A stretch of DNA of 64,000 nt from Sphingomonas suaedae (GTDB lineage Bacteria; Pseudomonadota; Alphaproteobacteria; Sphingomonadales; Sphingomonadaceae), in contig NZ_CP042239.1 in the NCBI RefSeq assembly GCF_007833215.1, forward strand, positions 2,108,001-2,172,000. Reading direction: 5' to 3'. Shown here piece after piece: positions 1 to 64,000 of the stretch. The notes beneath the pieces are model-generated. The model did not search any database. It was not told the DNA's origin and saw only the letters and a list, made by a program, of their open reading frames with translations. Within the stretch, counting starts at the first letter, position 1. Each line of letters begins with the position of its first letter. The position numbers were made by a program, and so were the translations under genes.

Positions 1-645
1 GATGTGGAGGATCACCACGCCGGCGATGACGAACGGCAGCAGATAGTGGAGCGAGAAGAAGCGGTTGAGCGCGGCATTGTCCGGCGCGAAGCCGCCGAGC
101 AGCCAGACGCGGATCGTCTCGCCCACCACGGGGATCGCCGAGAAGAAGCCGGTGATGACCTGCGCGCCCCAGAAGCTCATCTGACCCCAGGGAAGGACAT
201 AGCCCATGAAGGCGGTGGCCATCATCAGCAGGAAGATGACCACACCGAGCAGCCACACCATCTCGCGCGGCGCCTTGTACGATCCGTACCACAGGCCGCG
301 GGCGATATGGACATAGACCACCAGCAGGAACAACGACGCGCCATTGGCGTGCGCGTAGCGGAAGAACCAGCCCGCATTCACGTCGCGCATGATATGCTCG
401 ACGCTGTCGAACGCGATGCCCGCATTGGCCGCATAGTGCATCGCCAGGACGATGCCGGTGACGATCTGGATCGCCAGGAACATGCCGGCGAGGACGCCGA
501 AGTTCCAGAAATAGTTGAGGTTGCGCGGAACCGGATAGCCCGAGCCCACCGCGTTATAGACGAAACGCGGAAGCGGGAGCCGGTCGTCCACCCACTTCAT
601 CAGCGGGTGTTTCGGTTCATACTGCTTTGCCCAGGGAAAGCTCAT
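1..645 (-). CDS. petB: Cytochrome b of the bc1 complex (C-terminal part outside window)
   Basis: Membrane subunit of ubiquinol-cytochrome c reductase, which carries the b hemes and the quinone sites. An open frame runs from an ATG at 645 off the window edge, giving 215 codons. The start reads [20 protein letters not shown] and is followed by typical cytochrome b features: a hydrophobic helix with a heme-ligand-type histidine (AMHYAAN), a second pair in a [15 protein letters not shown] segment, and the [12 protein letters not shown] quinone-site region. It lies 14 bp downstream of petA in the usual petA-petB order. Family assignment is firm; only the C-terminal half is missing because of the window boundary. 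Confidence 0.95.
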
Positions 646-659
646 TGCCAGTTCGCCCC

Positions 660-1232
660 TCAGCCGACCCGAATCACGGTGTCGGAAATGAATTCATATT
701 CGGGAACCGCGAGGTTCGTCGGCGCCGGGCCGGTGCGGATGCGGCCGGCCGTGTCATAGGCCGAGCCATGGCACGGGCAGAAATAGCCGCCGAACGGCCC
801 CTTATTCTCACCCTCGCCCGCGCCCAGCGGCACGCAGCCGAGATGGGTGCAGACGCCGAGCGTGACGAGCCAGTTCTCCTTGCCCTCCTTGGTCCGCTGC
901 GCGAGCGTCTGGGGATCGCGCAGTTCGCTGACCGGGACGGCGTTCGCCTCTCCGATCTCCTTGGTGGTCAGGTTGCGCACGAACAGCGGCTGTTTGCGGA
1001 AGCTGGCCTTGACCGACTGGCCGGGCTGGATCGCCGAAATATCGAGTTCGGTGGTCGAGAGCGCCAGCACGTCGGCCGACGGGCTCATCTGATTGATCAG
1101 CGGCAGCGCGACAACGCCCGCGCCAACCCCGGCGAACGCGACAGCGCCGATCGCGAAATAGTCGCGACGGCGGGGATCGGCGGGCGCATCGGCCGCGTCA
1201 CCCGGAGGAACTGCTTCATCAAGCGTTGCCAT
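660..1232 (-). CDS. petA: Ubiquinol-cytochrome c reductase Rieske iron-sulfur subunit
   Basis: A 190-aa Rieske protein that transfers electrons from ubiquinol to cytochrome c1. It has an N-terminal RRRDYF sequence followed by one membrane helix at about residues 26-46, resembling the uncleaved Tat-type anchor of Rieske proteins. The two cluster-binding motifs are present: CTHLGC at 128-133 and CPCHGS at 152-157, supplying two Cys and two His ligands plus the disulfide pair. Length is normal for the family. It is the first gene of petA-petB in the window; cytochrome c1 would be expected beyond petB. Confidence 0.97.
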
Positions 1233-1451
1233 GCATCAGCCCTTGCACTTCAAAATCCGGCGCTTTTCGCGCCCTGTCCCGGATACGCCGCGGCGCGCAA
1301 ACGCCACGTCGAGCCCCCCGGTTGCCCCCGGTGGCTGGCGGGCCTGATAGACGCCACACGCCGCGTTTGCCAACCGCCTTTTTGACCCGCCAGTGACACG
1401 GCCGGCGACGCCGCTTGTTACGACCATGCCCCCTGCCCTATCGGGGCAGCC

Positions 1452-1901
1452 ATGCGGATAGCCCTGTTCGAACCCTGTATCGCCGGAAATGTCGGTGCCG
1501 TGCTGCGCGTGGGCGCCTGTTTCGACACGCCCGTGGACCTGATCGAACCGATGGGATTCGCCTGGGACGACAAGCGCGTCGCCCGCGCAGGGATGGACTA
1601 TATCGCGCATGTCCAGGTCACCCGGCATCCCGATTGGGACGCGTTCCTGAACCATGCGCGCGGCCGTATCGTGCTGTTCACGACCAAGGGCGCCGAACGG
1701 TTCGACATGGCCGAATTTCGCGCCGACGACATCCTGTTGTTCGGATCGGAGGATGCGGGCGTTCCCGATCACGTTCATGATCGCGCCGACCTGCGGCTGC
1801 GAATCCCGATGAAGGCGGGCACGCGATCCTTGAACCTGTCCGTTTCGGCGGGCATCGCGCTGTCCGAAGCGCTCCGGCAAACCAAAGGCTATCCGCAATG
1901 A
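1452..1901 (+). CDS. trmL: tRNA (cytidine(34)-2'-O)-methyltransferase TrmL
   Basis: A 149-aa single-domain SPOUT methyltransferase predicted to 2'-O-methylate the wobble base of tRNA-Leu isoacceptors. SPOUT motifs are clear: an N-terminal NVGAVLR-type segment at about 13-19, LFGSEDAGVP at 96-105, and IPM..TRSLNLSVS at 118-132, which form the knotted SAM site. Length matches E. coli TrmL (YibK). It is divergent from petA, and its TGA overlaps the hemF ATG by four bases, so the two are probably cotranscribed. Confidence 0.93.
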   Translation: MRIALFEPCIAGNVGAVLRVGACFDTPVDLIEPMGFAWDDKRVARAGMDYIAHVQVTRHPDWDAFLNHARGRIVLFTTKGAERFDMAEFRADDILLFGSEDAGVPDHVHDRADLRLRIPMKAGTRSLNLSVSAGIALSEALRQTKGYPQ

Positions 1902-2752
1902 CCGAACTCAATGCCCAGCAGCAGCGCGCCCGCGCCTGGTTCGAGGAACTGCGCGACGCGATCTGCGCCGAATTCGAGGCGATCGAGCGCGAGGCGGGGT
2001 CCGATGCGGCGTTCGACTATACCCCATGGGACCGTGCCGATCCGTCGGGCGCGCCGGGTGGCGGTGGCGTGCGCGGCGTCATGAAGGGGAAGGTGTTCGA
2101 GAAGGTGGGCGTCAACGTCTCCACCGTCGGGGGGACGTTCGAGGGCGAATTCGGCAAGACCATCCATGGCGCGGGCGAGGACCCGCGCTTCTTCGCCACG
2201 GGCATCAGCCTGGTCGCGCACATGGCCAATCCGCATGTCCCGGCGGTGCATATGAATACGCGCTTCCTGGTGACGACGAAGCGGTGGTTCGGCGGCGGCG
2301 CGGATCTCAATCCGCCGATTCCCTATGCGGAGGATAGCGCGGACTTCCATGCGCGGCTGAAGGCGGCGTGCGACGCGCACGATCCCGAGCATTATCCGCG
2401 CTTCAAGGCATGGGCGGACGATTATTTCTACATCCCCCACCGCAAGGTGCATCGCGGCGTCGGAGGGATTTTCTACGATCATCTCGACAGCGACATCGAG
2501 GCGGATTGGGAGGCGAACTTCGCCTTTACCCAGGATGTCGGACGCGCGTTCCTGGATATCTTCCCGACGATCGTTCGGCGGCGGATGGCGACTCCGTTCA
2601 GCGCGGCCGACACGGCGCAGATGCTCGAATGGCGCGGACGCTATGCCGAGTTCAACCTCGTCTATGACCGCGGCACGCTGTTCGGCCTCAAGACCGGCGG
2701 GAATATCGACGCGATCCTGATGAGCCTGCCGCCGCTGGCCACGTGGAGCTGA
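1898..2752 (+). CDS. hemF: Oxygen-dependent coproporphyrinogen III oxidase
   Basis: A 284-aa HemF that oxidatively decarboxylates coproporphyrinogen III to protoporphyrinogen IX in aerobic heme synthesis. Family hallmarks are visible: NPHVPAVHMNTRF near residues 110-122, the FYIPHRKVHRGVGG block near 177-190, and the C-terminal EFNLVYDRGTLFGLKTGG block near 251. The start is the ATG overlapping the trmL stop (ATGA). Followed one base later by a GNAT gene on the same strand. Length is typical of HemF. Confidence 0.97.
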   Translation: MTELNAQQQRARAWFEELRDAICAEFEAIEREAGSDAAFDYTPWDRADPSGAPGGGGVRGVMKGKVFEKVGVNVSTVGGTFEGEFGKTIHGAGEDPRFFATGISLVAHMANPHVPAVHMNTRFLVTTKRWFGGGADLNPPIPYAEDSADFHARLKAACDAHDPEHYPRFKAWADDYFYIPHRKVHRGVGGIFYDHLDSDIEADWEANFAFTQDVGRAFLDIFPTIVRRRMATPFSAADTAQMLEWRGRYAEFNLVYDRGTLFGLKTGGNIDAILMSLPPLATWS

Positions 2753-2753
2753 A

Positions 2754-3353
2754 ATGGGTCTCATTCCCGTAAAGCCGGGCGAGATCGCGACGATCGTTAC
2801 CAGCCTGGAGATGCGCGAGCGGCCAAAGCCGCGACCGATGCCCGATTCGCCGCTGCGGCTGGTGCGGTGGGAGGCGCCGGCGCCCGCCAAGTACCGCGCG
2901 CTGTTCGAGCGCGTGGGCGCGCCGTGGCTGTGGTTTTCGCGGCTGGTGATGGAGGAGGCGCGGCTGGTGTCGATCATCCATGACCCGGCGGTGGAGATTT
3001 ATGCGGTCGCCGATCCGCGGGGAATCGAGGTCGGGCTGCTCGAACTCGATCTTCGCGAGGCCGGGCAATGCGCGCTTTCCTATTTCGGGCTTGTCCCCGA
3101 ACTGACCGGACAGGGTCATGGCCGCTGGCTGATGGCGCAAGCACTGACGCGCGCGTGGCGCAAGGATGTGCGCCGGGTGTGGGTGCACACCTGCACGCTC
3201 GACCATCCCAAGGCACTGGGCTTTTACCGCGCCTCAGGGCTGGTGCCCTACACCCGCGCGATCGAAACCTTTCCCGACCCCCGCATCACCGGCCATCTCC
3301 CGCGCACGGCGGCCCCTCACATCCCGTTGATCGAGCCGCCCAGCCGCCGATAG
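2754..3353 (+). CDS. GNAT family N-acetyltransferase
   Basis: A 199-aa protein with a single GNAT fold. The acetyl-CoA-binding motif A is seen around residues 108-127 (YFGLVPELTGQGHGRWLM), followed by a motif B-like HPKALGFYRASGL. The substrate cannot be predicted. The start ATG lies one base after the hemF stop, suggesting translational coupling in a trmL-hemF-GNAT operon. The last 37 bp overlap, tail to tail, the end of the convergent membrane protein gene. Small Gcn5-like proteins often sit beside hemF in sphingomonads, but that is recollection, not something tested here. Confidence 0.85.
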   Translation: MGLIPVKPGEIATIVTSLEMRERPKPRPMPDSPLRLVRWEAPAPAKYRALFERVGAPWLWFSRLVMEEARLVSIIHDPAVEIYAVADPRGIEVGLLELDLREAGQCALSYFGLVPELTGQGHGRWLMAQALTRAWRKDVRRVWVHTCTLDHPKALGFYRASGLVPYTRAIETFPDPRITGHLPRTAAPHIPLIEPPSRR

Positions 3354-4051
3354 AGGGCGATGCGGACGAGGGCGAAGAAGACCCAGGCGGCAGTGATTGC
3401 AAGAGCGAGCGGCGCAAGAAGCAGCGCTCCGGCGAGCTGCGACGAACCGGTTATCGGCGCCAGCAGCCCGATCGCGAGCGCGATCGACAAAAGCGCTGCA
3501 CCGATGAACAGCATGAGCCCGGCCATGAAGAGTCCGATCTTCCAGCCATTCTTCTCGCTCAACGCGAAGCCCCGCGCGATCGCGCTCCACGCGCCCTGTT
3601 CGGGCTCGGCGGCATAGGCGATCGTCATCAGGCAGGTGCGGCCGAACACATAGATGGCCGGGACCACGAAAAAATAGGCGCCAAGCTGAACGAGCGCATT
3701 CACCATCACGCCGATCAGGAAATAGGGAACGAGGCGCAAAAGCGTTGCCGAAAGCAGGGCTCCGACCGTCTCTCCGCGTCGCAGATAGAGGTTGAGGATG
3801 GCGAGGCTGCCAAATTCCGACAGCACGATGATGAGGGCCATCCAGGCGAGATTGGCCGCGAAAAAGCCGTTGAGCGCGCCCCGAACCTGCTCGCGATCGC
3901 CACCCTCGGGAAGCTGAATGCCGCTCGCGAGGAACAGGAAGCCAAGCACCGGCACGAACAGAAAGAGCCCCGCGATCCGCAGCAGCAGATCGCGGTCGGT
4001 GCGCCAGAGGGTCGCGGCGTCGGCCAGCGCGCCGCCGAGCGATAATTTCAT
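3317..4051 (-). CDS. Multipass membrane protein, paralog of upstream neighbour
   Basis: A 244-aa hydrophobic protein with about six membrane segments, resembling the membrane domain found on some glycerophosphodiester phosphodiesterases (uncharacterised). It carries an IARGFALSEKNGWKI segment that parallels [15 protein letters not shown] in the gene immediately upstream, so the two look like diverged duplicates. Its ATG overlaps the stop of that gene by four bases, so they are translationally coupled. No catalytic residues are evident; a role in the envelope is inference from hydrophobicity only. Confidence 0.72.
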   Translation of the reverse strand: MKLSLGGALADAATLWRTDRDLLLRIAGLFLFVPVLGFLFLASGIQLPEGGDREQVRGALNGFFAANLAWMALIIVLSEFGSLAILNLYLRRGETVGALLSATLLRLVPYFLIGVMVNALVQLGAYFFVVPAIYVFGRTCLMTIAYAAEPEQGAWSAIARGFALSEKNGWKIGLFMAGLMLFIGAALLSIALAIGLLAPITGSSQLAGALLLAPLALAITAAWVFFALVRIALYRRLGGSINGM

Positions 4052-4872
4052 TGCGCGGCGGACGCCTCTTTGCGGGCGAGCAGCGCGACATAGAGTTTCG
4101 CGGCAAAGGCGGCGCCGAGCACGGTGAACCCCGTCGATACCGCGCCGCCGACGATGGTCGTGAGCACGGTGGCGAGCGACAGCCCGTCCTCACCCCGCCC
4201 GGCGACCAGGAACATGACCGCGCCAAAGGCGGTGGTGGCGGCGAGGTTCGCGACGATCGAGACGATCGCATAGAGCAGGATCACACCGACGATCTTGAGC
4301 GCCACGCCGCGGGTGAGTGCCCAGGAGCGGGCAATTGCGCGCAGAACGAGTCGGTCGCCGACGATGACGGGCAGAATCACCGAAAGCCGCGCCGCGAGCC
4401 ACAGGATCACCGGCAGGAGCAGGAACAGATAGAGGATGATCCACAGCGTGGCGGTGGCCGGGATTTCCGGCATCGTCCCCGATTCGATGCCGGTCAGCGC
4501 GACCCCGGTTGCCGCCAGGATCACCGCGATCGGGATCAGCAGCACGATCGTCGCCCCCATCAGGACGATCATCACCAGAAGCGCGGCCGGAAAGCGGCGC
4601 GTCGCAAGCCCGCTCGCCTGACGACCAAGCGCGGGATCGATCGCCAGCGCGGTGATCGCCAACTGTCCCCAGAAGGTGACGAGCGCGAGCACGAACACGC
4701 CAAGACCCAGCAGCATCGACGTGCCCGGCTCGGCGGTCCGCTGCAACTCGCTGAGATTGGCGCTGACCGTGGCGGGCACGAAGATGGCGAGCAAGGCGAG
4801 CGGCAGGATGGTGCCGAGATTGTCGCTCAGAAACTCCGCAGTGCGGTCCCAGACAGTGCCCATGCTCGTCAT
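4048..4872 (-). CDS. Multipass membrane protein (GPDPase membrane-domain-like)
   Basis: A 274-aa integral membrane protein with roughly six hydrophobic segments and a conserved-looking RSWALTRG loop near residue 190, as in membrane domains of the glycerophosphoryl diester phosphodiesterase type. I chose the ATG at 4872 because a purine-rich GAAGGGGAAGA lies just before it; a longer frame exists but would run into lipB. It forms a two-gene unit with its paralog downstream. Divergent from lipB with a short shared promoter region. Function unknown. Confidence 0.72.
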
Positions 4873-4966
4873 GATCGTCTTCCCCTTCTCGCGGCGCTGG
4901 TTAGCCGATCCGGAGCCGGTGCGCCACATGCTTGCGCTCGCGCTTCGGGCATCGCATCTGGCAGCG

Positions 4967-5641
4967 ATGAAACTGGTCGATGGCATCGAATGGCGGGTGG
5001 CGGAAGGGCGCGTTCCCTATCCGCAGGCGCTGGCGGAGATGGAGGCGCGCGTCGCCGCGATCCAGGCGGGCACGGCGCGCGAGCAGATCTGGCTGCTCGA
5101 ACATCCGCCGGTCTATACCGCCGGGACCAGCGCCGACCCGGCCGAACTGATCGACCCGCGTTTCCCGGTCTTCGCGACTGGGCGCGGCGGACGCTACACC
5201 TATCACGGGCCGGGCCAGCGCATCGGCTATGCGATGCTGGACCTGTCGAAGCGGAACAAGGATGTGCGCTGCTACGTCCATGCTCTGGAAGGCTGGGTGA
5301 TCGATGCGCTGGGACAGTTCGGCATCCACGCCTTTCGCGCCGAGGGACGGATCGGCATCTGGACGCGCGACGGCGGCAGCGAGGCGAAGATCGGCGCGAT
5401 CGGCGTGCGCGTGCGGCGATGGGTGACGATGCACGGCTTTGCGGTGAACCTCGATCCGAACCTCTCCGATTTCGGCGGAATCGTGCCGTGCGGCCTCCCA
5501 GAATTCCCCGTCACCAGCGCGGCAGCGCTCGGAAAAACCATTTCGCCTGAAACCTTTGACGCCGCACTTGCGTTTGCGCTCCCGGCCTTTCTTCGGTCGG
5601 TGGGCGGCGCGTGTTCGACGGCGTCAAATGCCGGGGCTTGA
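4967..5641 (+). CDS. lipB: Octanoyl-[acyl-carrier-protein]:protein N-octanoyltransferase LipB
   Basis: About 224 aa. Transfers octanoyl groups from acyl-ACP to lipoyl domains, the first step of endogenous lipoate synthesis. The signature [13 protein letters not shown] lies near residue 70-82, the catalytic Cys in VPCGLPE near 174, and the catalytic Lys in AKIGAIGV near 140. The N-terminus is uncertain: ATG 4967 gives a start ([11 protein letters not shown]) that fits the family, while in-frame ATG 4928 or GTG 4919 would add 13-16 residues. Monocistronic, divergent from the membrane protein pair. Confidence 0.95.
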
Positions 5642-5731
5642 GGGGACGGCCCGAAGCGTTTAATGTCTATCGCGGATCGGGGATTAAGCGGCTGACCGCT
5701 GCCCCCGCCAACATCTAGGGAGCCTATATCT

Positions 5732-5980
5732 ATGCGCGCACTTCTCACCAAGGCTGTTGCCGGTTCGATGATCGCCAGCGCCGCGCTGCTCGTTTCGGCA
5801 TGCGGCGAGACCACTGAGACCACCACCGACAATACGACGGTCATGGACGTGAACGCGACCGACCCGGTTCTTGACGGCACCACCACCGACAACATGACCA
5901 TGGTCGATGGCGCCACCGGCAACGACATGGGCATGGCCGGCGACATGATGGCCAACGACACCATGGGCAACGGCATGTAA
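5732..5980 (+). CDS. Small Asp/Met/Asn-rich lipoprotein
   Basis: An 82-aa secreted protein. Residues 1-24 form a lipoprotein signal with a lipobox-like LVSAC, so Cys at about 24 would be the acylated residue. The mature part is acidic and low in complexity, made of Thr, Asp, Asn, Gly and Met (for example TTTDN repeats and a C-terminal run with seven Met). No known domain. Preceded by a GGGAG ribosome-binding site and followed by a GC-rich terminator hairpin, so it is a single-gene transcript. Possibly a metal-binding or surface-exposed peptide; that is a guess. Confidence 0.78.
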   Translation: MRALLTKAVAGSMIASAALLVSACGETTETTTDNTTVMDVNATDPVLDGTTTDNMTMVDGATGNDMGMAGDMMANDTMGNGM

Positions 5981-6007
5981 GTTCGCGCAAGCGGATTTAT
6001 CGAAATC

Positions 6008-6037
6008 GGGGCCGTCCGGGCGACCGGGCGGCCCTTT
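6008..6037 (+). terminator. Intrinsic terminator after the small lipoprotein gene
   Basis: A GC-rich hairpin (GGGCCGTCCGG with CCGGGCGGCCC, loop about 4 nt) ending in CCCTTTCG, 28 bp after the lipoprotein stop. The T run is short, as is usual in this GC-rich genome. Confidence 0.6.
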
Positions 6038-6183
6038 CGATTCCGGGCGATGCGGGGTGCCTGTACCAAGGCGGGGCGCGGACCCTTACGCAGTCGCAAC
6101 GGAACGGCATCAAAAAGCGCTTGGGCGGGCGGTCAAAACTCCGTAACCCAACCGCCACGGTGCTGCATTCAAGAGGGTTGGGA

Positions 6184-6852
6184 ATGCCTGTTTCGCGTCT
6201 GATTTCAATGGCCGCAGTCGGAGCGGCGCTGTTCGCGGCGGCCCCGGCAAGCGCACAATTCTATTTCAAGGGTCCAGATATCAGCGGTCCACGCGCCACC
6301 GGGGCGGAACCCGGGCTGCTGGCGCAGCCGCTGCCGGGCGCCACCCCGGGCGAACTGCGCGCAGCGATGGTATGGAATCTGCGTGCGGCGTTGAACGTTG
6401 CGGCGCTGCAATGCCAGTTCGCGCCGACGCTTCTGACGCTGCCCAATTACAATACGATCCTGCGGGACCACCGTGTCGAACTCGCCGATTCCTATACCGT
6501 GCTGAGCAAATATTTCACGCGGACGCACAAGACGGTGAAAGCGGCGCAGACCGCGCTCGACCAATATGGCACGCGCGTCTATTCCAGCTTTTCGGCGGTC
6601 CATGCCCAGCTGACTTTCTGTGCCGCAGCAGACGACGTCGCGCAGGAGGCGGTGTTCACTCCGCGGGGGCAGTTCGGCGATCTCGCCGCCGAGCGGATGG
6701 GCGAAATCCGCAACAGTCTGACGCGCTGGGGCGAACAGCAATTTCCCGCCACCTATTATCTCTACATCCCGTACAGCTATCCGAACTTCGCGGACGAGAA
6801 ATGCTGGCGCAAGGACGTCTATTCGCCGCAGCGCTGCACCAAGAAGCGCTAG
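6184..6852 (+). CDS. Secreted protein of unknown function
   Basis: A 222-aa protein with a clear Sec signal peptide (MPVSRLISMAAVGAALFAAA...ASA, cleavage near residue 24-26). The mature protein starts QFYFKGPDI, contains several Cys (CQFAPTLL, FCAAADD, KCWRKDVYS, RCTKKR) that could form disulfides, and has no domain I recognise. I chose ATG 6184 because the signal peptide starts there; an upstream in-frame start at 6121 is unlikely. It ends 3 bp before the convergent queE gene. Confidence 0.75.
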   Translation: MPVSRLISMAAVGAALFAAAPASAQFYFKGPDISGPRATGAEPGLLAQPLPGATPGELRAAMVWNLRAALNVAALQCQFAPTLLTLPNYNTILRDHRVELADSYTVLSKYFTRTHKTVKAAQTALDQYGTRVYSSFSAVHAQLTFCAAADDVAQEAVFTPRGQFGDLAAERMGEIRNSLTRWGEQQFPATYYLYIPYSYPNFADEKCWRKDVYSPQRCTKKR

Positions 6853-6855
6853 GGT

Positions 6856-7488
6856 CTAACGCAGCCCCAGCGTCTTGTGCGCCTGGAGCGTCAGGCGCCA
6901 GCGGGGGCGTGACAGGGCGAAATCGACCGCGGCCTGGACGTTGGCGGCGGCATTCGCATCGTCCATCGGCTGGACCAGAAAATGGGCGAAGTCCCAGCGC
7001 TCCAGTTCGGCGATATCGGTTCCGGCCTGGGGCCAGACCAGCTTGAGTTCGTCGCCGCGCTGCTGAACGACAATGCTTCCCGCCTTTGGGCTGACGCAGA
7101 CCCAGTCGATGCCGGGATGGGCTGGCAAGGTGCCGTTGCTTTCGATCGCGATGCGGAAATCGCGTGCGTGCAGGGCATCGACCAGCGCGTCGTCGACCTG
7201 AAGCATCGGCTCGCCTCCGGTCAGCACGACGAAACGGCGTTCCGTCCCCCCGCCCCAATGGCCCAGCACCGCGCTTGCCAGCGCGTCGGCATCGGCGAAC
7301 TTGCCGCCGCCCGCGCCATCGGTCCCGACGAATTCGGTGTCGCAGAATTGGCAGACCGCCGTGGCGCGATCCTGTTCACGCCCCGACCACAGATTGCACC
7401 CGGCGAAGCGGACGAACACCGCGCGCGCGCCCGCATTCACCCCCTCCCCCTGAAGGGTCAGGAACATCTCCTTGACCGCATAGCTCAT
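6856..7488 (-). CDS. queE: 7-carboxy-7-deazaguanine synthase QueE (radical SAM)
   Basis: A 210-aa radical SAM enzyme that contracts 6-carboxytetrahydropterin to 7-carboxy-7-deazaguanine in queuosine precursor synthesis. The cluster-binding cysteines are C31, C46 and C49, a CX14CX2C arrangement instead of the classical CX3CX2C; this variant is known from the Burkholderia QueE class. TLQGEG (11-16) and GGEP (SAM-binding) are also seen. The start is the ATG at 7488, ten bases after the queC stop, so queC-queE form one unit. Confidence 0.95.
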   Translation of the reverse strand: MSYAVKEMFLTLQGEGVNAGARAVFVRFAGCNLWSGREQDRATAVCQFCDTEFVGTDGAGGGKFADADALASAVLGHWGGGTERRFVVLTGGEPMLQVDDALVDALHARDFRIAIESNGTLPAHPGIDWVCVSPKAGSIVVQQRGDELKLVWPQAGTDIAELERWDFAHFLVQPMDDANAAANVQAAVDFALSRPRWRLTLQAHKTLGLR

Positions 7489-7498
7489 CGGCACTGCC

Positions 7499-8188
7499 TC
7501 AGGCGGGGACCGCATAACGCGTGGGATCGGGAATGCCGGCTTCCTCGAACCCCTTGGCACGCAGGCGGCAGCTGTCGCACAGCCCGCAATGCACCCCGCC
7601 CGGCGCGGGATCATAGCAGGACCAGCTGAGCCCCAGATCGAGGCCCAGTTCGGTCCCCTTGCGGACGATATCGGCCTTGCTCATCGTCAGCAGCGGCGCC
7701 CGAATACGGAACGGCTCGCCCTCGACCCCGGCCTTGGTCGCGAGTTCGGCCAGCTTCTCGAACCCAGCGATGAATTCGGGGCGGCAATCGGGATAGCCTG
7801 AATAATCGAGCGCGTTGACGCCGATATAGAGGTCACGCGCGCCCATCGCCTCGGCCCAGCCGAGCGCGAGACTGAGGAAGATGGTGTTGCGCGCGGGCAC
7901 ATAGGTGACCGGAATATCCTCGCCGACGCCATCCTTGGGCACCGCGATGTCGGCGGTCAGCGCCGACCCCCCGAACAACGACAGATCGAGCGGGAGCACG
8001 ACATGCCGCTCGGCGCCCAGCACGGTCGCGATCCGGCGCGCGGCCGCCAGTTCGACCTGGTGGCGCTGATTATAATCGATCGACAGGGCCAGGATGCGAT
8101 GACCGTCCGCACGCGCACAGGCTGCGGAAACGAAGGAGTCGAGCCCGCCCGAAATCAGGCAGACGGCATGGCTGGAACGATCGGTCAT
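7499..8188 (-). CDS. queC: 7-cyano-7-deazaguanine synthase QueC
   Basis: A 229-aa ATP-dependent enzyme converting 7-carboxy-7-deazaguanine to preQ0. The N-terminal P-loop SGGLDS lies at 13-18; the C-terminal zinc site is formed by four Cys in SCYDP...CGLCDSC (about 190-204). ATG 8188 gives the expected [15 protein letters not shown] start; a farther in-frame start at 8224 is less likely. Located directly upstream of queE. No queD is in the window. Confidence 0.96.
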
Positions 8189-8230
8189 CGCGCGATCGCT
8201 AGCCCTTTTGCCGCAATGCGGCAAGAAAGG

Positions 8231-8635
8231 TCAGCGGGTGCAGCTGCCCGTCCGGCGCCCTTCATATTCATAGGTGAAGGGCAGGCCCCGGCTGATCCCC
8301 TGCGTCTCCAGCCGGATCAGGCGCGGCGTTTCGACCGTGATGCGGGTGTCGCCCTTGCCGATTCCGGGACAATCATAGGTGATGCGGCCACCATTTGCGC
8401 CATTTTCGACGACGAAACGGGTGCAACTCGCACCGCGATGTTCAAGCGTTAGCAGCATCTGGGGATCGGTCACGCAGATCGCACGCGTAGATCCATCGGG
8501 CGCGCGCAGCGTCCACTCGCCACGCTCGATCCCGGCGAGCGCGGTCAGGCCGTTGCCCTGCCCGGCCGCGGCATAGCCGGTGACCATGGCGGCGATCAGC
8601 GCCCCGGAGGCGAACAAGGTGCGAAATATGTTCAT
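8231..8635 (-). CDS. DUF3617-like periplasmic protein
   Basis: A 134-aa protein with a signal peptide (cleavage after about residue 24, AAA-G). The body has a GEWTLRAPDGSTRAICV opening, a GASCTRFVVEN segment and a DCPG motif, a Cys-paired layout like DUF3617 proteins common in sphingomonads. Function unknown. It lies between hslO and queC on the same strand, 50 bp after the hslO stop, and could belong to either transcript. Confidence 0.7.
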   Translation of the reverse strand: MNIFRTLFASGALIAAMVTGYAAAGQGNGLTALAGIERGEWTLRAPDGSTRAICVTDPQMLLTLEHRGASCTRFVVENGANGGRITYDCPGIGKGDTRITVETPRLIRLETQGISRGLPFTYEYEGRRTGSCTR

Positions 8636-8685
8636 TTCATCGCTGTCCTAGCACGATTCGCCTGTCGCTTCCCTGACAAAACCAG

Positions 8686-9588
8686 TCAGGAAAGCGCTTC
8701 GAGCGCGATCGGGAATTTCTTCGCGCAAAATGCGCAATCGACGGTGATGACCCCATCCTCCGCCATCTCGACGCGATCCTCAGCGGTGAATTTTGCCAGA
8801 ACGGAGCCGATATAGTCCGGGTCGCAGCGACATCCGCGCACCAGATCGACGCCGCCCAGCAGGCGCACCTCCTCCTCATGAAACAGGCGCCAGGCGAGCG
8901 TTTCGAGCGGGATGGCGGGATCGGCGAGTTCATCGGCTCCCAGCGTCGCGCCCAGCGCCTCGACATGTTCCCATTCGGGATGCGATTCGCGCGCGTGCAG
9001 CCGTTCGCCGCCCTCCTCTCCCTCGGGAAGATGCTGGAGGAACAGGCCGCCACCGATGCAGTTGCCCGCCGCGTCATGGCCGACACCCAGCCGGATCAGC
9101 GTGGGGATCTGTTCTGACTGGTCGAAATACGCCTCGGCAGCGTCCGCCAGCGATCCACCGTCGAGCGGGACGATGCCCTGATAGCGCTCGCCCGTCGTCG
9201 CCTGATCGAAGGTGACCGCCAGATAGCCCTGGTTGAACAGCGCGTAGAGCGAGGGGCTCGCGCCCAGTTCGACCAGCCGGTCGGCGTCGAACTGGACATA
9301 GCCGCGCAGCTCGCCCGCCTTGTAATCGCAGACCATCAGGCTGACGATGCCGCCCTGCGCCTGTGCCTGGAGCGTCAGCTGCCCCCCGGCATCCTTGAGC
9401 ATCGAGCCGAGCAACGCGGTCAGCGTCAGCGCTTCTGCCAGCAGCCGCTCGATCGGCGGGGGATAGGCGTGCGCGGCGAGAATCTCGCCCAGCACCGGGC
9501 CAAGCCGCGCCAGCCGACCGCGCGCATGGCGGCCGGGGATGGTGAAGTTGATCGTGCGGTCGAGGTCGGTGGTCGGCGTCGCGTTCAT
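8686..9588 (-). CDS. hslO: Redox-regulated holdase chaperone Hsp33
   Basis: A 300-aa Hsp33. Under oxidative stress its zinc-binding cysteines form disulfides and the protein becomes an active holdase. The C-terminal zinc centre is present: CRC near residue 254 and CAFC near 286, matching CXC and CXXC. The start ATG at 9588 gives MNATPTTDLDRTINF. Upstream on the same strand lie a palindromic repeat and then argF, so hslO may be read from the argD-argF transcript. Confidence 0.95.
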   Translation of the reverse strand: MNATPTTDLDRTINFTIPGRHARGRLARLGPVLGEILAAHAYPPPIERLLAEALTLTALLGSMLKDAGGQLTLQAQAQGGIVSLMVCDYKAGELRGYVQFDADRLVELGASPSLYALFNQGYLAVTFDQATTGERYQGIVPLDGGSLADAAEAYFDQSEQIPTLIRLGVGHDAAGNCIGGGLFLQHLPEGEEGGERLHARESHPEWEHVEALGATLGADELADPAIPLETLAWRLFHEEEVRLLGGVDLVRGCRCDPDYIGSVLAKFTAEDRVEMAEDGVITVDCAFCAKKFPIALEALS

Positions 9589-9600
9589 CTCATGTCCTTC

Positions 9601-9710
9601 GTCATCCCCGCGAACGCGGGGACCCATCTCGGGTCCGGGCCACGAGCAACACCGCTGTCTGGCGGGCGGAAAGCGCGGGAGATGGGGCCCCGGCTGCGCG
9701 GGGGTGACGG
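9601..9710. repeat. Palindromic intergenic repeat (GTCATCCCCGCG type)
   Basis: The left arm GTCATCCCCGCGAACGCGGG and the right arm ending GCTGCGCGGGGGTGAC are near reverse complements about 70 bp apart, with CCCATCTC/GAGATGGG inside. It fills the 150-bp gap between hslO and argF. This sequence type is familiar as a dispersed repeat in many proteobacterial genomes. It is distinct from the CCTCCCC family elsewhere in this window. Confidence 0.8.
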
Positions 9711-9741
9711 CTAAGTGGGGTCGCCCGCTTCCCCCGTCAAC

Positions 9742-10665
9742 TCACCCGATCTGGCCAAAGCACCAGCGCAGGATCGCCTTTTGCCCGTGCAGGCGGTTCT
9801 CCGCCTCGGGCCAGATCAGCGATTGCGGGCCGTCGATCACCTCGGGCACCACTTCCTCGCCGCGATGCGCGGGGAGACAGTGGAGGAACTTGGCGTCGGG
9901 CCTGGCGTGGGCCATCAGCGCCTCGGTCACCTGATAGGGGGTCAGCGCGGCAAGTTTCGCATCGGCATGGACCTGTCCCATCGAGATCCAGGTGTCGGTG
10001 GCGATCACATCGGCGTCCGCGACCGCTTCGACCGGATCGTTGACACAGCGCGCACGGCCCTTGCCCAACGCCATCGCGTCGTCGGGCAGCGAGAAGCTCT
10101 GCGGACAGGCGGCGACGACGTCGAACTGCATCAGCCCCGCCGCCTCGACGATCGAGGCGAGGACATTGTTACCGTCACCGAGCCAGGCGACCTTCAGTCC
10201 CGGAAGCGCCTTGCCGCTTTCGAGGATGGTCTGGAGATCGGCGACGATCTGGCACGGGTGGCTGTTGTCGGTCAGGCCGTTGATGACCGGAACGGTGGCG
10301 TATTCGGCCATTTCGAGCAGCTTGGCCGGATCGTCGGTGCGGACCATGATCGCGTCGCAATAGCCCGACAGGACGCGCGCGGTGTCGGCGACCGTCTCGC
10401 CGCGGCCGAGCTGGCTGGTCGCCGCGTCGAGCACCACCGCGCTGCCGCCCAGTTGCCGGATCGCCATTTCGAAGCTGACGCGGGTGCGGGTCGAGCTCTT
10501 CTCGAACACCATCGCCAGCGCGTGACCCGCCAGCGGGGCATCGGCATCGACGCGGCCTTTGGGCCAGCCTGCGCGTGCGGCCTTGCGGTCGATCGCTTCG
10601 GCCAGGATCGCGGCGAGGCCGTCGGGGCCAGCGTCACTCAACGAAAGGAAATTGCGATAGGTCAT
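9742..10665 (-). CDS. argF: Ornithine carbamoyltransferase
   Basis: A 307-aa anabolic OTCase forming citrulline from ornithine and carbamoyl phosphate. Carbamoyl-phosphate motif SSTRTR near residue 55-60, HPCQ near 136, and the ornithine-site [10 protein letters not shown] near 258 are all present. It follows argD on the same strand, separated by a 128-bp palindromic repeat. Its Shine-Dalgarno (GGGGAGG, 5 nt before the ATG) is the terminal sequence of that repeat and lies inside a perfect 8-bp hairpin. Confidence 0.97.
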
Positions 10666-10670
10666 CTATT

Positions 10671-10798
10671 CCTCCCCGGCACGGGGAGGGGAACCGCCGC
10701 GAAGCGGTGGTGGAGGGGGGCCTCCGCACCGGACTCGCTGGAGGATAGCCCCCTCCACCATGCCTTCGGCATGGTCCCCCTCCCCGTCCCGGGGAGGA
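10671..10798. repeat. Palindromic element copy A (CCTCCCC family), between argD and argF
   Basis: About 128 bp. Each end is a short hairpin: CCTCCCCG GCA CGGGGAGG at 10671-10689 and CCTCCCCGTCCCGGGGAGG at the other end. Inner arms GGTGGTGGAGGGGG and CCCCCTCCACCATGCC pair with each other. On the minus strand its last bases GGGGAGG serve as the argF ribosome-binding site. Five relatives lie elsewhere in the window. Confidence 0.9.
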
Positions 10799-10800
10799 TT

Positions 10801-11997
10801 TCAGTCGTCCGACAGCGGCGCATAGCTGCGCGCGCCGGCGCTCAGCTTTTCGACCGCCTCGGCGATATGGCTCTCGTCGATCACCAGCGGGGGGAGGACG
10901 CGGAACACATTCTCGCCCGCCGCGACCGTCAGCAGCCCGTGATGGTCGCGCAGATGCGCCACGAAGTCGCGCGCGACCGCCGGTTCCTTGAGCTTGATGC
11001 CGAGCATCAGCCCCTTGCCGCGAATCTCGTCGAACAGATGGTCGTGATTGGGGATCATCTGTTCGAACGCGGCGCGCAGGCGATCGCCCATCTTCGCGAC
11101 ATGCTCGAAGAAACCGGGCTCGAGCATCACGTCGAGCACCGCCATCCCCGCCGCCATGGCGAGCGGATTGCCGCCATAGGTCGAGCCATGCGTGCCGAAC
11201 ACCATGCCCTTCGCCGCTTCCTCGGTCGCGAGGCAGGCGCCGAGCGGGAAGCCGTTTCCGATCCCCTTCGCCACGGTCATGATGTCGGGCGTGATGCCGT
11301 AATGTTCGTGCGCGAAGAACTTGCCGGTGCGGCCATAGCCGCACTGGATCTCATCGAGGATCAGCAGCATCCCGTGATCGTCGCACGCCTTGCGCAGCCC
11401 CTGGATGAACTCCGGGGTCCCAGCGGTCATCCCGCCTTCGCCCTGCACCGTTTCGACCATGAACCCGGCCGTATTCTCGTCCACCAGCGCGAGCGCAGCG
11501 TCGAGGTCGTTGAACGGGGCATAGTCGAAGCCGGGCAGCAGCGGCTCGAACCCGTCGCGCATCTTGGCCTGGTTGGTCGCCGAGATCGCCCCCATCGTCC
11601 GCCCGTGAAAGGCATTGTGGAAGGTGATGATCTTGGTCTTGTTCGGATTGCCGCTGACATAATGATAGCGGCGCGCGGTCTTGATCGCGCACTCGATCGC
11701 CTCGGCGCCCGAATTGGTGAAGAACACGGTGTCGGCGAACGTGTTGTCGACGATGCGCTGTGCCAGCGCCTCCCCCTGTGGCGAGCCGTAGAGATTGGAG
11801 ACGTGAGTCAGCGTCGCGAGCTGGTCCTGCACCGCTTTGGTGAATTGCGGATGGCCATGGCCAAGCGCGTTGACGGCTATGCCGGCGGCGAAATCGAGAT
11901 AGCGCTCGCCGCGCTCGCCGATCAGGTAGCAGCCCTCACCTCGCACCGGACGCACATCGCACCGCGGGTAAACGGGCATGAGCGGGGTGATCGACAC
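10801..11997 (-). CDS. argD: Acetylornithine/succinyldiaminopimelate aminotransferase
   Basis: A 398-aa PLP-dependent class III aminotransferase that makes N-acetylornithine in arginine synthesis and may also act in lysine synthesis. The family pattern is clear: DEIQCGYGRTGKFFAHE, then the PLP lysine in MTVAKGIGNGFP near residue 243. The start is GTG at 11997, preceded by a strong AAGGAGG with 6-nt spacing. It heads argD-argF. A terminator-like hairpin lies in its leader. Confidence 0.95.
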   Translation of the reverse strand: MSITPLMPVYPRCDVRPVRGEGCYLIGERGERYLDFAAGIAVNALGHGHPQFTKAVQDQLATLTHVSNLYGSPQGEALAQRIVDNTFADTVFFTNSGAEAIECAIKTARRYHYVSGNPNKTKIITFHNAFHGRTMGAISATNQAKMRDGFEPLLPGFDYAPFNDLDAALALVDENTAGFMVETVQGEGGMTAGTPEFIQGLRKACDDHGMLLILDEIQCGYGRTGKFFAHEHYGITPDIMTVAKGIGNGFPLGACLATEEAAKGMVFGTHGSTYGGNPLAMAAGMAVLDVMLEPGFFEHVAKMGDRLRAAFEQMIPNHDHLFDEIRGKGLMLGIKLKEPAVARDFVAHLRDHHGLLTVAAGENVFRVLPPLVIDESHIAEAVEKLSAGARSYAPLSDD

Positions 11998-12301
11998 GGG
12001 CAGCCTCCTTCAAAACAGAAAAGGGCGGCCCATCGCGAACCGCCCGGAGCGGGACACTATGATTTCGGCCAGGGGGCGTCAACATTGCCGCGGTAACGGC
12101 CCGCGCGCCCCAGCCTAGTTAGTAGAACCCCTAATGACTTAGCCGACCGAACGCCCTAGATTTGACAATCGCGACGCATCGACCACCCCGCCCAAGGGGA
12201 CCGATCGCAAGTCGCGCGATGGAGGGGTATGAACGCCCAGTCGATACCAGCGAACCAAGCCAGGGAAGAGCGGGCATGAACGCCCGCGCACCCAGGATCT
12301 G
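11998..12301. other. Divergent intergenic region argD / sensor kinase
   Basis: 304 bp. The left part holds the argD ribosome-binding site and the leader hairpin. The right part has a TTGACA at about 12157-12164 with no convincing -10 element, and two short direct copies of ATGAACGCCC about 40 bp apart near 12228 and 12268. No gene or RNA is recognised. Confidence 0.5.
12012..12045 (-). terminator. Terminator-like hairpin in the argD leader (possible attenuator)
   Basis: On the minus strand: GGGCGG, an 11-nt loop, CCGCCC, then TTTTCTGTTTT, located between 12045 and 12012, just upstream of the argD Shine-Dalgarno and on the same strand as argD. No gene upstream on this strand would need terminating, since the next gene is divergent. 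Confidence 0.6.
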
Positions 12302-14242
12302 ATGCAGCGACCCCAGCTCACCGGTGAGCTTGCGCTGGCGATCGGAGCGAAGCTGCTCCCCCTGGCCATCCTCGCGGGATGGGCATTCGATAGCGCGCTG
12401 CTGCGCGGGTTGGGGGACCCTTCCCGCCCGATCCACCCGATGACCGCGGCCTGTTTCCTATTGATGGCGTCGGCGGGAATCATGATGTTCCTGGGCTCGC
12501 GCCGGGCAGCGCGGATTCTCCTGATTCTTCCGACCCTCTATCTGGTGCTGATCCTGCTGCAGCATCTCACCGGGTTCGACACCGGCATTTCGCGCCTGTT
12601 GTTCGCCGAGACGATGGCGTCCTCGCCCGAGCTTCAGCGACCGATCACCCCGATGGGCGCAGTCGCGGTTCTTGCCGCGCTGTTGACCGCATTGTTCCTG
12701 CGCAGTTCCGACTCCCCGGCAGCGCGACTATGGGTCGGCCAGGTCACCGGGATCGCGATTGCGGCGACACTGCTCCTTCTTGCCTTCACCGTGGCGACCC
12801 AGTTCAGCGCCGGGGTGCGGTTCATCGGCGTGGCCGCGACATCGGCTGCGCCGATCCTGTTGCTGTGCGCTGCGATCCTGGCGTCGCTTGATGCCAGCCC
12901 CCCGGCCAGTGCGCAGCGCGCGACCCCCTGGGACACGCTGCAGCGGCTACAGCCGGTCATTGTCGTCTGTTCGGTAGTTCCGGCTCTTATCCTGATCGGG
13001 CTGCGCCAGCGGTCGGTGTTGTCGGACGCAGAACTCTACTTTCTGATCGCGATGGCCAATCTTGTCTTGCTGTCGGCGCTGCTGGCTTTCGTCACGCACC
13101 GCGCCAATGTCCAGAACCGCCTGCTCGCCGGTGAGGAGGCCCGACTCCATTCCATCCTGGATACCGCGCCCGACGCACTGATCGTCGCCGGCGACGATCT
13201 CAAGATTCGCGCGTTCAGCGCTTCGGCACTCCAGATGTGGCAATGCGATGCGGCGTATCTGGCTGGCCAGTCGCTCCATATGCTGTTCGAGAAGCCGATC
13301 GACATACTCGACAGTTCCCGGATTTTCGGAAATGGCCCTGGTCTCGCCCAGGGTAGCGCGACGATCATGACCGGGCGGCGCTGCGATGGATCGACCTTTC
13401 CCGCCGAAGTGCGGCTGGGCGTTGCGGAGCCGGATGGCGAACGAGTCTGCGTCGCCTTCATCCGCGACCTTTCCGAGCGAATGGCGATGGAGGATCAGCT
13501 CAATGGCCTCAGCTTCCAGCTGATGCACCTGTCCCGCCAGAATGCGATGGGCGAGCTGGCGGGCGATATCGCGCACGAGATCAACCAGCCGCTGACCGCC
13601 GCCACCAACTACGCCTCCGCCGCGGCCTATGCGCTGGAGCAGAAGGGTGATGCGGAAAAGGCCCAGGACTATCTGAAGCAAATCTCCGCGCAGCTGCTGC
13701 GCGCCGGTGGCATTATCAGCCGGTTGCGCGCCTTTCTGGCGAATCGCGAAATCGAACTACGCCGGGAACCGCTCAAGGAGGTGGTCCAGGACGCCATCAA
13801 TCTGGTCAAGATCGGCTCCCGGCGGGTCAGCGGAAGTCTGACGATCCGCATCCCCCCCAAACTGCCTCCCGTCTATGTCGATCGGATTCAGGTTCAGCAG
13901 GTGCTGGTCAACCTGTTGCGCAACGCGTTCGAAGCCTGCGAAGAGCTGGAACGCGAGCCGGATATCCATATTGCCGCAGAACTGGTGAGCGACCATCTGG
14001 TGGAGATCACGGTCGCCGACAATGGCGCTGGCCTGCCCGAGGGGTTCGTCGAGCGGCTGGGTCAGCGCTTCTCTTCGACAAAGGGCGAAACCGGTCTGGG
14101 TATCGGCCTCAACATCTCCAAACGGATCGTCGAAGCGCATGGCGGAACGCTGACCGCGGCGGATCGCGAGACCGGCGGCGCGGTGTTTAGCTTTACCATC
14201 CCGGCGGCGGGAAATGTGTCGGGCGACGGACCGATCTTCTAG
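12302..14242 (+). CDS. Membrane-bound PAS sensor histidine kinase (FixL/DctB-like core)
   Basis: A 646-aa protein. Residues about 10-265 contain some eight hydrophobic segments; a PAS domain follows at about 280-390 (LHSILDTAPDALIVAGDD). The HisKA part has GDIAHEINQPLTAATNY with the phosphoacceptor His near 423. The ATPase domain shows the N-box NLLRNAFEACEE near 535, G1 DNGAGLP near 573 and G2 GLGIGLNIS near 600. This resembles FixL-type kinases. No response regulator gene is adjacent, so its partner is elsewhere. The signal is unknown. Confidence 0.9.
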   Translation: MQRPQLTGELALAIGAKLLPLAILAGWAFDSALLRGLGDPSRPIHPMTAACFLLMASAGIMMFLGSRRAARILLILPTLYLVLILLQHLTGFDTGISRLLFAETMASSPELQRPITPMGAVAVLAALLTALFLRSSDSPAARLWVGQVTGIAIAATLLLLAFTVATQFSAGVRFIGVAATSAAPILLLCAAILASLDASPPASAQRATPWDTLQRLQPVIVVCSVVPALILIGLRQRSVLSDAELYFLIAMANLVLLSALLAFVTHRANVQNRLLAGEEARLHSILDTAPDALIVAGDDLKIRAFSASALQMWQCDAAYLAGQSLHMLFEKPIDILDSSRIFGNGPGLAQGSATIMTGRRCDGSTFPAEVRLGVAEPDGERVCVAFIRDLSERMAMEDQLNGLSFQLMHLSRQNAMGELAGDIAHEINQPLTAATNYASAAAYALEQKGDAEKAQDYLKQISAQLLRAGGIISRLRAFLANREIELRREPLKEVVQDAINLVKIGSRRVSGSLTIRIPPKLPPVYVDRIQVQQVLVNLLRNAFEACEELEREPDIHIAAELVSDHLVEITVADNGAGLPEGFVERLGQRFSSTKGETGLGIGLNISKRIVEAHGGTLTAADRETGGAVFSFTIPAAGNVSGDGPIF

Positions 14243-14276
14243 GATCTGGTTCAGCAAGCTGCACCGGTTGCTGCAC

Positions 14277-14336
14277 GGGCCCGCTCCCCCACCCGGTCAC
14301 CCATGTCATGCTATCGCCGGGGTGGGAGAGCGGGCC
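14277..14336. terminator. Large hairpin between convergent genes
   Basis: GGCCCGCTCCCCCACCCGG (14278-14296) pairs with CCGGGGTGGGAGAGCGGGCC (about 14317-14336), with a 20-nt loop. It lies between the convergent kinase and permease genes and may terminate both, although there is no T run. Confidence 0.55.
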
Positions 14337-14348
14337 GGTGCCGCGATT

Positions 14349-15191
14349 CTAGCTCTTGATCTTCCACCCCGAGCGCAGCAGCCAATAGCAGAGGAGCGCC
14401 AAGACGATATCGATCGCGAGGATCGCCAGGCTGCCGATCAGGATCGGCGAGTCGGCGACCCCGAGGAAGCCGTAGCGAAAGCCCGAGATGATGTAGAAAA
14501 AGGGGTTGGCGTGGCTGATCGCCTGAAAGGTCGGGGCGAGTCGGTCGACCGAGTAAAAGGTGCCGGACAGCAGCGCGAGCGGCGCTACGACGAAATTGGT
14601 GACTGCAGCGGCATGATCGAACTTTTCCGCCCAGATCGAGGTGAGCACCCCCATCAGGGCAAGGAACAGCGATCCCAGAAACCCGAACCACAGGATCGCC
14701 CAGAGGTGATGCGGCGTTACGCTGACTCCCGGCCATAGCGCCATCGCCAGCCACACTGCCGCGCCCACGCAAAAGGCGCGCGTCACCGCGCCGCCGCACA
14801 AGGCCGCCAGCAACTCGCCGGTCGATAGCGGCGGCATCAGATAATCGACGATCGTCCCCTGGATCTTGCCCACCAGCAGCGAGAAGCTGGCATTGGCGAA
14901 GGCGTTCTGAAGCATCCCCATCACGATCAGACCCGGCGCGATGAAATCGGCGAAGTGAATCGCCCGCCCGTCAAGCGTCACGGTCCGCCCGCCACCGCCC
15001 AGCGCGACCGTGAAGACGACCAGAAACAACAGCGTCGTGACCGCAGGCGCCCAGATCGTCTGGAGCTGCACCTTGAAGAAACGCCGTACCTCCTTCACAT
15101 AGAGGGTCCACAGCCCGCCCCAATTGACGTTGCGGATCACCGGAACACCGGGGCTGGCGATCATTTCAGGCGGTGGGGACTGGTCGGCCAT
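14349..15191 (-). CDS. ABC-2 type transporter permease
   Basis: A 280-aa permease with six hydrophobic segments and the ABC-2 family pattern (GLWTLYVKEVRRFFKV at the start, FIAPGLIVMGMLQNAF, then LSGTFYSVDRLAP and a FRYGFLG end). It resembles YadH/NodJ-type permeases that export polysaccharides, lipids or drugs. Start ATG at 15191 (MADQSPPPE); an upstream in-frame start at 15218 is less likely. The ATP-binding partner is not in the window next to it, which is unusual. Confidence 0.85.
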   Translation of the reverse strand: MADQSPPPEMIASPGVPVIRNVNWGGLWTLYVKEVRRFFKVQLQTIWAPAVTTLLFLVVFTVALGGGGRTVTLDGRAIHFADFIAPGLIVMGMLQNAFANASFSLLVGKIQGTIVDYLMPPLSTGELLAALCGGAVTRAFCVGAAVWLAMALWPGVSVTPHHLWAILWFGFLGSLFLALMGVLTSIWAEKFDHAAAVTNFVVAPLALLSGTFYSVDRLAPTFQAISHANPFFYIISGFRYGFLGVADSPILIGSLAILAIDIVLALLCYWLLRSGWKIKS

Positions 15192-15253
15192 AATCAGGCC
15201 GGGTAATCGCTGCCGCAACGCCCGGCAACGGGAAGATTCTTTAGGGACGACAA

Positions 15254-15931
15254 ATGAGCTGGACCGACGAACGGATCGAGACGCTGCGCAAGATGTGGGA
15301 CAGCGGCCTGACCGCCACCCAGATTGCCGAGGAACTGGGCGGGGTGAGCCGCAATGCCGTGATCGGCAAGGCGCACCGGCTCGGCCTCGCCTCGCGTCCC
15401 TCGCCGGTCAAGGCGAACGCGCCTGAAGCCAAAGCGACTCCGACGGCTCCCGCTGCGGCACCGGCGAGCGCACCGGCACCTGCGCCCCGACCCGCGGCGC
15501 CCGCCCCGCGCGCCGCAGCACCGGCCGCCCCAGCCGCCCCGCCCGCCGAGGCATCGGACGCGGACGATACGCCGCCTGCCCCGCGCCCGGACGGCCCGGT
15601 GCTGCGTTCGGTCGGACCCGGCGGCTTCATCCGCCAGAACCCGGGCGAACAGGCTCCGCCGATCGCCCCGGCCCCGCCGCGCCGCCTGGTGCCGGCCAAG
15701 CCAAGCAAGGAGATCGAGGGCAAGACGACGCTGCTCGACCTTAACGATCGCATCTGCAAATGGCCGCTGGGTCACCCGGGCGAACCCGATTTCCATTTCT
15801 GCGGCGACAAGGTGAACCCCGGTTTCCCCTATTGCGTCGAACATTGCGGCCATGCCTATCAGGCACAGCTGCCGCGCCGCGACCGGCGCCCGCCGCCGCC
15901 GCTGCCCTATGGCGGCCCGCGGGTGCGATAG
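15254..15931 (+). CDS. gcrA: Cell-cycle transcriptional regulator GcrA
   Basis: A 225-aa GcrA. In Caulobacter GcrA binds sigma70 holoenzyme and CcrM-methylated GANTC promoters. The N-terminal DNA-binding part is clear ([20 protein letters not shown], ...[17 protein letters not shown], residues 1-45). The middle (about 55-130) is a Pro/Ala linker, longer than in Caulobacter. The C-terminal domain has [19 protein letters not shown] and [11 protein letters not shown], the sigma-interacting zinc-like region. A GATTC (GANTC) lies 15 bp before the start. Confidence 0.95.
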
Positions 15932-16003
15932 GCGCAGCCGCTACGGAAATCCCGCGTGGTAAGGTCAACGCTCTCTTAACCCTGTCGCCGATAGGACGGC
16001 CGG

Positions 16004-16318
16004 GTGCCCCTGCCCGCTTCCCTGCTCCGGTTCGGTCCGGTTATTGCCCAGGCGCTGCTTGTCCTGGCCGGAGCGGGCATTCTCGCGCTCTATCCGCCGC
16101 GCGAAGGCGCTCTGGTGCTTGTTGCGCTCGACGGGCGCGATGCAGGTCGACTGGTTCAGCCCGCAATCGATGCGGGGGTGCAGATCACCGGGCGCGGCCC
16201 GCTTGCAAATATGCTGATCGTGCGTGGCGAGCGCCATCGGCTCGCCCGTCTCGTCCCAGGCGGTGTGCTGGTTCTCGCCGCACCCGCCCTCTGGTGCGGC
16301 GCAGAAGCGCGGCGGTGA
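16004..16318 (+). CDS. Small hydrophobic protein of unknown function
   Basis: A 104-aa predicted protein starting at a GTG, with a membrane helix at about residues 12-30 and a second hydrophobic stretch at the C-terminus. No domain recognised. Its TGA overlaps the ATG of the chemoreceptor gene by one base (TGATG), which suggests it is a real cotranslated gene. Possibly an accessory to that receptor. Confidence 0.6.
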
Positions 16319-17868
16319 TGACCCCACGCGACCTCACCGCAATGCGGCTGCGCGGCGCCGCACTTCTGGTTGCAGTCAATTGGCTCAACACGCTCGGCCT
16401 GATTCTGCTCACCTGGGCGGCAGGGAGCGACAAGACGCTGCCGCTGGCGGTGCTGGGTGTCGGCGCGATGATCCTGCCGACGCTGATGGTCCGGCAGGGC
16501 CGAATCGACCTTTCCGCCCGACTGATACTGGGCACGCTCGCCGCAGTTCAGCCTGCACTGATCGTCTATGCGCTGAGCGGTCATGGCTGGCAGATGGACG
16601 GGCATATGTATTTCTTCGTCGCGCTCGCCGCGCTGACGATCCTGTGCGACTGGCGGCCGATCGTCCTCGCCTCCGCGCTGATCGCGCTGCATCATGTGAT
16701 CCTGCAATATGCCGCCCCCGCCTGGGTGTTTTCAGGTGCGGGCGATCTGGGCCGTGTGCTGTTCCACGCCGTGGCGGTCGTGATGCAGGCATCGGTTCTG
16801 ATCTATCTTACCGTGACCCTGCGCGCCCTGCTTCAACGCCAGGCCGATGCGCTCGATGCGAGCGACCGTGCAGCGGAGATCGCGGAAGAGCGTCGGCTTC
16901 AGGCCGAAACCGCAATGGCCGAGAGCGCCGCCGCCGCCCGCCGCGAGGCCGAAGCGCGTGCAGCGCGCGAGGCATTGGCGCGCGAGGCGGAAGCCCAGCG
17001 CCGCAACGCCGAGGAGGAGCGCCGGGAGGACCACCGCCAGCTGGCTGAAGCGTTCCAGGAATCGATGGCAGGCATCATCGCCTCGGTCGGGACCGCCGCG
17101 ACGGAACTTGAACAGCTTTCCGCGTCGCTCAACGGCGTCGCCCGGCGCGCAAGCCACGAATCGGCGGAGACCGCGTCGAGCGCGGTGCAGACGTCGACCG
17201 CGGCCGAGACGCTTGCCGCCAGGCTGCGCGAGCTGTCCACCTCGATCACCGCGATCGCGGCCAGCGCCGATCAGCAGGCGCGCCGCAGTGACGATGCCAG
17301 CGGCATCTCCGATGGCGGGCGCGGCGCGGTGGCGGCACTCACCGAACGGTCGGACACGATCACCGGCTTTGCCGATTCGATCCACGAGATCGCGACCCGC
17401 ACCAATCTTCTCGCGCTCAACGCGACCATCGAAGCCTCGCGTGCCGGCGATGCCGGTCGCGGCTTTGCAGTGGTGGCGAACGAGGTGAAGCAACTGGCAG
17501 GAGAGGCCGCGCGCGCGACCGGCGAAATCCGCCTGCTCGCCGATTCGATGCATGGCGGCGCGGAAGTGGCGCAGGACGCGCTGACCGAAATCACGGCGAT
17601 GGTCGCCGATCTAGCCACCGCCGCCGAAGCGATCCGAGCATCGGTCGATGCGCAGCGCGAAACCGTCGGAGCGATCGACCGATCCGCACGCGATGCGGCA
17701 ACCGGCGCCGCCTTCATGGCGGAACGGGTGCGCGGTGTCGCGACGATGGCCGGAGAGACCGAGCAATTGTCCGATCGCGTCGCCGCCGCCGCAGGGGCGC
17801 TGACCGAGACCGCACGGGCGCTGGATGACTCGACCCGGCGCTTCCTGCTTCGGATCGACGCCGCATAA
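16318..17868 (+). CDS. Methyl-accepting chemotaxis protein
   Basis: A 516-aa receptor. Residues 1-170 hold about six hydrophobic segments and no obvious periplasmic sensor domain. A charged Ala/Glu/Arg coiled coil follows (about 175-245), then the signalling domain with the hairpin tip [20 protein letters not shown] near 357-378. No HAMP domain is evident. Methylation sites cannot be placed by eye. No che genes are adjacent, so it is an orphan receptor, cotranslated with the small protein upstream. Confidence 0.92.
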
Positions 17869-17870
17869 AA

Positions 17871-17899
17871 ACGGGCGACGGATTGCTCCGCCGCCCGCA
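17871..17899 (-). terminator. Intrinsic terminator of the outer-membrane protein gene
   Basis: On the minus strand: GGGCGGCGGAG, short loop, CCGTCGCCC, followed by GTTTTT, about 25 bp after the stop of the minus-strand gene. It lies right at the end of the convergent chemoreceptor gene. Confidence 0.75.
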
Positions 17900-17924
17900 C
17901 CCCCGGGTTGAGCCGGGATTTCAA

Positions 17925-18752
17925 TCAGAAGCGGAACGCCGCGGTGGCGCGCAGCGAATGATAGTCGAACCGGCTGTCGCTGCGGCGGAAGTCTGCGCCG
18001 CCCGCCAGCACGAACGGGTTGGTCGCGCCCGCGCTGCCGGTGCCGACCTCAACGCGCGAACCATCGTCGTCATAGCGGCTGTAGAGATATTCGAGACCGA
18101 GCGAGAAGTTGCGGCCGAGCTTTTGCTCGATACCGCCGCCGGCCTGCCAGCCCCAGGCTTTGTCGTCGCCGGTCACCGCAAAGCTGTTCGCGCCATTGCT
18201 GGTGGTGAAGCTATGGTCGATCTTGGCATAGGCGCCGCCGCCGGTGGCGTAGAACAGCGTCTTCTCACCCGCGACATAGCCCGCACGCAAGCGCAGCGCC
18301 GCGTTCCAGTCGATCTCGCGCGTCATGGTGTAATAAGCGGGCGTGGTGCTGAATGCGGTGACACTGTCGCGGACCTCGGTCTTGCCGAACTCGCCGACCG
18401 CGCCGACCACAAATTTGCCCATCTGTTTGTCGAAGCCGATCCGACCGTAATATTCGATATCGTCCTTGTCATTGGTGCAGGCGACATTGGCGTTTGCGAC
18501 CGCCGCGCCGTTGCAGAAGCCCGGCGAGAAGGCATCGGCGCCGGTCGAAGTGGTAATCGAATCTCCGAAACTGCCATCCTGCCCCGCATCGAAATCGATC
18601 CGTTCGCCGACATCGTTGTTCTGGACGGTGTAGCCCACCGATCCGCCGACATAGACGCCATCGAACTCGGCTTCGCCGTCCTGCGCCATGGCGGGGACGG
18701 CAACAAGGGTCAGGGCGGCCGCAGTGGCCCCCATCAGGGTACGCATACGCAT
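17925..18752 (-). CDS. Outer-membrane beta-barrel protein
   Basis: A 275-aa protein with a signal peptide (MRMRTLMGATAAALTLVAVP...MAQ, cleavage near residue 23). The mature part is typical of an OmpA/Opacity-type 8-stranded barrel: GVYVGGSVGYT at the start, alternating hydrophobic strands, KLGRNFSLGLEYLYSRYDD near the end, and a C-terminal Phe in RATAAFRF, the signal for BAM insertion. Two Cys (FCNGAAV and VACTND) in an extracellular loop could form a disulfide. Divergent from parE. Confidence 0.88.
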   Translation of the reverse strand: MRMRTLMGATAAALTLVAVPAMAQDGEAEFDGVYVGGSVGYTVQNNDVGERIDFDAGQDGSFGDSITTSTGADAFSPGFCNGAAVANANVACTNDKDDIEYYGRIGFDKQMGKFVVGAVGEFGKTEVRDSVTAFSTTPAYYTMTREIDWNAALRLRAGYVAGEKTLFYATGGGAYAKIDHSFTTSNGANSFAVTGDDKAWGWQAGGGIEQKLGRNFSLGLEYLYSRYDDDGSRVEVGTGSAGATNPFVLAGGADFRRSDSRFDYHSLRATAAFRF

Positions 18753-18838
18753 TTACAAGCTACTCCAGTTTTGAACTGAACCGCGACAACGAGCCAAAGC
18801 CGACTTCTTTCCCGCCGATCATTGCGATTGCGCGATTA

Positions 18839-18856
18839 TGTTGCATGGCAGCAACA
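18839..18856. promoter_or_regulatory. Inverted repeat upstream of parE
   Basis: TGTTGC, six bases, GCAACA, centred 51 bp before the parE start in the shared promoter region with the outer-membrane protein gene. Half-sites resemble the TGCAAC/GTTGCA palindromes at 44959 and 51683. No binding protein is known from the sequence. Confidence 0.45.
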
Positions 18857-18889
18857 GCCGCGCTTGCCCCGCCCCTCTCCGCGCACTAG

Positions 18890-20881
<1,992 letters not shown>

Positions 20882-20940
20882 CGCGCAAATTTTTCGCGCC
20901 CCGGTGTAAGAAGGTCGCATCGCCGGCGACTAAAGGGGGC

Positions 20941-21483
20941 ATGGACGTGATGACCGCCCCGATCGACCATGGCGCAACGGCGCAGGACCGGCTCTATGCC
21001 GATGCCTGTACGGCCCATGCTCCCGCAATCGCCCGGCTTGCCCGGGCGATCGAGCGCGATGCGGACCGCGCCCGCGATCTGGAACAGGATATCCATCTTG
21101 CGCTGTGGCGCAGCCTGGCGGCATTTGACGGGCGTTGCGCGCTCGGTACCTGGGTCTATCGCGTGGCGCACAATGCCGCCGCGACCCATGCCGCGCGCGG
21201 CGCCCGTTCGGCAAAACTGGTGACGCTGGAGGAGGCAGGCGACTTGCCCGCCAGCACCAATCCGGAGTTCGAGGCGGGGGAAGCCCAGACACTTGCGCGC
21301 ATCCGCGCGCTGATCGCCGCGCTCGAACCCGCCGACCGCGGCGTCATGCTGCTCTATCTCGAAGGGCTGGAGGCCCGCGTCATCGCGGAGATCACCGGTC
21401 TGTCCTCCACCAATGTCGCGGTGAAGGTGCATCGTATCAAGGCGATGCTCGCCCGCCATTTCGCCCAGGGAGATCCCGCATGA
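20941..21483 (+). CDS. ECF-like RNA polymerase sigma factor
   Basis: A 180-aa sigma70-family protein. Region 2 is seen at about 20-90 (RARDLEQDIHLALWRSLAAFDG...LGTWVYRVAHNAAATH), region 4 at about 115-165 (ALEPADRGVMLLYLEGLEARVIAEITGLSSTNVAVKVHRIK). It lacks other sigma regions. Its stop overlaps the start of a membrane protein gene (ATGA), the arrangement of sigma/anti-sigma pairs. A second ATG at 20950 is an alternative start. Confidence 0.88.
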   Translation: MDVMTAPIDHGATAQDRLYADACTAHAPAIARLARAIERDADRARDLEQDIHLALWRSLAAFDGRCALGTWVYRVAHNAAATHAARGARSAKLVTLEEAGDLPASTNPEFEAGEAQTLARIRALIAALEPADRGVMLLYLEGLEARVIAEITGLSSTNVAVKVHRIKAMLARHFAQGDPA

Positions 21484-22064
21484 GCGATCCCTTCATCACG
21501 CTGTGGACCGCGCAGGAGCACGACGCGCGCGGCCTTTCGCATGACGAGCTCGCACGCCGCTCACGACTGTTGCGGCGGCGTGTCCTGCGGCGCGACCTGA
21601 CCGAATATGCGGCAGGGCTGTTTGTGATGGTCGCGTTCGGCTGGATGGCGGTCGCCATCCCCTTCTGGACGATGCGCATCGCCTGTGCCGTAACGCTGCT
21701 TGGGACCGCGATCGTCATGTGGAATTTGTGGCGCCGCCGCCCGCGCGACGACGCCGCCGCGCTCGCGCAGGACGCCCATGCCTATTATCGCAACCAGCTC
21801 GTCGCCCAGCGCGACACGCTGGCGAGCGTCGCCAGCTGGTATATCGGCCCCACCCTGCCCGGCATGATCCTGTTCGCGGCGGCGGTCGGCCACAAGAGCG
21901 TGCAGGTCATGCCGCTCGCCGCGGCGCTCGCCCCGATCGCCCTGGTTGTGGTCTCGTCCGCTGCGGCGTTGTGGCTCGTGCTCTGGCTCAACCGCCGTGC
22001 CGCCCGAACGCTCGACGAACAGATCGCCGCGCTCGACGCCGAACGCGACTCCACCGAAGATTGA
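21480..22064 (+). CDS. Membrane protein coupled to the sigma factor (possible anti-sigma)
   Basis: A 194-aa protein. The N-terminal 45 residues are soluble and charged (DPFITLWTAQEHDARGLSHDELARRSRLLRRR is cut here into LWTAQEHDARG and LARRSRLLRRR); four hydrophobic segments follow in two pairs (about 47-85 and 125-165). It overlaps the sigma gene by four bases. A cytoplasmic N-terminus plus membrane helices fits an anti-sigma factor, but no zinc-binding HXXXCXXC motif is present, so this role is inferred from position only. Confidence 0.75.
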   Translation: MSDPFITLWTAQEHDARGLSHDELARRSRLLRRRVLRRDLTEYAAGLFVMVAFGWMAVAIPFWTMRIACAVTLLGTAIVMWNLWRRRPRDDAAALAQDAHAYYRNQLVAQRDTLASVASWYIGPTLPGMILFAAAVGHKSVQVMPLAAALAPIALVVVSSAAALWLVLWLNRRAARTLDEQIAALDAERDSTED

Positions 22065-22080
22065 CCCGAAAGGACCGCAG

Positions 22081-23385
22081 ATGCGCCTCATCCTCCTTGC
22101 CCTGTGCCTGCTCGCCGCGTCGCTGATGCCAGCGACCGCACAGACTACGCCGCCTGACAGCGCCGCGCCGGTTCAACCCGCGCCTGCCCTGACCCAGCGG
22201 ATCGCCGAACTTCCCGCGATCGTCGCAGCCAAGGGCGATTTCGACGCCTATTTCGCGCCCAGCTTCAAGGCGCAGGTGCCGAAGGACAAGTTCGATGCGA
22301 TCGGGCCGCAACTGGTGGCGCAATATGGCGCGATCGGAACGGTCGAGAAGGTGACGGCGACCTCCCCCTATGAGGCGACCTTGCTGCTGGGCTTCGAGCG
22401 CGGCATCGCCACGATCCAGTTGATCGTCGACCCCGCCCCACCCCACAGGGTCACCGGGCTGCTCATCACTGGGATCGAGCCGCGCGGCGACACTGCCGAA
22501 AAGGTCGAGGCCGAGTTCAAGGCACTGCCCGGACAGACCGCGTTCGGCGTCTATGCCCTCGGCGAGGGACGAACCCCGCAGTTCGAACATGGCGGCGGCG
22601 CGACGATGCCACTCGGCTCCGCGTTCAAACTATGGGTGCTGGCCGAAGCCGCGCGCCAGGTCGAGGCCGGGGAACGCCGGTGGAGCGATGTGGTGCGGAT
22701 CGACGCGCAGCGCTCGCTGCCGTCCGGCGTCACCCAGACCTGGCCCCAGAATGCGCCAGTGACGCTCCAGACGCTGGCGACGCTGATGATCTCGATCAGT
22801 GACAATACCGCCACCGACACGCTGATGCGGACGCTTGGCCGCGACAACGTCGATGCGATGGTCGCGCGCAGCAGCAGGGGCGATGCGAGTGCGACCCTGC
22901 CCGTGCTCACGACGATGGAAGCGTTTCGGCTGAAATCCCCCGCCAATGCCCAACTCGCCGCACAGTGGAAGGCCGCCGGGGCGGAGGGGCGTCGAAAACT
23001 GCTGAAGGACAATCAGGCTCGGATCGCGGCGACCAAGGTCGATACCGGGCTGTTCGGCGAGACGCCGCTGGCGCTCGATGTCGAATGGTTCGCCACCCCG
23101 CGCGACCAGGCGGCGCTGCTCGACTGGCTTCGGACGAAAGGCGGCGACACTGCGTTGCAGGTGATGGCCGCGAACCCCGGCACGCCACACGCCGCTCTGT
23201 TCGACTATGCGGGGTTCAAGGGCGGATCGGAGCCGGGGGTGATTTATGGCAGCTGGCTGCTCAAGACCAAGAAGGGCAATTGGTACGCGGTCACCGGCGG
23301 GTGGACTCGCGCCGATGCCGGGGTTCAATTGCCGGTGTTCATGAACCTGATGAACCGGCTGATCGCGCAATTGGCTTCGCAGTGA
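22081..23385 (+). CDS. Secreted serine hydrolase, class A beta-lactamase fold
   Basis: A 434-aa protein with a signal peptide (cleavage near residue 21, TAQ). The C-terminal two thirds have the serine penicillin-recognising motifs: SxxK as SAFK near 180, SDN near 240, and KGGS (KTG equivalent) near 379. An N-terminal domain of about 130 residues (a DUF3887-like QAQY/VTGLLI region) precedes it. The omega-loop Glu is not obvious, so hydrolysis of beta-lactams cannot be assumed. It is 16 bp downstream of the sigma-linked membrane protein and may be in that operon. Confidence 0.85.
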   Translation: MRLILLALCLLAASLMPATAQTTPPDSAAPVQPAPALTQRIAELPAIVAAKGDFDAYFAPSFKAQVPKDKFDAIGPQLVAQYGAIGTVEKVTATSPYEATLLLGFERGIATIQLIVDPAPPHRVTGLLITGIEPRGDTAEKVEAEFKALPGQTAFGVYALGEGRTPQFEHGGGATMPLGSAFKLWVLAEAARQVEAGERRWSDVVRIDAQRSLPSGVTQTWPQNAPVTLQTLATLMISISDNTATDTLMRTLGRDNVDAMVARSSRGDASATLPVLTTMEAFRLKSPANAQLAAQWKAAGAEGRRKLLKDNQARIAATKVDTGLFGETPLALDVEWFATPRDQAALLDWLRTKGGDTALQVMAANPGTPHAALFDYAGFKGGSEPGVIYGSWLLKTKKGNWYAVTGGWTRADAGVQLPVFMNLMNRLIAQLASQ

Positions 23386-23917
23386 GCCACTCTTCGCGCA
23401 GCAGGCCGTAGATAAGAGTATCGCGCACGCCGATATGGGTTTCCCACTCGGCGCGCAGATGCCCCTCTTGTTGAAAGCCGAACCGTTCGAGCAGGCGGCG
23501 CGAGGGGGCATTGTCGGGGTCCGTGTCGGCGAACACCTTGCGCTGGCCCTCGACAAAGATGCGGTCGATCACCGCGCTCACCGCTTCGCGGGCGAGACCC
23601 TTGCCCCAATGCGCGCGGGCCAGGAAATAGCCAAGCTCGGTGACGTTGCCCTGGCGCTTCTCACCCGCCGCAACGATACCGATCGCCGTATCGTCGCCGC
23701 GGAGCGTCAGCGCCCAGGCGCGCCAGTCGGACGCGTGACGATGGAAATCGGCGCGCGTATCCTCGATGCTGGCATGCGGGGGACCGGACCAATAGGTCAT
23801 CAAGTCGGGATCGGCGAAGCTCGGAAACATTGCATCAGCGTCCTCGACCCGGCGCGGACGCAGGACCAGCCGGGGCGTTTCCAGCACCACCGTCTCACGC
23901 ACCGGGAGCGCGCTCAC
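23339..23917 (-). CDS. GNAT family acetyltransferase (RimJ/RimL-like)
   Basis: A 192-aa acetyltransferase of the Acetyltransf_3 type: ETPRLVLRPRRVEDAD at the start, ELGYFLARAHWGKGLAREAV (acetyl-CoA site) near 95-115, then DNAPSRRLLERFGFQQEG. RimJ-like enzymes modify protein N-termini or antibiotics; the substrate is unknown. Start GTG at 23917 overlaps the LysR stop by four bases. Its 3' end overlaps the convergent hydrolase gene by 47 bp. Confidence 0.85.
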   Translation of the reverse strand: MSALPVRETVVLETPRLVLRPRRVEDADAMFPSFADPDLMTYWSGPPHASIEDTRADFHRHASDWRAWALTLRGDDTAIGIVAAGEKRQGNVTELGYFLARAHWGKGLAREAVSAVIDRIFVEGQRKVFADTDPDNAPSRRLLERFGFQQEGHLRAEWETHIGVRDTLIYGLLREEWLTAKPIARSAGSSGS

Positions 23918-24708
23918 GCCTCGCCCAGCGCCTCGACCAGCGCCTTCACCTTCTTCTGCCGCCATTGCGGCAGCGGCGCGACCATCCAATAGCCCAGCCG
24001 CGACGTTGTCGGCTCGCCGATCACCGCGACGCGGCCCGCCTCGATATCCCCGCGCGCGAGCAGTTCGGGGATGGTGGCGCGCCCCAGCCCCTCGGCAGCC
24101 GCATCGAGCGCAAGGCCCGCATCGCCGACACGGACCAGCGCGACGCCGTCTTCCTGCACGCAGCCGGGCCAGCCGATCGGCGTGTCGGCGCGCGCACCGG
24201 GCTTCGCGACGGTGACCATCCCGTCGCTCTCCAGCGCTTCGCCCTCATGCTCGCCCGGCCCTTCGCCCCAGCGAATCGCGAGATCGAGATTGGCTTCGGT
24301 GAAGTCGATCGCCTCGTCCGCCGCAATCAGCACGAAGCGCAGCTCCGGGTCCTCGCGTGCGATCTCGGCGAGGCGGGGCATCAGCCATTTTTCGGTGAGG
24401 TCGCGCGGCGCGGCGATGGTCAGCGACTTGCTCGACTGCCCCGCCTGCATTGCCCGCACCGATTCCTCGAACTGCAGGAAGCCGGCGCGCAGCGCGGCAA
24501 GGCCAGCCTCAGCCTCGGGCGTCAGCTCCAGCCCCCTGGTCGTGCGGCGGAACAGCACCACGCCCAGCGTGTCCTCCAGCGCGCGGATTTGCTGCCCGAC
24601 CGCCGCCGGGGTCACCGCCAGCTCGTCCGCCGCGCGGGTAAAGGACAGATGCCGCGCCGCCGCGTCGAGCACGCGCAGGCCATTGAGGGGGAGATGGGTA
24701 CGCTTCAT
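23914..24708 (-). CDS. LysR family transcriptional regulator (GcvA-like)
   Basis: A 264-aa LTTR, slightly short. The N-terminal helix-turn-helix is canonical (PLNGLRVLDAAARHLSFTRA, VTPAAVGQQIRALEDTLG), residues 8-60. The effector domain has the GcvA-subgroup pattern DFTEANLDLAIRWGEG. The gene lies 4 bp after apaG on the same strand and overlaps the GNAT gene downstream, so it sits in a metZ-apaG-lysR-GNAT unit; it may control the GNAT gene, but no operator is evident. Confidence 0.9.
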   Translation of the reverse strand: MKRTHLPLNGLRVLDAAARHLSFTRAADELAVTPAAVGQQIRALEDTLGVVLFRRTTRGLELTPEAEAGLAALRAGFLQFEESVRAMQAGQSSKSLTIAAPRDLTEKWLMPRLAEIAREDPELRFVLIAADEAIDFTEANLDLAIRWGEGPGEHEGEALESDGMVTVAKPGARADTPIGWPGCVQEDGVALVRVGDAGLALDAAAEGLGRATIPELLARGDIEAGRVAVIGEPTTSRLGYWMVAPLPQWRQKKVKALVEALGEA

Positions 24709-24712
24709 AGTT

Positions 24713-25111
24713 CTACTCCGCCACCGCAGGCGCGAGCAGGGGGAAGCGGGGGATCGCCACCTCGAAATCGCGGCCGTCGGCGCCGACCATCAGATAACTG
24801 CCCTCCATCCAGCCGCTCGGCGTGGTGAGTGGGCAGCCGGAGACATAATCGTAGCTCGATCCCGGCGCGATCATCGGCTGTTCGCCGACCACGCCCTCCC
24901 CCTCGACGACGTGCTGGTGGCCGCGACCGTCGGTGATCGTCCAGCGCCGCGTGAGCAGCTGTACCGCCTGATGCGAGCCGTTCTCGATGCGGATATGATA
25001 GGCCCAGAACCAGCGACCGCGATCGGGCTCGGACTGTTCGGACAGATAGCTGACCGACACGCGCACCGTGATGTCGCGCGTCACCGCTTCCTGGCCGAAC
25101 AACGCCTTCAC
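24713..25111 (-). CDS. apaG: ApaG domain protein
   Basis: A 132-aa ApaG (DUF525), a fibronectin-III-like fold. ITVRVSVSYLSEQSEPDRGR, FWAYHIRIENGS, LLTRRWTITDG and SGCPLTTPSGWMEGSY match the family along its whole length. E. coli apaG is linked to ApaH and cobalt/magnesium phenotypes, but its biochemical role is unsettled. Start GTG at 25111 overlaps the metZ stop by four bases (GTGA). Confidence 0.93.
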   Translation of the reverse strand: MKALFGQEAVTRDITVRVSVSYLSEQSEPDRGRWFWAYHIRIENGSHQAVQLLTRRWTITDGRGHQHVVEGEGVVGEQPMIAPGSSYDYVSGCPLTTPSGWMEGSYLMVGADGRDFEVAIPRFPLLAPAVAE

Positions 25112-26316
25112 AGCCCGACCGCCCTGAGCGCTTGGTCGAGATCGTCGATCAGGTCGGCGGGGTCTTCCAGTCCGACATTGATCCGCAGCATCCCCTCACG
25201 CACGCCCATGATCTCGCGCTGGTCTTCGGCGACGCCGCTGTGGGTGGTGGAGGCGGGATGGGTCATCAGCGAGCGAGAGTCGCCGATATTGTTTGAAATG
25301 TCGATGAGGCCCAGTGCATCGAGCAGGCCATGCGCCTGTTTGCGTCCGCCATCGAGTTCCAGTGAAAAGATCGGCCCGGCAGCATCCATCTGGCGCATCG
25401 CCAGATTGTGCTGCGGATGGCTGGGCAGGCCGGGATAGTTCACAATGGGCACGCGCCCCTCGAGGAAGCGCGCGACGGCGATCGCATTCTCGCTCTGGCG
25501 GCGGATGCGCAGGTCCAGCGTCTCCAGCCCCTTGAGCACCACCCAGGCATTGAATGCGCTGAGCGTCGGGCCGGTGTTGCGATGGAAGGGGAGCAGCGTG
25601 TTGGTGATGAAGTCCTCGCTGCCGCAGATCGCGCCCGCCAACACGCGGCCCTGTCCGTCCATCATCTTGGTCGCGGAGTAAGCCACCACATCGGCGCCGA
25701 ACTCCATCGGACGCTGCAGCGCGGGGGTCGCGAAGGCATTGTCGACAACGGTGGTGATGCCGCGATCCTTCGCGATGGCGCACACGGCCTGGAGGTCCAC
25801 CACGTCCATCGTCGGATTGGCGGGCGTTTCGAAGAAGAAGACCTTGGTATTCGGGCGGATCGCGTCGATAAATTGCTGTGGATCGCGGGCATCGACCACT
25901 GTCGTCTCGATCCCGAAGCGCGGCATCAGCGTATCGGTGAGCCAGCGGCACGACCCGAAGGCGGCGCGCCCGCCGACCAGATGGTCGCCCGCCGACAGCT
26001 GGCACAGCAAGGCCGCGGTCATCGCCGCCATGCCCGATGCGGTCGCGCGGCACGCCTCCGCGCCCTCCAGCAGGGCGATGCGCTGTTCCAGCATCTCGAC
26101 CGTGGGGTTCTGGAGCCGCGAATAGGTCATGCCCTGCTGCTCGCCCGCGAAGCGCGCGGCGGCGTCGCCCGCGCAGTCATAGGCGTAGCCGGAGGTCAGG
26201 AAGAGCGCCTCGCTCGTCTCCCCCCATTCGCTGCGGGCGGTGCCCCCGCGCACGGCGAGCGTGGCGGGCTTCCAGTTGCGGGTGATGCTGCGATCTTGTC
26301 CGGTACGACGCTTCAT
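25108..26316 (-). CDS. metZ: O-succinylhomoserine sulfhydrylase
   Basis: A 402-aa Cys/Met-metabolism PLP enzyme that makes homocysteine directly from O-succinylhomoserine and sulfide. PLP lysine is in SATKMMDGQGRVLAG near residue 213; upstream YSRLQNPTVEMLE and FFETPANPTMDVVD are typical. The DGQGRV context after the Lys fits the MetZ group better than cystathionine gamma-synthase. Start ATG at 26316 (MKRRTGQDRS). First gene of the metZ-apaG-lysR-GNAT chain. Confidence 0.93.
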   Translation of the reverse strand: MKRRTGQDRSITRNWKPATLAVRGGTARSEWGETSEALFLTSGYAYDCAGDAAARFAGEQQGMTYSRLQNPTVEMLEQRIALLEGAEACRATASGMAAMTAALLCQLSAGDHLVGGRAAFGSCRWLTDTLMPRFGIETTVVDARDPQQFIDAIRPNTKVFFFETPANPTMDVVDLQAVCAIAKDRGITTVVDNAFATPALQRPMEFGADVVAYSATKMMDGQGRVLAGAICGSEDFITNTLLPFHRNTGPTLSAFNAWVVLKGLETLDLRIRRQSENAIAVARFLEGRVPIVNYPGLPSHPQHNLAMRQMDAAGPIFSLELDGGRKQAHGLLDALGLIDISNNIGDSRSLMTHPASTTHSGVAEDQREIMGVREGMLRINVGLEDPADLIDDLDQALRAVGL

Positions 26317-26398
26317 GGCGATGCTCCTAAGCGCGGTTGGCGCGCGTGCCAAGCGGGACGGATGACGCGGGCGCCAAGCTCAGCTATCGAACGCCGCG

Positions 26399-27637
26399 AT
26401 GCTCGACCGTCTCGAACAGCGCCCCGCCCTGCTTGCCCTGCTGATTGCGGCCGTCGCGCAAGCCTTGTTCACCATCGGAATCGAGCGGCCGAGCACCCTG
26501 TTGTTCGACGAAGTCCATTACGTCACTGCCGCGCGGGTGCTGCTCGATTTCTCGCACATCACCAATCCCGAACATCCGATGCTGGGCAAATCGCTGATCG
26601 CGCTGGGTATCCATCTGTTCGGCGACAATCCGATCGGCTGGCGCGCCTTCTCGACGCTGTTCGGCACCGCGACGATCGTCGGCGTCTATGCCTTCACCCT
26701 GTTGCTGACCCGCGCGACGCGCCCGGCGCTATTCGCGGCGATCTTCGCGCTGCTCGGGCAGATGGTGTTCGTGCAGGCGCGGATCGGGATGCTCGACGTG
26801 TTTCTGGGCGGCTTCCTCGTCTGGGGCGGCGTCGCGTTTCTCGCAGCGATGCACGCCAAGACGCGCCGCGTCTGGCTCTGGTGGCTAGCGAGCGCGGTGC
26901 TGCTGGGTGCGGCGGTCGGAGTGAAATGGGCGGCGATCCCCTATGTCGCGCTGGCGGGCGTCGCATTCCTGTGGCTGCGCTGGCGCGACCCGGCGCGATT
27001 TAGCGGGATGCACTGGTTCCCCGCATTGGCGGCGTTTGGCGTGGTCAGCATCGCCACCTATTTCGCGACCTTCGCCCCCGCCTTTTTCTATCGCGTCGGG
27101 CCAATGACGCTGGATCGCCTGATCCCCTTCCAGTTCGAGATGTGGGCGCTGCAGACTCAGGTGCTCAGCCCCCATAATTACCAGTCGGACTGGTGGAGCT
27201 GGCCGCTGATGCTGCGACCGATCTGGTATTTCTATGAGAAGGATCAGGGGGTGATGCGCGGCGTGCTGCTGATCGGCAATCCGGCGATCCTGTGGACGGG
27301 GCTGGTCGCGGTGGCGGCGTGCTGGTGGGCGGGGGTGCGTGAGAAGGCAGGTGTCCCGCTGGCGGCGGCGATGCTGTGGACCTTTTCGATCGGCATATGG
27401 GCGATCATCCCCAAATCGCTGGGATTCTTTTATTATTATTATCTGCCGAGCATCGTCCTGTGCGTGGTGTTGGCGGTCGCCTTTCACCATTGGCGGGACG
27501 CGTTGAAACGGCGCGACGAATGGCTGCTGATCCCGGCGGTGGGCGCCTTTGCCTATTTTTACCCGATCCTCTCGGCGCAGGCGCTGACCCACGAGCGCGC
27601 GTTCACGCGATGGATGTGGCTTCCCGGTTGGGCGTAG
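26399..27637 (+). CDS. Dolichyl-phosphate-mannose--protein mannosyltransferase-like (PMT, GT39)
   Basis: A 412-aa polytopic protein with about nine to ten membrane helices. The first periplasmic loop carries LLFDEVHYVTAAR (37-47 region), containing the DE pair that is catalytic in PMT enzymes, and NPEHPMLGKSLIALG follows, as in PMTs. The enzyme would transfer a mannosyl-type sugar from a polyprenyl phosphate to protein. It is shorter than mycobacterial PMT (no large MIR-type loop). It converges on a GT2-GtrA gene, 4 bp away, that could make its lipid-linked donor. Confidence 0.85.
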   Translation: MLDRLEQRPALLALLIAAVAQALFTIGIERPSTLLFDEVHYVTAARVLLDFSHITNPEHPMLGKSLIALGIHLFGDNPIGWRAFSTLFGTATIVGVYAFTLLLTRATRPALFAAIFALLGQMVFVQARIGMLDVFLGGFLVWGGVAFLAAMHAKTRRVWLWWLASAVLLGAAVGVKWAAIPYVALAGVAFLWLRWRDPARFSGMHWFPALAAFGVVSIATYFATFAPAFFYRVGPMTLDRLIPFQFEMWALQTQVLSPHNYQSDWWSWPLMLRPIWYFYEKDQGVMRGVLLIGNPAILWTGLVAVAACWWAGVREKAGVPLAAAMLWTFSIGIWAIIPKSLGFFYYYYLPSIVLCVVLAVAFHHWRDALKRRDEWLLIPAVGAFAYFYPILSAQALTHERAFTRWMWLPGWA

Positions 27638-27641
27638 CGCT

Positions 27642-28745
27642 TTAGTAGCGCCCCCATACGAAGCGCGAAGACAGCGCGAAGTTCCACACCGCCGCAACGG
27701 CAATTCCGGCCAATGCCGATGGCGCCCATTGCGCCTGCTGGACATCGTGCAGGAACGCTGCGACGCCGATATTCGCGACCGCGCCCACCGAACAGACGAT
27801 ACAGAATCCGACCCAGCCGTCGAGCAGCGCGCGAAAGCCCTTCAACCGCGCGTCGCGATAAGTGAGCGCGTTGTTGAGGAAGAAGTTGAACGTCATCGCG
27901 ATCAGCGTCGCGACGATCGTGCCGGTGAGGAAGCTGTATCCGAACAGGCGGAAGAACAGCCACAGCGCCGCAAAATGCACCCCCGCGCCCAGTGCGCCGA
28001 TGGCGGAGAACATCACGAACCGCACCGGTACCACCCGCCCGAACATGCGGTCATAGAGCGCGATCAGAAATTCCATCGCGACTACATGGTCGAGCTTGCT
28101 CTCACCGATCTGCCGCGTGCGGAAGACATAGGGAAGTTCGACGAACTTCAGCGGCTTCGGGCTGGCGGTCAGGATGTCGAGCAGGATCTTGAACCCGATC
28201 GCCGAGAGATGTGGGACGATGGTGCGGACAAGGTCGGCGCGGATCATGAAGAAGCCGCTCATCGGATCGCTGAGATCCGCCTTGAGCACCTTGCGCGAGA
28301 TGCGGGTTGCCAGTTCCGACTTGGCGACTCGGTCGCGGTCCCATTCGCCGGTGCCGCCGCCCTCGACGAAGCGTGATCCGATCGCGACATCGACGCTGTC
28401 GTCGGCCAGCAGCGCATCGAGCATCTTCGGCAGCAGCGTCTCGTCATGCTGCATGTCGCCATCGATCACCGCGACGAAGGGCGCGGCGGTCGCGCACATC
28501 CCCTCGATCGTCGCCGAGGACAGCCCGCGCCGCCCGATCCGCTGCACCACCCGCACGCGCGGGTCGGTCCGTCCGATCGCGCGCGCCGCGTCGGCGGTGC
28601 CGTCGGGGCTATCGTCATCGACGAAGATGACTTCCCAGCGCCGTCCGGCCAGCGCCTTGTCCATCGCCGCCACCATCACCGGCACGTTACGCGATTCGTT
28701 GAAGGTCGGGACGACGACCGCCAGTTCGAGCGCTGTTGCGGTCAC
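27642..28745 (-). CDS. Polyprenyl-phosphate glycosyltransferase fused to GtrA domain
   Basis: A 367-aa two-domain protein. Residues 1-235 are a GT2 domain like dolichol-phosphate mannose synthase: [22 protein letters not shown] near 40, DGDMQHD near 95, FKILLDI and [11 protein letters not shown]. Residues about 240-367 are a GtrA domain with four membrane helices, thought to flip the lipid-linked sugar. Start GTG at 28745 overlaps the leuB stop by four bases. Product is probably polyprenyl-phosphate mannose or glucose. Confidence 0.9.
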
Positions 28746-29788
28746 CCGAGCGCCTTCACCACCGCATCGCCCATCGCCGCAGTCGAGAGCGTGCCGCCGA
28801 GATCCGCCGTGCGCGCGCCACCGGTCAGCGCCGCGGTCACTGCCGACTCGACCCGATCGGCCGCCGCGTCCATGCCGAGCGAATAGCGCAGCAGCATCGC
28901 CGCCGACAGGATCGTCGCGCACGGGTTCGCCTTGCCCTGCCCGGCGATGTCGGGGGCGCTGCCGTGGATCGGCTCGAACAGCCCCTTGCCGCTGCCATCG
29001 AGCGAGGCGGAGGGGAGCATCCCGATCGACCCGGCGCACATGCTCGCCTGGTCCGACAGGATGTCGCCAAACAGATTGCCGGTGACGATCACGTCGAACT
29101 GACCGGGGTTGCGAACAAGCTGCATCGCGGCGTTATCGACATACATATGTGTCAGCGCGATATCGGGATATTGCGCCGATATTTCGATGACCACGTCGCG
29201 CCACAATTGCGAGGTTTCGAGGACATTGGCCTTGTCGACCGAGCAGAGCTTGCCCTTGCGGACCCGCGCCGTTTCGAACCCGACCTTTGCGATCCGTGCC
29301 ACCTCGTCCTCATCATAGGACATGATGTCATAGCCCTCGCGGCGGCCCGATGCCGTCGTCCGCATCCCCTTTTCGCCGAAATAGACGTCGCCATTGAGTT
29401 CGCGGACGATCACCATGTCGATGGCGCCAGCGACTTCGGGGCGGAGCGCGGACGCATCCTCAAGTCCGGGGAACAGTTTCGCCGGGCGCAGATTGGCGAA
29501 CAGGCCCAGTTCCTTGCGCAGGCCGAGAATCGCCTGTTCGGGGCGCAGATGCCGCTCCAGCGCGTCGCAGCGCGGATCGCCGACCGCACCGAACAGGATG
29601 GCGTCGGCACGTTTCGCAAGGTCCAGCGTCGCAGGCGGAAGCGGATGACCGGCGCTGAAATAGGCAGCGCCGCCGACCGGGGCCTCCTCGAAGCTCAGGC
29701 CGAGATCGAGGGCGTCAAGGACGCGGCGGGCCTCCGCAGTGACTTCGGGGCCGATCCCGTCGCCGGGAAGGATTGCGATCAACGGCAT
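28742..29788 (-). CDS. leuB: 3-isopropylmalate dehydrogenase
   Basis: A 348-aa enzyme of leucine synthesis that oxidises and decarboxylates 3-isopropylmalate. [11 protein letters not shown] at the start, [29 protein letters not shown] and the metal-binding [14 protein letters not shown] segment are diagnostic. I placed the start at ATG 29788, 5 nt after GGTGGAG; a GTG two codons earlier is possible. leuC and leuD are not adjacent. Coupled to the glycosyltransferase by a GTGA overlap. Confidence 0.96.
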
Positions 29789-29837
29789 GGACACTCCACC
29801 TGCTCAAGGTGCTGGCCCCTTGCCGTGCTGCGCCGCG

Positions 29838-30569
29838 TCACGCAACCGCCCTGTTGAGCCGATCGACGAGTCGGGATCGCGCCGCCAGCACTTCTGCCGC
29901 CCTGCCATGGAGCAGATCGCGTTCGAGGAAATGGCCGGTGAGGCGCAATCCATCGAGGATATCGTTCCATTCCGCGGCGCCACCGGTGCGGACGAAGGCG
30001 GGGAGCGGCAACAGGCGGCTTTCATAACCGCCCGCTCCTGCCCGGCTCACCGCCATGCCGCTTTTCGGGCTGACAAAGGCGAGATTTTCGGTCGTCCCCG
30101 TGGCTGCGCAGCGCTCCAGGTCGAGGCCGAAGCCGAGCATCGCCAGCAGCAGCAATTCGTAGCGGACCAGCGCCACCGCCCAGCCCCGGGCTGCGGGCGC
30201 CGCCTCGATCGCATCGAGCAGCCCGCCCAGCGCGGCATGGACCGGGGGGTAGGGCTGGCCCTCCGGCAGCGATGCGGCGGTCAGCGCGGTTGCCCAGTCG
30301 AATGCGGCGGCGGGCAGCGGCTCGCGGAACATCGGGGCGCGGCTATGGACCAGTTCGGCGACCAGCGCGGGCAGTTGCTCCTCGGTTCGGGCGCGCCAGT
30401 CGCCCAGAATGACATTGCCCGGCTGGAGCACCGGACGGTGCTGGCGGGAGCGGCCGCCGCGGACATAGCCCGCCAGCAGCCCCGCCTCCGCCGTCAATGC
30501 CCGGACGATCGCTCCGCTTTCGCCATGCGGGCGGATGGCGAGGACGATGGCGGAGGTGCGCAGGTGCAT
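29838..30569 (-). CDS. recO: DNA repair protein RecO
   Basis: A 243-aa RecO, which helps load RecA through RecFOR. N-terminal OB fold: [20 protein letters not shown], then [17 protein letters not shown]. The C-terminal helical part has [20 protein letters not shown] and a [19 protein letters not shown] segment typical of RecO. Only one Cys lies in the usual zinc-finger region, so the four-Cys zinc site of some RecO proteins is missing. Start ATG 30569 lacks a close Shine-Dalgarno; repeat copy B lies 17 bp upstream. Confidence 0.9.
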
Positions 30570-30585
30570 GGCGTCGTCTAGCAAT

Positions 30586-30737
30586 TCCTCCCCCTCAGGG
30601 GGAGGTGGCATCGCGGAGCGATGACGGAGGGGCCGCCGCGCAGACGGCGGTGAGCAGCTCGGCAAATTCCGCCCTCTAAGGGGCGGCCCCTCCACCAGCC
30701 TTCGGCTGGTCCCCCTCCCCTGCGTTGCAGGGGAGGA
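30586..30737. repeat. Palindromic element copy B (CCTCCCC family), upstream of recO
   Basis: About 152 bp between the CelD-like gene and recO. Ends are short hairpins CCTCCCCC TCA GGGGGAGG and CCCTCCCCTGCG..CAGGGGAGG; inner GGAGGGGCCGCC and GGCGGCCCCTCC arms pair, with a TTCGGCTGG-type tip. Same layout as copies A, C, D and E with a different centre. Confidence 0.85.
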
Positions 30738-30742
30738 ATAGC

Positions 30743-31663
30743 CTAGCCCCGGCGCAGCTTCTTTGACAGCTTCTCCAGCCCCGCCGCCTCGATCAGCGCC
30801 TTGCCGCCCGCCACCGTGCGGTTGAACCCACCCAGCGCCGCCGTGGTCACCCGGTTGGTGAGGCTGGGGCGCAGCAGCAGCAGATCGACGCACGGCACCC
30901 CGCCGGTCGAATATTGGCGCTTGTGCTGGCCATCGCCCTCGGTGAAGTCGAACCGGGTATATTTCCCCTCCTCGAACAGGTCGCGAAACGCCTCCACCTG
31001 CAGCACCGCGCCGGGCGACAGGTCGTTGAACGCCGGGTCATGGCCGACATATTCATAGATCAGCGTATCGCCCTGTGCAGGGCAGTAGAGATAGGCGGCA
31101 GGCTCGCCCGCGATCCACAACAGCCAGGCGCGCACCGCGTCCGCCGCGCCCCGCGCCATCATGTCGCGGATGAAGTCGGGACCGGCGGGCAGCCCTTCGC
31201 CCATCAGCTTTTCCTGATAGGTGCGCAGCGCGATGCGGCGGGCGATGTCGTGAAACGCCTCCAGCTCGGCCGGGGTGCGATAGCTGCGGATGTCGAGTTC
31301 GCCGCCGGAGACCTGGGCGATCTTCTTGGCCTTGCGGCGCACCCCCTGTCGCGCATTGCCGGACAGGTTCGCCATATAGGCGTCGAAGCCGCCGGTCAGA
31401 TCGGCATAATAGCGGGTATATTTCTGCCGGACGAAGCCGATCATCCGGCCCGAAGCATAGACCATCGCCTCAAGCCGATCCTCGGGCAGCGAGGTCACGA
31501 CATAGCCATGCGCGTCGCGGGGCAGGGGCGGCAGGACGGGCAAGCGGCCTTCGCGGGCTTCATCCAGGCCGAGCGGCACGCGGACCATGTCGCGCTGCAC
31601 GGCCATCAAAGTCCGCGCGCCGATGCGGAAGTTGAGCGGGGTCGGACGGGCAGCGGCGCTCAT
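30743..31663 (-). CDS. CelD/BioF2-like GNAT acetyltransferase
   Basis: A 306-aa protein of the Acetyltransf_6 (CelD/FemAB-like) type. Seen: [20 protein letters not shown] near the start, [16 protein letters not shown] near 110, [19 protein letters not shown], then [18 protein letters not shown] and [18 protein letters not shown], the family's acetyl-CoA region. Such enzymes are linked to exopolysaccharide or cellulose acylation. Its ATG overlaps the stop of the polysaccharide deacetylase gene by four bases, so the two act together. Confidence 0.82.
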
Positions 31664-32613
31664 GCGGCGCGCTCCGACACCAGGTTCGACCAGAGCTGTT
31701 GCGCCTGACGCATCCGGGTGCGGATCAGGCTGGGTCCGAGCGGGGAGTCGGCGCGGTCGAGCGGCAGGTCCGGCAAATCGGCGAACTGCGCCGTCTCGAT
31801 CCCCCCCTTGCGCTCCGCCAGCATCGCGCAGAGCGAGTCGAAACGCTGGACATGCACCGCATTGGGCCGGGTGCCCGAACGGTTGGCCAGTTCAAAGCCA
31901 TGGCTGACGATCGTCACCGCCGCATGTCCCGCCGACACCGCATGGTCGAGCGCGTCGCGCATCTCGGCGGTTGAGAGCGCACAGATCTGGAAATGGCGAA
32001 GATGGCCGCGGACATCCTCGATCAGCGTCACCGGCACCTCGATCACGCCGCGATGTTCGACCGGGGCGATCTGGCGCGGGTTCAGGCCGATGGCGCTGGG
32101 CCAGGGATGTTCGGAGCCATTATGGCTGCTGTCATAGCGGATGCCGAGTTCGGCGAGCGCCGCCAGGGTATCGTCGCTGGCGCTGTAGCTGCCCGAGCGG
32201 AACGCGACCGGACGCGGCGCCCCGGCGGCGACCAGCAGGTCGGACGCGGCGGCGATCAGATCGCGCTGTTCGGCAAAGGTGAAGTCGATCAGTTCGAACG
32301 AGGCGGCGGCGGTGCGATCATCGTCGCGCGCAGCGGCCCAATTGGGGTGGAGGTGCAGCTGAACCTCCTGCCCCGCCTCAAGGATCGCGCCGACGACGCG
32401 CTTGATCGGATCGAGGCCATAGGCGACGGCGGGCATCGGATCGACGAAGAAGGTGGCGCGAAGGCCATGGTCGGCGAAGCGACGCAGCTGATAGCCGATG
32501 CCGACCCCGGCCGGCTCCAGCGACCGCTCCGCGATCTCCGATATCGGCAGCCCGGCGGCGTGGTGCCGCCACATCAATTCGGTATCGACGGTCAGGAAAG
32601 CGCGCGTGGGCAT
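31660..32613 (-). CDS. Polysaccharide deacetylase family protein (NodB fold)
   Basis: A 317-aa cytoplasmic or peripheral protein without a signal peptide. The N-terminal FLTVDTELMW gives the catalytic/metal Asp; QLHLHPNW near 85-91 provides the two metal His; RSGSYSASDDTLAALAELGI is motif 3; the C-terminal VSHGFEL carries the last His. This is the long-range layout of NodB-type deacetylases acting on cell-surface glycans. First gene of the two-gene unit with the CelD-like acetyltransferase. Confidence 0.88.
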   Translation of the reverse strand: MPTRAFLTVDTELMWRHHAAGLPISEIAERSLEPAGVGIGYQLRRFADHGLRATFFVDPMPAVAYGLDPIKRVVGAILEAGQEVQLHLHPNWAAARDDDRTAAASFELIDFTFAEQRDLIAAASDLLVAAGAPRPVAFRSGSYSASDDTLAALAELGIRYDSSHNGSEHPWPSAIGLNPRQIAPVEHRGVIEVPVTLIEDVRGHLRHFQICALSTAEMRDALDHAVSAGHAAVTIVSHGFELANRSGTRPNAVHVQRFDSLCAMLAERKGGIETAQFADLPDLPLDRADSPLGPSLIRTRMRQAQQLWSNLVSERAA

Positions 32614-33067
32614 GGCGGCGGCGTAACGGACAGGGGTGAAGAAATCGCAAAATGCGGCGGAAATAACTGAACGCAGACGTTCATTATGCTGACAATTCTG
32701 ACAAAATTCCCGTATGTGAAGGGTGTCGCCTGAGAGTTCAGCGCGATGGAGGCGAGCGGCGAAGGCATGGCGATGGGCATGGCGGGAGTGTAGTGATTCG
32801 GGGGCTTGTAGGACAGTCCCGGTGGATGATGTCGGAACGGCTGGCAGTGGGCGTTAGGCAGCTGGCCGAATTTGGGGTGGAGACGAAGGTGGGTTGACCG
32901 CCTCCGACACCAAAGCGGGGGATGACACCACGTCAGCTTTGCGCCCTAACATTGGTCATTAGACTGACCCTGCAAATTTCCTGAAAGCGGACCCCCGACT
33001 CCGGGGATTGGAACGTCCCGGATGATGCCTCATGGAGTATTTGGTCGGGTCCGAGTATGCCCCAACC
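32614..33067. other. Intergenic region at the left edge of the island
   Basis: About 450 bp without a supported gene. The left 100 bp is AT-rich and probably holds the promoter of the leftward deacetylase pair. From about 32780 onward the base composition changes (GGGGGCTTGTAGGACAG, CATTGGTCATTAGACTG, CTGAAAGCGGACCC), looking like degraded accessory DNA. No integrase, tRNA fragment or flanking direct repeat was found. Confidence 0.5.
32689..32708. promoter_or_regulatory. Tandem CTGACAATT / CTGACAAAATT upstream of the deacetylase
   Basis: CTGACAATT (32689-32697) is immediately repeated as CTGACAAAATT (32698-32708), 76-95 bp upstream of the deacetylase start. This AT-rich tandem could be an operator or promoter part. 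No factor is identified. Confidence 0.4.
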
Positions 33068-33541
33068 ATGGCCTTTTCGAATCCCCAAGTGTACATGGAT
33101 GAACTCGCGTCACCGCTCTGCCGTCGTTTCGAGGCGGAGCCGAGCGCCTACGAGCTCGCCATTTCAACTTGCATCATTTTGTATCACTTTGCGGACGTGG
33201 TCGCGTATGTCAGATCTAGTACTCCGCACGCGATCGCAGAGGAGATTGCCGCCCAGGTCCCTGCTTTCCACACCGTGCGGGCGATCGCGAACGCCGGGAA
33301 GCACGTGGAACTAACCCGACACCCCAAGTCTGAGCTGATCGGTCTACGTGCAGAACACCTCCTTCGTGGCAAGGGCGCGGCCTTCAGCGACGGCACCTAT
33401 TATTCAGATGGTACAACGCACTCCGACGCCCGCGAGACGGTCGTGGTCGAGACTCCAGACGGTAAGAAGCACGACGTGCTGCATGTCTGCACATCGGTGC
33501 TGGCAGCGCTGAAGGCGCACTCCGAGTTTTTCCACGTCTAG
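33068..33541 (+). CDS. Unknown protein of the island, helical N-terminal domain
   Basis: A 157-aa protein (169 aa if ATG 33032 is used). I prefer 33068 because the sequence from MAFSNPQVYMDELASPL looks like a natural start; neither site has a good Shine-Dalgarno. Residues 25-100 look all-helical and resemble small HEPN-like or contact-type domains (TVRAIANAGKHVELTRHP). The C-terminal part has GKGAAFSDGTYYSDGT and a VVVETPDGKKHDVL hairpin. It lies upstream of the OLD-family gene, same strand, 171 bp apart. Function unknown. Confidence 0.7.
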   Translation: MAFSNPQVYMDELASPLCRRFEAEPSAYELAISTCIILYHFADVVAYVRSSTPHAIAEEIAAQVPAFHTVRAIANAGKHVELTRHPKSELIGLRAEHLLRGKGAAFSDGTYYSDGTTHSDARETVVVETPDGKKHDVLHVCTSVLAALKAHSEFFHV

Positions 33542-33643
33542 GACGCTGAATGCTCAAGCGGTCGGTCGTTCAGCGCGCGACGTTGATTTCCTTCCGCTCT
33601 TTGCACTTGCTTCACCACAGGTCAGCACGTCGTAAGTCTTGCT

Positions 33644-33658
33644 GTTCGTTTTCTGTTC
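33644..33658 (+). promoter_or_regulatory. LexA/SOS box GTTC-N7-GTTC upstream of the OLD-family gene
   Basis: A perfect GTTC GTTTTCT GTTC direct repeat, the LexA operator form established for alphaproteobacteria. It lies 55 bp before the OLD gene start. A weak promoter can be drawn around it: TTGCTG at 33639-33644 and CATAGA at 33662-33667 with a 17-bp spacer, so LexA would cover the spacer. Confidence 0.6.
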
Positions 33659-33712
33659 CTTCATAGAAGTACCCGCGATCACCGCGCAGTTAATCAGCAG
33701 GGTGGGCTTGAG

Positions 33713-35677
33713 ATGAAGCTGAAGCAGTATCGGGTTCGAGAGTTCCGCAGCATCTGGGACAGCGGCCCGATTGAGGTTGACGACCAGACCACCTGCTTCG
33801 TGGGCAAGAACGAGGCGGGCAAGACCACGGTCCTGACCGCGCTCTACCGCACTAACCCGATCCGCACGGGCGACGCCGTCTTCGACGAGACATACGACTA
33901 CCCGAAGCGGGAGGTCGAAGACTACCGTTTCGCCGTCGAAAACGGGGAGCGTGAGGAGGCTGCGGTAGTCGAGTGCACCTACGAGCTGGAGAAGGACGAC
34001 CTGCTCGCGGTGGAGAACGTTTTCGGCCCCAATGTGCTCAATGGTAAGACCTTCAAGCGGACGACCTATTACGGTAACGGAAACAGCAGATATACGCTCA
34101 CGTGCGACAATGCCGCCGCGCGCAAGCACCTCGCCAGCAACCCGGCTCTTTCCGATGATCTTCGCGCTGCATTGGCGGCTGCGGCGACTTGGAAGGACTT
34201 TGCAACCGCGCTTGATGCGGTCGAAGCGACGGATGCGGTCAACGCCGTGAAGAAGCTGGTGGCGAAAGTCCGCGAGAAGGAGCTTAGCTATTACGTCTTC
34301 AACACGTTGATTTGGCCGCGCGCGCCCAAGTTCCTGTACTTCGACGAGTACTACCAGATGGAGGGGCAGGCCAACCTCAACGCCCTCATCACGCGCGAGG
34401 ACAAGGACCAGCTGCTTGACTCGGACTACCCCCTCATCGGCCTCATCAACCTGGCGCGCCTCGACCACCGCAAGCTCGTGGCCACCAACAACACGGTCGA
34501 GTTGAAAAACAAGCTGCAAGGTGCCGGGAACCACCTGACCCAGCGAATCGTCAAGTACTGGTCCCAGAACAGGCACATTCAGATGCGCTTCGACGTGCGT
34601 GACGCGAAAGTCGGTGACCCAGAGGGGATGCAGCAGGGCGTTAACGTCTGGGGCGAGGTGTACGACTCCGTGCACTGGGCGACGACGCCACTGAGCAACC
34701 GTTCGCGAGGATTTGTGTGGTTCTTCTCCTTCCTCGCTTGGTACGAGGACGTGAAGCGCCAAGGACAGAACGTCATCCTGCTGCTGGATGAACCTGGTCT
34801 GTCGCTGCACGGTCGGGCTCAAGCCGACCTGCTGCGCTACTTCGACTCGGAACTTTCGGGCCACCAGCTCCTCTACACCACGCACTCCCCGTTCATGATC
34901 GACCCTACCAAGTTTGAGCGGGTGCGTATCGTGCAGGACCTGGGCATCGACGCCCCCGAAGCGCTGCCAAAGGAGGAGGACGGAACCAAGGTGCTGGCCA
35001 ACGTCTTCGACGCCACCGATGACAGCCTGTTCCCGTTGCAGGGCGCGCTCGGCTACGAAATCCAGCAGACACTGTTCATCGGCCCCAACTCGCTGATCGT
35101 GGAGGGCGTCGCCGACATGCTCTATCTCCGCGCCGTGTCCGGCGAGCTGGAGCGCGAGGGCCGCACTGGGCTGTCGGAGCAGTGGGTCATCACCCCCGTG
35201 GGCGGTAGCGGCAAGGTGCCCACCTTCGTCGCCATGCTCGGCTCGCAGAAGGGCATGAATGTCGCCACACTGCTAGATATCCAGAACAGCGACAAGCAGC
35301 TCATCGAGGACCTCTATAAGAAGAAGCTGCTCACCAAGAAGCAAGTTTCGACCTATGCTGACTTCACGGGCACTGCCGAAGCGGATGTCGAAGACATGTT
35401 CGACCGTGCCTTCTACATCGACCTAGTGAACGGTGAGTTTGCAGGACAGCTGTCGGAGAAGATCACCAAGACCAAGCTCAACGCGAAGGAGCCGCGCAGC
35501 CTTCGAGCCATCGAGGCTTGGCTGGCTGACAACCCGATGAAGTCGGGTTCGTTCGGACACTACCGACCGGCACGCTACTTCACCGAGCAGCTCACCAAGC
35601 TGTGGCCGAAGGTGTCAGACGAGACGAAGGACCGCTTCGAGGCGGCGTTTAAGCATTTGAACGGGCTGCTGCGTTAG
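33713..35677 (+). CDS. OLD-family ATP-dependent endonuclease (AAA/ABC ATPase plus TOPRIM)
   Basis: A 654-aa protein. The N-terminal ABC-type ATPase has Walker A GKNEAGKTT at 31-39, a signature-like RSRGFVWFF, Walker B VILLLDEPG near 354-362, a D-loop SLHGRAQ and an H-loop TTHSPF near 389. The C-terminal TOPRIM domain has the Glu in VEGVADMLYL near 462 and an acidic LLDIQNSD near 520. This is the layout of OLD nucleases (P2 Old, GajA), many of which act in phage defence. No GajB-type helicase or retron reverse transcriptase is adjacent. Tyr is coded mostly by TAC, whereas neighbouring core genes prefer TAT, suggesting transfer. Preceded by an SOS-type box. Confidence 0.88.
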   Translation: MKLKQYRVREFRSIWDSGPIEVDDQTTCFVGKNEAGKTTVLTALYRTNPIRTGDAVFDETYDYPKREVEDYRFAVENGEREEAAVVECTYELEKDDLLAVENVFGPNVLNGKTFKRTTYYGNGNSRYTLTCDNAAARKHLASNPALSDDLRAALAAAATWKDFATALDAVEATDAVNAVKKLVAKVREKELSYYVFNTLIWPRAPKFLYFDEYYQMEGQANLNALITREDKDQLLDSDYPLIGLINLARLDHRKLVATNNTVELKNKLQGAGNHLTQRIVKYWSQNRHIQMRFDVRDAKVGDPEGMQQGVNVWGEVYDSVHWATTPLSNRSRGFVWFFSFLAWYEDVKRQGQNVILLLDEPGLSLHGRAQADLLRYFDSELSGHQLLYTTHSPFMIDPTKFERVRIVQDLGIDAPEALPKEEDGTKVLANVFDATDDSLFPLQGALGYEIQQTLFIGPNSLIVEGVADMLYLRAVSGELEREGRTGLSEQWVITPVGGSGKVPTFVAMLGSQKGMNVATLLDIQNSDKQLIEDLYKKKLLTKKQVSTYADFTGTAEADVEDMFDRAFYIDLVNGEFAGQLSEKITKTKLNAKEPRSLRAIEAWLADNPMKSGSFGHYRPARYFTEQLTKLWPKVSDETKDRFEAAFKHLNGLLR

Positions 35678-35899
35678 TAGTTTCTGGACGTCGGCAACGC
35701 CGGATTTGTGTTCTGAGACCTGCCAGACCGTAATCGGCCCAGAAGCTAACGGTTGGCGATCCCGGCGTCAGCGTTGGCTGAGCACCGAATGGCAGACGCC
35801 GCGCCGCTGCCCGGCTGGTGACCGCCCCCACCCCGGAACCTCCCCCGTCCCGGCGGGTTGGACGGGCATGATCGTTACGAATCCGGTCCGGAAGCCCAT

Positions 35900-37129
35900 A
35901 TGAGCCGTTGGGCATGGCTGTGGCGGTTGGTGTCGCGGCGGTTGTGGTTTCGGGCCGCCGCCTTTTCGTTCGCGGCGGCGCTGCTCGCGCTGGTCGCCCC
36001 GCTGATCGCGCCGCTGATCCCCTATGAGCTGGGGGCCAAGATCGGGGCGGACGCGGTCGACAATATCCTGGGCATCATCGCGTCGAGCATGTTGGCGGTG
36101 ACAACCTTTTCGCTGACCGCGATGGTTTCCGCCTATGGCGCGGCGACCGCCAATGTCACGCCGCGCGCGGTGATCCTGCTGCTCGAAGACACGACGTCGC
36201 AAAATGCGCTGTCCACCTTTCTGGGCGCGTTCCTGTTCGCGATCGTCGGGATTATCGCGCTTTCCACCGGTTTCTATGGCGAGCAGGGGCGCGTGTTGCT
36301 GTTCGGGGGCACGATCGCGCTGATCGTGGTGATCGCCGTCACGCTGCTGCGCTGGATTCAGCATATCGCGCTGCTGGGCCGGGTGCACGACACGATCACC
36401 CGGGTCGAGCGCGCGGCGATGGCGGCGGTCCAATCGGTTCAGCACCGTCCGCGCATCGCCGCGCTCGCCACGCCGCCGGTCCCCGCCGATGCGCAGCCGG
36501 TGCGCTGCGGGGACCGGATCGGCCATGTCACCAATATCGATCTGTCCGAGCTGGGCGAGGCGATGGCCGCGTGCGGCGGGCACGTGCATCTGGCGGTGCT
36601 TCCCGGCAGCTTCGTCGATCCGGGGCGGGTAGTCGCATGGGTCGTGGATGGCGATGAGGCGACCTGCGCTCGGGTCGCCGAGTCGATCACGGTCCAGCGC
36701 GACCGCAGCTTCGACCACGATCCGCGCTTTGGCCTGATCGTGCTGTCGGAGATCGCGTCGCGCGCGCTGTCGCCGGCGGTCAACGATCCCGGCACGGCGA
36801 TCGCGGTGCTGGGCGCGCAGCTGCGGGTGCTCCAAAAGCTGGCCGGTGCAAAGGGCGCGCCATTCGACGAACGGGTGGTGGTCCCGGCGCTGGCGATCGA
36901 AAAGCTGGTGGTGGACGCATTCCGCCCGATCGCGCGCGACGGCGCCGCCCATGTCGAGGTGGCGATGAAGCTGCAGAAGACGCTGGCGGCGCTCGGGGGA
37001 TTCGCGCCCGACTGGAGCGCGGCTGCACGCCACGCTGCGGACGATGCCCGGCACCGCGCGCGGGCGGCGCTGTCGATCGAGAACGAGCGGCTGGCGGTGG
37101 CGCGCGCGTTCGAGGACTGGCCGGAGTGA
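35900..37129 (+). CDS. DUF2254 membrane protein
   Basis: A 409-aa protein with four membrane helices in the first 150 residues (about 17-40, 55-80, 105-130, 135-155) and a soluble C-terminal domain. The pattern LGIIASSMLAVTTFSLTAM, ATANVTPRAV, FLGAFLF and the C-terminal ALSPAVNDPGTAI is characteristic of DUF2254. Function unknown. Start ATG 35900 (MSRWAWLW); a longer frame from 35858 is unlikely. It is the first core gene right of the island and converges on uvrC. Confidence 0.88.
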   Translation: MSRWAWLWRLVSRRLWFRAAAFSFAAALLALVAPLIAPLIPYELGAKIGADAVDNILGIIASSMLAVTTFSLTAMVSAYGAATANVTPRAVILLLEDTTSQNALSTFLGAFLFAIVGIIALSTGFYGEQGRVLLFGGTIALIVVIAVTLLRWIQHIALLGRVHDTITRVERAAMAAVQSVQHRPRIAALATPPVPADAQPVRCGDRIGHVTNIDLSELGEAMAACGGHVHLAVLPGSFVDPGRVVAWVVDGDEATCARVAESITVQRDRSFDHDPRFGLIVLSEIASRALSPAVNDPGTAIAVLGAQLRVLQKLAGAKGAPFDERVVVPALAIEKLVVDAFRPIARDGAAHVEVAMKLQKTLAALGGFAPDWSAAARHAADDARHRARAALSIENERLAVARAFEDWPE

Positions 37130-37156
37130 GTGGTTTTCAGTTGTGCGGCATCCCCC

Positions 37157-39076
37157 TCACCGCGAATGATAGAAATCATACACTTGCTGCGCCACCGCCG
37201 CGCTGACGCCGGGGGCCTTTTGCAAATCCTCAAGGCTCGCGCCGCGCACCGCGCGGGCGGTGCCGAAGTGCATCAGCAGCGCTTTCTTGCGCGCCGGGCC
37301 GATGCCGGGGACGTCGTCCAGCGGTGAGGCGCCGATCGCCTTGGCGCGCTTCTGACGGTGCGCGCCGATGACGAAGCGATGGACCTCGTCGCGGAGCTTC
37401 TGAATGTGGAACAGCAAAGGCGAGTTGACCGGGAGCATCCGTTCGCTGCCGTCGAGCAGGTGAAAGACTTCGCGCCCCTCGCGGCCATGGTGCGGGCCCT
37501 TGGCGACGCCGACCATGCAGACATCCTCGATCCCCAGTTCCTCCAGCACCGCGCGGGCGGCATTGAGCTGGCCGCGCCCGCCGTCGATCAGGACGAGGTC
37601 GGGCCAGATTCCCTTGTCGCGGTCGGGGTCTTCCTCCTGCGCGCGGGCGAAGCGGCGGGTGAAGATTTCGCGCATCATCGCGAGATCGTCGTCGGTCGCG
37701 GCGCTCTTGATGTTGAACTTGCGATACTGGCCCTTGCGGAACCCCTCCGGCCCGGCGACGATCATCGCGCCGACGGCGTTGCTGCCCTGGATATGGCTGT
37801 TGTCATAGACCTCGATCCGGTCGGGCGGTTCGGCGAGGCCGAAGAAATCGGCGAGGTCGCGCAGGATCTTTGCCTGGGTCGTCGATTCGGCCATGCGGCG
37901 GTCGAGCGCCTCCACCGCATTGCGCTGGGCCTGTTCCATCAGCTTGCGCCGGGCACCGCGCTGGGGGCGGGACAGCTCGACCTTGAAGCCCGCGCGCTCC
38001 GCCAGCGCCTGTGAGAGCAGCTCGGCTTCGGGCAGGTCGCGATCGATGAGCACCGCCTTGGGGGGCGGCACCTCCTCATAGAATTGCATCAGGAACTGGG
38101 CGAAGACCTCCTCTTCGGGAACCTCCGCGGTGTGAGCGGGGAAGAAAGCCCGATGGCCCCAATTCTGGCCGCCGCGGATGAAGAAAGCCTGGATGCCGAT
38201 GCTGCCCTGCTTGCCCGCCAGTGCGAAGATATCGGCGTCGCCCACGCCCTCCGCGTTGATCGCCTGCGACCCCTGAATGAAGGTAAGCGCCTTGAGCCGG
38301 TCGCGCAGCACCGCGGCGAGCTCGAAATCAAGATTGGCGGCAGCCGCCTCCATCTGCTCGCCCAGCTTCGCCTGGACCCTGGTCGATTTGCCCATCAGGA
38401 AATCGCGCGCGTCGGACACCAGTTCCTCATAGCCCGCCTTGTCGATTCGATCGACGCAGGGGGCCGAGCAGCGGCGGATCTGGTAGAGCAGGCACGGCCG
38501 GTCGCGGCTGTTGAAAAAGCCGTCGGTGCACGAGCGCAGCAGGAACAGCTTCTGGAGCGCGTTGAGCGTCTTGCGCACCTGCCCCGCGCCGGCAAACGGG
38601 CCGAAATAGTCGCCCTTGGCCCGGCGTGCGCCCCGGTGGAGCTGGACCCGCGGGAAATCATGGTCGCCGCGCAGCAGGATGTAGGGGAAGGACTTATCGT
38701 CGCGCAGCAGGACATTATAGGCGGGGCGGAAGCGCTTGATGAGCTGGGCTTCGAGGAGGAGCGCCTCGGCCTCGTTGTTCGTCGTCACCACGGTCATCGA
38801 CCGGGTCTGGGCGATCATACGGCGCAGGCGGTTGGAGAGCTTGGCGGGCTGGGTGTAGTTGGCGACGCGGTTCCTGAGCGCGCGGGCCTTGCCGACATAG
38901 AGGACGTCACCGCGCGCGTCCTGCATCCGATAGACGCCCGGGCGCGCAGGGAGCGTGGCGAGGACGTTGCGGATCGCAGCGACGCCGGCGTCGAGGTCCG
39001 GCGTCTCCGACCCGCGCACGGCGTAGGTCGCGGTTTCTTCGTTGAAACGGCTGGGGGAATTGGGGTCGGCGGTCAC
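37157..39076 (-). CDS. uvrC: Excinuclease ABC subunit C
   Basis: A 639-aa UvrC, the nuclease of nucleotide excision repair that cuts both sides of a lesion. GIY-YIG domain at about 45-120 (RPGVYRMQD, VLYVGKARALRNRVANY), UVR motif near 240-275 (LDFELAAVLRDRLKAL), RNase H-like domain (YDNSHIQGSNAVGAMIV near 410, LVLIDGGRGQLNAA near 485), and tandem HhH at the end (DDVPGIGPARKKALL). Start is GTG 39076. No SOS-type box was seen upstream. Confidence 0.97.
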   Translation of the reverse strand: MTADPNSPSRFNEETATYAVRGSETPDLDAGVAAIRNVLATLPARPGVYRMQDARGDVLYVGKARALRNRVANYTQPAKLSNRLRRMIAQTRSMTVVTTNNEAEALLLEAQLIKRFRPAYNVLLRDDKSFPYILLRGDHDFPRVQLHRGARRAKGDYFGPFAGAGQVRKTLNALQKLFLLRSCTDGFFNSRDRPCLLYQIRRCSAPCVDRIDKAGYEELVSDARDFLMGKSTRVQAKLGEQMEAAAANLDFELAAVLRDRLKALTFIQGSQAINAEGVGDADIFALAGKQGSIGIQAFFIRGGQNWGHRAFFPAHTAEVPEEEVFAQFLMQFYEEVPPPKAVLIDRDLPEAELLSQALAERAGFKVELSRPQRGARRKLMEQAQRNAVEALDRRMAESTTQAKILRDLADFFGLAEPPDRIEVYDNSHIQGSNAVGAMIVAGPEGFRKGQYRKFNIKSAATDDDLAMMREIFTRRFARAQEEDPDRDKGIWPDLVLIDGGRGQLNAARAVLEELGIEDVCMVGVAKGPHHGREGREVFHLLDGSERMLPVNSPLLFHIQKLRDEVHRFVIGAHRQKRAKAIGASPLDDVPGIGPARKKALLMHFGTARAVRGASLEDLQKAPGVSAAVAQQVYDFYHSR

Positions 39077-39192
39077 CGGGGTGATGTAGGGCGGGGACCG
39101 CTCGCCAGCAACGCCGCACCTGCCTCTTCCCCATCCGCCGCCGCAATGTCATCAATGCCGACTTGAAAGCACTTCATCGGGAATGGTGATCT

Positions 39193-40227
39193 GTGTTGGA
39201 CTGGCTGCAGAAACTCATGGCAGGCGATCAGGATGTTGCGCCGCCCAACGCCAAGGTGAAGCGGGACGCCCAAGGACGAATCGTGGAGGTTGTGCAAGAG
39301 CTGTCGCTCGCCCGGGATGATCCGGATGCACCTGCATATTCGGCGCCGGGCGAAGTCGATGGATTGACCGCGCGGTTGAGCGCAGCGTGCGACTGGCTCA
39401 CGGCCCGGAACATCGCGCTGGCGCGCGACTGGGGGATTGGCCTCGAACGCGATTATACATTTGATCAGGAGGCGGGCCGGCTGGTCCTGAAGTTCGGCGG
39501 CCGGCGGACAATTGCTGCGCAAGGACAGATTCTCGGTAGCTTCGATCCGCGCGACCACAGCTTCATGTGGAGCTGGGCGAATCCGTCGATCCGGCCCGAG
39601 CTGTGCGAGGATGCAGCGCGATTGAAGACTGAGGGCGAGCGGCTCGGCGTGGCGGCGCTCACGACACCGGTCCAGACCGTCACCTTCGACGACCTGCTGC
39701 CGCTGCTGGCGCTCGCGGCGCAGGACGGGGGCGCGGACGGCGTCTATCGCTGCATGGTCAACGGATCGACCTCGCTGTTCGTGGCGCTGCGCCTCGACGA
39801 AGCGGCGCCAAAGGGCGCTGGCGATTCCGCCGATGGCCTGTTGGAGGCAGCGCACGCGCTTGCCGCCGATTACGACCGCGAGATGCTGCCGATCGATCGC
39901 GACCACCATTTACAGGGGAAGCAGGTGGATTTGGGAGACTTCATCGAGCGCAAGATGGCAATCTACCGGCGCTACTGGTCACGCGACGATGACTATTGGG
40001 AGCCTTGCTCGGTCGGCTGGCCGTCTAGCCATGATCAGGGTGCAATCCGACTGCGCTTCACCGTTCCACACCCAATGGGCGGCGCGCTGGATATCGCGAT
40101 TGGCAAAAATTTCGGGCAGACCATCTATCGCATCGAACAAGTCGAGAGCGCGCTGAAGATCACCGACCAGTTGATCGACTGGGGCGACGGTTTCATCTGG
40201 CCCACTCCGCCCGACGGGCGCAGCTGA
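39193..40227 (+). CDS. DUF6882-like protein of unknown function
   Basis: A 344-aa soluble protein starting at GTG 39193 (a TTG follows directly). The middle has the pattern GSFDPRDHSFMWSWANPSI near 117-135, which recalls DUF6882 proteins. A second half with DRDHHLQGKQVDLGDFIERK and YWSRDDDYWEPCSVGW has no recognised domain. Divergent from uvrC, 116 bp apart. No signal peptide, no catalytic motif. Function unknown. Confidence 0.75.
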   Translation: MLDWLQKLMAGDQDVAPPNAKVKRDAQGRIVEVVQELSLARDDPDAPAYSAPGEVDGLTARLSAACDWLTARNIALARDWGIGLERDYTFDQEAGRLVLKFGGRRTIAAQGQILGSFDPRDHSFMWSWANPSIRPELCEDAARLKTEGERLGVAALTTPVQTVTFDDLLPLLALAAQDGGADGVYRCMVNGSTSLFVALRLDEAAPKGAGDSADGLLEAAHALAADYDREMLPIDRDHHLQGKQVDLGDFIERKMAIYRRYWSRDDDYWEPCSVGWPSSHDQGAIRLRFTVPHPMGGALDIAIGKNFGQTIYRIEQVESALKITDQLIDWGDGFIWPTPPDGRS

Positions 40228-40301
40228 CCTGCTTGAATCCCGCGATTGCGTAGGAGAATCCATCTGATAGCCTGAGGCAGTCAGTTTTCGGGGGACCCAC
40301 C

Positions 40302-41621
40302 ATGCGCCTGCTCACCGCCCTGCTCGCTTCGTCGCTGATCGCCGCGCCTGTGCTGGCCGAGCCGGACTTCGCGCCAGCGGTGGAGGCGGACTATGCGGCG
40401 CATCTCGAGGCGCTGTTCATCGATTTCCACAAGAATCCCGAGCTTTCGTACAAGGAAACGCGCACCGCCGCGATCATGGCGAAGGAGTTGCGCGCGGTCG
40501 GCGGGATCGAGGTGACCGAAAAGGTCGGCGGAACCGGCGTGGTCGGGGTGATGCGCAACGGGCCGGGGCCGGTGGTGCTGGTGCGCGCGGACATGGACGG
40601 CCTGCCGCTCAAGGAGGATAGCGGGCTGCCCTATGCCTCGACCGTGACGCAGGAGGATATCGACGGGGTGGTGAAGCCGGTGATGCATGCGTGCGGGCAT
40701 GACGTGCACATCACCTCGCTGATCGGCACCGCGCGGCAGCTGGCGAAGCTCAAGAGCCGGTGGAAGGGCACGGTGGTGTTCGTCGTCCAGCCGGCCGAGG
40801 AGCGCATCGGCGGGGCGCGCAAGATGATGGAGGATGGGCTCTATACCCGCTTCCCCAAGCCCGATTATGCGGTGGCGTTCCACGTCACGTCGGGCTTTCC
40901 GACCGGCAAGATCGGGCTGGAACCGGGGATCAGCTCATCCTCGTCGGACAGCGTCGACATCACCATCCATGGCGTCGGCACCCATGGCGCCGCGCCGCAT
41001 ATGGGCAAGGATCCGATCGTGATGGGCGCGCAGATCGTGATGGCGCTGCAGACGCTGGTGAGCCGCGAGATCGCGCCGTTGAAGCCCGGCGTGGTCACCG
41101 TTGGCGCGTTTCATTCGGGGTTCAAGCACAACATCATCAGCGACAAGGCCGAGTTGCAGCTGACCGTACGGTCGGACGACGAGGAGACTCGCAAGAAATT
41201 GCTCGACGGGATCAAGCGGATCGCGGCCAATGTCGGGCGGATGAACGGGCTGCCCGAGGACAAATTGCCGGAGGTGCGGGTCGGCTTTGAGTCGACGCCG
41301 GTGACGCTCAATGATCCCGCTCTGACCGGGCGGGTGCGCGGCGCCTTCACCAGCGCATTCGGCGCGGATATCATCCATGTCGAGCCGAGACAGAGCATGG
41401 GCGCAGAGGACTTCGCCTATTTCATCGAGCAGAAACATGGCGTGCCGGGCGCCTATTTCGTCGTCGGCGGGACGCCGCAGGCCGAGCTGGACGCTGCCAA
41501 ACGCGGTGAAAAGACGCTGCCCGCGCACCATTCGCCCTTTTTCAAGGTCGAGGCGAAGCCATCGGTGACGCTGGGGACGACCGCGATGACCGTTGCGGTG
41601 CTGGATCTGCTCAAGAAATAG
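40302..41621 (+). CDS. Secreted M20 family amidohydrolase
   Basis: A 439-aa zinc hydrolase with a signal peptide (MRLLTALLASSLIAAPVLA). M20D features: HKNPELSYKE near 46, RADMDGLPLKED, HACGHDVH near 128-135 supplying metal ligands, QPAEE near 163-167, and AFHVTSG plus the C-terminal GAEDFAYF near 367. The family includes N-acyl-amino acid and indole-3-acetyl amino acid hydrolases (HipO/AbgB-like). A periplasmic location points to salvage of acylated amino acids or peptides. Single gene. Confidence 0.92.
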   Translation: MRLLTALLASSLIAAPVLAEPDFAPAVEADYAAHLEALFIDFHKNPELSYKETRTAAIMAKELRAVGGIEVTEKVGGTGVVGVMRNGPGPVVLVRADMDGLPLKEDSGLPYASTVTQEDIDGVVKPVMHACGHDVHITSLIGTARQLAKLKSRWKGTVVFVVQPAEERIGGARKMMEDGLYTRFPKPDYAVAFHVTSGFPTGKIGLEPGISSSSSDSVDITIHGVGTHGAAPHMGKDPIVMGAQIVMALQTLVSREIAPLKPGVVTVGAFHSGFKHNIISDKAELQLTVRSDDEETRKKLLDGIKRIAANVGRMNGLPEDKLPEVRVGFESTPVTLNDPALTGRVRGAFTSAFGADIIHVEPRQSMGAEDFAYFIEQKHGVPGAYFVVGGTPQAELDAAKRGEKTLPAHHSPFFKVEAKPSVTLGTTAMTVAVLDLLKK

Positions 41622-42003
41622 CGTCGCCGTTGACGAGCCACAACGCGACCGTCAGCGACAAGGCACCCAGCGTATAGACCCAGGCGATCAGCCGGATGTT
41701 GAGCGATCGCAACGTGCGGATGTTGTGCGCCGACAGGCGACTCTGGATCGCGCAGGCGCGCCGCTCGGCCATCCAGATGATGACGACGCCCAATGCGATG
41801 AAGACCGTCGCAATAACCTTGGGCAGCCATGCCGGTTCGAGGGCGCCGAACAGGACGTGAAAGCCCAACCCGATACCGATGGTGGCGAGCGCGGTGCGCG
41901 CCCAGCCGCTGAAGGTGCGCTCATTGGCGAGCAGCGTGCGATCCTCGGCGAGGTCGGTGCGGTCTTCCGCCAGTTCCGAGCGGGAAGGGGTTTCGTCCGG
42001 CAT
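41611..42003 (-). CDS. DUF202 membrane protein
   Basis: A 130-aa protein. A charged, partly repetitive N-terminus (ELAEDRTDLAEDRTLLANER) precedes three membrane helices (about 38-55, 62-80, 105-125). LANERTFSGWARTALATIGIG is the DUF202 hallmark. Such proteins are small inner-membrane components of unknown role. Overlaps the end of the M20 gene by 11 bp, tail to tail. Start ATG 42003. Confidence 0.88.
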   Translation of the reverse strand: MPDETPSRSELAEDRTDLAEDRTLLANERTFSGWARTALATIGIGLGFHVLFGALEPAWLPKVIATVFIALGVVIIWMAERRACAIQSRLSAHNIRTLRSLNIRLIAWVYTLGALSLTVALWLVNGDAIS

Positions 42004-42081
42004 GACGGTTGAACGCGTGAGGCGGCGATTGGCTTCGGGTGGCGTCTGGGAGCTGGATTGGTCGGGAGGTGAGGTGATTAG

Positions 42082-42176
42082 CCCCTCCCCTTCAGGGAAG
42101 GGGTTGGGGTGGGGCCTATCCACCGAGCACGTCGGCCTCGGTGAGACTTGGACGCCCCCCCCGAAGGGGAGGGGCT
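42082..42176. repeat. Palindromic element copy F (divergent CCCCTCCC type)
   Basis: About 95 bp between the DUF202 gene and the atp terminator. The left end CCCCTCCCCTTCAGGGAAGG forms a hairpin; the right end GAAGGGGAGGGG pairs with the left. The centre GCACGTCGGCCTCGGTG is unrelated to the other copies, so it is a variant of the family. Confidence 0.65.
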
Positions 42177-42184
42177 CAAGATAG

Positions 42185-42225
42185 AAAAAAGGGGCGCCGG
42201 TCTTTCGACCGACGCCCCTTTTTTT
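42185..42225. terminator. Bidirectional terminator at the end of the atp operon
   Basis: A six-A run, then GGGGCGCCGGTC TTTC GACCGACGCCCC, then seven T. The stem has one mismatch. With A and T runs on both sides it can stop transcription of the leftward atp operon and of anything read rightward. Confidence 0.92.
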
Positions 42226-42243
42226 CCTGCCCGGAACCCCGGC

Positions 42244-42885
42244 TCAGTTGAGGCGCGAGAGGCCCGCGATCGTCCGGTCGACCAGCGCCTTGTCGGCACC
42301 GGCATCGTGCTTCTGCGCGATGATCGTGCCGGCCGCAGTGGCCGCCGCTTCGGCCGCCTTGGCGCGCACTTCGTCGAGTGCGGCGCGCTCGGCGGCGGCG
42401 ATCTTGTCCTCCGCCATGCGCGTGCGGCGGCGGATCAGATCCTCGGCATCCGCCTTGGCCTTGACCAGCAGCGCCTGTGCTTCCTCGTCGGCATGGGCGA
42501 CCATGGCGGCCGCTTCCTGCTCGACCGTTGCGATCTTGCGCGCATATTCGTCGCGCAGCGCCTCGGCCTCGGCGCGCAGCGTGCTTGCCTCGTCCAGCCG
42601 CGTGCGGATCGCCGCGATCTGCTTGTCGAGCATCGCGCCGATCGCCGACGGCACCTTCTTCCACACGACGATCAGGATCAGGCCGAGCATCGCCAGGCCG
42701 ACCCACATCGTCGCGTCAATGCCGAACACCGCAGGCGCGGCGTGGACCGCGCCGGGCGCCTCGACCTCGGCCTGGGGCATACCCATGCCCTCGCCCTTGG
42801 ACGCGGCGCTCAGATTGGCGGCGACCGGATCGGTCGCGGTATCCCCCGCCACTTGTGCCTGTTCAGCCATTGCCGGTTCAGCCAT
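42244..42885 (-). CDS. atpF: ATP synthase F0 subunit b
   Basis: A 213-aa b-type stator subunit. A Pro/Ala-rich N-terminal extension of about 55 residues precedes one membrane helix (about 60-78, MWVGLAMLGLILIVVW), then a long charged helix that dimerises with b'. The extension makes it longer than E. coli b (156 aa). Its ATG at 42885 overlaps the end of the b' gene by 8 bp; a second in-frame ATG at 42870 is possible. Last gene of the F0 operon, followed by a strong terminator. Confidence 0.92.
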   Translation of the reverse strand: MAEPAMAEQAQVAGDTATDPVAANLSAASKGEGMGMPQAEVEAPGAVHAAPAVFGIDATMWVGLAMLGLILIVVWKKVPSAIGAMLDKQIAAIRTRLDEASTLRAEAEALRDEYARKIATVEQEAAAMVAHADEEAQALLVKAKADAEDLIRRRTRMAEDKIAAAERAALDEVRAKAAEAAATAAGTIIAQKHDAGADKALVDRTIAGLSRLN

Positions 42886-43369
42886 TGAGTGCCGCCTTCA
42901 CTGCCTTGCCTGCTTCCGCCGCCGTCACGCTGACGCCCGACAGGCGCGCGACGATGTCACGAGCGGCATCGGTCGCGACCGTTTCGATTTCCCCGGCTGC
43001 GGCGGCGCTGGCCTCCGCGATCCGGGCTTCGGCTGCGGCGACGCGATCCTCGATCTCCGCCTTGGCCGAGGCGAGCGCCGCGTCGGTCTGCGCCTGCCCC
43101 TCGGCGCGTGCCTGAGTCAGGCGCTTGCGCGCGGCTTCACGCGCCGCATTCTCCTGTGCACGCCAGGCCTCTTCGGCCTGATCTGCGGCAAGCCGCGCCG
43201 CCTCCGCAGCGGCGAGGTTCTCGGCCACCGACGCATCGCGCGCATCCATGGTCGAGGATACCTTGGGCACGATGCCCAGGCCGACGATCACGAAGGTGAG
43301 CCCGAAGGTCAGCAGGAGCCAGAAGATCTGCGACGCATAGGTCGCCGCGATTTGTTCGATCTGGGGCAT
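42878..43369 (-). CDS. atpF': ATP synthase F0 subunit b'
   Basis: A 163-aa b'-type subunit (also called AtpG/atpX). One N-terminal membrane helix (about 14-34, FWLLLTFGLTFVIVGLGIVP), then a long Ala/Glu/Arg helix. Having both b and b' is typical of photosynthetic bacteria and most alphaproteobacteria. It follows atpE by 65 bp and overlaps atpF. Confidence 0.93.
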   Translation of the reverse strand: MPQIEQIAATYASQIFWLLLTFGLTFVIVGLGIVPKVSSTMDARDASVAENLAAAEAARLAADQAEEAWRAQENAAREAARKRLTQARAEGQAQTDAALASAKAEIEDRVAAAEARIAEASAAAAGEIETVATDAARDIVARLSGVSVTAAEAGKAVKAALNG

Positions 43370-43434
43370 TGTCGGTCCTCTCGCGGTCCGTCCTCAAGCC
43401 CGCCCCGTATACAGCATACGGGGCGGCAGAGACA

Positions 43435-43662
43435 TCAGGCGACGAAGATCAGCAGCACCGCCACGACGAACGCGAGCAGGCCGAGAAGCTCGGCAGCCGC
43501 GAAGCCGATGAACATGTTGCCCTGCTGGCTGGCAGCCGCGCCCGGATTGCGCAGCGCGCCCTGGAGGAACGCCGCGAAGACGTTGCCCACGCCCATCGCC
43601 GCGAGGCCAGCACCGATCGCCGCGAGACCGGCGCCGAGCAGCTTGAATGCTTCTGCTTCCAT
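43435..43662 (-). CDS. atpE: ATP synthase F0 subunit c
   Basis: A 75-aa proteolipid of two helices that builds the proton-driven rotor ring. The first helix is Gly/Ala-rich (GAGLAAIGAGLAAMGVGNVF), the loop has RNPGAAA, and the second helix carries the ion-binding Glu in GFAAAELLGLLAF, as expected for a proton-type ring. Start ATG 43662 has GGAG 8 nt upstream; a GTG three codons earlier is less likely. Confidence 0.96.
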   Translation of the reverse strand: MEAEAFKLLGAGLAAIGAGLAAMGVGNVFAAFLQGALRNPGAAASQQGNMFIGFAAAELLGLLAFVVAVLLIFVA

Positions 43663-43705
43663 GAAATTCACTCCTTCGAAAATTCAGTCTTTGGTTGAAA
43701 GAAAC

Positions 43706-44500
43706 TCAGTGATGATCGTGCAGGTGCACCGCGTCGTTGATGTACAGCGACGTGAGCAGCGCGAACACATAAGCCTGGACGCCCGCGACCAGGATCTCCA
43801 GCGCCGAAACGCCGAGCATCAGCGCGAAGCTGGGGATGCCCACCAGCGCGCCCCAGCCAAGGCCGGCGTTGGTCGAATTGATGATGAAGCCGGCCAGCAC
43901 CTTGAGCAGGATATGGCCCGCGGTCATCGCCACGAACAGTCGCAGCGCGAGGCTGAACGGGCGGACCATGAACGAGACGAACTCGATCGGCGCGACCAGG
44001 ATCAGCACCGGGATCGGCGTTCCCTTCGGCACGAACAGCGAAAAGAAGCGCAGGCCATGCTTGGCGAAGCCGACGACGAGGACGATCGAGAAGCTGAGGA
44101 TCGCCAGCACGCCGGTGACGGTGAAATGGCTGGTCGCGGTGAACGGATGCACGCCCGGGACCACACCGAACGGCAGCAGGCCCATCACGTTCGCGAACAG
44201 GATGAACATGAACAGCGAGAATACATAGGGCAGGAACTTGCGCCCCTCCGCTCCGATATTCGCCTTGAGCAGATTGTCGATAAAGCCGGTGAACCCTTCG
44301 ACCGCCATCTGCCAGCGGCCCGGAACCACTTCGCGCTTCATGCCGCCCAGCATGAAAATCCACAGCGCGACGGCAGCCATCGCCATCCACAGCGCGCTGT
44401 TGGTGAAGGCGATCTGTTGCCCGCCGATGGTGAACATGTCGGCAATCGACGTCACCTCGAACTGGTGCATCGGATCGATCTTGCCCGCTTCTTCAGCCAC
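43706..44500 (-). CDS. atpB: ATP synthase F0 subunit a
   Basis: A 264-aa proton channel subunit with five to six helices. The essential Arg is in RPFSLALRLFVAMTAGH near 190-195. KREVVPGRWQ and LLPFGVVPGVHPFTATSHF are typical of the alphaproteobacterial proteins. Start is GTG at 44500, 33 bp after the atpI stop. Second gene of the operon. Confidence 0.96.
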   Translation of the reverse strand: MAEEAGKIDPMHQFEVTSIADMFTIGGQQIAFTNSALWMAMAAVALWIFMLGGMKREVVPGRWQMAVEGFTGFIDNLLKANIGAEGRKFLPYVFSLFMFILFANVMGLLPFGVVPGVHPFTATSHFTVTGVLAILSFSIVLVVGFAKHGLRFFSLFVPKGTPIPVLILVAPIEFVSFMVRPFSLALRLFVAMTAGHILLKVLAGFIINSTNAGLGWGALVGIPSFALMLGVSALEILVAGVQAYVFALLTSLYINDAVHLHDHH

Positions 44501-44533
44501 GTCCGCTTCCCATGTAACGCAAGCGCCCGAAAA

Positions 44534-44851
44534 TCACTTCGAGCGCTGGTTCGAAATCCTGATGATGTTCCTGAACGCGCTGACGATGCCGAGGGCAAGC
44601 AGCGTGAGCAGGAGCCATGGAGAGGTGCCGAGGAACCGATCGAGCACCCACCCGATCAGCGCCCCTCCGACCATTCCCCCGATCAGCTCGGCGAGGACGC
44701 GGTTGCCGAGGCGATAATCGCGCTCGCCATCCTGCTGCCCCTCGCCCCGCCGATCCGCCTCTTCGGATTGCGCCCGCGCCAGCCGCTCGTTGAGCGAAGT
44801 GATGCGGGCATCCTCCTTGAGGGGGTCCGGTCCGGGCTCGTTCTCGGTCAT
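44534..44851 (-). CDS. atpI: AtpI/AtpZ-family assembly protein
   Basis: A 105-aa protein with a charged N-terminal 48 residues and two membrane helices (about 54-72 and 77-95). LIGGMVGGALIGWVLDRFLGTS is the AtpI/AtpZ hallmark. It is thought to help c-ring assembly or magnesium supply. First gene of the F0 operon; a TGCAAC palindrome and a palindromic repeat lie in the 307-bp region upstream shared with radC. Confidence 0.88.
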   Translation of the reverse strand: MTENEPGPDPLKEDARITSLNERLARAQSEEADRRGEGQQDGERDYRLGNRVLAELIGGMVGGALIGWVLDRFLGTSPWLLLTLLALGIVSAFRNIIRISNQRSK

Positions 44852-44958
44852 TTCGCTTCCTCCGCCAGTCGATTACCAGGGCGAAACGCATGGGCCGAGC
44901 GGCGAGCCCGCCAAGGCACGCGCGCTTTAGAAAGGGGGGTGCCCCGAGTCAACCGCGG

Positions 44959-44973
44959 TGCAACATTGTTGCA
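44959..44973. promoter_or_regulatory. Perfect palindrome TGCAACATTGTTGCA upstream of the atp operon
   Basis: TGCAACA T TGTTGCA, 108 bp before the atpI start. The extended half-site GGTGCAAC also begins the palindrome at 51683. A shared transcription factor site is plausible. The factor is unknown. Confidence 0.5.
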
Positions 44974-44985
44974 ATCCTACGAAAT

Positions 44986-45113
44986 CCTCCCCGGCACGGG
45001 GAGGTGGCAGCGCGCAGCGCTGACGGAGGGGACCCGAGGCAAGGGATTCCGGTGCCTCGGGCTCCCTCCACCACGCACTTCGGGCGAGGTCCCCCTCCCC
45101 GTACCGGGGAGGA
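44986..45113. repeat. Palindromic element copy C (CCTCCCC family), between atpI and radC
   Basis: About 128 bp. Ends CCTCCCCG GCA CGGGGAGG and CCTCCCCGTACCGGGGAGG are short hairpins; GCAGCGCGCAGCGCTGACGG and CCGAGGCAAGG...TGCCTCGG form inner hairpins. With the palindrome at 44959 it fills the divergent atpI-radC gap of 307 bp. Confidence 0.9.
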
Positions 45114-45158
45114 TTTGTTCCCCTTCCCCGCCCCCGCCTCTGCCGCTAGGCTTGCTTT

Positions 45159-45851
45159 ATGGGGGACGGCGGCAGCGACGCGATCACCGATGGGACCGGG
45201 CATCGCGCGCGGCTGCGCGCGCGCCTGCTCGCGGACCATGAGGCGCTGCTCGACCATGAGCTGATCGAATATCTGCTCGCGCTGGCGATTCCCCGGCGCG
45301 ACACCAAGCCGCTGGCCAAGGCGCTGCTGCACGAATTCGGCGGGATCGCGGGGCTGTTGACCGCCGATGCCGAAGCCATTGCGCGGGTGCCGGGCATGGG
45401 GGAGACATCGGTCGCCGCGCTGAAGATCGCCCATGCTGCCGCGCTTCGCCTGCTGAAGGGAGAGGTTGCGGCGCGACCGATCCTGTCGAACTGGCAGGCA
45501 TTGCTGGATTACCTCCGCGCCGACATGGCGCATCATGCGATCGAGCGCGTGCGGGTGCTCCACCTCAACAGCCGGAACATGCTGATCCGCGACGAACTGA
45601 TGCAGGAAGGCTCGGTGGACGAGGCGCCGGTCTATGTCCGCGAGGTGATCCGCCGCGCGATCGACCTCGGCTCGACCGCGATCATCCTGGTCCACAACCA
45701 CCCAAGCGGCGATCCGAGTCCGAGCCGGGCCGATATCGACCTGACCCGCAATATCGTCGAGGCGGGCAAGCGACTCGGCATCGCGGTCCACGACCATATT
45801 GTCATCGGCAGCGGCGGCCATGTGAGCCTGCGCGCCCAGGGGTTGATGTAG
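45159..45851 (+). CDS. radC: RadC family JAB-domain protein
   Basis: A 230-aa RadC. N-terminal HhH-like part (DHELIEYLLALAIPRRDTK, GLLTADAEAIARVPGMG) and C-terminal JAB/MPN domain with the metal motif HNHPSGDPSPSRAD near 177-190. Despite the name, its role in DNA repair is doubtful; related proteins are metal-dependent hydrolase-like. ATG 45159 (MGDGGSDA). Converges on the EF-hand gene. Confidence 0.92.
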   Translation: MGDGGSDAITDGTGHRARLRARLLADHEALLDHELIEYLLALAIPRRDTKPLAKALLHEFGGIAGLLTADAEAIARVPGMGETSVAALKIAHAAALRLLKGEVAARPILSNWQALLDYLRADMAHHAIERVRVLHLNSRNMLIRDELMQEGSVDEAPVYVREVIRRAIDLGSTAIILVHNHPSGDPSPSRADIDLTRNIVEAGKRLGIAVHDHIVIGSGGHVSLRAQGLM

Positions 45852-45860
45852 GCAAACGAA

Positions 45861-45890
45861 ACGGCCGCCAGAGCGAACTCCGGCGGCCGT
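45861..45890. terminator. Terminator between radC and the EF-hand gene
   Basis: ACGGCCGCC and GGCGGCCGT form a perfect 9-bp stem with a 12-nt loop. On the minus strand the stem is followed by TTCGTTTG, so it mainly serves the leftward EF-hand gene. Confidence 0.75.
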
Positions 45891-45929
45891 GGGACGGGTC
45901 AGATGCGAGGAGACCCGTCCGGGGGACGG

Positions 45930-46502
45930 TCAGGATGCGGCGGCCGGGGCCAGGAAGCTCTTCAGCTCATCCTTGGTCACGCCGCCCGACTGGTCGGCAT
46001 CGGCGGCGGCCAGCGCGCGACCGATCCATTCCTTGTCCGCCGCCGACTGACCCGTAAAGGCGGGTTCGCCGGCCGAACGCAGCGCCACCATCCAGCTACC
46101 GAATTCCTCGGGCTTCAGGCTGCCATCGGCATCCTTGTCATAGCTGGGAAAGCCCTGATCGACGATTTGCGCGATCTGCGTCGCATTGGCGGGTTGCTGG
46201 CCAGTTTGCGCGGGCGTCTCGGCGGGAGTTGCCTGCGCTGTCTGCTGAGCCGCCTGCGGCTCTGGCGTCGCGGTAGGCTCAGGCGTCGGAGCGGGAACGG
46301 GTTCCGGTGTCGGTTCCGGGGTCGGCATCGGCTCAGGCGCGGTTTCCGCTTCTGGCGGTGCCGGTGTCTGAGGAACCGGCTCGGTCGCCGTATCGGGCGC
46401 AGGCTGCTCCTGCGTCGGCGGCGTCTGTGGATCCTGCATGTCCTGTGCAAGTGCAGGCGCGGAAATCATCACGGCGCTAGCAAGAAGTATAGATTTCAAC
46501 AT
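45930..46502 (-). CDS. Secreted Pro-rich EF-hand protein
   Basis: A 190-aa protein with a signal peptide (MLKSILLASAVMISAPALA). Residues 20-105 are a low-complexity Pro/Glu/Thr/Gln linker (PEPTPEPVPAP-type repeats). The C-terminal 80 residues hold two EF-hand loops: DKDADGSLKPEE and DADQSGGVTKDE, both with calcium-binding Asp/Glu at the right places. Start ATG 46502 is 7 nt after AGGAG; ATG 46508 overlaps that site. A calcium-responsive periplasmic protein is a reasonable guess. Confidence 0.82.
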   Translation of the reverse strand: MLKSILLASAVMISAPALAQDMQDPQTPPTQEQPAPDTATEPVPQTPAPPEAETAPEPMPTPEPTPEPVPAPTPEPTATPEPQAAQQTAQATPAETPAQTGQQPANATQIAQIVDQGFPSYDKDADGSLKPEEFGSWMVALRSAGEPAFTGQSAADKEWIGRALAAADADQSGGVTKDELKSFLAPAAAS

Positions 46503-46764
46503 CGTCATTCTCCTGTTTTCTAACAGTGAACTTTCGCACGGAGCCGTTTCGGGACAGCCATGCTTGTGAGAACTAAACGCGTTGCAGAATTATCACGTTC
46601 CATCAAAAAATCTGGACGTTTTCATTTGGGCGTTACTTGCGATCGCTCCATCGCAAATCCGTTCGATTTCCACGACGAAGCGAGCGGAACGCACGCGAGG
46701 CGATGCGGTTTGCCGCGCACCCGGGGCTTTGCTAGGGGCGCCGCGTCCCACGAAAGGCTCATCT

Positions 46765-48078
46765 ATGGTCCCCCGCTATTCCCGCCCCGCCATGACCGCG
46801 ATCTGGTCGCCCGAAACGCGCTTCGGCATCTGGTTCGAGATCGAGGCGCATGCGACGGAGAAGCTGGGCGAGCTGGGCGTTGTGCCCGAATCGGCGGCCA
46901 AGGCGCTGTGGGACTGGTGGGCGACCAACCCGACGATCGACGTCGCCGCGATCGACGCGATCGAGGCGGTCACCAAGCATGACGTGATCGCGTTTCTGAC
47001 CTGGGTCGCGGAGAATGTCGGCGACGAAGCACGCTTCATGCATCAGGGGATGACGTCGAGCGACGTGCTCGACACCTGCCTGGCGGTGCAGCTGACCCGC
47101 GCGGCGGATATCCTGCTCGACGATCTCGACCAGTTGCTCGCCGTGCTCAAGCGTCGCGCGTACGAGCATAAGCTGACCCCGACGATCGGGCGCAGCCATG
47201 GCATTCATGCCGAGCCGGTGACATTCGGGCTCAAGCTCGCCGAGGCCTATGCCGAGTTCAGCCGCTGCAAGACCCGCCTGATCGCCGCGCGCGCCGATAT
47301 CGCGACCTGCGCGATCTCGGGCGCGGTCGGCACCTTCGCCAATATCGACCCGCGCGTGGAGCAGCATGTCGCCGACAAGCTCGGCCTCGCGGTCGAGCCG
47401 GTATCGACGCAGGTGATCCCGCGCGACCGCCATGCGATGTTCTTTGCGACATTGGGTGTGATCGCCAGCTCGATCGAGCGGCTGGCGGTCGAGGTGCGGC
47501 ATTTGCAGCGGACCGAAGTGCTGGAGGCGGAAGAATATTTCTCGCCGGGGCAGAAGGGTTCGTCGGCGATGCCGCACAAGCGCAACCCGGTGCTGACCGA
47601 GAATCTGACCGGCCTTGCGCGCATGGTCCGTGCCGCCGTCATCCCCGCGATGGAGAATGTCGCGCTGTGGCATGAGCGCGACATCAGCCACTCGTCGGTC
47701 GAACGCTATATCGGGCCCGACGCGACGATCACCCTCGACTTCGCGCTCGCACGGCTGACCGGGGTGATCGACAAGCTGTTGGTGTACCCGGAGCGGATGC
47801 AGAAGAATCTGGATCGCATGGGCGGGCTGGTCCACTCGCAGCGCGTGCTGCTGGCGCTGACCCAGGCGGGGGTGAGCCGCGAGGACAGCTATCGCCTGGT
47901 CCAACGCAACGCGATGAAGGTGTGGGAGAGCGACGGCGAACTGTCGCTGCTCGAGCTGCTCAAGGCCGATGACGAGGTCACCGCCGCGCTGTCGCCGCAG
48001 CAGATCGAGGAGAAGTTCGACCTCGACTATCATTTCAAGGCGGTAGATACCATTTTCGAACGGGTATTCGCGGATTGA
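46765..48078 (+). CDS. purB: Adenylosuccinate lyase
   Basis: A 437-aa fumarase-superfamily enzyme acting twice in purine synthesis (SAICAR to AICAR, adenylosuccinate to AMP). MVPRYSRPAM at the start, HQGMTSSDVLDTCLA near 92, GRSHGIHAEP near 144, and the signature GSSAMPHKRNP near 262 are present. Start ATG 46765; the 262-bp region before it is a spacer with no recognised gene. Length is that of the short PurB type. Confidence 0.97.
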   Translation: MVPRYSRPAMTAIWSPETRFGIWFEIEAHATEKLGELGVVPESAAKALWDWWATNPTIDVAAIDAIEAVTKHDVIAFLTWVAENVGDEARFMHQGMTSSDVLDTCLAVQLTRAADILLDDLDQLLAVLKRRAYEHKLTPTIGRSHGIHAEPVTFGLKLAEAYAEFSRCKTRLIAARADIATCAISGAVGTFANIDPRVEQHVADKLGLAVEPVSTQVIPRDRHAMFFATLGVIASSIERLAVEVRHLQRTEVLEAEEYFSPGQKGSSAMPHKRNPVLTENLTGLARMVRAAVIPAMENVALWHERDISHSSVERYIGPDATITLDFALARLTGVIDKLLVYPERMQKNLDRMGGLVHSQRVLLALTQAGVSREDSYRLVQRNAMKVWESDGELSLLELLKADDEVTAALSPQQIEEKFDLDYHFKAVDTIFERVFAD

Positions 48079-48129
48079 CGGCACGCCCATAGGTGTGTCA
48101 GTCGAATGACACACCATGGAGACGTGAAG

Positions 48130-48843
48130 ATGGCCAAGGGCAAGAAAAGCGCGAAGGCGAGCAAGCCGAAGACCGGCAAGACCAACAAGGCCGAGAAGAC
48201 CGCGAAGCTGCCCAAGAGCGTCGCGGGGATCGAGCTGCCCAAGGAACTGCGCGAACAGGGTGCCAAACTGCTCGAGCTGACCAAGCACCCGCTGGTCGCC
48301 GATATCGTCGCCGCCGGGCTGGTCGCGCTCGCGGGGAATGTGCGGAAGAAGGCGGCGGGCGCCGCGCCCGCGCCGTCTCCCGCCCCGGCGCCCGCCGCTG
48401 CCGACACGGGCGAGAAGAAGCCGTCGGGGATGGATGACCTCGCCAAGACCGCGTCGTCGCTGGCGACGTTGATCGCCGCGCGCGCAGCGGAGAAGATCAC
48501 CGCGAAGCTGGGCGGCGATGCCAAGGGCCCTGCGCCCGAAGCGCCCAAGGCGCCGGAACCTCCCGCGGCACCCGAGCCCCCGACAGCGCCCGTTGCCGAG
48601 ACGGCCCCGGCCAGGCCCGCCCGCGCTGCCGCGCCCAAAAAGCCCGCGGCACCCCGCAAACCTGCGGCCAAGACGGCGACCGCCAAGGCGCCCGCGCGCA
48701 CGCCAGCTGCGACGAAAGCCACCACCGCCACCAAAGCAGCGGCGAAGAAACCGGCTGGTGCAAAGACGCCCGCCGCGAATAAAACCTCGGCGAAGGCCCC
48801 CGCCAAGCCGCGCGCGCCGCGCAAGACCGGCGGCGCAAGCTGA
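48130..48843 (+). CDS. Histone H1-like Lys/Ala/Pro-rich protein
   Basis: A 237-aa basic protein. The N-terminus is Lys-rich (KGKKSAKASKPKTGKTNKAE), a middle part of about 90 residues is more ordered (GIELPKELREQGAKLLELTK, LVADIVAAGLVALAG, MDDLAKTASSLATLIAARAA), and the C-terminal 100 residues consist of KPA-type repeats like eukaryotic H1 tails and bacterial AlgP. It probably binds DNA non-specifically. Start ATG 48130 after GGAGACGTGAAG; an in-frame ATG at 48115 or earlier is less likely. Between purB and DUF4126. Confidence 0.82.
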   Translation: MAKGKKSAKASKPKTGKTNKAEKTAKLPKSVAGIELPKELREQGAKLLELTKHPLVADIVAAGLVALAGNVRKKAAGAAPAPSPAPAPAAADTGEKKPSGMDDLAKTASSLATLIAARAAEKITAKLGGDAKGPAPEAPKAPEPPAAPEPPTAPVAETAPARPARAAAPKKPAAPRKPAAKTATAKAPARTPAATKATTATKAAAKKPAGAKTPAANKTSAKAPAKPRAPRKTGGAS

Positions 48844-48853
48844 CGCGCCGCCG

Positions 48854-49456
48854 ATGGGCGCAGTCGAGCTGATCGGCCTCGCGGCATCGGTCAGCCTGCT
48901 CGCGGGCTGGCGGCTCTATCTGTGCGTATTTGCGGTCGGTGTCGCGATGCAGACCGGCTGGGTCGAACTGCCCGAACAGCTCAGGGCGCTCGACGTGCTG
49001 GCCAATCCCTGGCTGATCGGCATCGCCGGGATCGGCGCGGTGGCCGAATTCTTCGCCGACAAGGTGATGTGGGTCGATTCGTTGTGGGACAGCGTCCACA
49101 CCGCGATCCGCCCGATCGGCGGTGCGCTGCTCGCGCTCGCAATCGTCGACCCTTCCGACCCGGCATGGCAGATCGCCGCGCTGCTGCTCGGCGGCGGCGG
49201 CGCGCTGCTGACCCATGGCGCCAAGGCGGGCACGCGCGCCGCGGTCAATGTCAGCCCCGAGCCGGTGAGCAATGTCATTGTGTCGACCGGGGAGGATATC
49301 GTCACCGGCGGGCTGCTGCTGCTCGCGCTCGCCAGCCCGATTGCCGCAGTCGCCATCGCGGTGCTGATCCTGCTCGCGACGATCGCGACACTGGTGCTGC
49401 TGCGGAGGGTGTTGCGGAGGCTTACTCGGCGCAAGCCGGGCGTGTCGCCCGGCTGA
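48854..49456 (+). CDS. DUF4126 membrane protein
   Basis: A 200-aa integral membrane protein with about four hydrophobic segments. The pattern GLAASVSLLAGWRLYLCVFA, FFADKVMWVDSLWDSVHT and PIGGALLALAIV near residues 55-100 is typical of DUF4126. Function unknown. Begins 10 bp after the H1-like gene, probably in the same transcript. Confidence 0.85.
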   Translation: MGAVELIGLAASVSLLAGWRLYLCVFAVGVAMQTGWVELPEQLRALDVLANPWLIGIAGIGAVAEFFADKVMWVDSLWDSVHTAIRPIGGALLALAIVDPSDPAWQIAALLLGGGGALLTHGAKAGTRAAVNVSPEPVSNVIVSTGEDIVTGGLLLLALASPIAAVAIAVLILLATIATLVLLRRVLRRLTRRKPGVSPG

Positions 49457-49460
49457 CCCG

Positions 49461-49556
49461 CTCCCCGGCGAAGGCCGGGGTCCAGTATCTATCGGCTCGA
49501 GAGGGGCGGAGCCACGGCCTGCGTCGCAACTGGGCCCCGGCCTTCGCCGGGGAACT
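49461..49556. repeat. Palindromic repeat (CCCCGGCGAAGGCCGGGG type)
   Basis: CTCCCCGGCGAAGGCCGGGG TCCAGT at the left and ACTGGG CCCCGGCCTTCGCCGGGGA at the right are reverse complements about 45 bp apart. Fills the gap between the convergent DUF4126 and dienelactone hydrolase genes. It may also terminate both. Third repeat type in the window. Confidence 0.85.
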
Positions 49557-49584
49557 GGTGGTTTCAAGCGGGCCTTGTCACGGT

Positions 49585-50310
49585 CTATTCAAACACCTCC
49601 GCCAGAAACCCCGTCATCGCCGACCAGCTGCGTCGGTCGGCGTCGGGATTGTAGCCGAACCCTGGCCGCGTCGAGCCGGTCATGCTGGCGTCGGTGAAGC
49701 CATGCCCTGCCCCGCCATACGCATGGATCTGCCAGTCCGCCCCCGCCCCGCTCAGCTCGGCGGCGAGGTCCATCACGGCTTGCGGCGGCGCGAGCGGGTC
49801 GTCCCAGCCGTGGCAGACCAGCAGCCTCGGGCGGATCGGCGTGGGATAGGCATAGCCGGGGGGATCGAAGATGCCGTGGAAGGCGACGACGCCGCGCACC
49901 TCGCCCCCGGCGCGGGCGAGATCGATCACCGACTTGCCGCCGAAGCAATAACCGATTGCGGCGGTGCGGCTGGCATCAACGTGCGGCAGTGCGTGGAGCG
50001 CGGCTAGGCTGGCGAACAACCGGTCGCGGAGCAGCGGTCGGTCGGCATTGAGCGCGTTCATGTAGACCGCCGGATCGGGCGATTCGCGCGTGGTGCGCTT
50101 GCCTTTTCCGTAAAGGTCGGCGACCAGCGCGGCGTAGCCGAGTGCGGCAATGCGTTCGGCGGTGACGCGGTCCTGTTCCTTCTCGCCCAGCACATTGGGG
50201 ACGATCAGCACGCCGGGGCGGGGCTCGGTCCAGTCGCCGTCGACCACCGCGACACCCGCGAACGGGCCGCCGGGGCCGTCATAGATGACGGTCTGTCTTT
50301 CGATTGCCAT
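49585..50310 (-). CDS. Dienelactone hydrolase family protein
   Basis: A 241-aa alpha/beta hydrolase. The Cys nucleophile is in GYCFGGK near residue 118, the Asp in [11 protein letters not shown], and the His in GGAGHGFTD, matching the Cys-Asp-His triad of the family. Start ATG 50310 has GGAGG 6 nt upstream, while the ATG at 50316 overlaps that site. Its substrate in this organism is unknown; no aromatic degradation genes are nearby. Confidence 0.9.
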
Positions 50311-50378
50311 GGCCATCCTCCGTTGCCCTGTCGTCCCTATCCGCTAAGGACGCGGGCAAAGTCCTGCAAGGAGGTCCC

Positions 50379-51065
50379 ATGCCCACGCTCGTCCTGATCC
50401 GCCACGGCCAGTCGTCCTGGAATCTGGAAAACCGCTTCACCGGATGGTGGGACGTCGACCTGACCGAGCAGGGCGTCAAGGAAGCCTGGGCGGCGGGCGA
50501 ACTGATGCGCGACAAGGGTCTCGACTTCGACATGACCTATACCAGCTTTCAGAGCCGGGCCATCAAGACGCTCAACCTGGCGCTGGAGGCGATGGGCCGG
50601 CTGTGGCTGCCGACCGAGAAGAGCTGGAAGCTCAACGAGCGGCATTATGGCGGGCTGACCGGGCTCAACAAGGCGGAGACCGCCGCGCTGCACGGCGACG
50701 ACCAGGTCAAGATCTGGCGCCGCAGCTTCGACATCCCGCCGCCGCTGCCCGAGGAAGGATCGCCCTGGGACCTCGCCAAGGACCTGCGCTATCGCGGCAT
50801 CCCGATCCCGCAGACCGAGAGCCTGAAAGATACCATCGCCCGCGTCCTGCCCTATTGGGAAGAGCGCATCGCGCCGGACCTGCGCGCGGGCAAGCGCGTG
50901 CTGATTGCCGCACACGGCAATTCGCTGCGTGCGCTGGTGAAGCATCTGTCGGGGATTTCCGACGCCGAGATCGCCAGCCTGGAGATCCCGACCGGGCAGC
51001 CGATCGTGTACGAGCTGGCCGACGACCTGACGCCGACCGATCGCTACTATCTGAGCGAGCGGTAA
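50379..51065 (+). CDS. gpmA: 2,3-bisphosphoglycerate-dependent phosphoglycerate mutase
   Basis: A 228-aa glycolytic mutase. The phosphohistidine motif [10 protein letters not shown] has the catalytic His at residue 9; [16 protein letters not shown] near 86 and the second His in [10 protein letters not shown] near 179 complete the site. Start ATG 50379 follows a strong AAGGAGG with 4-nt spacing. It is followed directly by palindromic element D and the convergent OsmC gene. Confidence 0.97.
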
Positions 51066-51066
51066 T

Positions 51067-51187
51067 CCTCCCCGGCACTGGGAGGTGGCAGCGCGCAGCG
51101 CTGACGGAGGGGGCTGTCCGCACCGGACTCGCTTGCCTTGAGCCCCCTCCACCGCCTTCGGCGGTCCCCCTCCCCGTTCCGGGGAGG
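51067..51187. repeat. Palindromic element copy D (CCTCCCC family), between gpmA and the OsmC gene
   Basis: About 121 bp. Ends CCTCCCCGGCACTGGGAGG and CCTCCCCGTTCCGGGGAGG are hairpins; the left half GCAGCGCGCAGCGCTGACGG is the same as in copy C, and CCGCACCGGACTCGCT matches copy A. It lies between convergent genes and may help termination. Confidence 0.9.
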
Positions 51188-51190
51188 AGC

Positions 51191-51616
51191 TTAGTTCAGC
51201 TTGTGCGCCAGGCTGACCTCGGCGTTGAGCAGCTTCGAGACCGGGCAGTTCTTCTTCGCTTCCTCGGCCAGGTCGGCAAAGGCATCGCCGTCTATTCCCG
51301 GCACGCTGGCTTCCAGCGTCAGGTCGGAGCGGGTGATGACGAAGCCGCCATCCTTCTGCTCCAGCTTGACCGCCGCCTTGGTCTCCAGCGTCCCTTCGCT
51401 ATAGCCCGCCCGCGCGAGCGCGAAGCTGAGCGCCATGGTGAAGCAGCCGGCATGGGCGGCGGCGATCAGTTCCTCCGGGTTGGTCCCCGGCTCTTCCTCG
51501 AATCGCGTGTTGAAACCATAGAATTGGTCGGTCAGTACACCCGACTGAGTCGAGATCGCGCCCTTCCCCTCCTTGCCGAAACCGGAATAGCGGGCCGTGG
51601 CGGTACGGGTCGTCAT
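51191..51616 (-). CDS. OsmC/Ohr family peroxiredoxin
   Basis: A 141-aa thiol peroxidase of the OsmC type. The two redox cysteines are in AHAGCFTMALS near 56-60 and NCPVSKLLN near 121. TGFGKEGKGAISTQ-like start is typical of OsmC. It reduces organic hydroperoxides. Divergent from the LytS kinase; the shared 145-bp region contains a striking TGCAAC palindrome cluster. Confidence 0.93.
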   Translation of the reverse strand: MTTRTATARYSGFGKEGKGAISTQSGVLTDQFYGFNTRFEEEPGTNPEELIAAAHAGCFTMALSFALARAGYSEGTLETKAAVKLEQKDGGFVITRSDLTLEASVPGIDGDAFADLAEEAKKNCPVSKLLNAEVSLAHKLN

Positions 51617-51682
51617 GGGTCGATCTCCTCTCGAATTGAACGCGCCAGCCGATATGGGTGCGCGGGTCGCGACATGAACAGG

Positions 51683-51715
51683 GGTGCAACGATATCGTTG
51701 CAGCTACGTTGCACC
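51683..51715. promoter_or_regulatory. GGTGCAACG palindrome cluster between the OsmC gene and the LytS kinase
   Basis: TGCAACGATATCGTTGCA is a perfect 18-bp palindrome (51685-51702). It is nested in an outer inverted repeat, GGTGCAACG at 51683-51691 and CGTTGCACC at 51707-51715, giving three half-sites, two of them in direct orientation at an 11-bp period. It lies 47 bp before the kinase start. Confidence 0.65.
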
Positions 51716-51761
51716 ATTCTTCCCAGCCGCAGAGGGGCGATGTAGAGAAGCCGCGAACCCC

Positions 51762-52859
51762 ATGCAGAAACCCGCCATCTTCTCCCGCCCCTTTTTCGAA
51801 CAGAAGAGCCGTGCCTTCTGGATGCTCCAGGGCGCGGGCTGGGGCGGCTATCTGCTGCTGCGCGCGGTATCGAACTTCTCCAACCGCACCTTCAGCTTCG
51901 AGGATCTGATTCGCGTCACGATCGAATCGATCGTCGGCTATTGCATCACGCTGCTGCTGTCGGCGCTGTTCGGCTATTTCCGGCGTCTGCCGCGGATCAG
52001 CGGCATTCTGGCAACCGTGGCGACGCTGGCAGCGGCGACACTGATCTATGCGGTACTCAACGCCTTCACCGTATCGGTGATGCGGGGCGATCCGGGGATC
52101 GAGCTGCCGCTCATCCTGGGCAGCCTGTTCCTCAATTTCACGGTGCTGGCGGGCTGGTCGGCGCTCTATTTCGGCATCAACTTCTACCTGATCGTCGAGG
52201 ATCAGAGCGACCGGATGCTGCTGCTGGAAAACCAGGCCAGTTCGGCGCAGCTGGCGATGCTGCGCTATCAGCTCAACCCGCATTTCCTGTTCAACACGCT
52301 CAACTCGATCTCGACGCTCGTGCTGCTCAAGCAGACCGATCGGGCCAACGCGATGCTCGCGCGCCTGTCCAACTTCCTACGCTACACGCTCGCCAACGAG
52401 CCGACCGCGCATGTCACGCTGGCGCAGGAGGTGGAGACGCTCAAACTCTATCTCGAGATCGAGAAGATGCGGTTCGAGCAGCGGCTGAAACCCGTGTTCG
52501 ACATCGATCCGCGCACCGCCAAGGCGCGGCTGCCCTCGCTGCTGCTCCAGCCGCTGGTCGAGAATGCGATCAAATATGCCGTCACCCCGCAGGAGGAAGG
52601 CGCCGAAATCACCGTCGTCGCGCGACTCAACGGCGATCGGGTGCAGATCACCGTATCCGACACCGGTCCGGGATTGATCGAGGGCAAGAACCGTCCAAGC
52701 CTTTCAACCGGGGTCGGGCTGACCAATATACGGGAGCGGCTGGCACAGGCGTTCGGGCCGGATCACCGGTTCGAAACCCGGTCGGACCCCGGACGGGGTT
52801 TTCGCGTTGAGATCGAAATTCCGTTCCAGTTCGAGGAACAAGCCAAGGAGGCAGCCTGA
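51762..52859 (+). CDS. LytS/YehU-type sensor histidine kinase
   Basis: A 365-aa kinase. Four membrane helices at about 18-150, then the His_kinase domain with QLNPHFLFNTLNSISTL (phosphoacceptor His near 173) and an ATPase domain with PLLVQPL-like LLLQPLVENAIKYAV near 266, DTGPGL near 302 and GVGLTNIRERL near 320. Such kinases pair with LytTR regulators; here the partner follows 99 bp downstream. The sensor part has no separate ligand domain. Confidence 0.93.
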   Translation: MQKPAIFSRPFFEQKSRAFWMLQGAGWGGYLLLRAVSNFSNRTFSFEDLIRVTIESIVGYCITLLLSALFGYFRRLPRISGILATVATLAAATLIYAVLNAFTVSVMRGDPGIELPLILGSLFLNFTVLAGWSALYFGINFYLIVEDQSDRMLLLENQASSAQLAMLRYQLNPHFLFNTLNSISTLVLLKQTDRANAMLARLSNFLRYTLANEPTAHVTLAQEVETLKLYLEIEKMRFEQRLKPVFDIDPRTAKARLPSLLLQPLVENAIKYAVTPQEEGAEITVVARLNGDRVQITVSDTGPGLIEGKNRPSLSTGVGLTNIRERLAQAFGPDHRFETRSDPGRGFRVEIEIPFQFEEQAKEAA

Positions 52860-52958
52860 TCGGAACCGAGCCGTAACCATTGAGTTGGGAGTTTAACAGG
52901 GGTTGTTGGACGCCGGACCGGGGGCATCGGGACGGCACCGGATGAGAGTAGAGAGAAC

Positions 52959-53762
52959 ATGACGATCCGCACCATTCTGGTCGATGACGAACCCCTGGCC
53001 ATTCAGGGCCTGGAACTGCGGCTGGCCGCGCATGAGGATGTCGAGATCATCGACAAATGCCAGAACGGCCGCGAAGCGATCCGCGCGATCAAGACGCACA
53101 AGCCCGATCTGGTTTTTCTCGACATCCAGATGCCCGGTTTTGACGGGTTCTCCGTGGTTCAGGGCTTGATGGAGATCGAGCCGCCGCTGTTCGTCTTCGT
53201 CACCGCCTATTCCGACCACGCGATCCGCGCGTTCGAGGCGAATGCGATGGATTATCTGATGAAGCCGGTGGACGAGGGCCGCCTCGCCGACACGCTCGAC
53301 CGCGTCCGCCAGCGGCTGACCGAGAAGCGCGGCGTCGAGGAGGTCGAGAAGCTCAAGGAGGTTCTCGCCGAAGTCGCCCCCGAAGCGGTCGAAGAACTCG
53401 CCGCCGCCGATGGCGGCGAAGTCTCGTCCAACCGCTTCGAAAAGCTCATCAACATCAAGGATCGCGGGCAGATTTTCCGCGTCGATGTCGACACGATCGA
53501 GGTGGTGGAGGCTGCGGGCGATTACATGTGCATCAAGACGGCGGACAACACGCTGGTGCTGCGCGAAACGATGAAGGACCTGGAGAAGCGGCTCGATCCG
53601 CGCCGCTTCCAGCGCGTCCATCGCTCGACCATCGTCAACCTCGACCAGGTCAAGCAGGTCAAGCCGCACACCAATGGCGAATGTTTCTTGATCCTCGATT
53701 CGGGATCGCAGGTGAAGGTGAGCCGCAGCTATCGCGACGTGGTGGCACGCTTCGTTCACTAG
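52959..53762 (+). CDS. LytTR-type response regulator
   Basis: A 267-aa regulator. Receiver domain at 1-120 with DDE at 9-11, the phosphoacceptor Asp in FLDIQMPGFDG near 54, and the Lys in YLMKPVD near 105. A charged linker (125-155) is followed by a LytTR DNA-binding domain (about 165-267; VVEAAGDYMCIKT, RRFQRVHRSTIVNLDQV). LytTR regulators bind paired direct repeats. It is the partner of the LytS-type kinase. Confidence 0.95.
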   Translation: MTIRTILVDDEPLAIQGLELRLAAHEDVEIIDKCQNGREAIRAIKTHKPDLVFLDIQMPGFDGFSVVQGLMEIEPPLFVFVTAYSDHAIRAFEANAMDYLMKPVDEGRLADTLDRVRQRLTEKRGVEEVEKLKEVLAEVAPEAVEELAAADGGEVSSNRFEKLINIKDRGQIFRVDVDTIEVVEAAGDYMCIKTADNTLVLRETMKDLEKRLDPRRFQRVHRSTIVNLDQVKQVKPHTNGECFLILDSGSQVKVSRSYRDVVARFVH

Positions 53763-53833
53763 GATTGCGCGCAGGAATCGGTATTGTTCCCTCTTCGTTC
53801 CGATTGTACAATGATCGCGACGAGGAGGGACCG

Positions 53834-54580
53834 ATGACCAATCGATTCGAAGAATTCGCTGCGCTGCATGTACCCGGCAAGCCGCTGATACTGGTCAATA
53901 TCTGGGACGCCGGGTCGGCAAGGGCGGTGGCCGCAGCCGGTGCACGCGCGATCGCGACCGGCAGCGCATCGGTCGCTGCCGCCCATGGCGTTTCGGATGC
54001 GGAGGGACTGGCGATCGATCTGGCGCTGGCGAATGCCGCGCGGATCGTTGCCGCTGTCGATCTGCCGGTGACGATCGATTTCGAGGGGGGCTATGCAGTG
54101 GACCCCGATGCGGTCGGTGCGAATGTCGCCCGGCTTGCGGCGACCGGCGCCATCGGCTGCAATTTCGAGGATCAGGTGATCGGCGGCGCGGGAATTCACG
54201 ATCCCGCGTTCCAGGCGCAGCGCATCGCCGCGATCCGCGCCGCGACCGGCCCTGACTTCTTCATCAACGCACGGACCGACATCTTCCTGCAGGCAGGACC
54301 CGACATGCATGACGTGGCACAGGCCGATGCCGCGATCGATCGCGCACATGCCTATGCGGCGGCAGGAGCGAGTGGCTTCTTCGTGCCGGGGCTGGCCGAT
54401 CTCGACCTGCTTGAACGCATCTGCGACGCGTCCCCGCTACCGGTGAACTTCATGGCCTTTCCAGGCGCGCCCGATGCGGCGGCGGTGGCGCAAGCCGGGA
54501 TTGCGCGAATCAGCCACGGGCCGTTTCCGTTCCGCGCAGCGATGCAGGCGCTGGAAGCGTCGGCGCGGGGGTTGTTGTAG
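53834..54580 (+). CDS. ICL/PEP mutase superfamily protein
   Basis: A 248-aa TIM-barrel protein of the isocitrate lyase/PEP mutase superfamily. Seen: ILVNIWDAGSARAVAAAG, TIDFEGGYA near 80, CNFEDQ near 108 and FINARTD near 140, the magnesium/substrate site. The catalytic Cys loop (KKCGH type) of true isocitrate lyases is absent, so it is not a canonical lyase; oxaloacetate decarboxylase- or PEPM-like activity is possible. Start ATG 53834, after GAGGAGGG. Confidence 0.88.
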   Translation: MTNRFEEFAALHVPGKPLILVNIWDAGSARAVAAAGARAIATGSASVAAAHGVSDAEGLAIDLALANAARIVAAVDLPVTIDFEGGYAVDPDAVGANVARLAATGAIGCNFEDQVIGGAGIHDPAFQAQRIAAIRAATGPDFFINARTDIFLQAGPDMHDVAQADAAIDRAHAYAAAGASGFFVPGLADLDLLERICDASPLPVNFMAFPGAPDAAAVAQAGIARISHGPFPFRAAMQALEASARGLL

Positions 54581-54590
54581 CCGATCTTGG

Positions 54591-54614
54591 CCCCGCCCCT
54601 TCACGGGAGGGGCT
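54591..54614. terminator. Short hairpin between convergent genes
   Basis: GCCCCT and AGGGGC form a six-bp stem (54595-54600 with 54608-54613) between the ICL/PEPM and DUF3297 stops. A short relative of the CCTCCCC repeat ends. Weak as a terminator because there is no T run. Confidence 0.35.
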
Positions 54615-54623
54615 TGAATGATG

Positions 54624-54902
54624 TCAGGCTTCAGCCTCGGGGTCGCCCTCGCCCTCGTCGGCAGGCGCGCTTTCGAACCACGCCTCGACCGGGCCGGAGA
54701 GCTTGATCGTCAGCGGGTTGCCCTTGCGGTCCATCGTCTTGCCGACCTGCACGCGGATCCAGCTTTCGGAAATGCAATATTCCTCGACATCGCGGCGCTC
54801 GACGCCCTTGAAACGGATGCCGATGCCGCGCTGAAGCAGCGTCTGGTCGAAATAAGGGCTCTTGGGATTGACCGAGAGCCGGTCGGGAGGAGTGTCGCTC
54901 AT
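54624..54902 (-). CDS. DUF3297 family protein
   Basis: A 92-aa protein: MSDTPPDRLSVNPKSPYFD, then RGIGIRFKGVERRDVEEYC and VGKTMDRKGNPLTIKLSG, an almost complete match in layout to DUF3297, a small conserved proteobacterial family of unknown function. The C-terminus is acidic (ADEGEGDPEAEA). Start ATG 54902. Confidence 0.88.
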   Translation of the reverse strand: MSDTPPDRLSVNPKSPYFDQTLLQRGIGIRFKGVERRDVEEYCISESWIRVQVGKTMDRKGNPLTIKLSGPVEAWFESAPADEGEGDPEAEA

Positions 54903-54983
54903 GGGCGGCGCCTCTAGCCCGAATTGCGCGCAAACGAAAGCGGCGCGGAACGCAAGTCCCGCGCCGCCCGCATTCCACCGCAA

Positions 54984-55322
54984 TCAGCGGCAATAACGGA
55001 CCTTCACCCGGCGGCCGATATAGGGGTCATACACCCGGCGGATGGTACATCCGCGCCAGCCGCGGCGCTGATAGTGGCGGTAATAATAGCCGTCGCGCGG
55101 ATAATAGCCGCGACCGCGATAATAGCGCCGGTCATAATCGTAACGCCGATCGGACGAGGCAATCGCCGCGCCGATGGCGATACCCGCGATTCCCGCGACG
55201 ATCGCCGCACCGGCATCGTCGCGGTCGCGATGGCGATAGCGCTGTGCCTCTGCGGGAGCGGCTGCGGTGAGCGCGGTGGCGCCGAGCGTCAGGCCGATCA
55301 CCGCCTTGGTAAGGGTGTTCAT
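54984..55322 (-). CDS. Secreted Tyr/Arg-rich small protein
   Basis: A 112-aa protein with a signal peptide (cleavage after AEA near residue 26). The mature part is Arg/Tyr/Asp-rich (DYDRRYYRGRGYYPRDGYYY), with a hydrophobic Gly/Ala helix at about 38-55 (AAIVAGIAGIAIGAAIA, a possible glycine-zipper anchor) and two Cys near the end (GCTIRRV and RYCR) that could pair. Similar proteins are common in sphingomonads; function unknown. Confidence 0.78.
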   Translation of the reverse strand: MNTLTKAVIGLTLGATALTAAAPAEAQRYRHRDRDDAGAAIVAGIAGIAIGAAIASSDRRYDYDRRYYRGRGYYPRDGYYYRHYQRRGWRGCTIRRVYDPYIGRRVKVRYCR

Positions 55323-55507
55323 GACGTTCCTCCTCGTGCATCTGCATGACTGACGCCGAAAACGCATGAGCGGGCGCCGTGGATGCACCCTGGACGAGTC
55401 GTCCTGAACTCGCGCGGAATCGCGTGTTCACTTGCGGTTTAGGTGGTTTTCGGTTTGGAAGGCGGCACCGGCCGGCGGATGCCGACACCAAAATAAGGGA
55501 ATCGCCG

Positions 55508-55909
55508 ATGAACCTCTGGCTGATGAAATCCGAACCCGATGTGTTCAGCTGGGACGACCTGGTCCGCGACGGCAAGACCGAATGGGACGGCGTCCGCAAC
55601 CACACCGCCGCAGGCAATCTGCGCGCGATGAAGGTCGGCGACCGCGCCTTTTTCTACCACAGCAATATCGGGCTGCAGATCGTCGGCATCATGGAGGTGA
55701 GCCGCGAGGCAAAGCCCGATGGCGAGGGCAAGCATTGGGTATCGGTCGAGATGAAGCCGGTCGAGCCGCTCGCCAATCCCGTGACCCTGAAGCAGGTGAA
55801 GGCGGAGCCGAAGCTCGCCGAGATGGACCTGGTCAAATATTCCCGCCTGTCGGTCGGCAAGGTGACCAAGGCGGAATGGGACCGGGTGATCGAGATGGCG
55901 AAGGGGTAA
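55508..55909 (+). CDS. EVE domain protein
   Basis: A 133-aa single EVE domain (PUA-like). MNLWLMKSEPDVFSWDDL, WDGVRNHTAAGNLRAMKVGD and FYHSNIGLQIVGIMEVSREA are diagnostic. EVE domains of the YTH/ASCH group are thought to recognise modified bases in DNA or RNA and some accompany restriction systems. Here it is next to ybgC-tol and probably has a housekeeping role. Confidence 0.93.
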   Translation: MNLWLMKSEPDVFSWDDLVRDGKTEWDGVRNHTAAGNLRAMKVGDRAFFYHSNIGLQIVGIMEVSREAKPDGEGKHWVSVEMKPVEPLANPVTLKQVKAEPKLAEMDLVKYSRLSVGKVTKAEWDRVIEMAKG

Positions 55910-55996
55910 CCCGTCTCGCGCGCGGCTCGTCGTGCGTCGGGGGCGCCCTGCCGGTGACAGTTGAACTTCGAATCGCGCTCCCGCTATGGCTCGCAT

Positions 55997-56452
55997 GTGA
56001 CCGCCCAGATCGACCAGCCCGTCGCCGGCCGTTTCGACGGCATCGAGCATCGCTTCCCGATTCGTGTCTATTTTGAGGACACCGACCTGTCGGGGGTGGT
56101 CTATCACGCCAATTATCTGCGGTTCATGGAACGTGCGCGGTCCGATATGCTGCGCTGCGCCGGGATCGACCAGCGCGCGGCGCATGAGGCGGGAGAAGGC
56201 GTCTATGTCGTCCGCAATCTCGCAATTCGTTATGTCGCACCCGCGCGGCTCGACGATGCGTTGTGTGTGGTCAGCCGGGTGATGCGCGTGCGTGCGGCAT
56301 CGGTCGATATTCATCAACGAGTCATGCGCGGCGGGGAATTGCTGACCCAGGCGGATGTCGAGGCCGCGTTCGTGGCGCCATCGGGGCGCGCGAAACGGCA
56401 ACCGGCAGACTGGGTCAAGGCGTTCTTGCCGCTCGTGTGGAATGGAAATTAG
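55997..56452 (+). CDS. ybgC: Tol-Pal-associated acyl-CoA thioesterase YbgC
   Basis: A 151-aa hot-dog thioesterase. PIRVYFEDTDLSGVVYHANY carries the catalytic Asp and the typical YHANYLRFMERAR segment. Start is taken as GTG 55997 (MTAQIDQPVAG); a TTG at 55961 would add 12 residues. Seven bp separate it from tolQ, so it is the first gene of the Tol-Pal operon. The enzyme is thought to act on phospholipid-linked acyl-CoA or acyl-ACP. Confidence 0.93.
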   Translation: MTAQIDQPVAGRFDGIEHRFPIRVYFEDTDLSGVVYHANYLRFMERARSDMLRCAGIDQRAAHEAGEGVYVVRNLAIRYVAPARLDDALCVVSRVMRVRAASVDIHQRVMRGGELLTQADVEAAFVAPSGRAKRQPADWVKAFLPLVWNGN

Positions 56453-56459
56453 GGGACGC

Positions 56460-57173
56460 ATGGACTGGTTCGTAAATCTCGACGCTTCGGCGATGTCGCC
56501 GCTCGGCCTGTTCATGCAGGCCGATTGGGTGGTGAAGGCGGTGATGATCGGCCTGTTGCTCGCCAGCATCTGGACCTGGGGCATCATCTTCTCGCTGCGC
56601 GGGCGCGTCGGAAAGGTGCGCAAGGCGGCCGACAAGTTCGAGCATGACTATCGCAAGAGCGACGATATCGATGCCTTTCACCGGCTGCATGGCGACGAGG
56701 ACCATCCGGTCGCGCGCGTCTTTGCCGCGGGCGTGACCGAATGGCGCCGCTCGACCGGCGGGCGCACGCTCGACAAGGACGGGACGCGCGAGCGGCTGGC
56801 GACGACGATGGGCGCCGCCGTGGCGCTGGAGATCGACCGGCTGTCGGACCGGCTCAACATCCTCGCCACTGTCGGCGCGGTGGCGCCGTTCGTCGGCCTG
56901 TTCGGCACCGTGTGGGGAATCATGCGCAGCTTCACCGCGATCGCCACCGCGCAGAACACCTCGCTCGCCGTCGTGGCGCCGGGCATCGCCGAGGCGCTGT
57001 TCGCGACTGCGATCGGTCTGTTCGCCGCCATTCCCGCGGTGATCGCCTATAACCGCTTCAGCCACGGCATCGACCGGGTCGAGGCGCGGCTCAATCGCTT
57101 CGCCGACGGCTTCCACGCGACCTTGAGCCGCCAGCTCGACAGCGCGCCGACGAGCGGCAAGCCGGTACTCTGA
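56460..57173 (+). CDS. tolQ: Tol-Pal system proton channel subunit TolQ
   Basis: A 237-aa inner-membrane protein homologous to ExbB/MotA. Helix 1 at about 22-42 (VVKAVMIGLLLASIWTWGII), helices 2 and 3 at about 138-160 and 172-195 with LNILATVGAVAPFVGLFGTVWGI, which contains the channel Thr/Pro residues. Forms the proton-driven motor with TolR that powers outer-membrane constriction at division. Its stop overlaps the tolR start by one base. Confidence 0.96.
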   Translation: MDWFVNLDASAMSPLGLFMQADWVVKAVMIGLLLASIWTWGIIFSLRGRVGKVRKAADKFEHDYRKSDDIDAFHRLHGDEDHPVARVFAAGVTEWRRSTGGRTLDKDGTRERLATTMGAAVALEIDRLSDRLNILATVGAVAPFVGLFGTVWGIMRSFTAIATAQNTSLAVVAPGIAEALFATAIGLFAAIPAVIAYNRFSHGIDRVEARLNRFADGFHATLSRQLDSAPTSGKPVL

Positions 57174-57607
57174 TGGGCGCGCAGCTTCCATCCCGGCGCG
57201 GCAAGGGGCGGCGCGCGCCGATGGCGGACATCAACGTCACGCCGCTGGTCGACGTGATGCTGGTGCTGCTCATCATCTTCATGGTCACCGCGCCCCTGCT
57301 GACCGCCGGGGTCCAGGTGAACCTGCCCGAAAGCCGCGCGCGGCCGCTCGACCAGGATCAGAAGCCGATCCAGATCTCGATCGACGAACAGGGCGCGGTG
57401 TTTCTGGACAACAGCCCGGTGACCGATGCCGAACTGCCCGGCCTGCTCGACGAGATCGCCACCGCACGCGGTGAGGAGGCGCCGCAGGTCTTCCTGCGCG
57501 CCGACACCCGCCTCGATTACGGCAAGGTGATGCGCGTGATGGGTGAGCTCAACCGCGCCGGGCTGAACAAGGTGTCGCTGGTGACGACGGGGGAAGGCAA
57601 GGAGTGA
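57173..57607 (+). CDS. tolR: Tol-Pal system protein TolR
   Basis: A 144-aa ExbD-type protein with one helix at about 22-44. MADINVTPLVDVMLVLLIIF holds the essential channel Asp (LVDVMLVL). Periplasmic domain follows (QISIDEQGAVFLDNSPV, FLRADTRLDYGKVMRVMGEL). Separated from tolA by a 149-bp palindromic element (copy E), which interrupts an otherwise tight operon. Confidence 0.96.
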   Translation: MGAQLPSRRGKGRRAPMADINVTPLVDVMLVLLIIFMVTAPLLTAGVQVNLPESRARPLDQDQKPIQISIDEQGAVFLDNSPVTDAELPGLLDEIATARGEEAPQVFLRADTRLDYGKVMRVMGELNRAGLNKVSLVTTGEGKE

Positions 57608-57626
57608 TCGATAAGGCGTCGATGAT

Positions 57627-57775
57627 CCTCCCCGGAACGGGGAGGGGGACCATCCGAAGGATGGTGGAGGGGGAGCGAGGCAAGGGACTCGCTTCACCTC
57701 ACCAGAGCCCTTTGCCGCACGCCCCCTCCACCACGCGGCTGCGCCGCGCGGTCCCCCTCCCCGTTCCGGGGAGGA
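57627..57775. repeat. Palindromic element copy E (CCTCCCC family), inside the tol operon
   Basis: About 149 bp between tolR and tolA. The left end CCTCCCCG GAA CGGGGAGG and the right end CCTCCCCG TTC CGGGGAGG (57756-57774) are perfect 8-bp hairpins. Inner arms GGTGGAGGGGG and CCCCCTCCACCACG pair. The last GGGAGG is the tolA ribosome-binding site, 5 nt before the ATG. Confidence 0.92.
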
Positions 57776-57779
57776 TTTA

Positions 57780-58589
57780 ATGAGCCTGGCGCTCGACCGC
57801 AGAGAGGGGGCGGGGATCGGGGTGGCCGTGATCGGCCATGTCGTGCTGTTCGGCCTGCTTTCGGTCGGCTTTCTCGCCACCCCCAACCCGCTCAAGCTGG
57901 AAACCACCCCGATCGAGGTGTCGCTGACCGACGAGGTCGGCCTGGTCAGCGAGGCGCCGGTGATCGAACGCGAGGCGCCGGCCGAGCGGCTGGCCGAGGT
58001 CCCTGCCCCGCCCGAACCCGATTCGCCACCGCCGGTGCCAGAAACCCAGGCCGAGCCGGTCACGCGCCCCGATCCTACCCCGCCCAAAGCAGCCCCCGCC
58101 CCTGCCCCCAAGCCTCAGCCCAAGGCCGAGGCCAAGAAGTCCAACCCCGCCCCGGCCAAGGCGGAGCGCAAGACCGAGCGTCAGGCGGTGAAGCCCACCG
58201 GTCGCCTGTCAGGGATCGTCGACGGGCTCACCGACCAGCCAAGCAAGGGCAAGGCGACCCGGCCGCAGGCGAGCCAGATCGGCGCGAATGTGAAGGCATC
58301 GTTGCAGGCGGAAATTCTCCGTCAGGTGCGGCCACATTGGGCACCCCCGAGCGGAGCCGATTCTGAAAAATTGAAGACACAGGTTATCGTTCGCTTGAAC
58401 GAGCGCGGTGAGATCGTCGGATCGCCGACAGTGAAGCAATCCGGATTCACACCAAGCAACCGGGCACAGGCGAAACTTCACGCCGAACGCGCAGTTCGTG
58501 CCGTTCAACTGGCAGCACCGTTCAAGCTGCCAACCGAATTCTACGAGGCTTGGAAAACGATCGGGCCGGTATTGTACGAGGGTCTTTAA
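57780..58589 (+). CDS. tolA: Tol-Pal system protein TolA
   Basis: A 269-aa protein with one N-terminal helix (about 12-34, GVAVIGHVVLFGLLSVGFLA), a Pro/Ala/Lys-rich periplasmic domain II (about 60-160), and a C-terminal domain of TonB/TolA type (VRPHWAPPSGADSEKLKTQV, VRLNERGEIVGSPTVKQSG). Links the TolQR motor to Pal and TolB. Its Shine-Dalgarno is part of repeat copy E. Much shorter than E. coli TolA, as usual in this group. Confidence 0.93.
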   Translation: MSLALDRREGAGIGVAVIGHVVLFGLLSVGFLATPNPLKLETTPIEVSLTDEVGLVSEAPVIEREAPAERLAEVPAPPEPDSPPPVPETQAEPVTRPDPTPPKAAPAPAPKPQPKAEAKKSNPAPAKAERKTERQAVKPTGRLSGIVDGLTDQPSKGKATRPQASQIGANVKASLQAEILRQVRPHWAPPSGADSEKLKTQVIVRLNERGEIVGSPTVKQSGFTPSNRAQAKLHAERAVRAVQLAAPFKLPTEFYEAWKTIGPVLYEGL

Positions 58590-58591
58590 GC

Positions 58592-59965
58592 ATGAGAGCG
58601 CAAATCATCGCAGTCGCAATGTTGCCCATCGGCATCGTCGGATCGGCCACCGCGCAAGAAGTCCCGGTTGCACCACCGGTTATATCCGTGCCTCAGGACG
58701 AGGAAATTTTGAGCGTCGACGTCACCAACGTCGCCGCGCAGGACCTCACCATCCTCATCCCGCCGATGCCGACCGCCCAGATCGTCAGCACCCCGGCGGG
58801 CAGCACCGATGCGCTCGGACGCCAGATTTCCCAAGTGATCGCCGACAACCTCCGCAATTCCGGGCTGTTCAGGCCGCTCGGCCCGACCGGCGTGCGCGCC
58901 ATCCCCTATGGCGAAGTCAGCGCACCGGACTTCCCCTATTGGCGCGGCGCCACGGCGCAGGCGCTGGTCCAGGGCTTCGTTCGCGCCAATGGCGACGGCA
59001 ACCTGACCGTGGGCTGCTATCTCTACGATATCGCGCTCGGCACCGAACTGACGCGCCAGGGGTTTGTCGTCCGCCCGTCCGAATGGCGACGCGCGGCGCA
59101 TAAATGCTCCGACACCATCTATACCCGGCTGACCGGCGAAGGCCCCTATTTCGACAGCCGCGTCGTCTATATCAGCGAGACCGGGCCCAAGAACCGCCGC
59201 ATCAAGCGGCTCGCGATCATGGATCAGGACGGCGCCAACCACCGCTTCCTGACCAACGGCCAGTCGATCGTGCTGACCCCGCGCTTCTCGCCCGACGAGC
59301 GGCGCATCGCCTATATGAGCTACCAGAACGACAAGCCGTCGCTCTATGTCTATGACCTCGCCAACGGCACCCAACGGCTGCTGGTCACCAATGTCAGCAT
59401 GGCGTTCGCGCCGCGCTTCTCGCCCGATGGCCGCTGGATCCTGTTCACCATGTCGGTGGCGGGCAATGCCGATGTATATCGCATCCCGGCGACCGGCGGC
59501 ACGCCCCAGCGGCTGACCACCGCGCCCGGCATCGATACCGGCGGCAGCTATTCGCCCGACGGGTCGAAGATCGTCTTCGAAAGCGACCGGTCGGGCAGCC
59601 AGCAGCTGTACGTGATGAACGCCGACGGATCGAACCAGCAGCGGATCAGCTTTGGCGGCGGGCGCTATGCGACCCCGTCCTGGAGCCCGCGCGGCGACCT
59701 GATCGCCTTCACCCGCATGGGCGGCGGGTTCCGCATCGGTGTCATGAGCCCGTCAGGTGGCGGTGAGAAGCTGCTGACCGACGCATGGGGCGATGAGGGG
59801 CCGAGCTGGTCCCCCAATGGCCGCGTGCTGATGTTCTATCGCGGCGCGCAGGGGCGTGAAGGCAAGGCGGACGTGTGGTCGGTGGACCTGACCGGCACCA
59901 ATGCGCGGCGCATTCCGACCCCGCTCGACGGCTCCGATCCCGCATGGGGACCGCTGCGCCCCTGA
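58592..59965 (+). CDS. tolB: Tol-Pal system beta-propeller protein TolB
   Basis: A 457-aa periplasmic protein with a signal peptide (MRAQIIAVAMLPIGIVGSATA). TolB N-terminal domain at about 50-190 (RQISQVIADNLRNSGLFRPL), then a six-blade propeller made of repeats such as PRFSPDERRIAYMS, PRFSPDGRWILFT, GSYSPDGSKIVFES and PSWSPRGDLIAFT. Begins 2 bp after tolA. It binds Pal and TolA. Confidence 0.97.
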   Translation: MRAQIIAVAMLPIGIVGSATAQEVPVAPPVISVPQDEEILSVDVTNVAAQDLTILIPPMPTAQIVSTPAGSTDALGRQISQVIADNLRNSGLFRPLGPTGVRAIPYGEVSAPDFPYWRGATAQALVQGFVRANGDGNLTVGCYLYDIALGTELTRQGFVVRPSEWRRAAHKCSDTIYTRLTGEGPYFDSRVVYISETGPKNRRIKRLAIMDQDGANHRFLTNGQSIVLTPRFSPDERRIAYMSYQNDKPSLYVYDLANGTQRLLVTNVSMAFAPRFSPDGRWILFTMSVAGNADVYRIPATGGTPQRLTTAPGIDTGGSYSPDGSKIVFESDRSGSQQLYVMNADGSNQQRISFGGGRYATPSWSPRGDLIAFTRMGGGFRIGVMSPSGGGEKLLTDAWGDEGPSWSPNGRVLMFYRGAQGREGKADVWSVDLTGTNARRIPTPLDGSDPAWGPLRP

Positions 59966-60053
59966 TCGGGGTTGACGGAACCGGGAACGGACCCGCACCC
60001 TGTCCGTTACGCAGGGGTATCGAAATTCGAAACAGCCTAGGGAGACAAGACCA

Positions 60054-60566
60054 ATGGCGAAGTTCAAAACTGCCCTCATCATCGCGACGATGGCCGTCGC
60101 CGTCGCCGGTTGCCAGAAGAAGCGCCCGGAAACCCTGCCCCCCGGCCCGGGCGGGCCAGTCGATCCCGGCCCCGGACCCGGACCTGATACCGGCGCAGCC
60201 CAGCCCGGCACGGCAGAGCATTTCCGCCAGAACGTCATCAGCGACACGGTCAATTTCGACTTCGACCAATATGATATCGACGCGCGCGCGCGCCAGATCC
60301 TCGACAGCCAGGCGCAGTGGCTGACCCAATATTCGGGCACGCGGATCACGATCGAGGGCCATGCCGACGAACGCGGCACGCGCGAATACAACCTCGCGCT
60401 CGGCGATCGTCGTGCCAATGCCGCCAAGAACTATCTGGCCGCCCGCGGCGTCTCGCCCGCGCGCATCACCACGATCAGCTATGGCAAGGAACGCCCGCTC
60501 GCGCTGGGTTCGGACGAAGCCAGCTGGGCACAGAACCGCCGCGCGGTGACCATCGTCATCAACTGA
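60054..60566 (+). CDS. pal: Peptidoglycan-associated lipoprotein Pal
   Basis: A 170-aa outer-membrane lipoprotein. Signal with lipobox VAGC (Cys near residue 20), a Pro/Gly-rich linker (28-50), then an OmpA-type peptidoglycan-binding domain: TVNFDFDQYDIDARARQILD, IEGHADERGTREYNLALGDR and RRAVTIVI at the end. Last gene of ybgC-tolQRAB-pal; cpoB (ybgF) does not follow. A strong terminator lies 23 bp downstream. Confidence 0.97.
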   Translation: MAKFKTALIIATMAVAVAGCQKKRPETLPPGPGGPVDPGPGPGPDTGAAQPGTAEHFRQNVISDTVNFDFDQYDIDARARQILDSQAQWLTQYSGTRITIEGHADERGTREYNLALGDRRANAAKNYLAARGVSPARITTISYGKERPLALGSDEASWAQNRRAVTIVIN

Positions 60567-60588
60567 CGACTTCGCCCGATGGCAAGAC

Positions 60589-60624
60589 GGGGGCGCGCGC
60601 CGGAAGGCGGGCGCCCCTTTTTTT
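60589..60624 (+). terminator. Intrinsic terminator of the tol-pal operon
   Basis: GGGGCGC and GCGCCCC form the stem base with an internal CGCGCCGGAAGGCGG part, followed by seven T. Located 23 bp after the pal stop. Confidence 0.9.
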
Positions 60625-60786
60625 GGCCTTTTCTTTGGACGGACGCCGGGGAGTCATATCCTGCGATCAAGAGTCCGCTTTGGGCAACACAGCGTTCGGG
60701 CGGCAGGACTGGCGGGCAGCACGATCGAATGCCAGATTCGCCGGGATCGAGATTGGATCGGTCGACGCCTGATTGAAGGAGCGAAC

Positions 60787-62037
60787 ATGCCCAACCATTG
60801 GTCCGAACTCGACTATCTCGGCTGGCGCGAAACATGCTCCGCGCTGCATCTTTATTTGCAGGTGGCCGGCAAATATCGGCTGGCGCATACCCCGTGGATC
60901 AATCATTCCTGGCACGCGACCTTCTATGTCACGCCGCGCGGACTGACTTCCTCGCTCATCGCCGATGGACCGGGGATCGAAATCCTGTTCGACCTTCACG
61001 ACCATCAGGTCGTCGGAACGAGCGGAGACGGTCGAATCGCCTCCTTTTCCCTGCGTCCCATGACAGTCGCGGAGTTCCACGGCGATTTCTGCCGCTTGGT
61101 CTCCGAACTCGGCGGCACCCCGCGCTTCGACGGGACGCCCAACGAAGTCCCCAATCCGGTGCCGTTCGGCGAGGATCATCGCGACCGCCCCTATGATCGC
61201 GATGCGGTCCAGCGTTTTCATCAGGCGCTGGTCTCGATCGATCGGGTGTTCAAGACATTCCGGACATCGTTCCTGGGCAAATGCAGCCCCGTCCACCTGT
61301 TCTGGGGCAGCTTCGACATGGCCGTCACGCGCTTTTCGGGTCGCAGGGCGCCGCTGCACGGGGGCGGCATCCCGGCATTGCCCGACGATGTCGCGCAGGA
61401 GGCCTATGATCGCGAAGTCTCGTCCGCAGGCTTCTGGCCGGGCGGCGGCGGCATCGACTATCCGGCCTTCTACGCCTATGCCTATCCCGCGCCCCATGGC
61501 TTTCGATCCGCGCCGGTCCAGCCCGACGCGGCGTTCTGGCACGAGGGGATGTCCGAGTTCATTCTACCCTATGAAGCGGTCCAGGCGGCGGAGGACGGCG
61601 ATGCAGCACTCCTCGCCTTCCTCCAGTCGACCTATGAAGCGGCCGCCGATCTCGGCCAGTGGGACCGCGATCTGCTGGAATGCGGGCTGGGGCGCCCCGC
61701 GATCGTGCGCCCGACCGACGCGCTGACGCCCCCGGACAAGCGGAAGCTGCCCGAGGAGCCGGTCCTGCGCGAGGACGGGCCGTCGAAGGGTCGCTACCAT
61801 ATGACCGTCGACGGGGTCGAAGCTGAGATGACCTATAGCCGCGCTGGCGACACACTCGTCATCATCGACCATACCGACGTGCCCGACGCATTGCGGGGCC
61901 GCAGAGTGGGTGAGCGCATGGTGCGTCAGGCGATCGAGGACGCACGGCGCGAGGGGTTCGCGATCATCCCGCTATGCCCGTTCGCGAAAGCAACGATCGA
62001 CCGGCACCCCGAACTGCAGGACGTGCTGCGCCGTTAG
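60787..62037 (+). CDS. DUF5996 protein fused to a YjdJ-type GNAT domain
   Basis: A 416-aa two-part protein. Residues 1-310 resemble DUF5996: WSELDYLGWRETCSALHLYL, QVAGKYRLAHTPWINHSWHA, HLFWGSFDMAVTRFSGRRAP and FWHEGMSEFILPYEAV. Residues about 325-416 are a short GNAT of the YjdJ/N-acetyltransf_CG type (DGVEAEMTYSRAGDTLVII, GRRVGERMVRQAIEDAR, IPLCPFAKATIDRHPELQDV). Both functions are unknown; the fusion is direct in one frame. Start ATG 60787 after GAAGGAG. Single gene. Confidence 0.82.
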   Translation: MPNHWSELDYLGWRETCSALHLYLQVAGKYRLAHTPWINHSWHATFYVTPRGLTSSLIADGPGIEILFDLHDHQVVGTSGDGRIASFSLRPMTVAEFHGDFCRLVSELGGTPRFDGTPNEVPNPVPFGEDHRDRPYDRDAVQRFHQALVSIDRVFKTFRTSFLGKCSPVHLFWGSFDMAVTRFSGRRAPLHGGGIPALPDDVAQEAYDREVSSAGFWPGGGGIDYPAFYAYAYPAPHGFRSAPVQPDAAFWHEGMSEFILPYEAVQAAEDGDAALLAFLQSTYEAAADLGQWDRDLLECGLGRPAIVRPTDALTPPDKRKLPEEPVLREDGPSKGRYHMTVDGVEAEMTYSRAGDTLVIIDHTDVPDALRGRRVGERMVRQAIEDARREGFAIIPLCPFAKATIDRHPELQDVLRR

Positions 62038-62061
62038 CGACTGCGCCGCATCCGATTCCGC

Positions 62062-62114
62062 TTGCCTCCCGAGAAAATCGATATAAAGATGATATCATAT
62101 TTATTGGGAGGCAA
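62062..62114 (+). promoter_or_regulatory. Inverted repeat in the SPFH leader that could mask the ribosome-binding site
   Basis: TTGCCTCCC (62062-62070) and GGGAGGCAA (62106-62114) are perfect reverse complements. The second arm is the Shine-Dalgarno of the SPFH gene (ATG at 62117). The 35-nt loop is AT-rich in a GC-rich genome and contains the palindrome ATGATATCAT (62089-62098). It may instead be the promoter, in which case the left arm would not be transcribed. Confidence 0.5.
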
Positions 62115-62116
62115 AG

Positions 62117-63010
62117 ATGTCCGACTTCGATTCCCGTGCACTACGCTCCAGCGCCGAGCGCCCCGCCAGCACCGCGAGCGGCTATGCGATGCTGCTCGTC
62201 GCGCTGGCCGCATTGATCGGCATTATCGCATCGGCGCCGCAGATCGGCGAAGCGGCATGGGCGCCGTTCGGGCTTGTCGCGAGTGTCGTGCTCCTCGCCT
62301 TCGTCGCGCCGGGCTTTTATCTGCTCCAGCCCAATCAGGCGGCGGCGATCCTGTTGTTCGGCGATTACAAGGGCACCGATCGCGTCACCGGGCTGCGCTG
62401 GACCTGGCCGTGGATGATCAAGAAGAAAATCTCGGTCCGCATCCACAACATCACCTCGGAGCGGCTGAAAGTGAACGACCTGCGCGGCAATCCGATCGAA
62501 ATCGCGTCGAACGTGGTGTGGCGCGTCGCCGATACCGCGCAGGCGCTGTTCGACGTCGATGATTATCGCGAGTTCGTCCATATCCAGATCGAGAGCGCCG
62601 TCCGCGCGATCGGATCGCGCTATCCCTATGACGATTTCACCCATGAGGAGATGACGCTGCGCGGCAATGCCGATCATGTCAGCGAGGAGCTGCGCGTCGA
62701 ATTGCAGGAGCGCGTGCTCGCCGCCGGCGTGCATATCGACGAGTGTCGCCTGACCCACCTCGCCTATGCACAGGAGATCGCCCAGGCGATGCTGCGGCGG
62801 CAACAGGCCGAGGCGGTGGTCGCCGCGCGCAAGACGTTGGTCGAGGGAGCGGTCGGCATGGTCGAGATGGCGCTGGAGCAGCTGAGCGACAAGAATGTCG
62901 TGGAGCTGGACGACGAACGCCGCGCGGCGATGGTGTCCAACCTGATGGTCGTGCTCTGCTCCGAGCGCGACACCCAACCGGTGGTGAACGCCGGATCGCT
63001 GTACCAGTAA
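62117..63010 (+). CDS. SPFH (band 7) membrane protein
   Basis: A 297-aa protein with two N-terminal helices (about 22-42 and 50-70), then an SPFH/prohibitin domain ([59 protein letters not shown]) and a helical C-terminus with [24 protein letters not shown], the pattern of oligomerising SPFH proteins. It probably organises membrane microdomains. First gene of a five-gene operon, with a regulator and tiny membrane proteins following. Confidence 0.92.
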
Positions 63011-63023
63011 CCGGGAGTCCGTC

Positions 63024-63239
63024 TTGGCTGCACCACCCAAGAAGGCATTTCCGCTACGCGTCGATCCGGCCCTCTACGCCGCGATCGAGCGGAGCGCGGC
63101 GACCGACCTGCGCAGCGTCAACGCTCAGGTCGAATGCCTGCTGCGCGAGGCGTTGGCCCGGCGCGGCGTCAAGCTGACGGAGCCTGTCCGCGCCAAGCGC
63201 GGGCGGCCCGCAAAAGATCCGGCGCCCAAGGAGGATTGA
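63024..63239 (+). CDS. Arc-type ribbon-helix-helix DNA-binding protein
   Basis: A 71-aa protein starting with TTG 63024, 7 nt after [25 protein letters not shown] is the beta strand and first helix of the Arc/MetJ fold; [17 protein letters not shown] is the second helix. The C-terminus is basic ([12 protein letters not shown]). Probably binds as a tetramer to an operator; the ATGATATCAT palindrome in the operon's leader is a candidate. Lies 13 bp after the SPFH gene. Confidence 0.88.
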
Positions 63240-63241
63240 AG

Positions 63242-63457
63242 ATGCGTTCCCCCAGCTGCCCCAAATGTCAGAGCCATATGGTCGAAGGGTTCGTCGCAGA
63301 CGAAGGCTATGGCACCAAACATGTGAGCAAATGGATCGAAGGTGCGCCGGAAAAGAGCTTCTGGACCGGCCTGAAAATCGGCAAGCGCCGCAAGCTGGAG
63401 ATCCGCACCTGGCGCTGCCGCAGCTGCGGCTTTCTTGAAAACTATGCGCCCGCCTGA
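63242..63457 (+). CDS. Small zinc-ribbon protein (DUF6487-like)
   Basis: A 71-aa protein with two CXXC pairs, CPKC at 6-9 and CRSC near 61-64, that would bind one zinc. The middle GYGTKHVSKWIEGAPEKSF and WTGLKIGKRRKLEIRTWRC recalls DUF6487-type proteins. Start ATG 63242, 2 bp after the Arc stop. Function unknown; it is in the SPFH operon. Confidence 0.82.
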   Translation: MRSPSCPKCQSHMVEGFVADEGYGTKHVSKWIEGAPEKSFWTGLKIGKRRKLEIRTWRCRSCGFLENYAPA

Positions 63458-63481
63458 TCCCGCAGCCAAGGAGACACAAGG

Positions 63482-63580
63482 ATGTTGACCGCCCTGTTCG
63501 CACCCCGCCGCCATGTGCCCTGGCTGATCGCGGCGTCGGCCCTCGCACTCGGGATCGGCCTGCTGGCCGCGCTGGCATGA
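63482..63580 (+). CDS. 32-residue membrane peptide
   Basis: A 32-aa reading frame: a short basic start (MLTALFAPRRHVPW) and one hydrophobic helix (LIAASALALGIGLLAALA). AAGGAGA lies 8 nt upstream of ATG 63482 and its stop overlaps the next ATG (ATGA), so it is very likely translated. Too short for a domain. Confidence 0.65.
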   Translation: MLTALFAPRRHVPWLIAASALALGIGLLAALA

Positions 63581-63849
63581 CGCTCAAGGACTATCGCGAC
63601 GCGCTCAAGGTGCGCGAAGGCTATTGGTTCGCCCCCAAGCTGTTCGGCTGGGGCGCGACGCCGGTGACGTGGCAGGGATGGCTGGCGACGCTGGTCTTCG
63701 CCATCGCCCTTGCTCTGGTGCTCACCTGGGCGCCGACCCAGTTCGTGCGGTTCGGCGTCGCACTGCCGATGCTCGCGGTCTTCATCTGGTTCGTCTGGAC
63801 GAAGACCGATGGCGGCTTTCGCTGGCGCTGGGGTCCGGACCGCGATTGA
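63577..63849 (+). CDS. Small two-helix membrane protein
   Basis: A 90-aa protein: TLKDYRDALKVREGYWFAP (soluble), then helices at about 32-52 (QGWLATLVFAIALALVLTWA) and 56-74 (FGVALPMLAVFIWFVW), then a polar tail ending in GFRWRWGPDRD. No domain recognised. Coupled to the 32-residue peptide by a four-base overlap; last gene of the SPFH operon before a convergent gene. Confidence 0.8.
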   Translation: MTLKDYRDALKVREGYWFAPKLFGWGATPVTWQGWLATLVFAIALALVLTWAPTQFVRFGVALPMLAVFIWFVWTKTDGGFRWRWGPDRD

Positions 63850-63855
63850 TCAGCA

Positions 63856-64000
63856 TCAGCGCCTGGGCTGCTCCGGCGGCGGCGGACCGAACGCCTCGTC
63901 GAGCAAGCGCGCCAGCCGCAGCCCGCCGCGCTTGATCTGCGCGCGCATCATCGGGACCAGCTTCTCGATATCGGCATCGTCGAGCTTGCCCCGCGCGGGG
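63856..64000 (-). CDS. C-terminal end of a protein, possibly S1/P1 nuclease
   Basis: 48 codons from the window edge to a TGA at 63856-63858. The visible end is PARGKLDDADIEKLVPMMRA followed by QIKRGGLRLARLLDEAFGP and PPPEQPRR. The GGLRLARLLDEA part recalls the C-terminal helix of S1/P1 nucleases, but 47 residues are too few to be sure. Confidence 0.45.
   Translation of the reverse strand, partial: PARGKLDDADIEKLVPMMRAQIKRGGLRLARLLDEAFGPPPPEQPRR

Follow-up and report, generated by a model that had tools for sequence, protein, structure and literature searches.

Proteins of the OLD family fall into several classes, of which Classes 1-3 are described in PMC10568477 and Classes 4-5 in PMC12796447. 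Class 1, to which P2 Old, the OLD protein of Thermus scotoductus (Ts OLD) and Escherichia coli YbjD belong, has in its N-terminal part an ABC-type ATPase, recognised by the Walker A, Walker B and H-loop motifs, and in its C-terminal part a TOPRIM region with a Glu, a DxD and a metal-B motif. The metal-A ligands of Ts OLD are E377, D431 and D433 and its metal-B ligands D381, S478 and E480, and the residues tested in P2 Old were E398, D453, D455 and E402, D541, E543 (PMC7049728). The phage phenotypes of YbjD are reported to persist without its TOPRIM domain (PMC13261556), so that a deviant TOPRIM domain alone is no argument against a role in defence. Cleavage of a tRNA by P2 Old is ascribed to a 2025 report cited in PMC13261556, a paper that also regards OLD genes standing alone as poorly understood; PMC12409363 mentions an early article for this activity. 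An archaeal member of the family, Cran1, has a cell-cycle role (PMC12796447).

The window considered here, that is, the whole stretch of 64,000 nucleotides that was analysed, corresponds to positions 2108001-2172000 of the 4.15-Mb chromosome of Sphingomonas suaedae. It contains, on the + strand, the gene of a 157-aa protein (33068..33541), named P2 in the following and distinct from phage P2 Old, and the gene of a 654-aa OLD-type ATPase-TOPRIM protein (33713..35677), named OLD. Both reading frames had been announced by the first-pass annotation of this DNA and were found in place, the former backed by searches, a structural model and dN/dS, the latter by Pfam, PADLOC and structure-profile searches and by alignment. 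An in-frame ATG at 33032 would extend P2 to 169 aa; 28 of 31 aligned family members begin at the Met at 33068 or extend beyond it, and MAFS is common to them. On the left lies a gene on the - strand (31660-32613) read from its ORF as a polysaccharide deacetylase, for which a Pfam search at 1e-5 gave no match, and on the right a + strand gene with its ATG at 35900, assigned by Pfam to DUF2254. With moderate confidence, the locus is interpreted as a mobile accessory island, in which an OLD-type exclusion gene is preceded by P2, a member of an accessory family of its own with a putative HEPN-like fold.

The OLD-type protein: residues, codon use and distribution

In Pfam, OLD matched AAA_15 (7.4e-19) and AAA_21 (6e-12), both above cut-off, and OLD-like_TOPRIM with 14.6 bits, under the 23.2-bit cut-off; the latter does appear in the precomputed domain annotation of P0137 and P0152, both close homologs. 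The best PADLOC models were AriA (8.9e-20, with its best stretch in the ATPase part) and Old (1.5e-17). When an OLD profile was compared with solved structures, Thermus OLD, AriA, PtuA and GajA were matched, and again the best stretches lay in the ATPase part.

The Walker A, Walker B, H-loop and TOPRIM Glu reported earlier are all there. On the + strand, alignment places Walker A (GKNEAGKT, residues 31-38) at 33803..33826, Walker B (VILLLDE, residues 354-360, LLLDEP core region) at 34772..34792 and the H-loop (THSP, residues 390-393) at 34880..34891, and the cores of these motifs are invariant in 23 aligned OLD sequences, that of the window included, with identities down to 32%. The same alignment leaves E464, D468, D522, D558, E560 and D561 unchanged. 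By motif and spacing, not by structural superposition, E464 and D468 in EGVAD (35102..35116, +) are equated with E377 and D381 of Ts OLD, and D522-I-Q524 (35276..35284, +), which replaces the usual DxD, with its D431/D433; DVED (D558, E560 and D561; 35384..35395, +) is comparable to the metal-B motifs S-x-E (Ts OLD) and D-x-E (P2 Old) (PMC7049728). Of the Asp-rich motif seen in the first reading, D468, D522, D558, E560 and D561 are confirmed as invariant. The DxD, however, lacks its second Asp, this position being Q524 in the window and variable in more distant kin. The ATPase features of Class 1 are therefore complete in OLD and the TOPRIM features are not, since Q524 replaces the second Asp; for the same reason the nuclease activity of OLD is not certain, and the incomplete DxD together with the Pfam score below cut-off is why the label "OLD-type" is used here.

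The deviant choice of Tyr codons is real for OLD, with TAC/TAT at 20/7 (27 in total) against 9/41 (50) in six nearby genes (p = 1.9e-6), but it does not extend to P2, which has 2 TAC and 4 TAT and no preference for TAC. The GC content is 0.59-0.60 in P2 and OLD against 0.64-0.69 in the six nearby genes.

Of 8,000 candidates scored in a protein search, 7,678 matched OLD (120 listed). At E <= 1e-60, relatives are present in 9 of 397 genomes of the family and in 5 of 385 of the class, and any match at E <= 0.001 in 6 of 61 genomes mostly of genus and order, the present genome being included each time; P2 is found in 2 of the same 397 genomes, again with this one. Among plasmid records 88 matched OLD, just one of them above 60% identity, and phage records gave one partial match of 27% identity. 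The accessory nature proposed for the locus agrees with this rarity and with the prophage and plasmid contexts described below. A locus fixed in all sphingomonads with normal codon use, which was to speak against it, is not what was found: the genes are rare and the Tyr codons of OLD deviate.

Eight close OLD loci (79-100% identity) were compared, with readable upstream DNA in seven, as L040 starts at the OLD gene (L087 and L088 repeat L040 and L041; L091 also starts at its OLD gene). P2 precedes OLD in four of these seven, frameshifted in one, and OLD occurs without P2 in three. Of the latter, L035, from the same genus, has an IS66 element directly upstream of OLD; in L039, a Gemmobacter plasmid, OLD is preceded by genes other than P2 and adjoins genes annotated as restriction-modification; and in L041, a Mu-like prophage, OLD is flanked by a Mu F-like gene on one side and a Mu protease gene on the other. 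Moreover, L040 is a contig bearing a Mu transposase, with OLD at its end. Relatives of OLD at 32-51% identity are present on eight further viral contigs, for one of which the match is just short and partial, and a search of their DNA for P2 (L091 being devoid of upstream DNA) found none. A Class 1 gene is expected to stand singly, with neither a UvrD-like helicase nor a retron beside it; the OLD neighbours named by Pfam are DUF2254 (window), HNH (L010) and the Mu genes (L041), the others being read by eye or without match (the left gene of the window and an ORF downstream in L011). Since OLD is rare, and its close relatives lie in contigs of Mu-like prophages and on a plasmid beside restriction-modification genes, its reading as an accessory defence gene is well supported and is the strongest part of the case.

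The upstream protein P2: family, predicted fold and surroundings

No match above cut-off was obtained for P2 in Pfam and NCBIfam, and none at all in PADLOC (E <= 1) and PHROGs. The view that the upstream protein is not GajB-like is borne out by the PADLOC result. A LamB/YcsF-like identity was rejected, as the E-values of the matches, 0.04 (Pfam) and 0.007 (NCBIfam), fell short of the cut-offs; one source calls a P2 homolog, among the matches listed, lactam utilization protein B. A protein search found 129 matches in 202 candidates and a profile search 135 in 3,986 (120 listed each), and all those listed are 57-100% identical to P2; judged from these sequences, P2 is a narrow protein family. 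The organisms named for the homologs are, as we take it, alphaproteobacteria in all rows but one (P0098), where only Pseudomonadota is named.

The structural model of P2, for which (as for the searches) the alignment included P0105 from L015 with its C-terminal end out of frame, has its best fold matches in the HEPN toxins 8yuf and 7ae6 and also matches the sacsin HEPN domain 3o10, at identities of 6-10%. P2 differs from these proteins by extra beta strands in the model and by its conserved Arg and His, which form R71-x7-H79 in the 31-member alignment and not the HEPN motif Rx4-6H; some HEPN families have altered active sites (PMC3710099). HEPN profiles were absent among the Pfam matches listed (20 families, 31 members, E <= 0.5) and from the NCBIfam and PADLOC results. 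The assignment thus comes from the comparison of folds alone, in which the modelled P2 resembles HEPN proteins.

The distribution of P2 was followed in 14 loci: the window, 12 from one scan of a genome collection, and a viral contig, L042 (L022, which is the contig of L015 again, was left out); a search of 72,556 plasmid records gave no match. An intact OLD lies downstream of P2 in four loci (window, L010, L011 and L020) and a remnant in three (38 residues in L009, 18 in L015 and an inner 60 in L016), while the remaining seven (L012, L013, L014, L017, L018, L019 and L042) have no trace of it. P2 is frameshifted in L020 and, close to its end, in L015. A toxin-antitoxin pair, with P2 as a toxin restrained by OLD or OLD restrained by P2, might be thought of because HEPN toxins head the fold matches of P2; it was set aside and is judged highly improbable, as each gene occurs apparently intact without the other, which an obligate pair is not expected to survive.

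The surroundings of P2 are mixed. By profile matches, it lies near an Aga-type TIR protein (presumably of the short-Argonaute type), a C5 methylase and AIPR/MzaE in L009; near an integrase, LmuA/LmuB (which we take to be Lamassu) and AbiEi/AbiEii in L017; near an integrase, HipA and HNH in L010; near an integrase and a TrwB-like coupling protein in L011; near a MobA/MobL relaxase in L013; and near an S24 repressor in the viral contig L042. A tRNA-Lys gene is close to P2 in L012. The neighbours tested are ordinary in L016 (PEPCK and an RsmB-type methyltransferase), L018 (ETF-QO, followed by a gene read as ispE), L019 (CtaA and enoyl-CoA hydratase) and L020 (a hydrolase). The setting is therefore one of mobile or defence genes in some loci and of ordinary genes in at least four (L016, L018, L019 and L020), and P2 is an accessory gene found partly in defence settings. 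The ORFs compared with Pfam were 24 entries picked as mobile- or defence-looking (27 minus the L073 rlmJ and the two IS66 ORFs in L035; the same ORF was entered from both L041 and L088) and 10 further entries meant to bring in the window and the loci missing from the first set, one of them the site content of L074; no enrichment is claimed. Seven of these 34 had no Pfam match at 1e-5 (one each in L009, L012, L013 and L014, two in L011, and the left gene of the window), and 7 of 8 neighbour ORFs compared with PADLOC were matched.

The ordinary neighbours of some P2 loci take weight from the interpretation as an island with a defence gene and add it to another, in which the locus encodes a cellular ATPase without a role in defence. 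The latter would have a precedent in the OLD-family protein Cran1 (PMC12796447) and would suit the several loci with ordinary neighbours, but the rare and patchy distribution, the prophage and plasmid contexts and the codon use deviating from that of nearby genes oppose it, and we regard it as improbable.

Linkage and movement of the two genes

The insertion site was compared with the corresponding regions of four relatives. L073, the nearest syntenic relative, and L074 align on both flanks at about 80-90% and differ in the DNA between, while L075 and L076 align on the right flank only. By blastn, the flanks of the window align to L073 up to 32820 and from 35831, and the stretch 32821..35830 is replaced there by another 1,359 bp with rlmJ; a third content, a DUF3857/TPR protein, occupies the site in L074. 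A comparison of the RlmJ of L073 with the genome of the window gave no match, and the tool warns that an empty answer alone proves nothing. The right flank is not universal, as the DUF2254 gene is found at E <= 1e-60 in just 30 of 101 genomes of the genus. The clean empty site looked for in close relatives could not be demonstrated, since they carry other DNA there. A transposon with clean ends was rejected, no paired terminal or target-site repeat standing out among the repeats listed (20 of at least 60 direct families and 25 of 111 inverted pairs).

The flanking DNA, which had been called odd, proved to contain a leader before P2 (32931..33067, +) that DNA alignment finds at eight other P2 loci, and its first ~20-30 bases have further copies elsewhere in the same genome. 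Counted from the P2 start, the alignments begin at -138 (L014), -136 (L016), -132 (L013), -127 (L015), -114 (L009), -113 (L011), -89 (L010) and -47 (L020). The leader is thus present in 9 of the 14 P2 loci, and all seven with OLD or a remnant belong to these nine. At the other end, the block shared by the window with L010, L011 and L020 stops 3-4 nt past the OLD stop codon, and the surroundings differ; L010 and L011 share ~48 nt more with each other, so that the right end is not base-identical in all pairs.

Between the window and L010 and L011, respectively, dS is 0.86 and 0.75 for OLD and 1.36 and 2.25 for P2, with a dN/dS of 0.05-0.08 for both genes. Across unsaturated pairs, dN/dS is 0.04-0.10 for OLD and 0.05-0.18 for P2; on these substitution rates, both are under purifying selection. 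A linkage held over a dS of 0.75-2.25 would also fit a working pair. In the P2 tree (L020 entered by its first 100 residues and L015 by its first 142; midpoint root, for drawing only), the nine leader-bearing loci group together with a support of 87/86, which is below the tool's own mark. The label "no OLD" requires two changes, and just 1 of 500 shuffles needs so few; no clustering is seen for "OLD intact" or "OLD remnant", each matched by 500 of 500 shuffles, and the three labels jointly require 5 changes, a number reached by 38 of 200 shuffles. If the root lies outside the leader-bearing group, the tree would be compatible with a single joining of the two genes, followed by complete loss of OLD in L013/L014 and by its erosion on three separate occasions. 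L020 comes from Pelagibacterium (Devosiaceae), which we take to be another order than that of the window's organism, and on this assumption the unit has moved between orders.

The two genes are separated by a spacer of 171 nt (33542..33712), of which ~83 nt before OLD can be aligned in L035, where P2 is absent. A non-coding RNA or retron was set aside, as an Rfam search of the spacer and the OLD surroundings in the window gave no match and the spacer folds no better than its shuffles (z 0.39). Over 32800-35900, three terminators were found against 2.4 expected, of which two overlap each other within the spacer and the third follows OLD, and a search for sigma-70-like promoters found none. A small antisense frame in the spacer has its MKEQK start in four of six loci examined and has lost it in L009 and L015. 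It was judged not coding, as the differences summed over 15 pairs and 20 gap-free codons (82 at the first codon position, 63 at the second and 83 at the third) show no overall excess at the third position; position 1 is highest in all six pairs of the four start-bearing loci and position 3 highest or tied in seven of the nine remaining pairs, a codon insertion in L020 inflating the pairs of that locus.

From these data, the question arises whether the two genes form one system, in which P2 would be an RNA-acting effector or regulator and OLD the sensor and ATPase, following a logic like that of GajA-GajB or AriA-AriB, and P2-alone loci would represent other uses or decayed systems. Such a two-component OLD-HEPN system appears possible and on balance doubtful. 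It would account for the OLD or its remains adjoining P2 in seven of the nine leader-bearing loci, for the order, orientation and right end being alike in four intact-OLD copies at different sites, and for nine contigs besides that of the window that are, by their equal sizes, probably common to the P2 and OLD lists (among the matches listed), one of them (86,954) being confirmed by L011; a tenth equal size (4,021) is a coincidence, as L015 reveals. Against it stand the intact OLD with a frameshifted P2 in L020, the OLD without P2 in L035, L039 and L041, the P2 staying intact after erosion of OLD in L009 and L016, the half of P2 loci (7 of 14) without any trace of OLD, and the 171-nt spacer, unlike a tight operon. 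The co-occurrence to be checked across genomes is accordingly partial: it is seen in four of seven close OLD loci and fails in those seven P2 loci. Similarly, the many unrelated neighbours that would have weakened the proposal are a fact for the P2 family as a whole; seven of the nine leader-bearing loci keep OLD or its remains. The "new two-gene system" of the first-pass annotation is supported only in part: the pair with its leader sits as one block at different genomic sites, but each gene also occurs alone and the system is not established. The two genes probably travel together rather than forming clearly one new system; a single machine is possible, and the data need no such assumption.

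Proposed mode of action and comparison with known systems

In the interpretation preferred here, that of a mobile accessory island, OLD would act alone in the style of Class 1: phage growth would be stopped by cleavage of nucleic acid by the TOPRIM part, the ATPase serving to sense a trace of the infection. P2 would act by itself, on RNA if the HEPN fold is correct, and may have been carried along with OLD in one lineage. A bolder version, which we hold to be unlikely, would see here a new subtype of OLD system in Alphaproteobacteria, with a single-Asp TOPRIM ATPase and a dedicated HEPN-like P2 as a mobile defence module targeting RNA or tRNA, and with P2 reusable alone in islands, prophages and mobilizable DNA. 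Among the papers listed in the literature searches none described an OLD-HEPN pair, which does not demonstrate the absence of such a description.

The interest of the locus lies in P2 being a tight family without assignment in Pfam, NCBIfam, PADLOC or PHROGs, some of whose members lie in defence islands, next to a relaxase gene or on the contig of a virus. Should P2 turn out to be a defence gene, one family would be added; should it cooperate with OLD, OLD proteins would gain a novel type of partner. As the pair, OLD alone and P2 alone all occur in nature, the question of cooperation is directly testable.

Among the known systems, PARIS (AriA-AriB, Class 4) shares with this locus the best PADLOC E-value of OLD, that of AriA. 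It differs in having separate genes for the AriA ATPase and the AriB TOPRIM protein, the two regions being joined here in one 654-aa protein, and the P2 model is not of the TOPRIM type by the matches obtained. Gabija (GajA-GajB, Class 2) is similar in that an OLD protein has an adjacent gene; the gene here is upstream and encodes 157 aa without a PADLOC match, whereas the helicase gene of Class 2 is downstream (PMC7049728). With respect to Class 1, the locus differs by the replaced second Asp of the DxD and by the P2 gene upstream in some loci. Like P2 Old, Ts OLD and YbjD, OLD has its ABC ATPase at the N-terminus and a TOPRIM region at the C-terminus, the residues E464, D468, D522, D558 and E560 fit the catalytic positions of Ts OLD and P2 Old, and close relatives of the OLD described here occur in prophage contigs.

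The site upstream of the DUF2254 gene

Gene content at window 32821-35830, 5' of the DUF2254 gene, differs between two relatives that are syntenic with the window on both flanks: rlmJ, for which no match was found in the window's genome, is present in L073, and a gene encoding a DUF3857/TPR protein in L074. Since each of them carries different genes there, the site before the DUF2254 gene may be a hotspot.

Further copies of the leader start

The leader, which precedes the gene encoding the 157-aa protein P2, begins with a stretch (window 32932-32963) for which a genome search retrieved further copies in the same genome, at G000:C1:1840240-1840271 and 787447-787465. The best genomic match covers 32 bases at 91% (E 1.2e-5), the additional matches being weaker. 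The 12-mer TTTGCGCCCTAA has three exact copies in the genome and its reversed control none. In appearance, the leader start resembles an intergenic sequence of the short interspersed kind.

Neighbours of P2 in other genomes

In L018, P2 (5414-5887) starts 12 bp downstream of the ETF-QO gene and its 3' end overlaps the start of the next gene, read as ispE; this position between ETF-QO and a putative ispE is unusual for an accessory gene. In Sphingobium naphthae (L013), the gene preceding P2 encodes a MobA/MobL relaxase; the contig is small (7,935 bases), its stated coverage is 2153, and it probably represents a multicopy plasmid. At L009 (8646-9068), a 38-residue remnant of the OLD-type ATPase-TOPRIM protein lies about 0.3 kb upstream of a gene for an Aga-type TIR protein, an arrangement that would fit the replacement of one defence gene by another.
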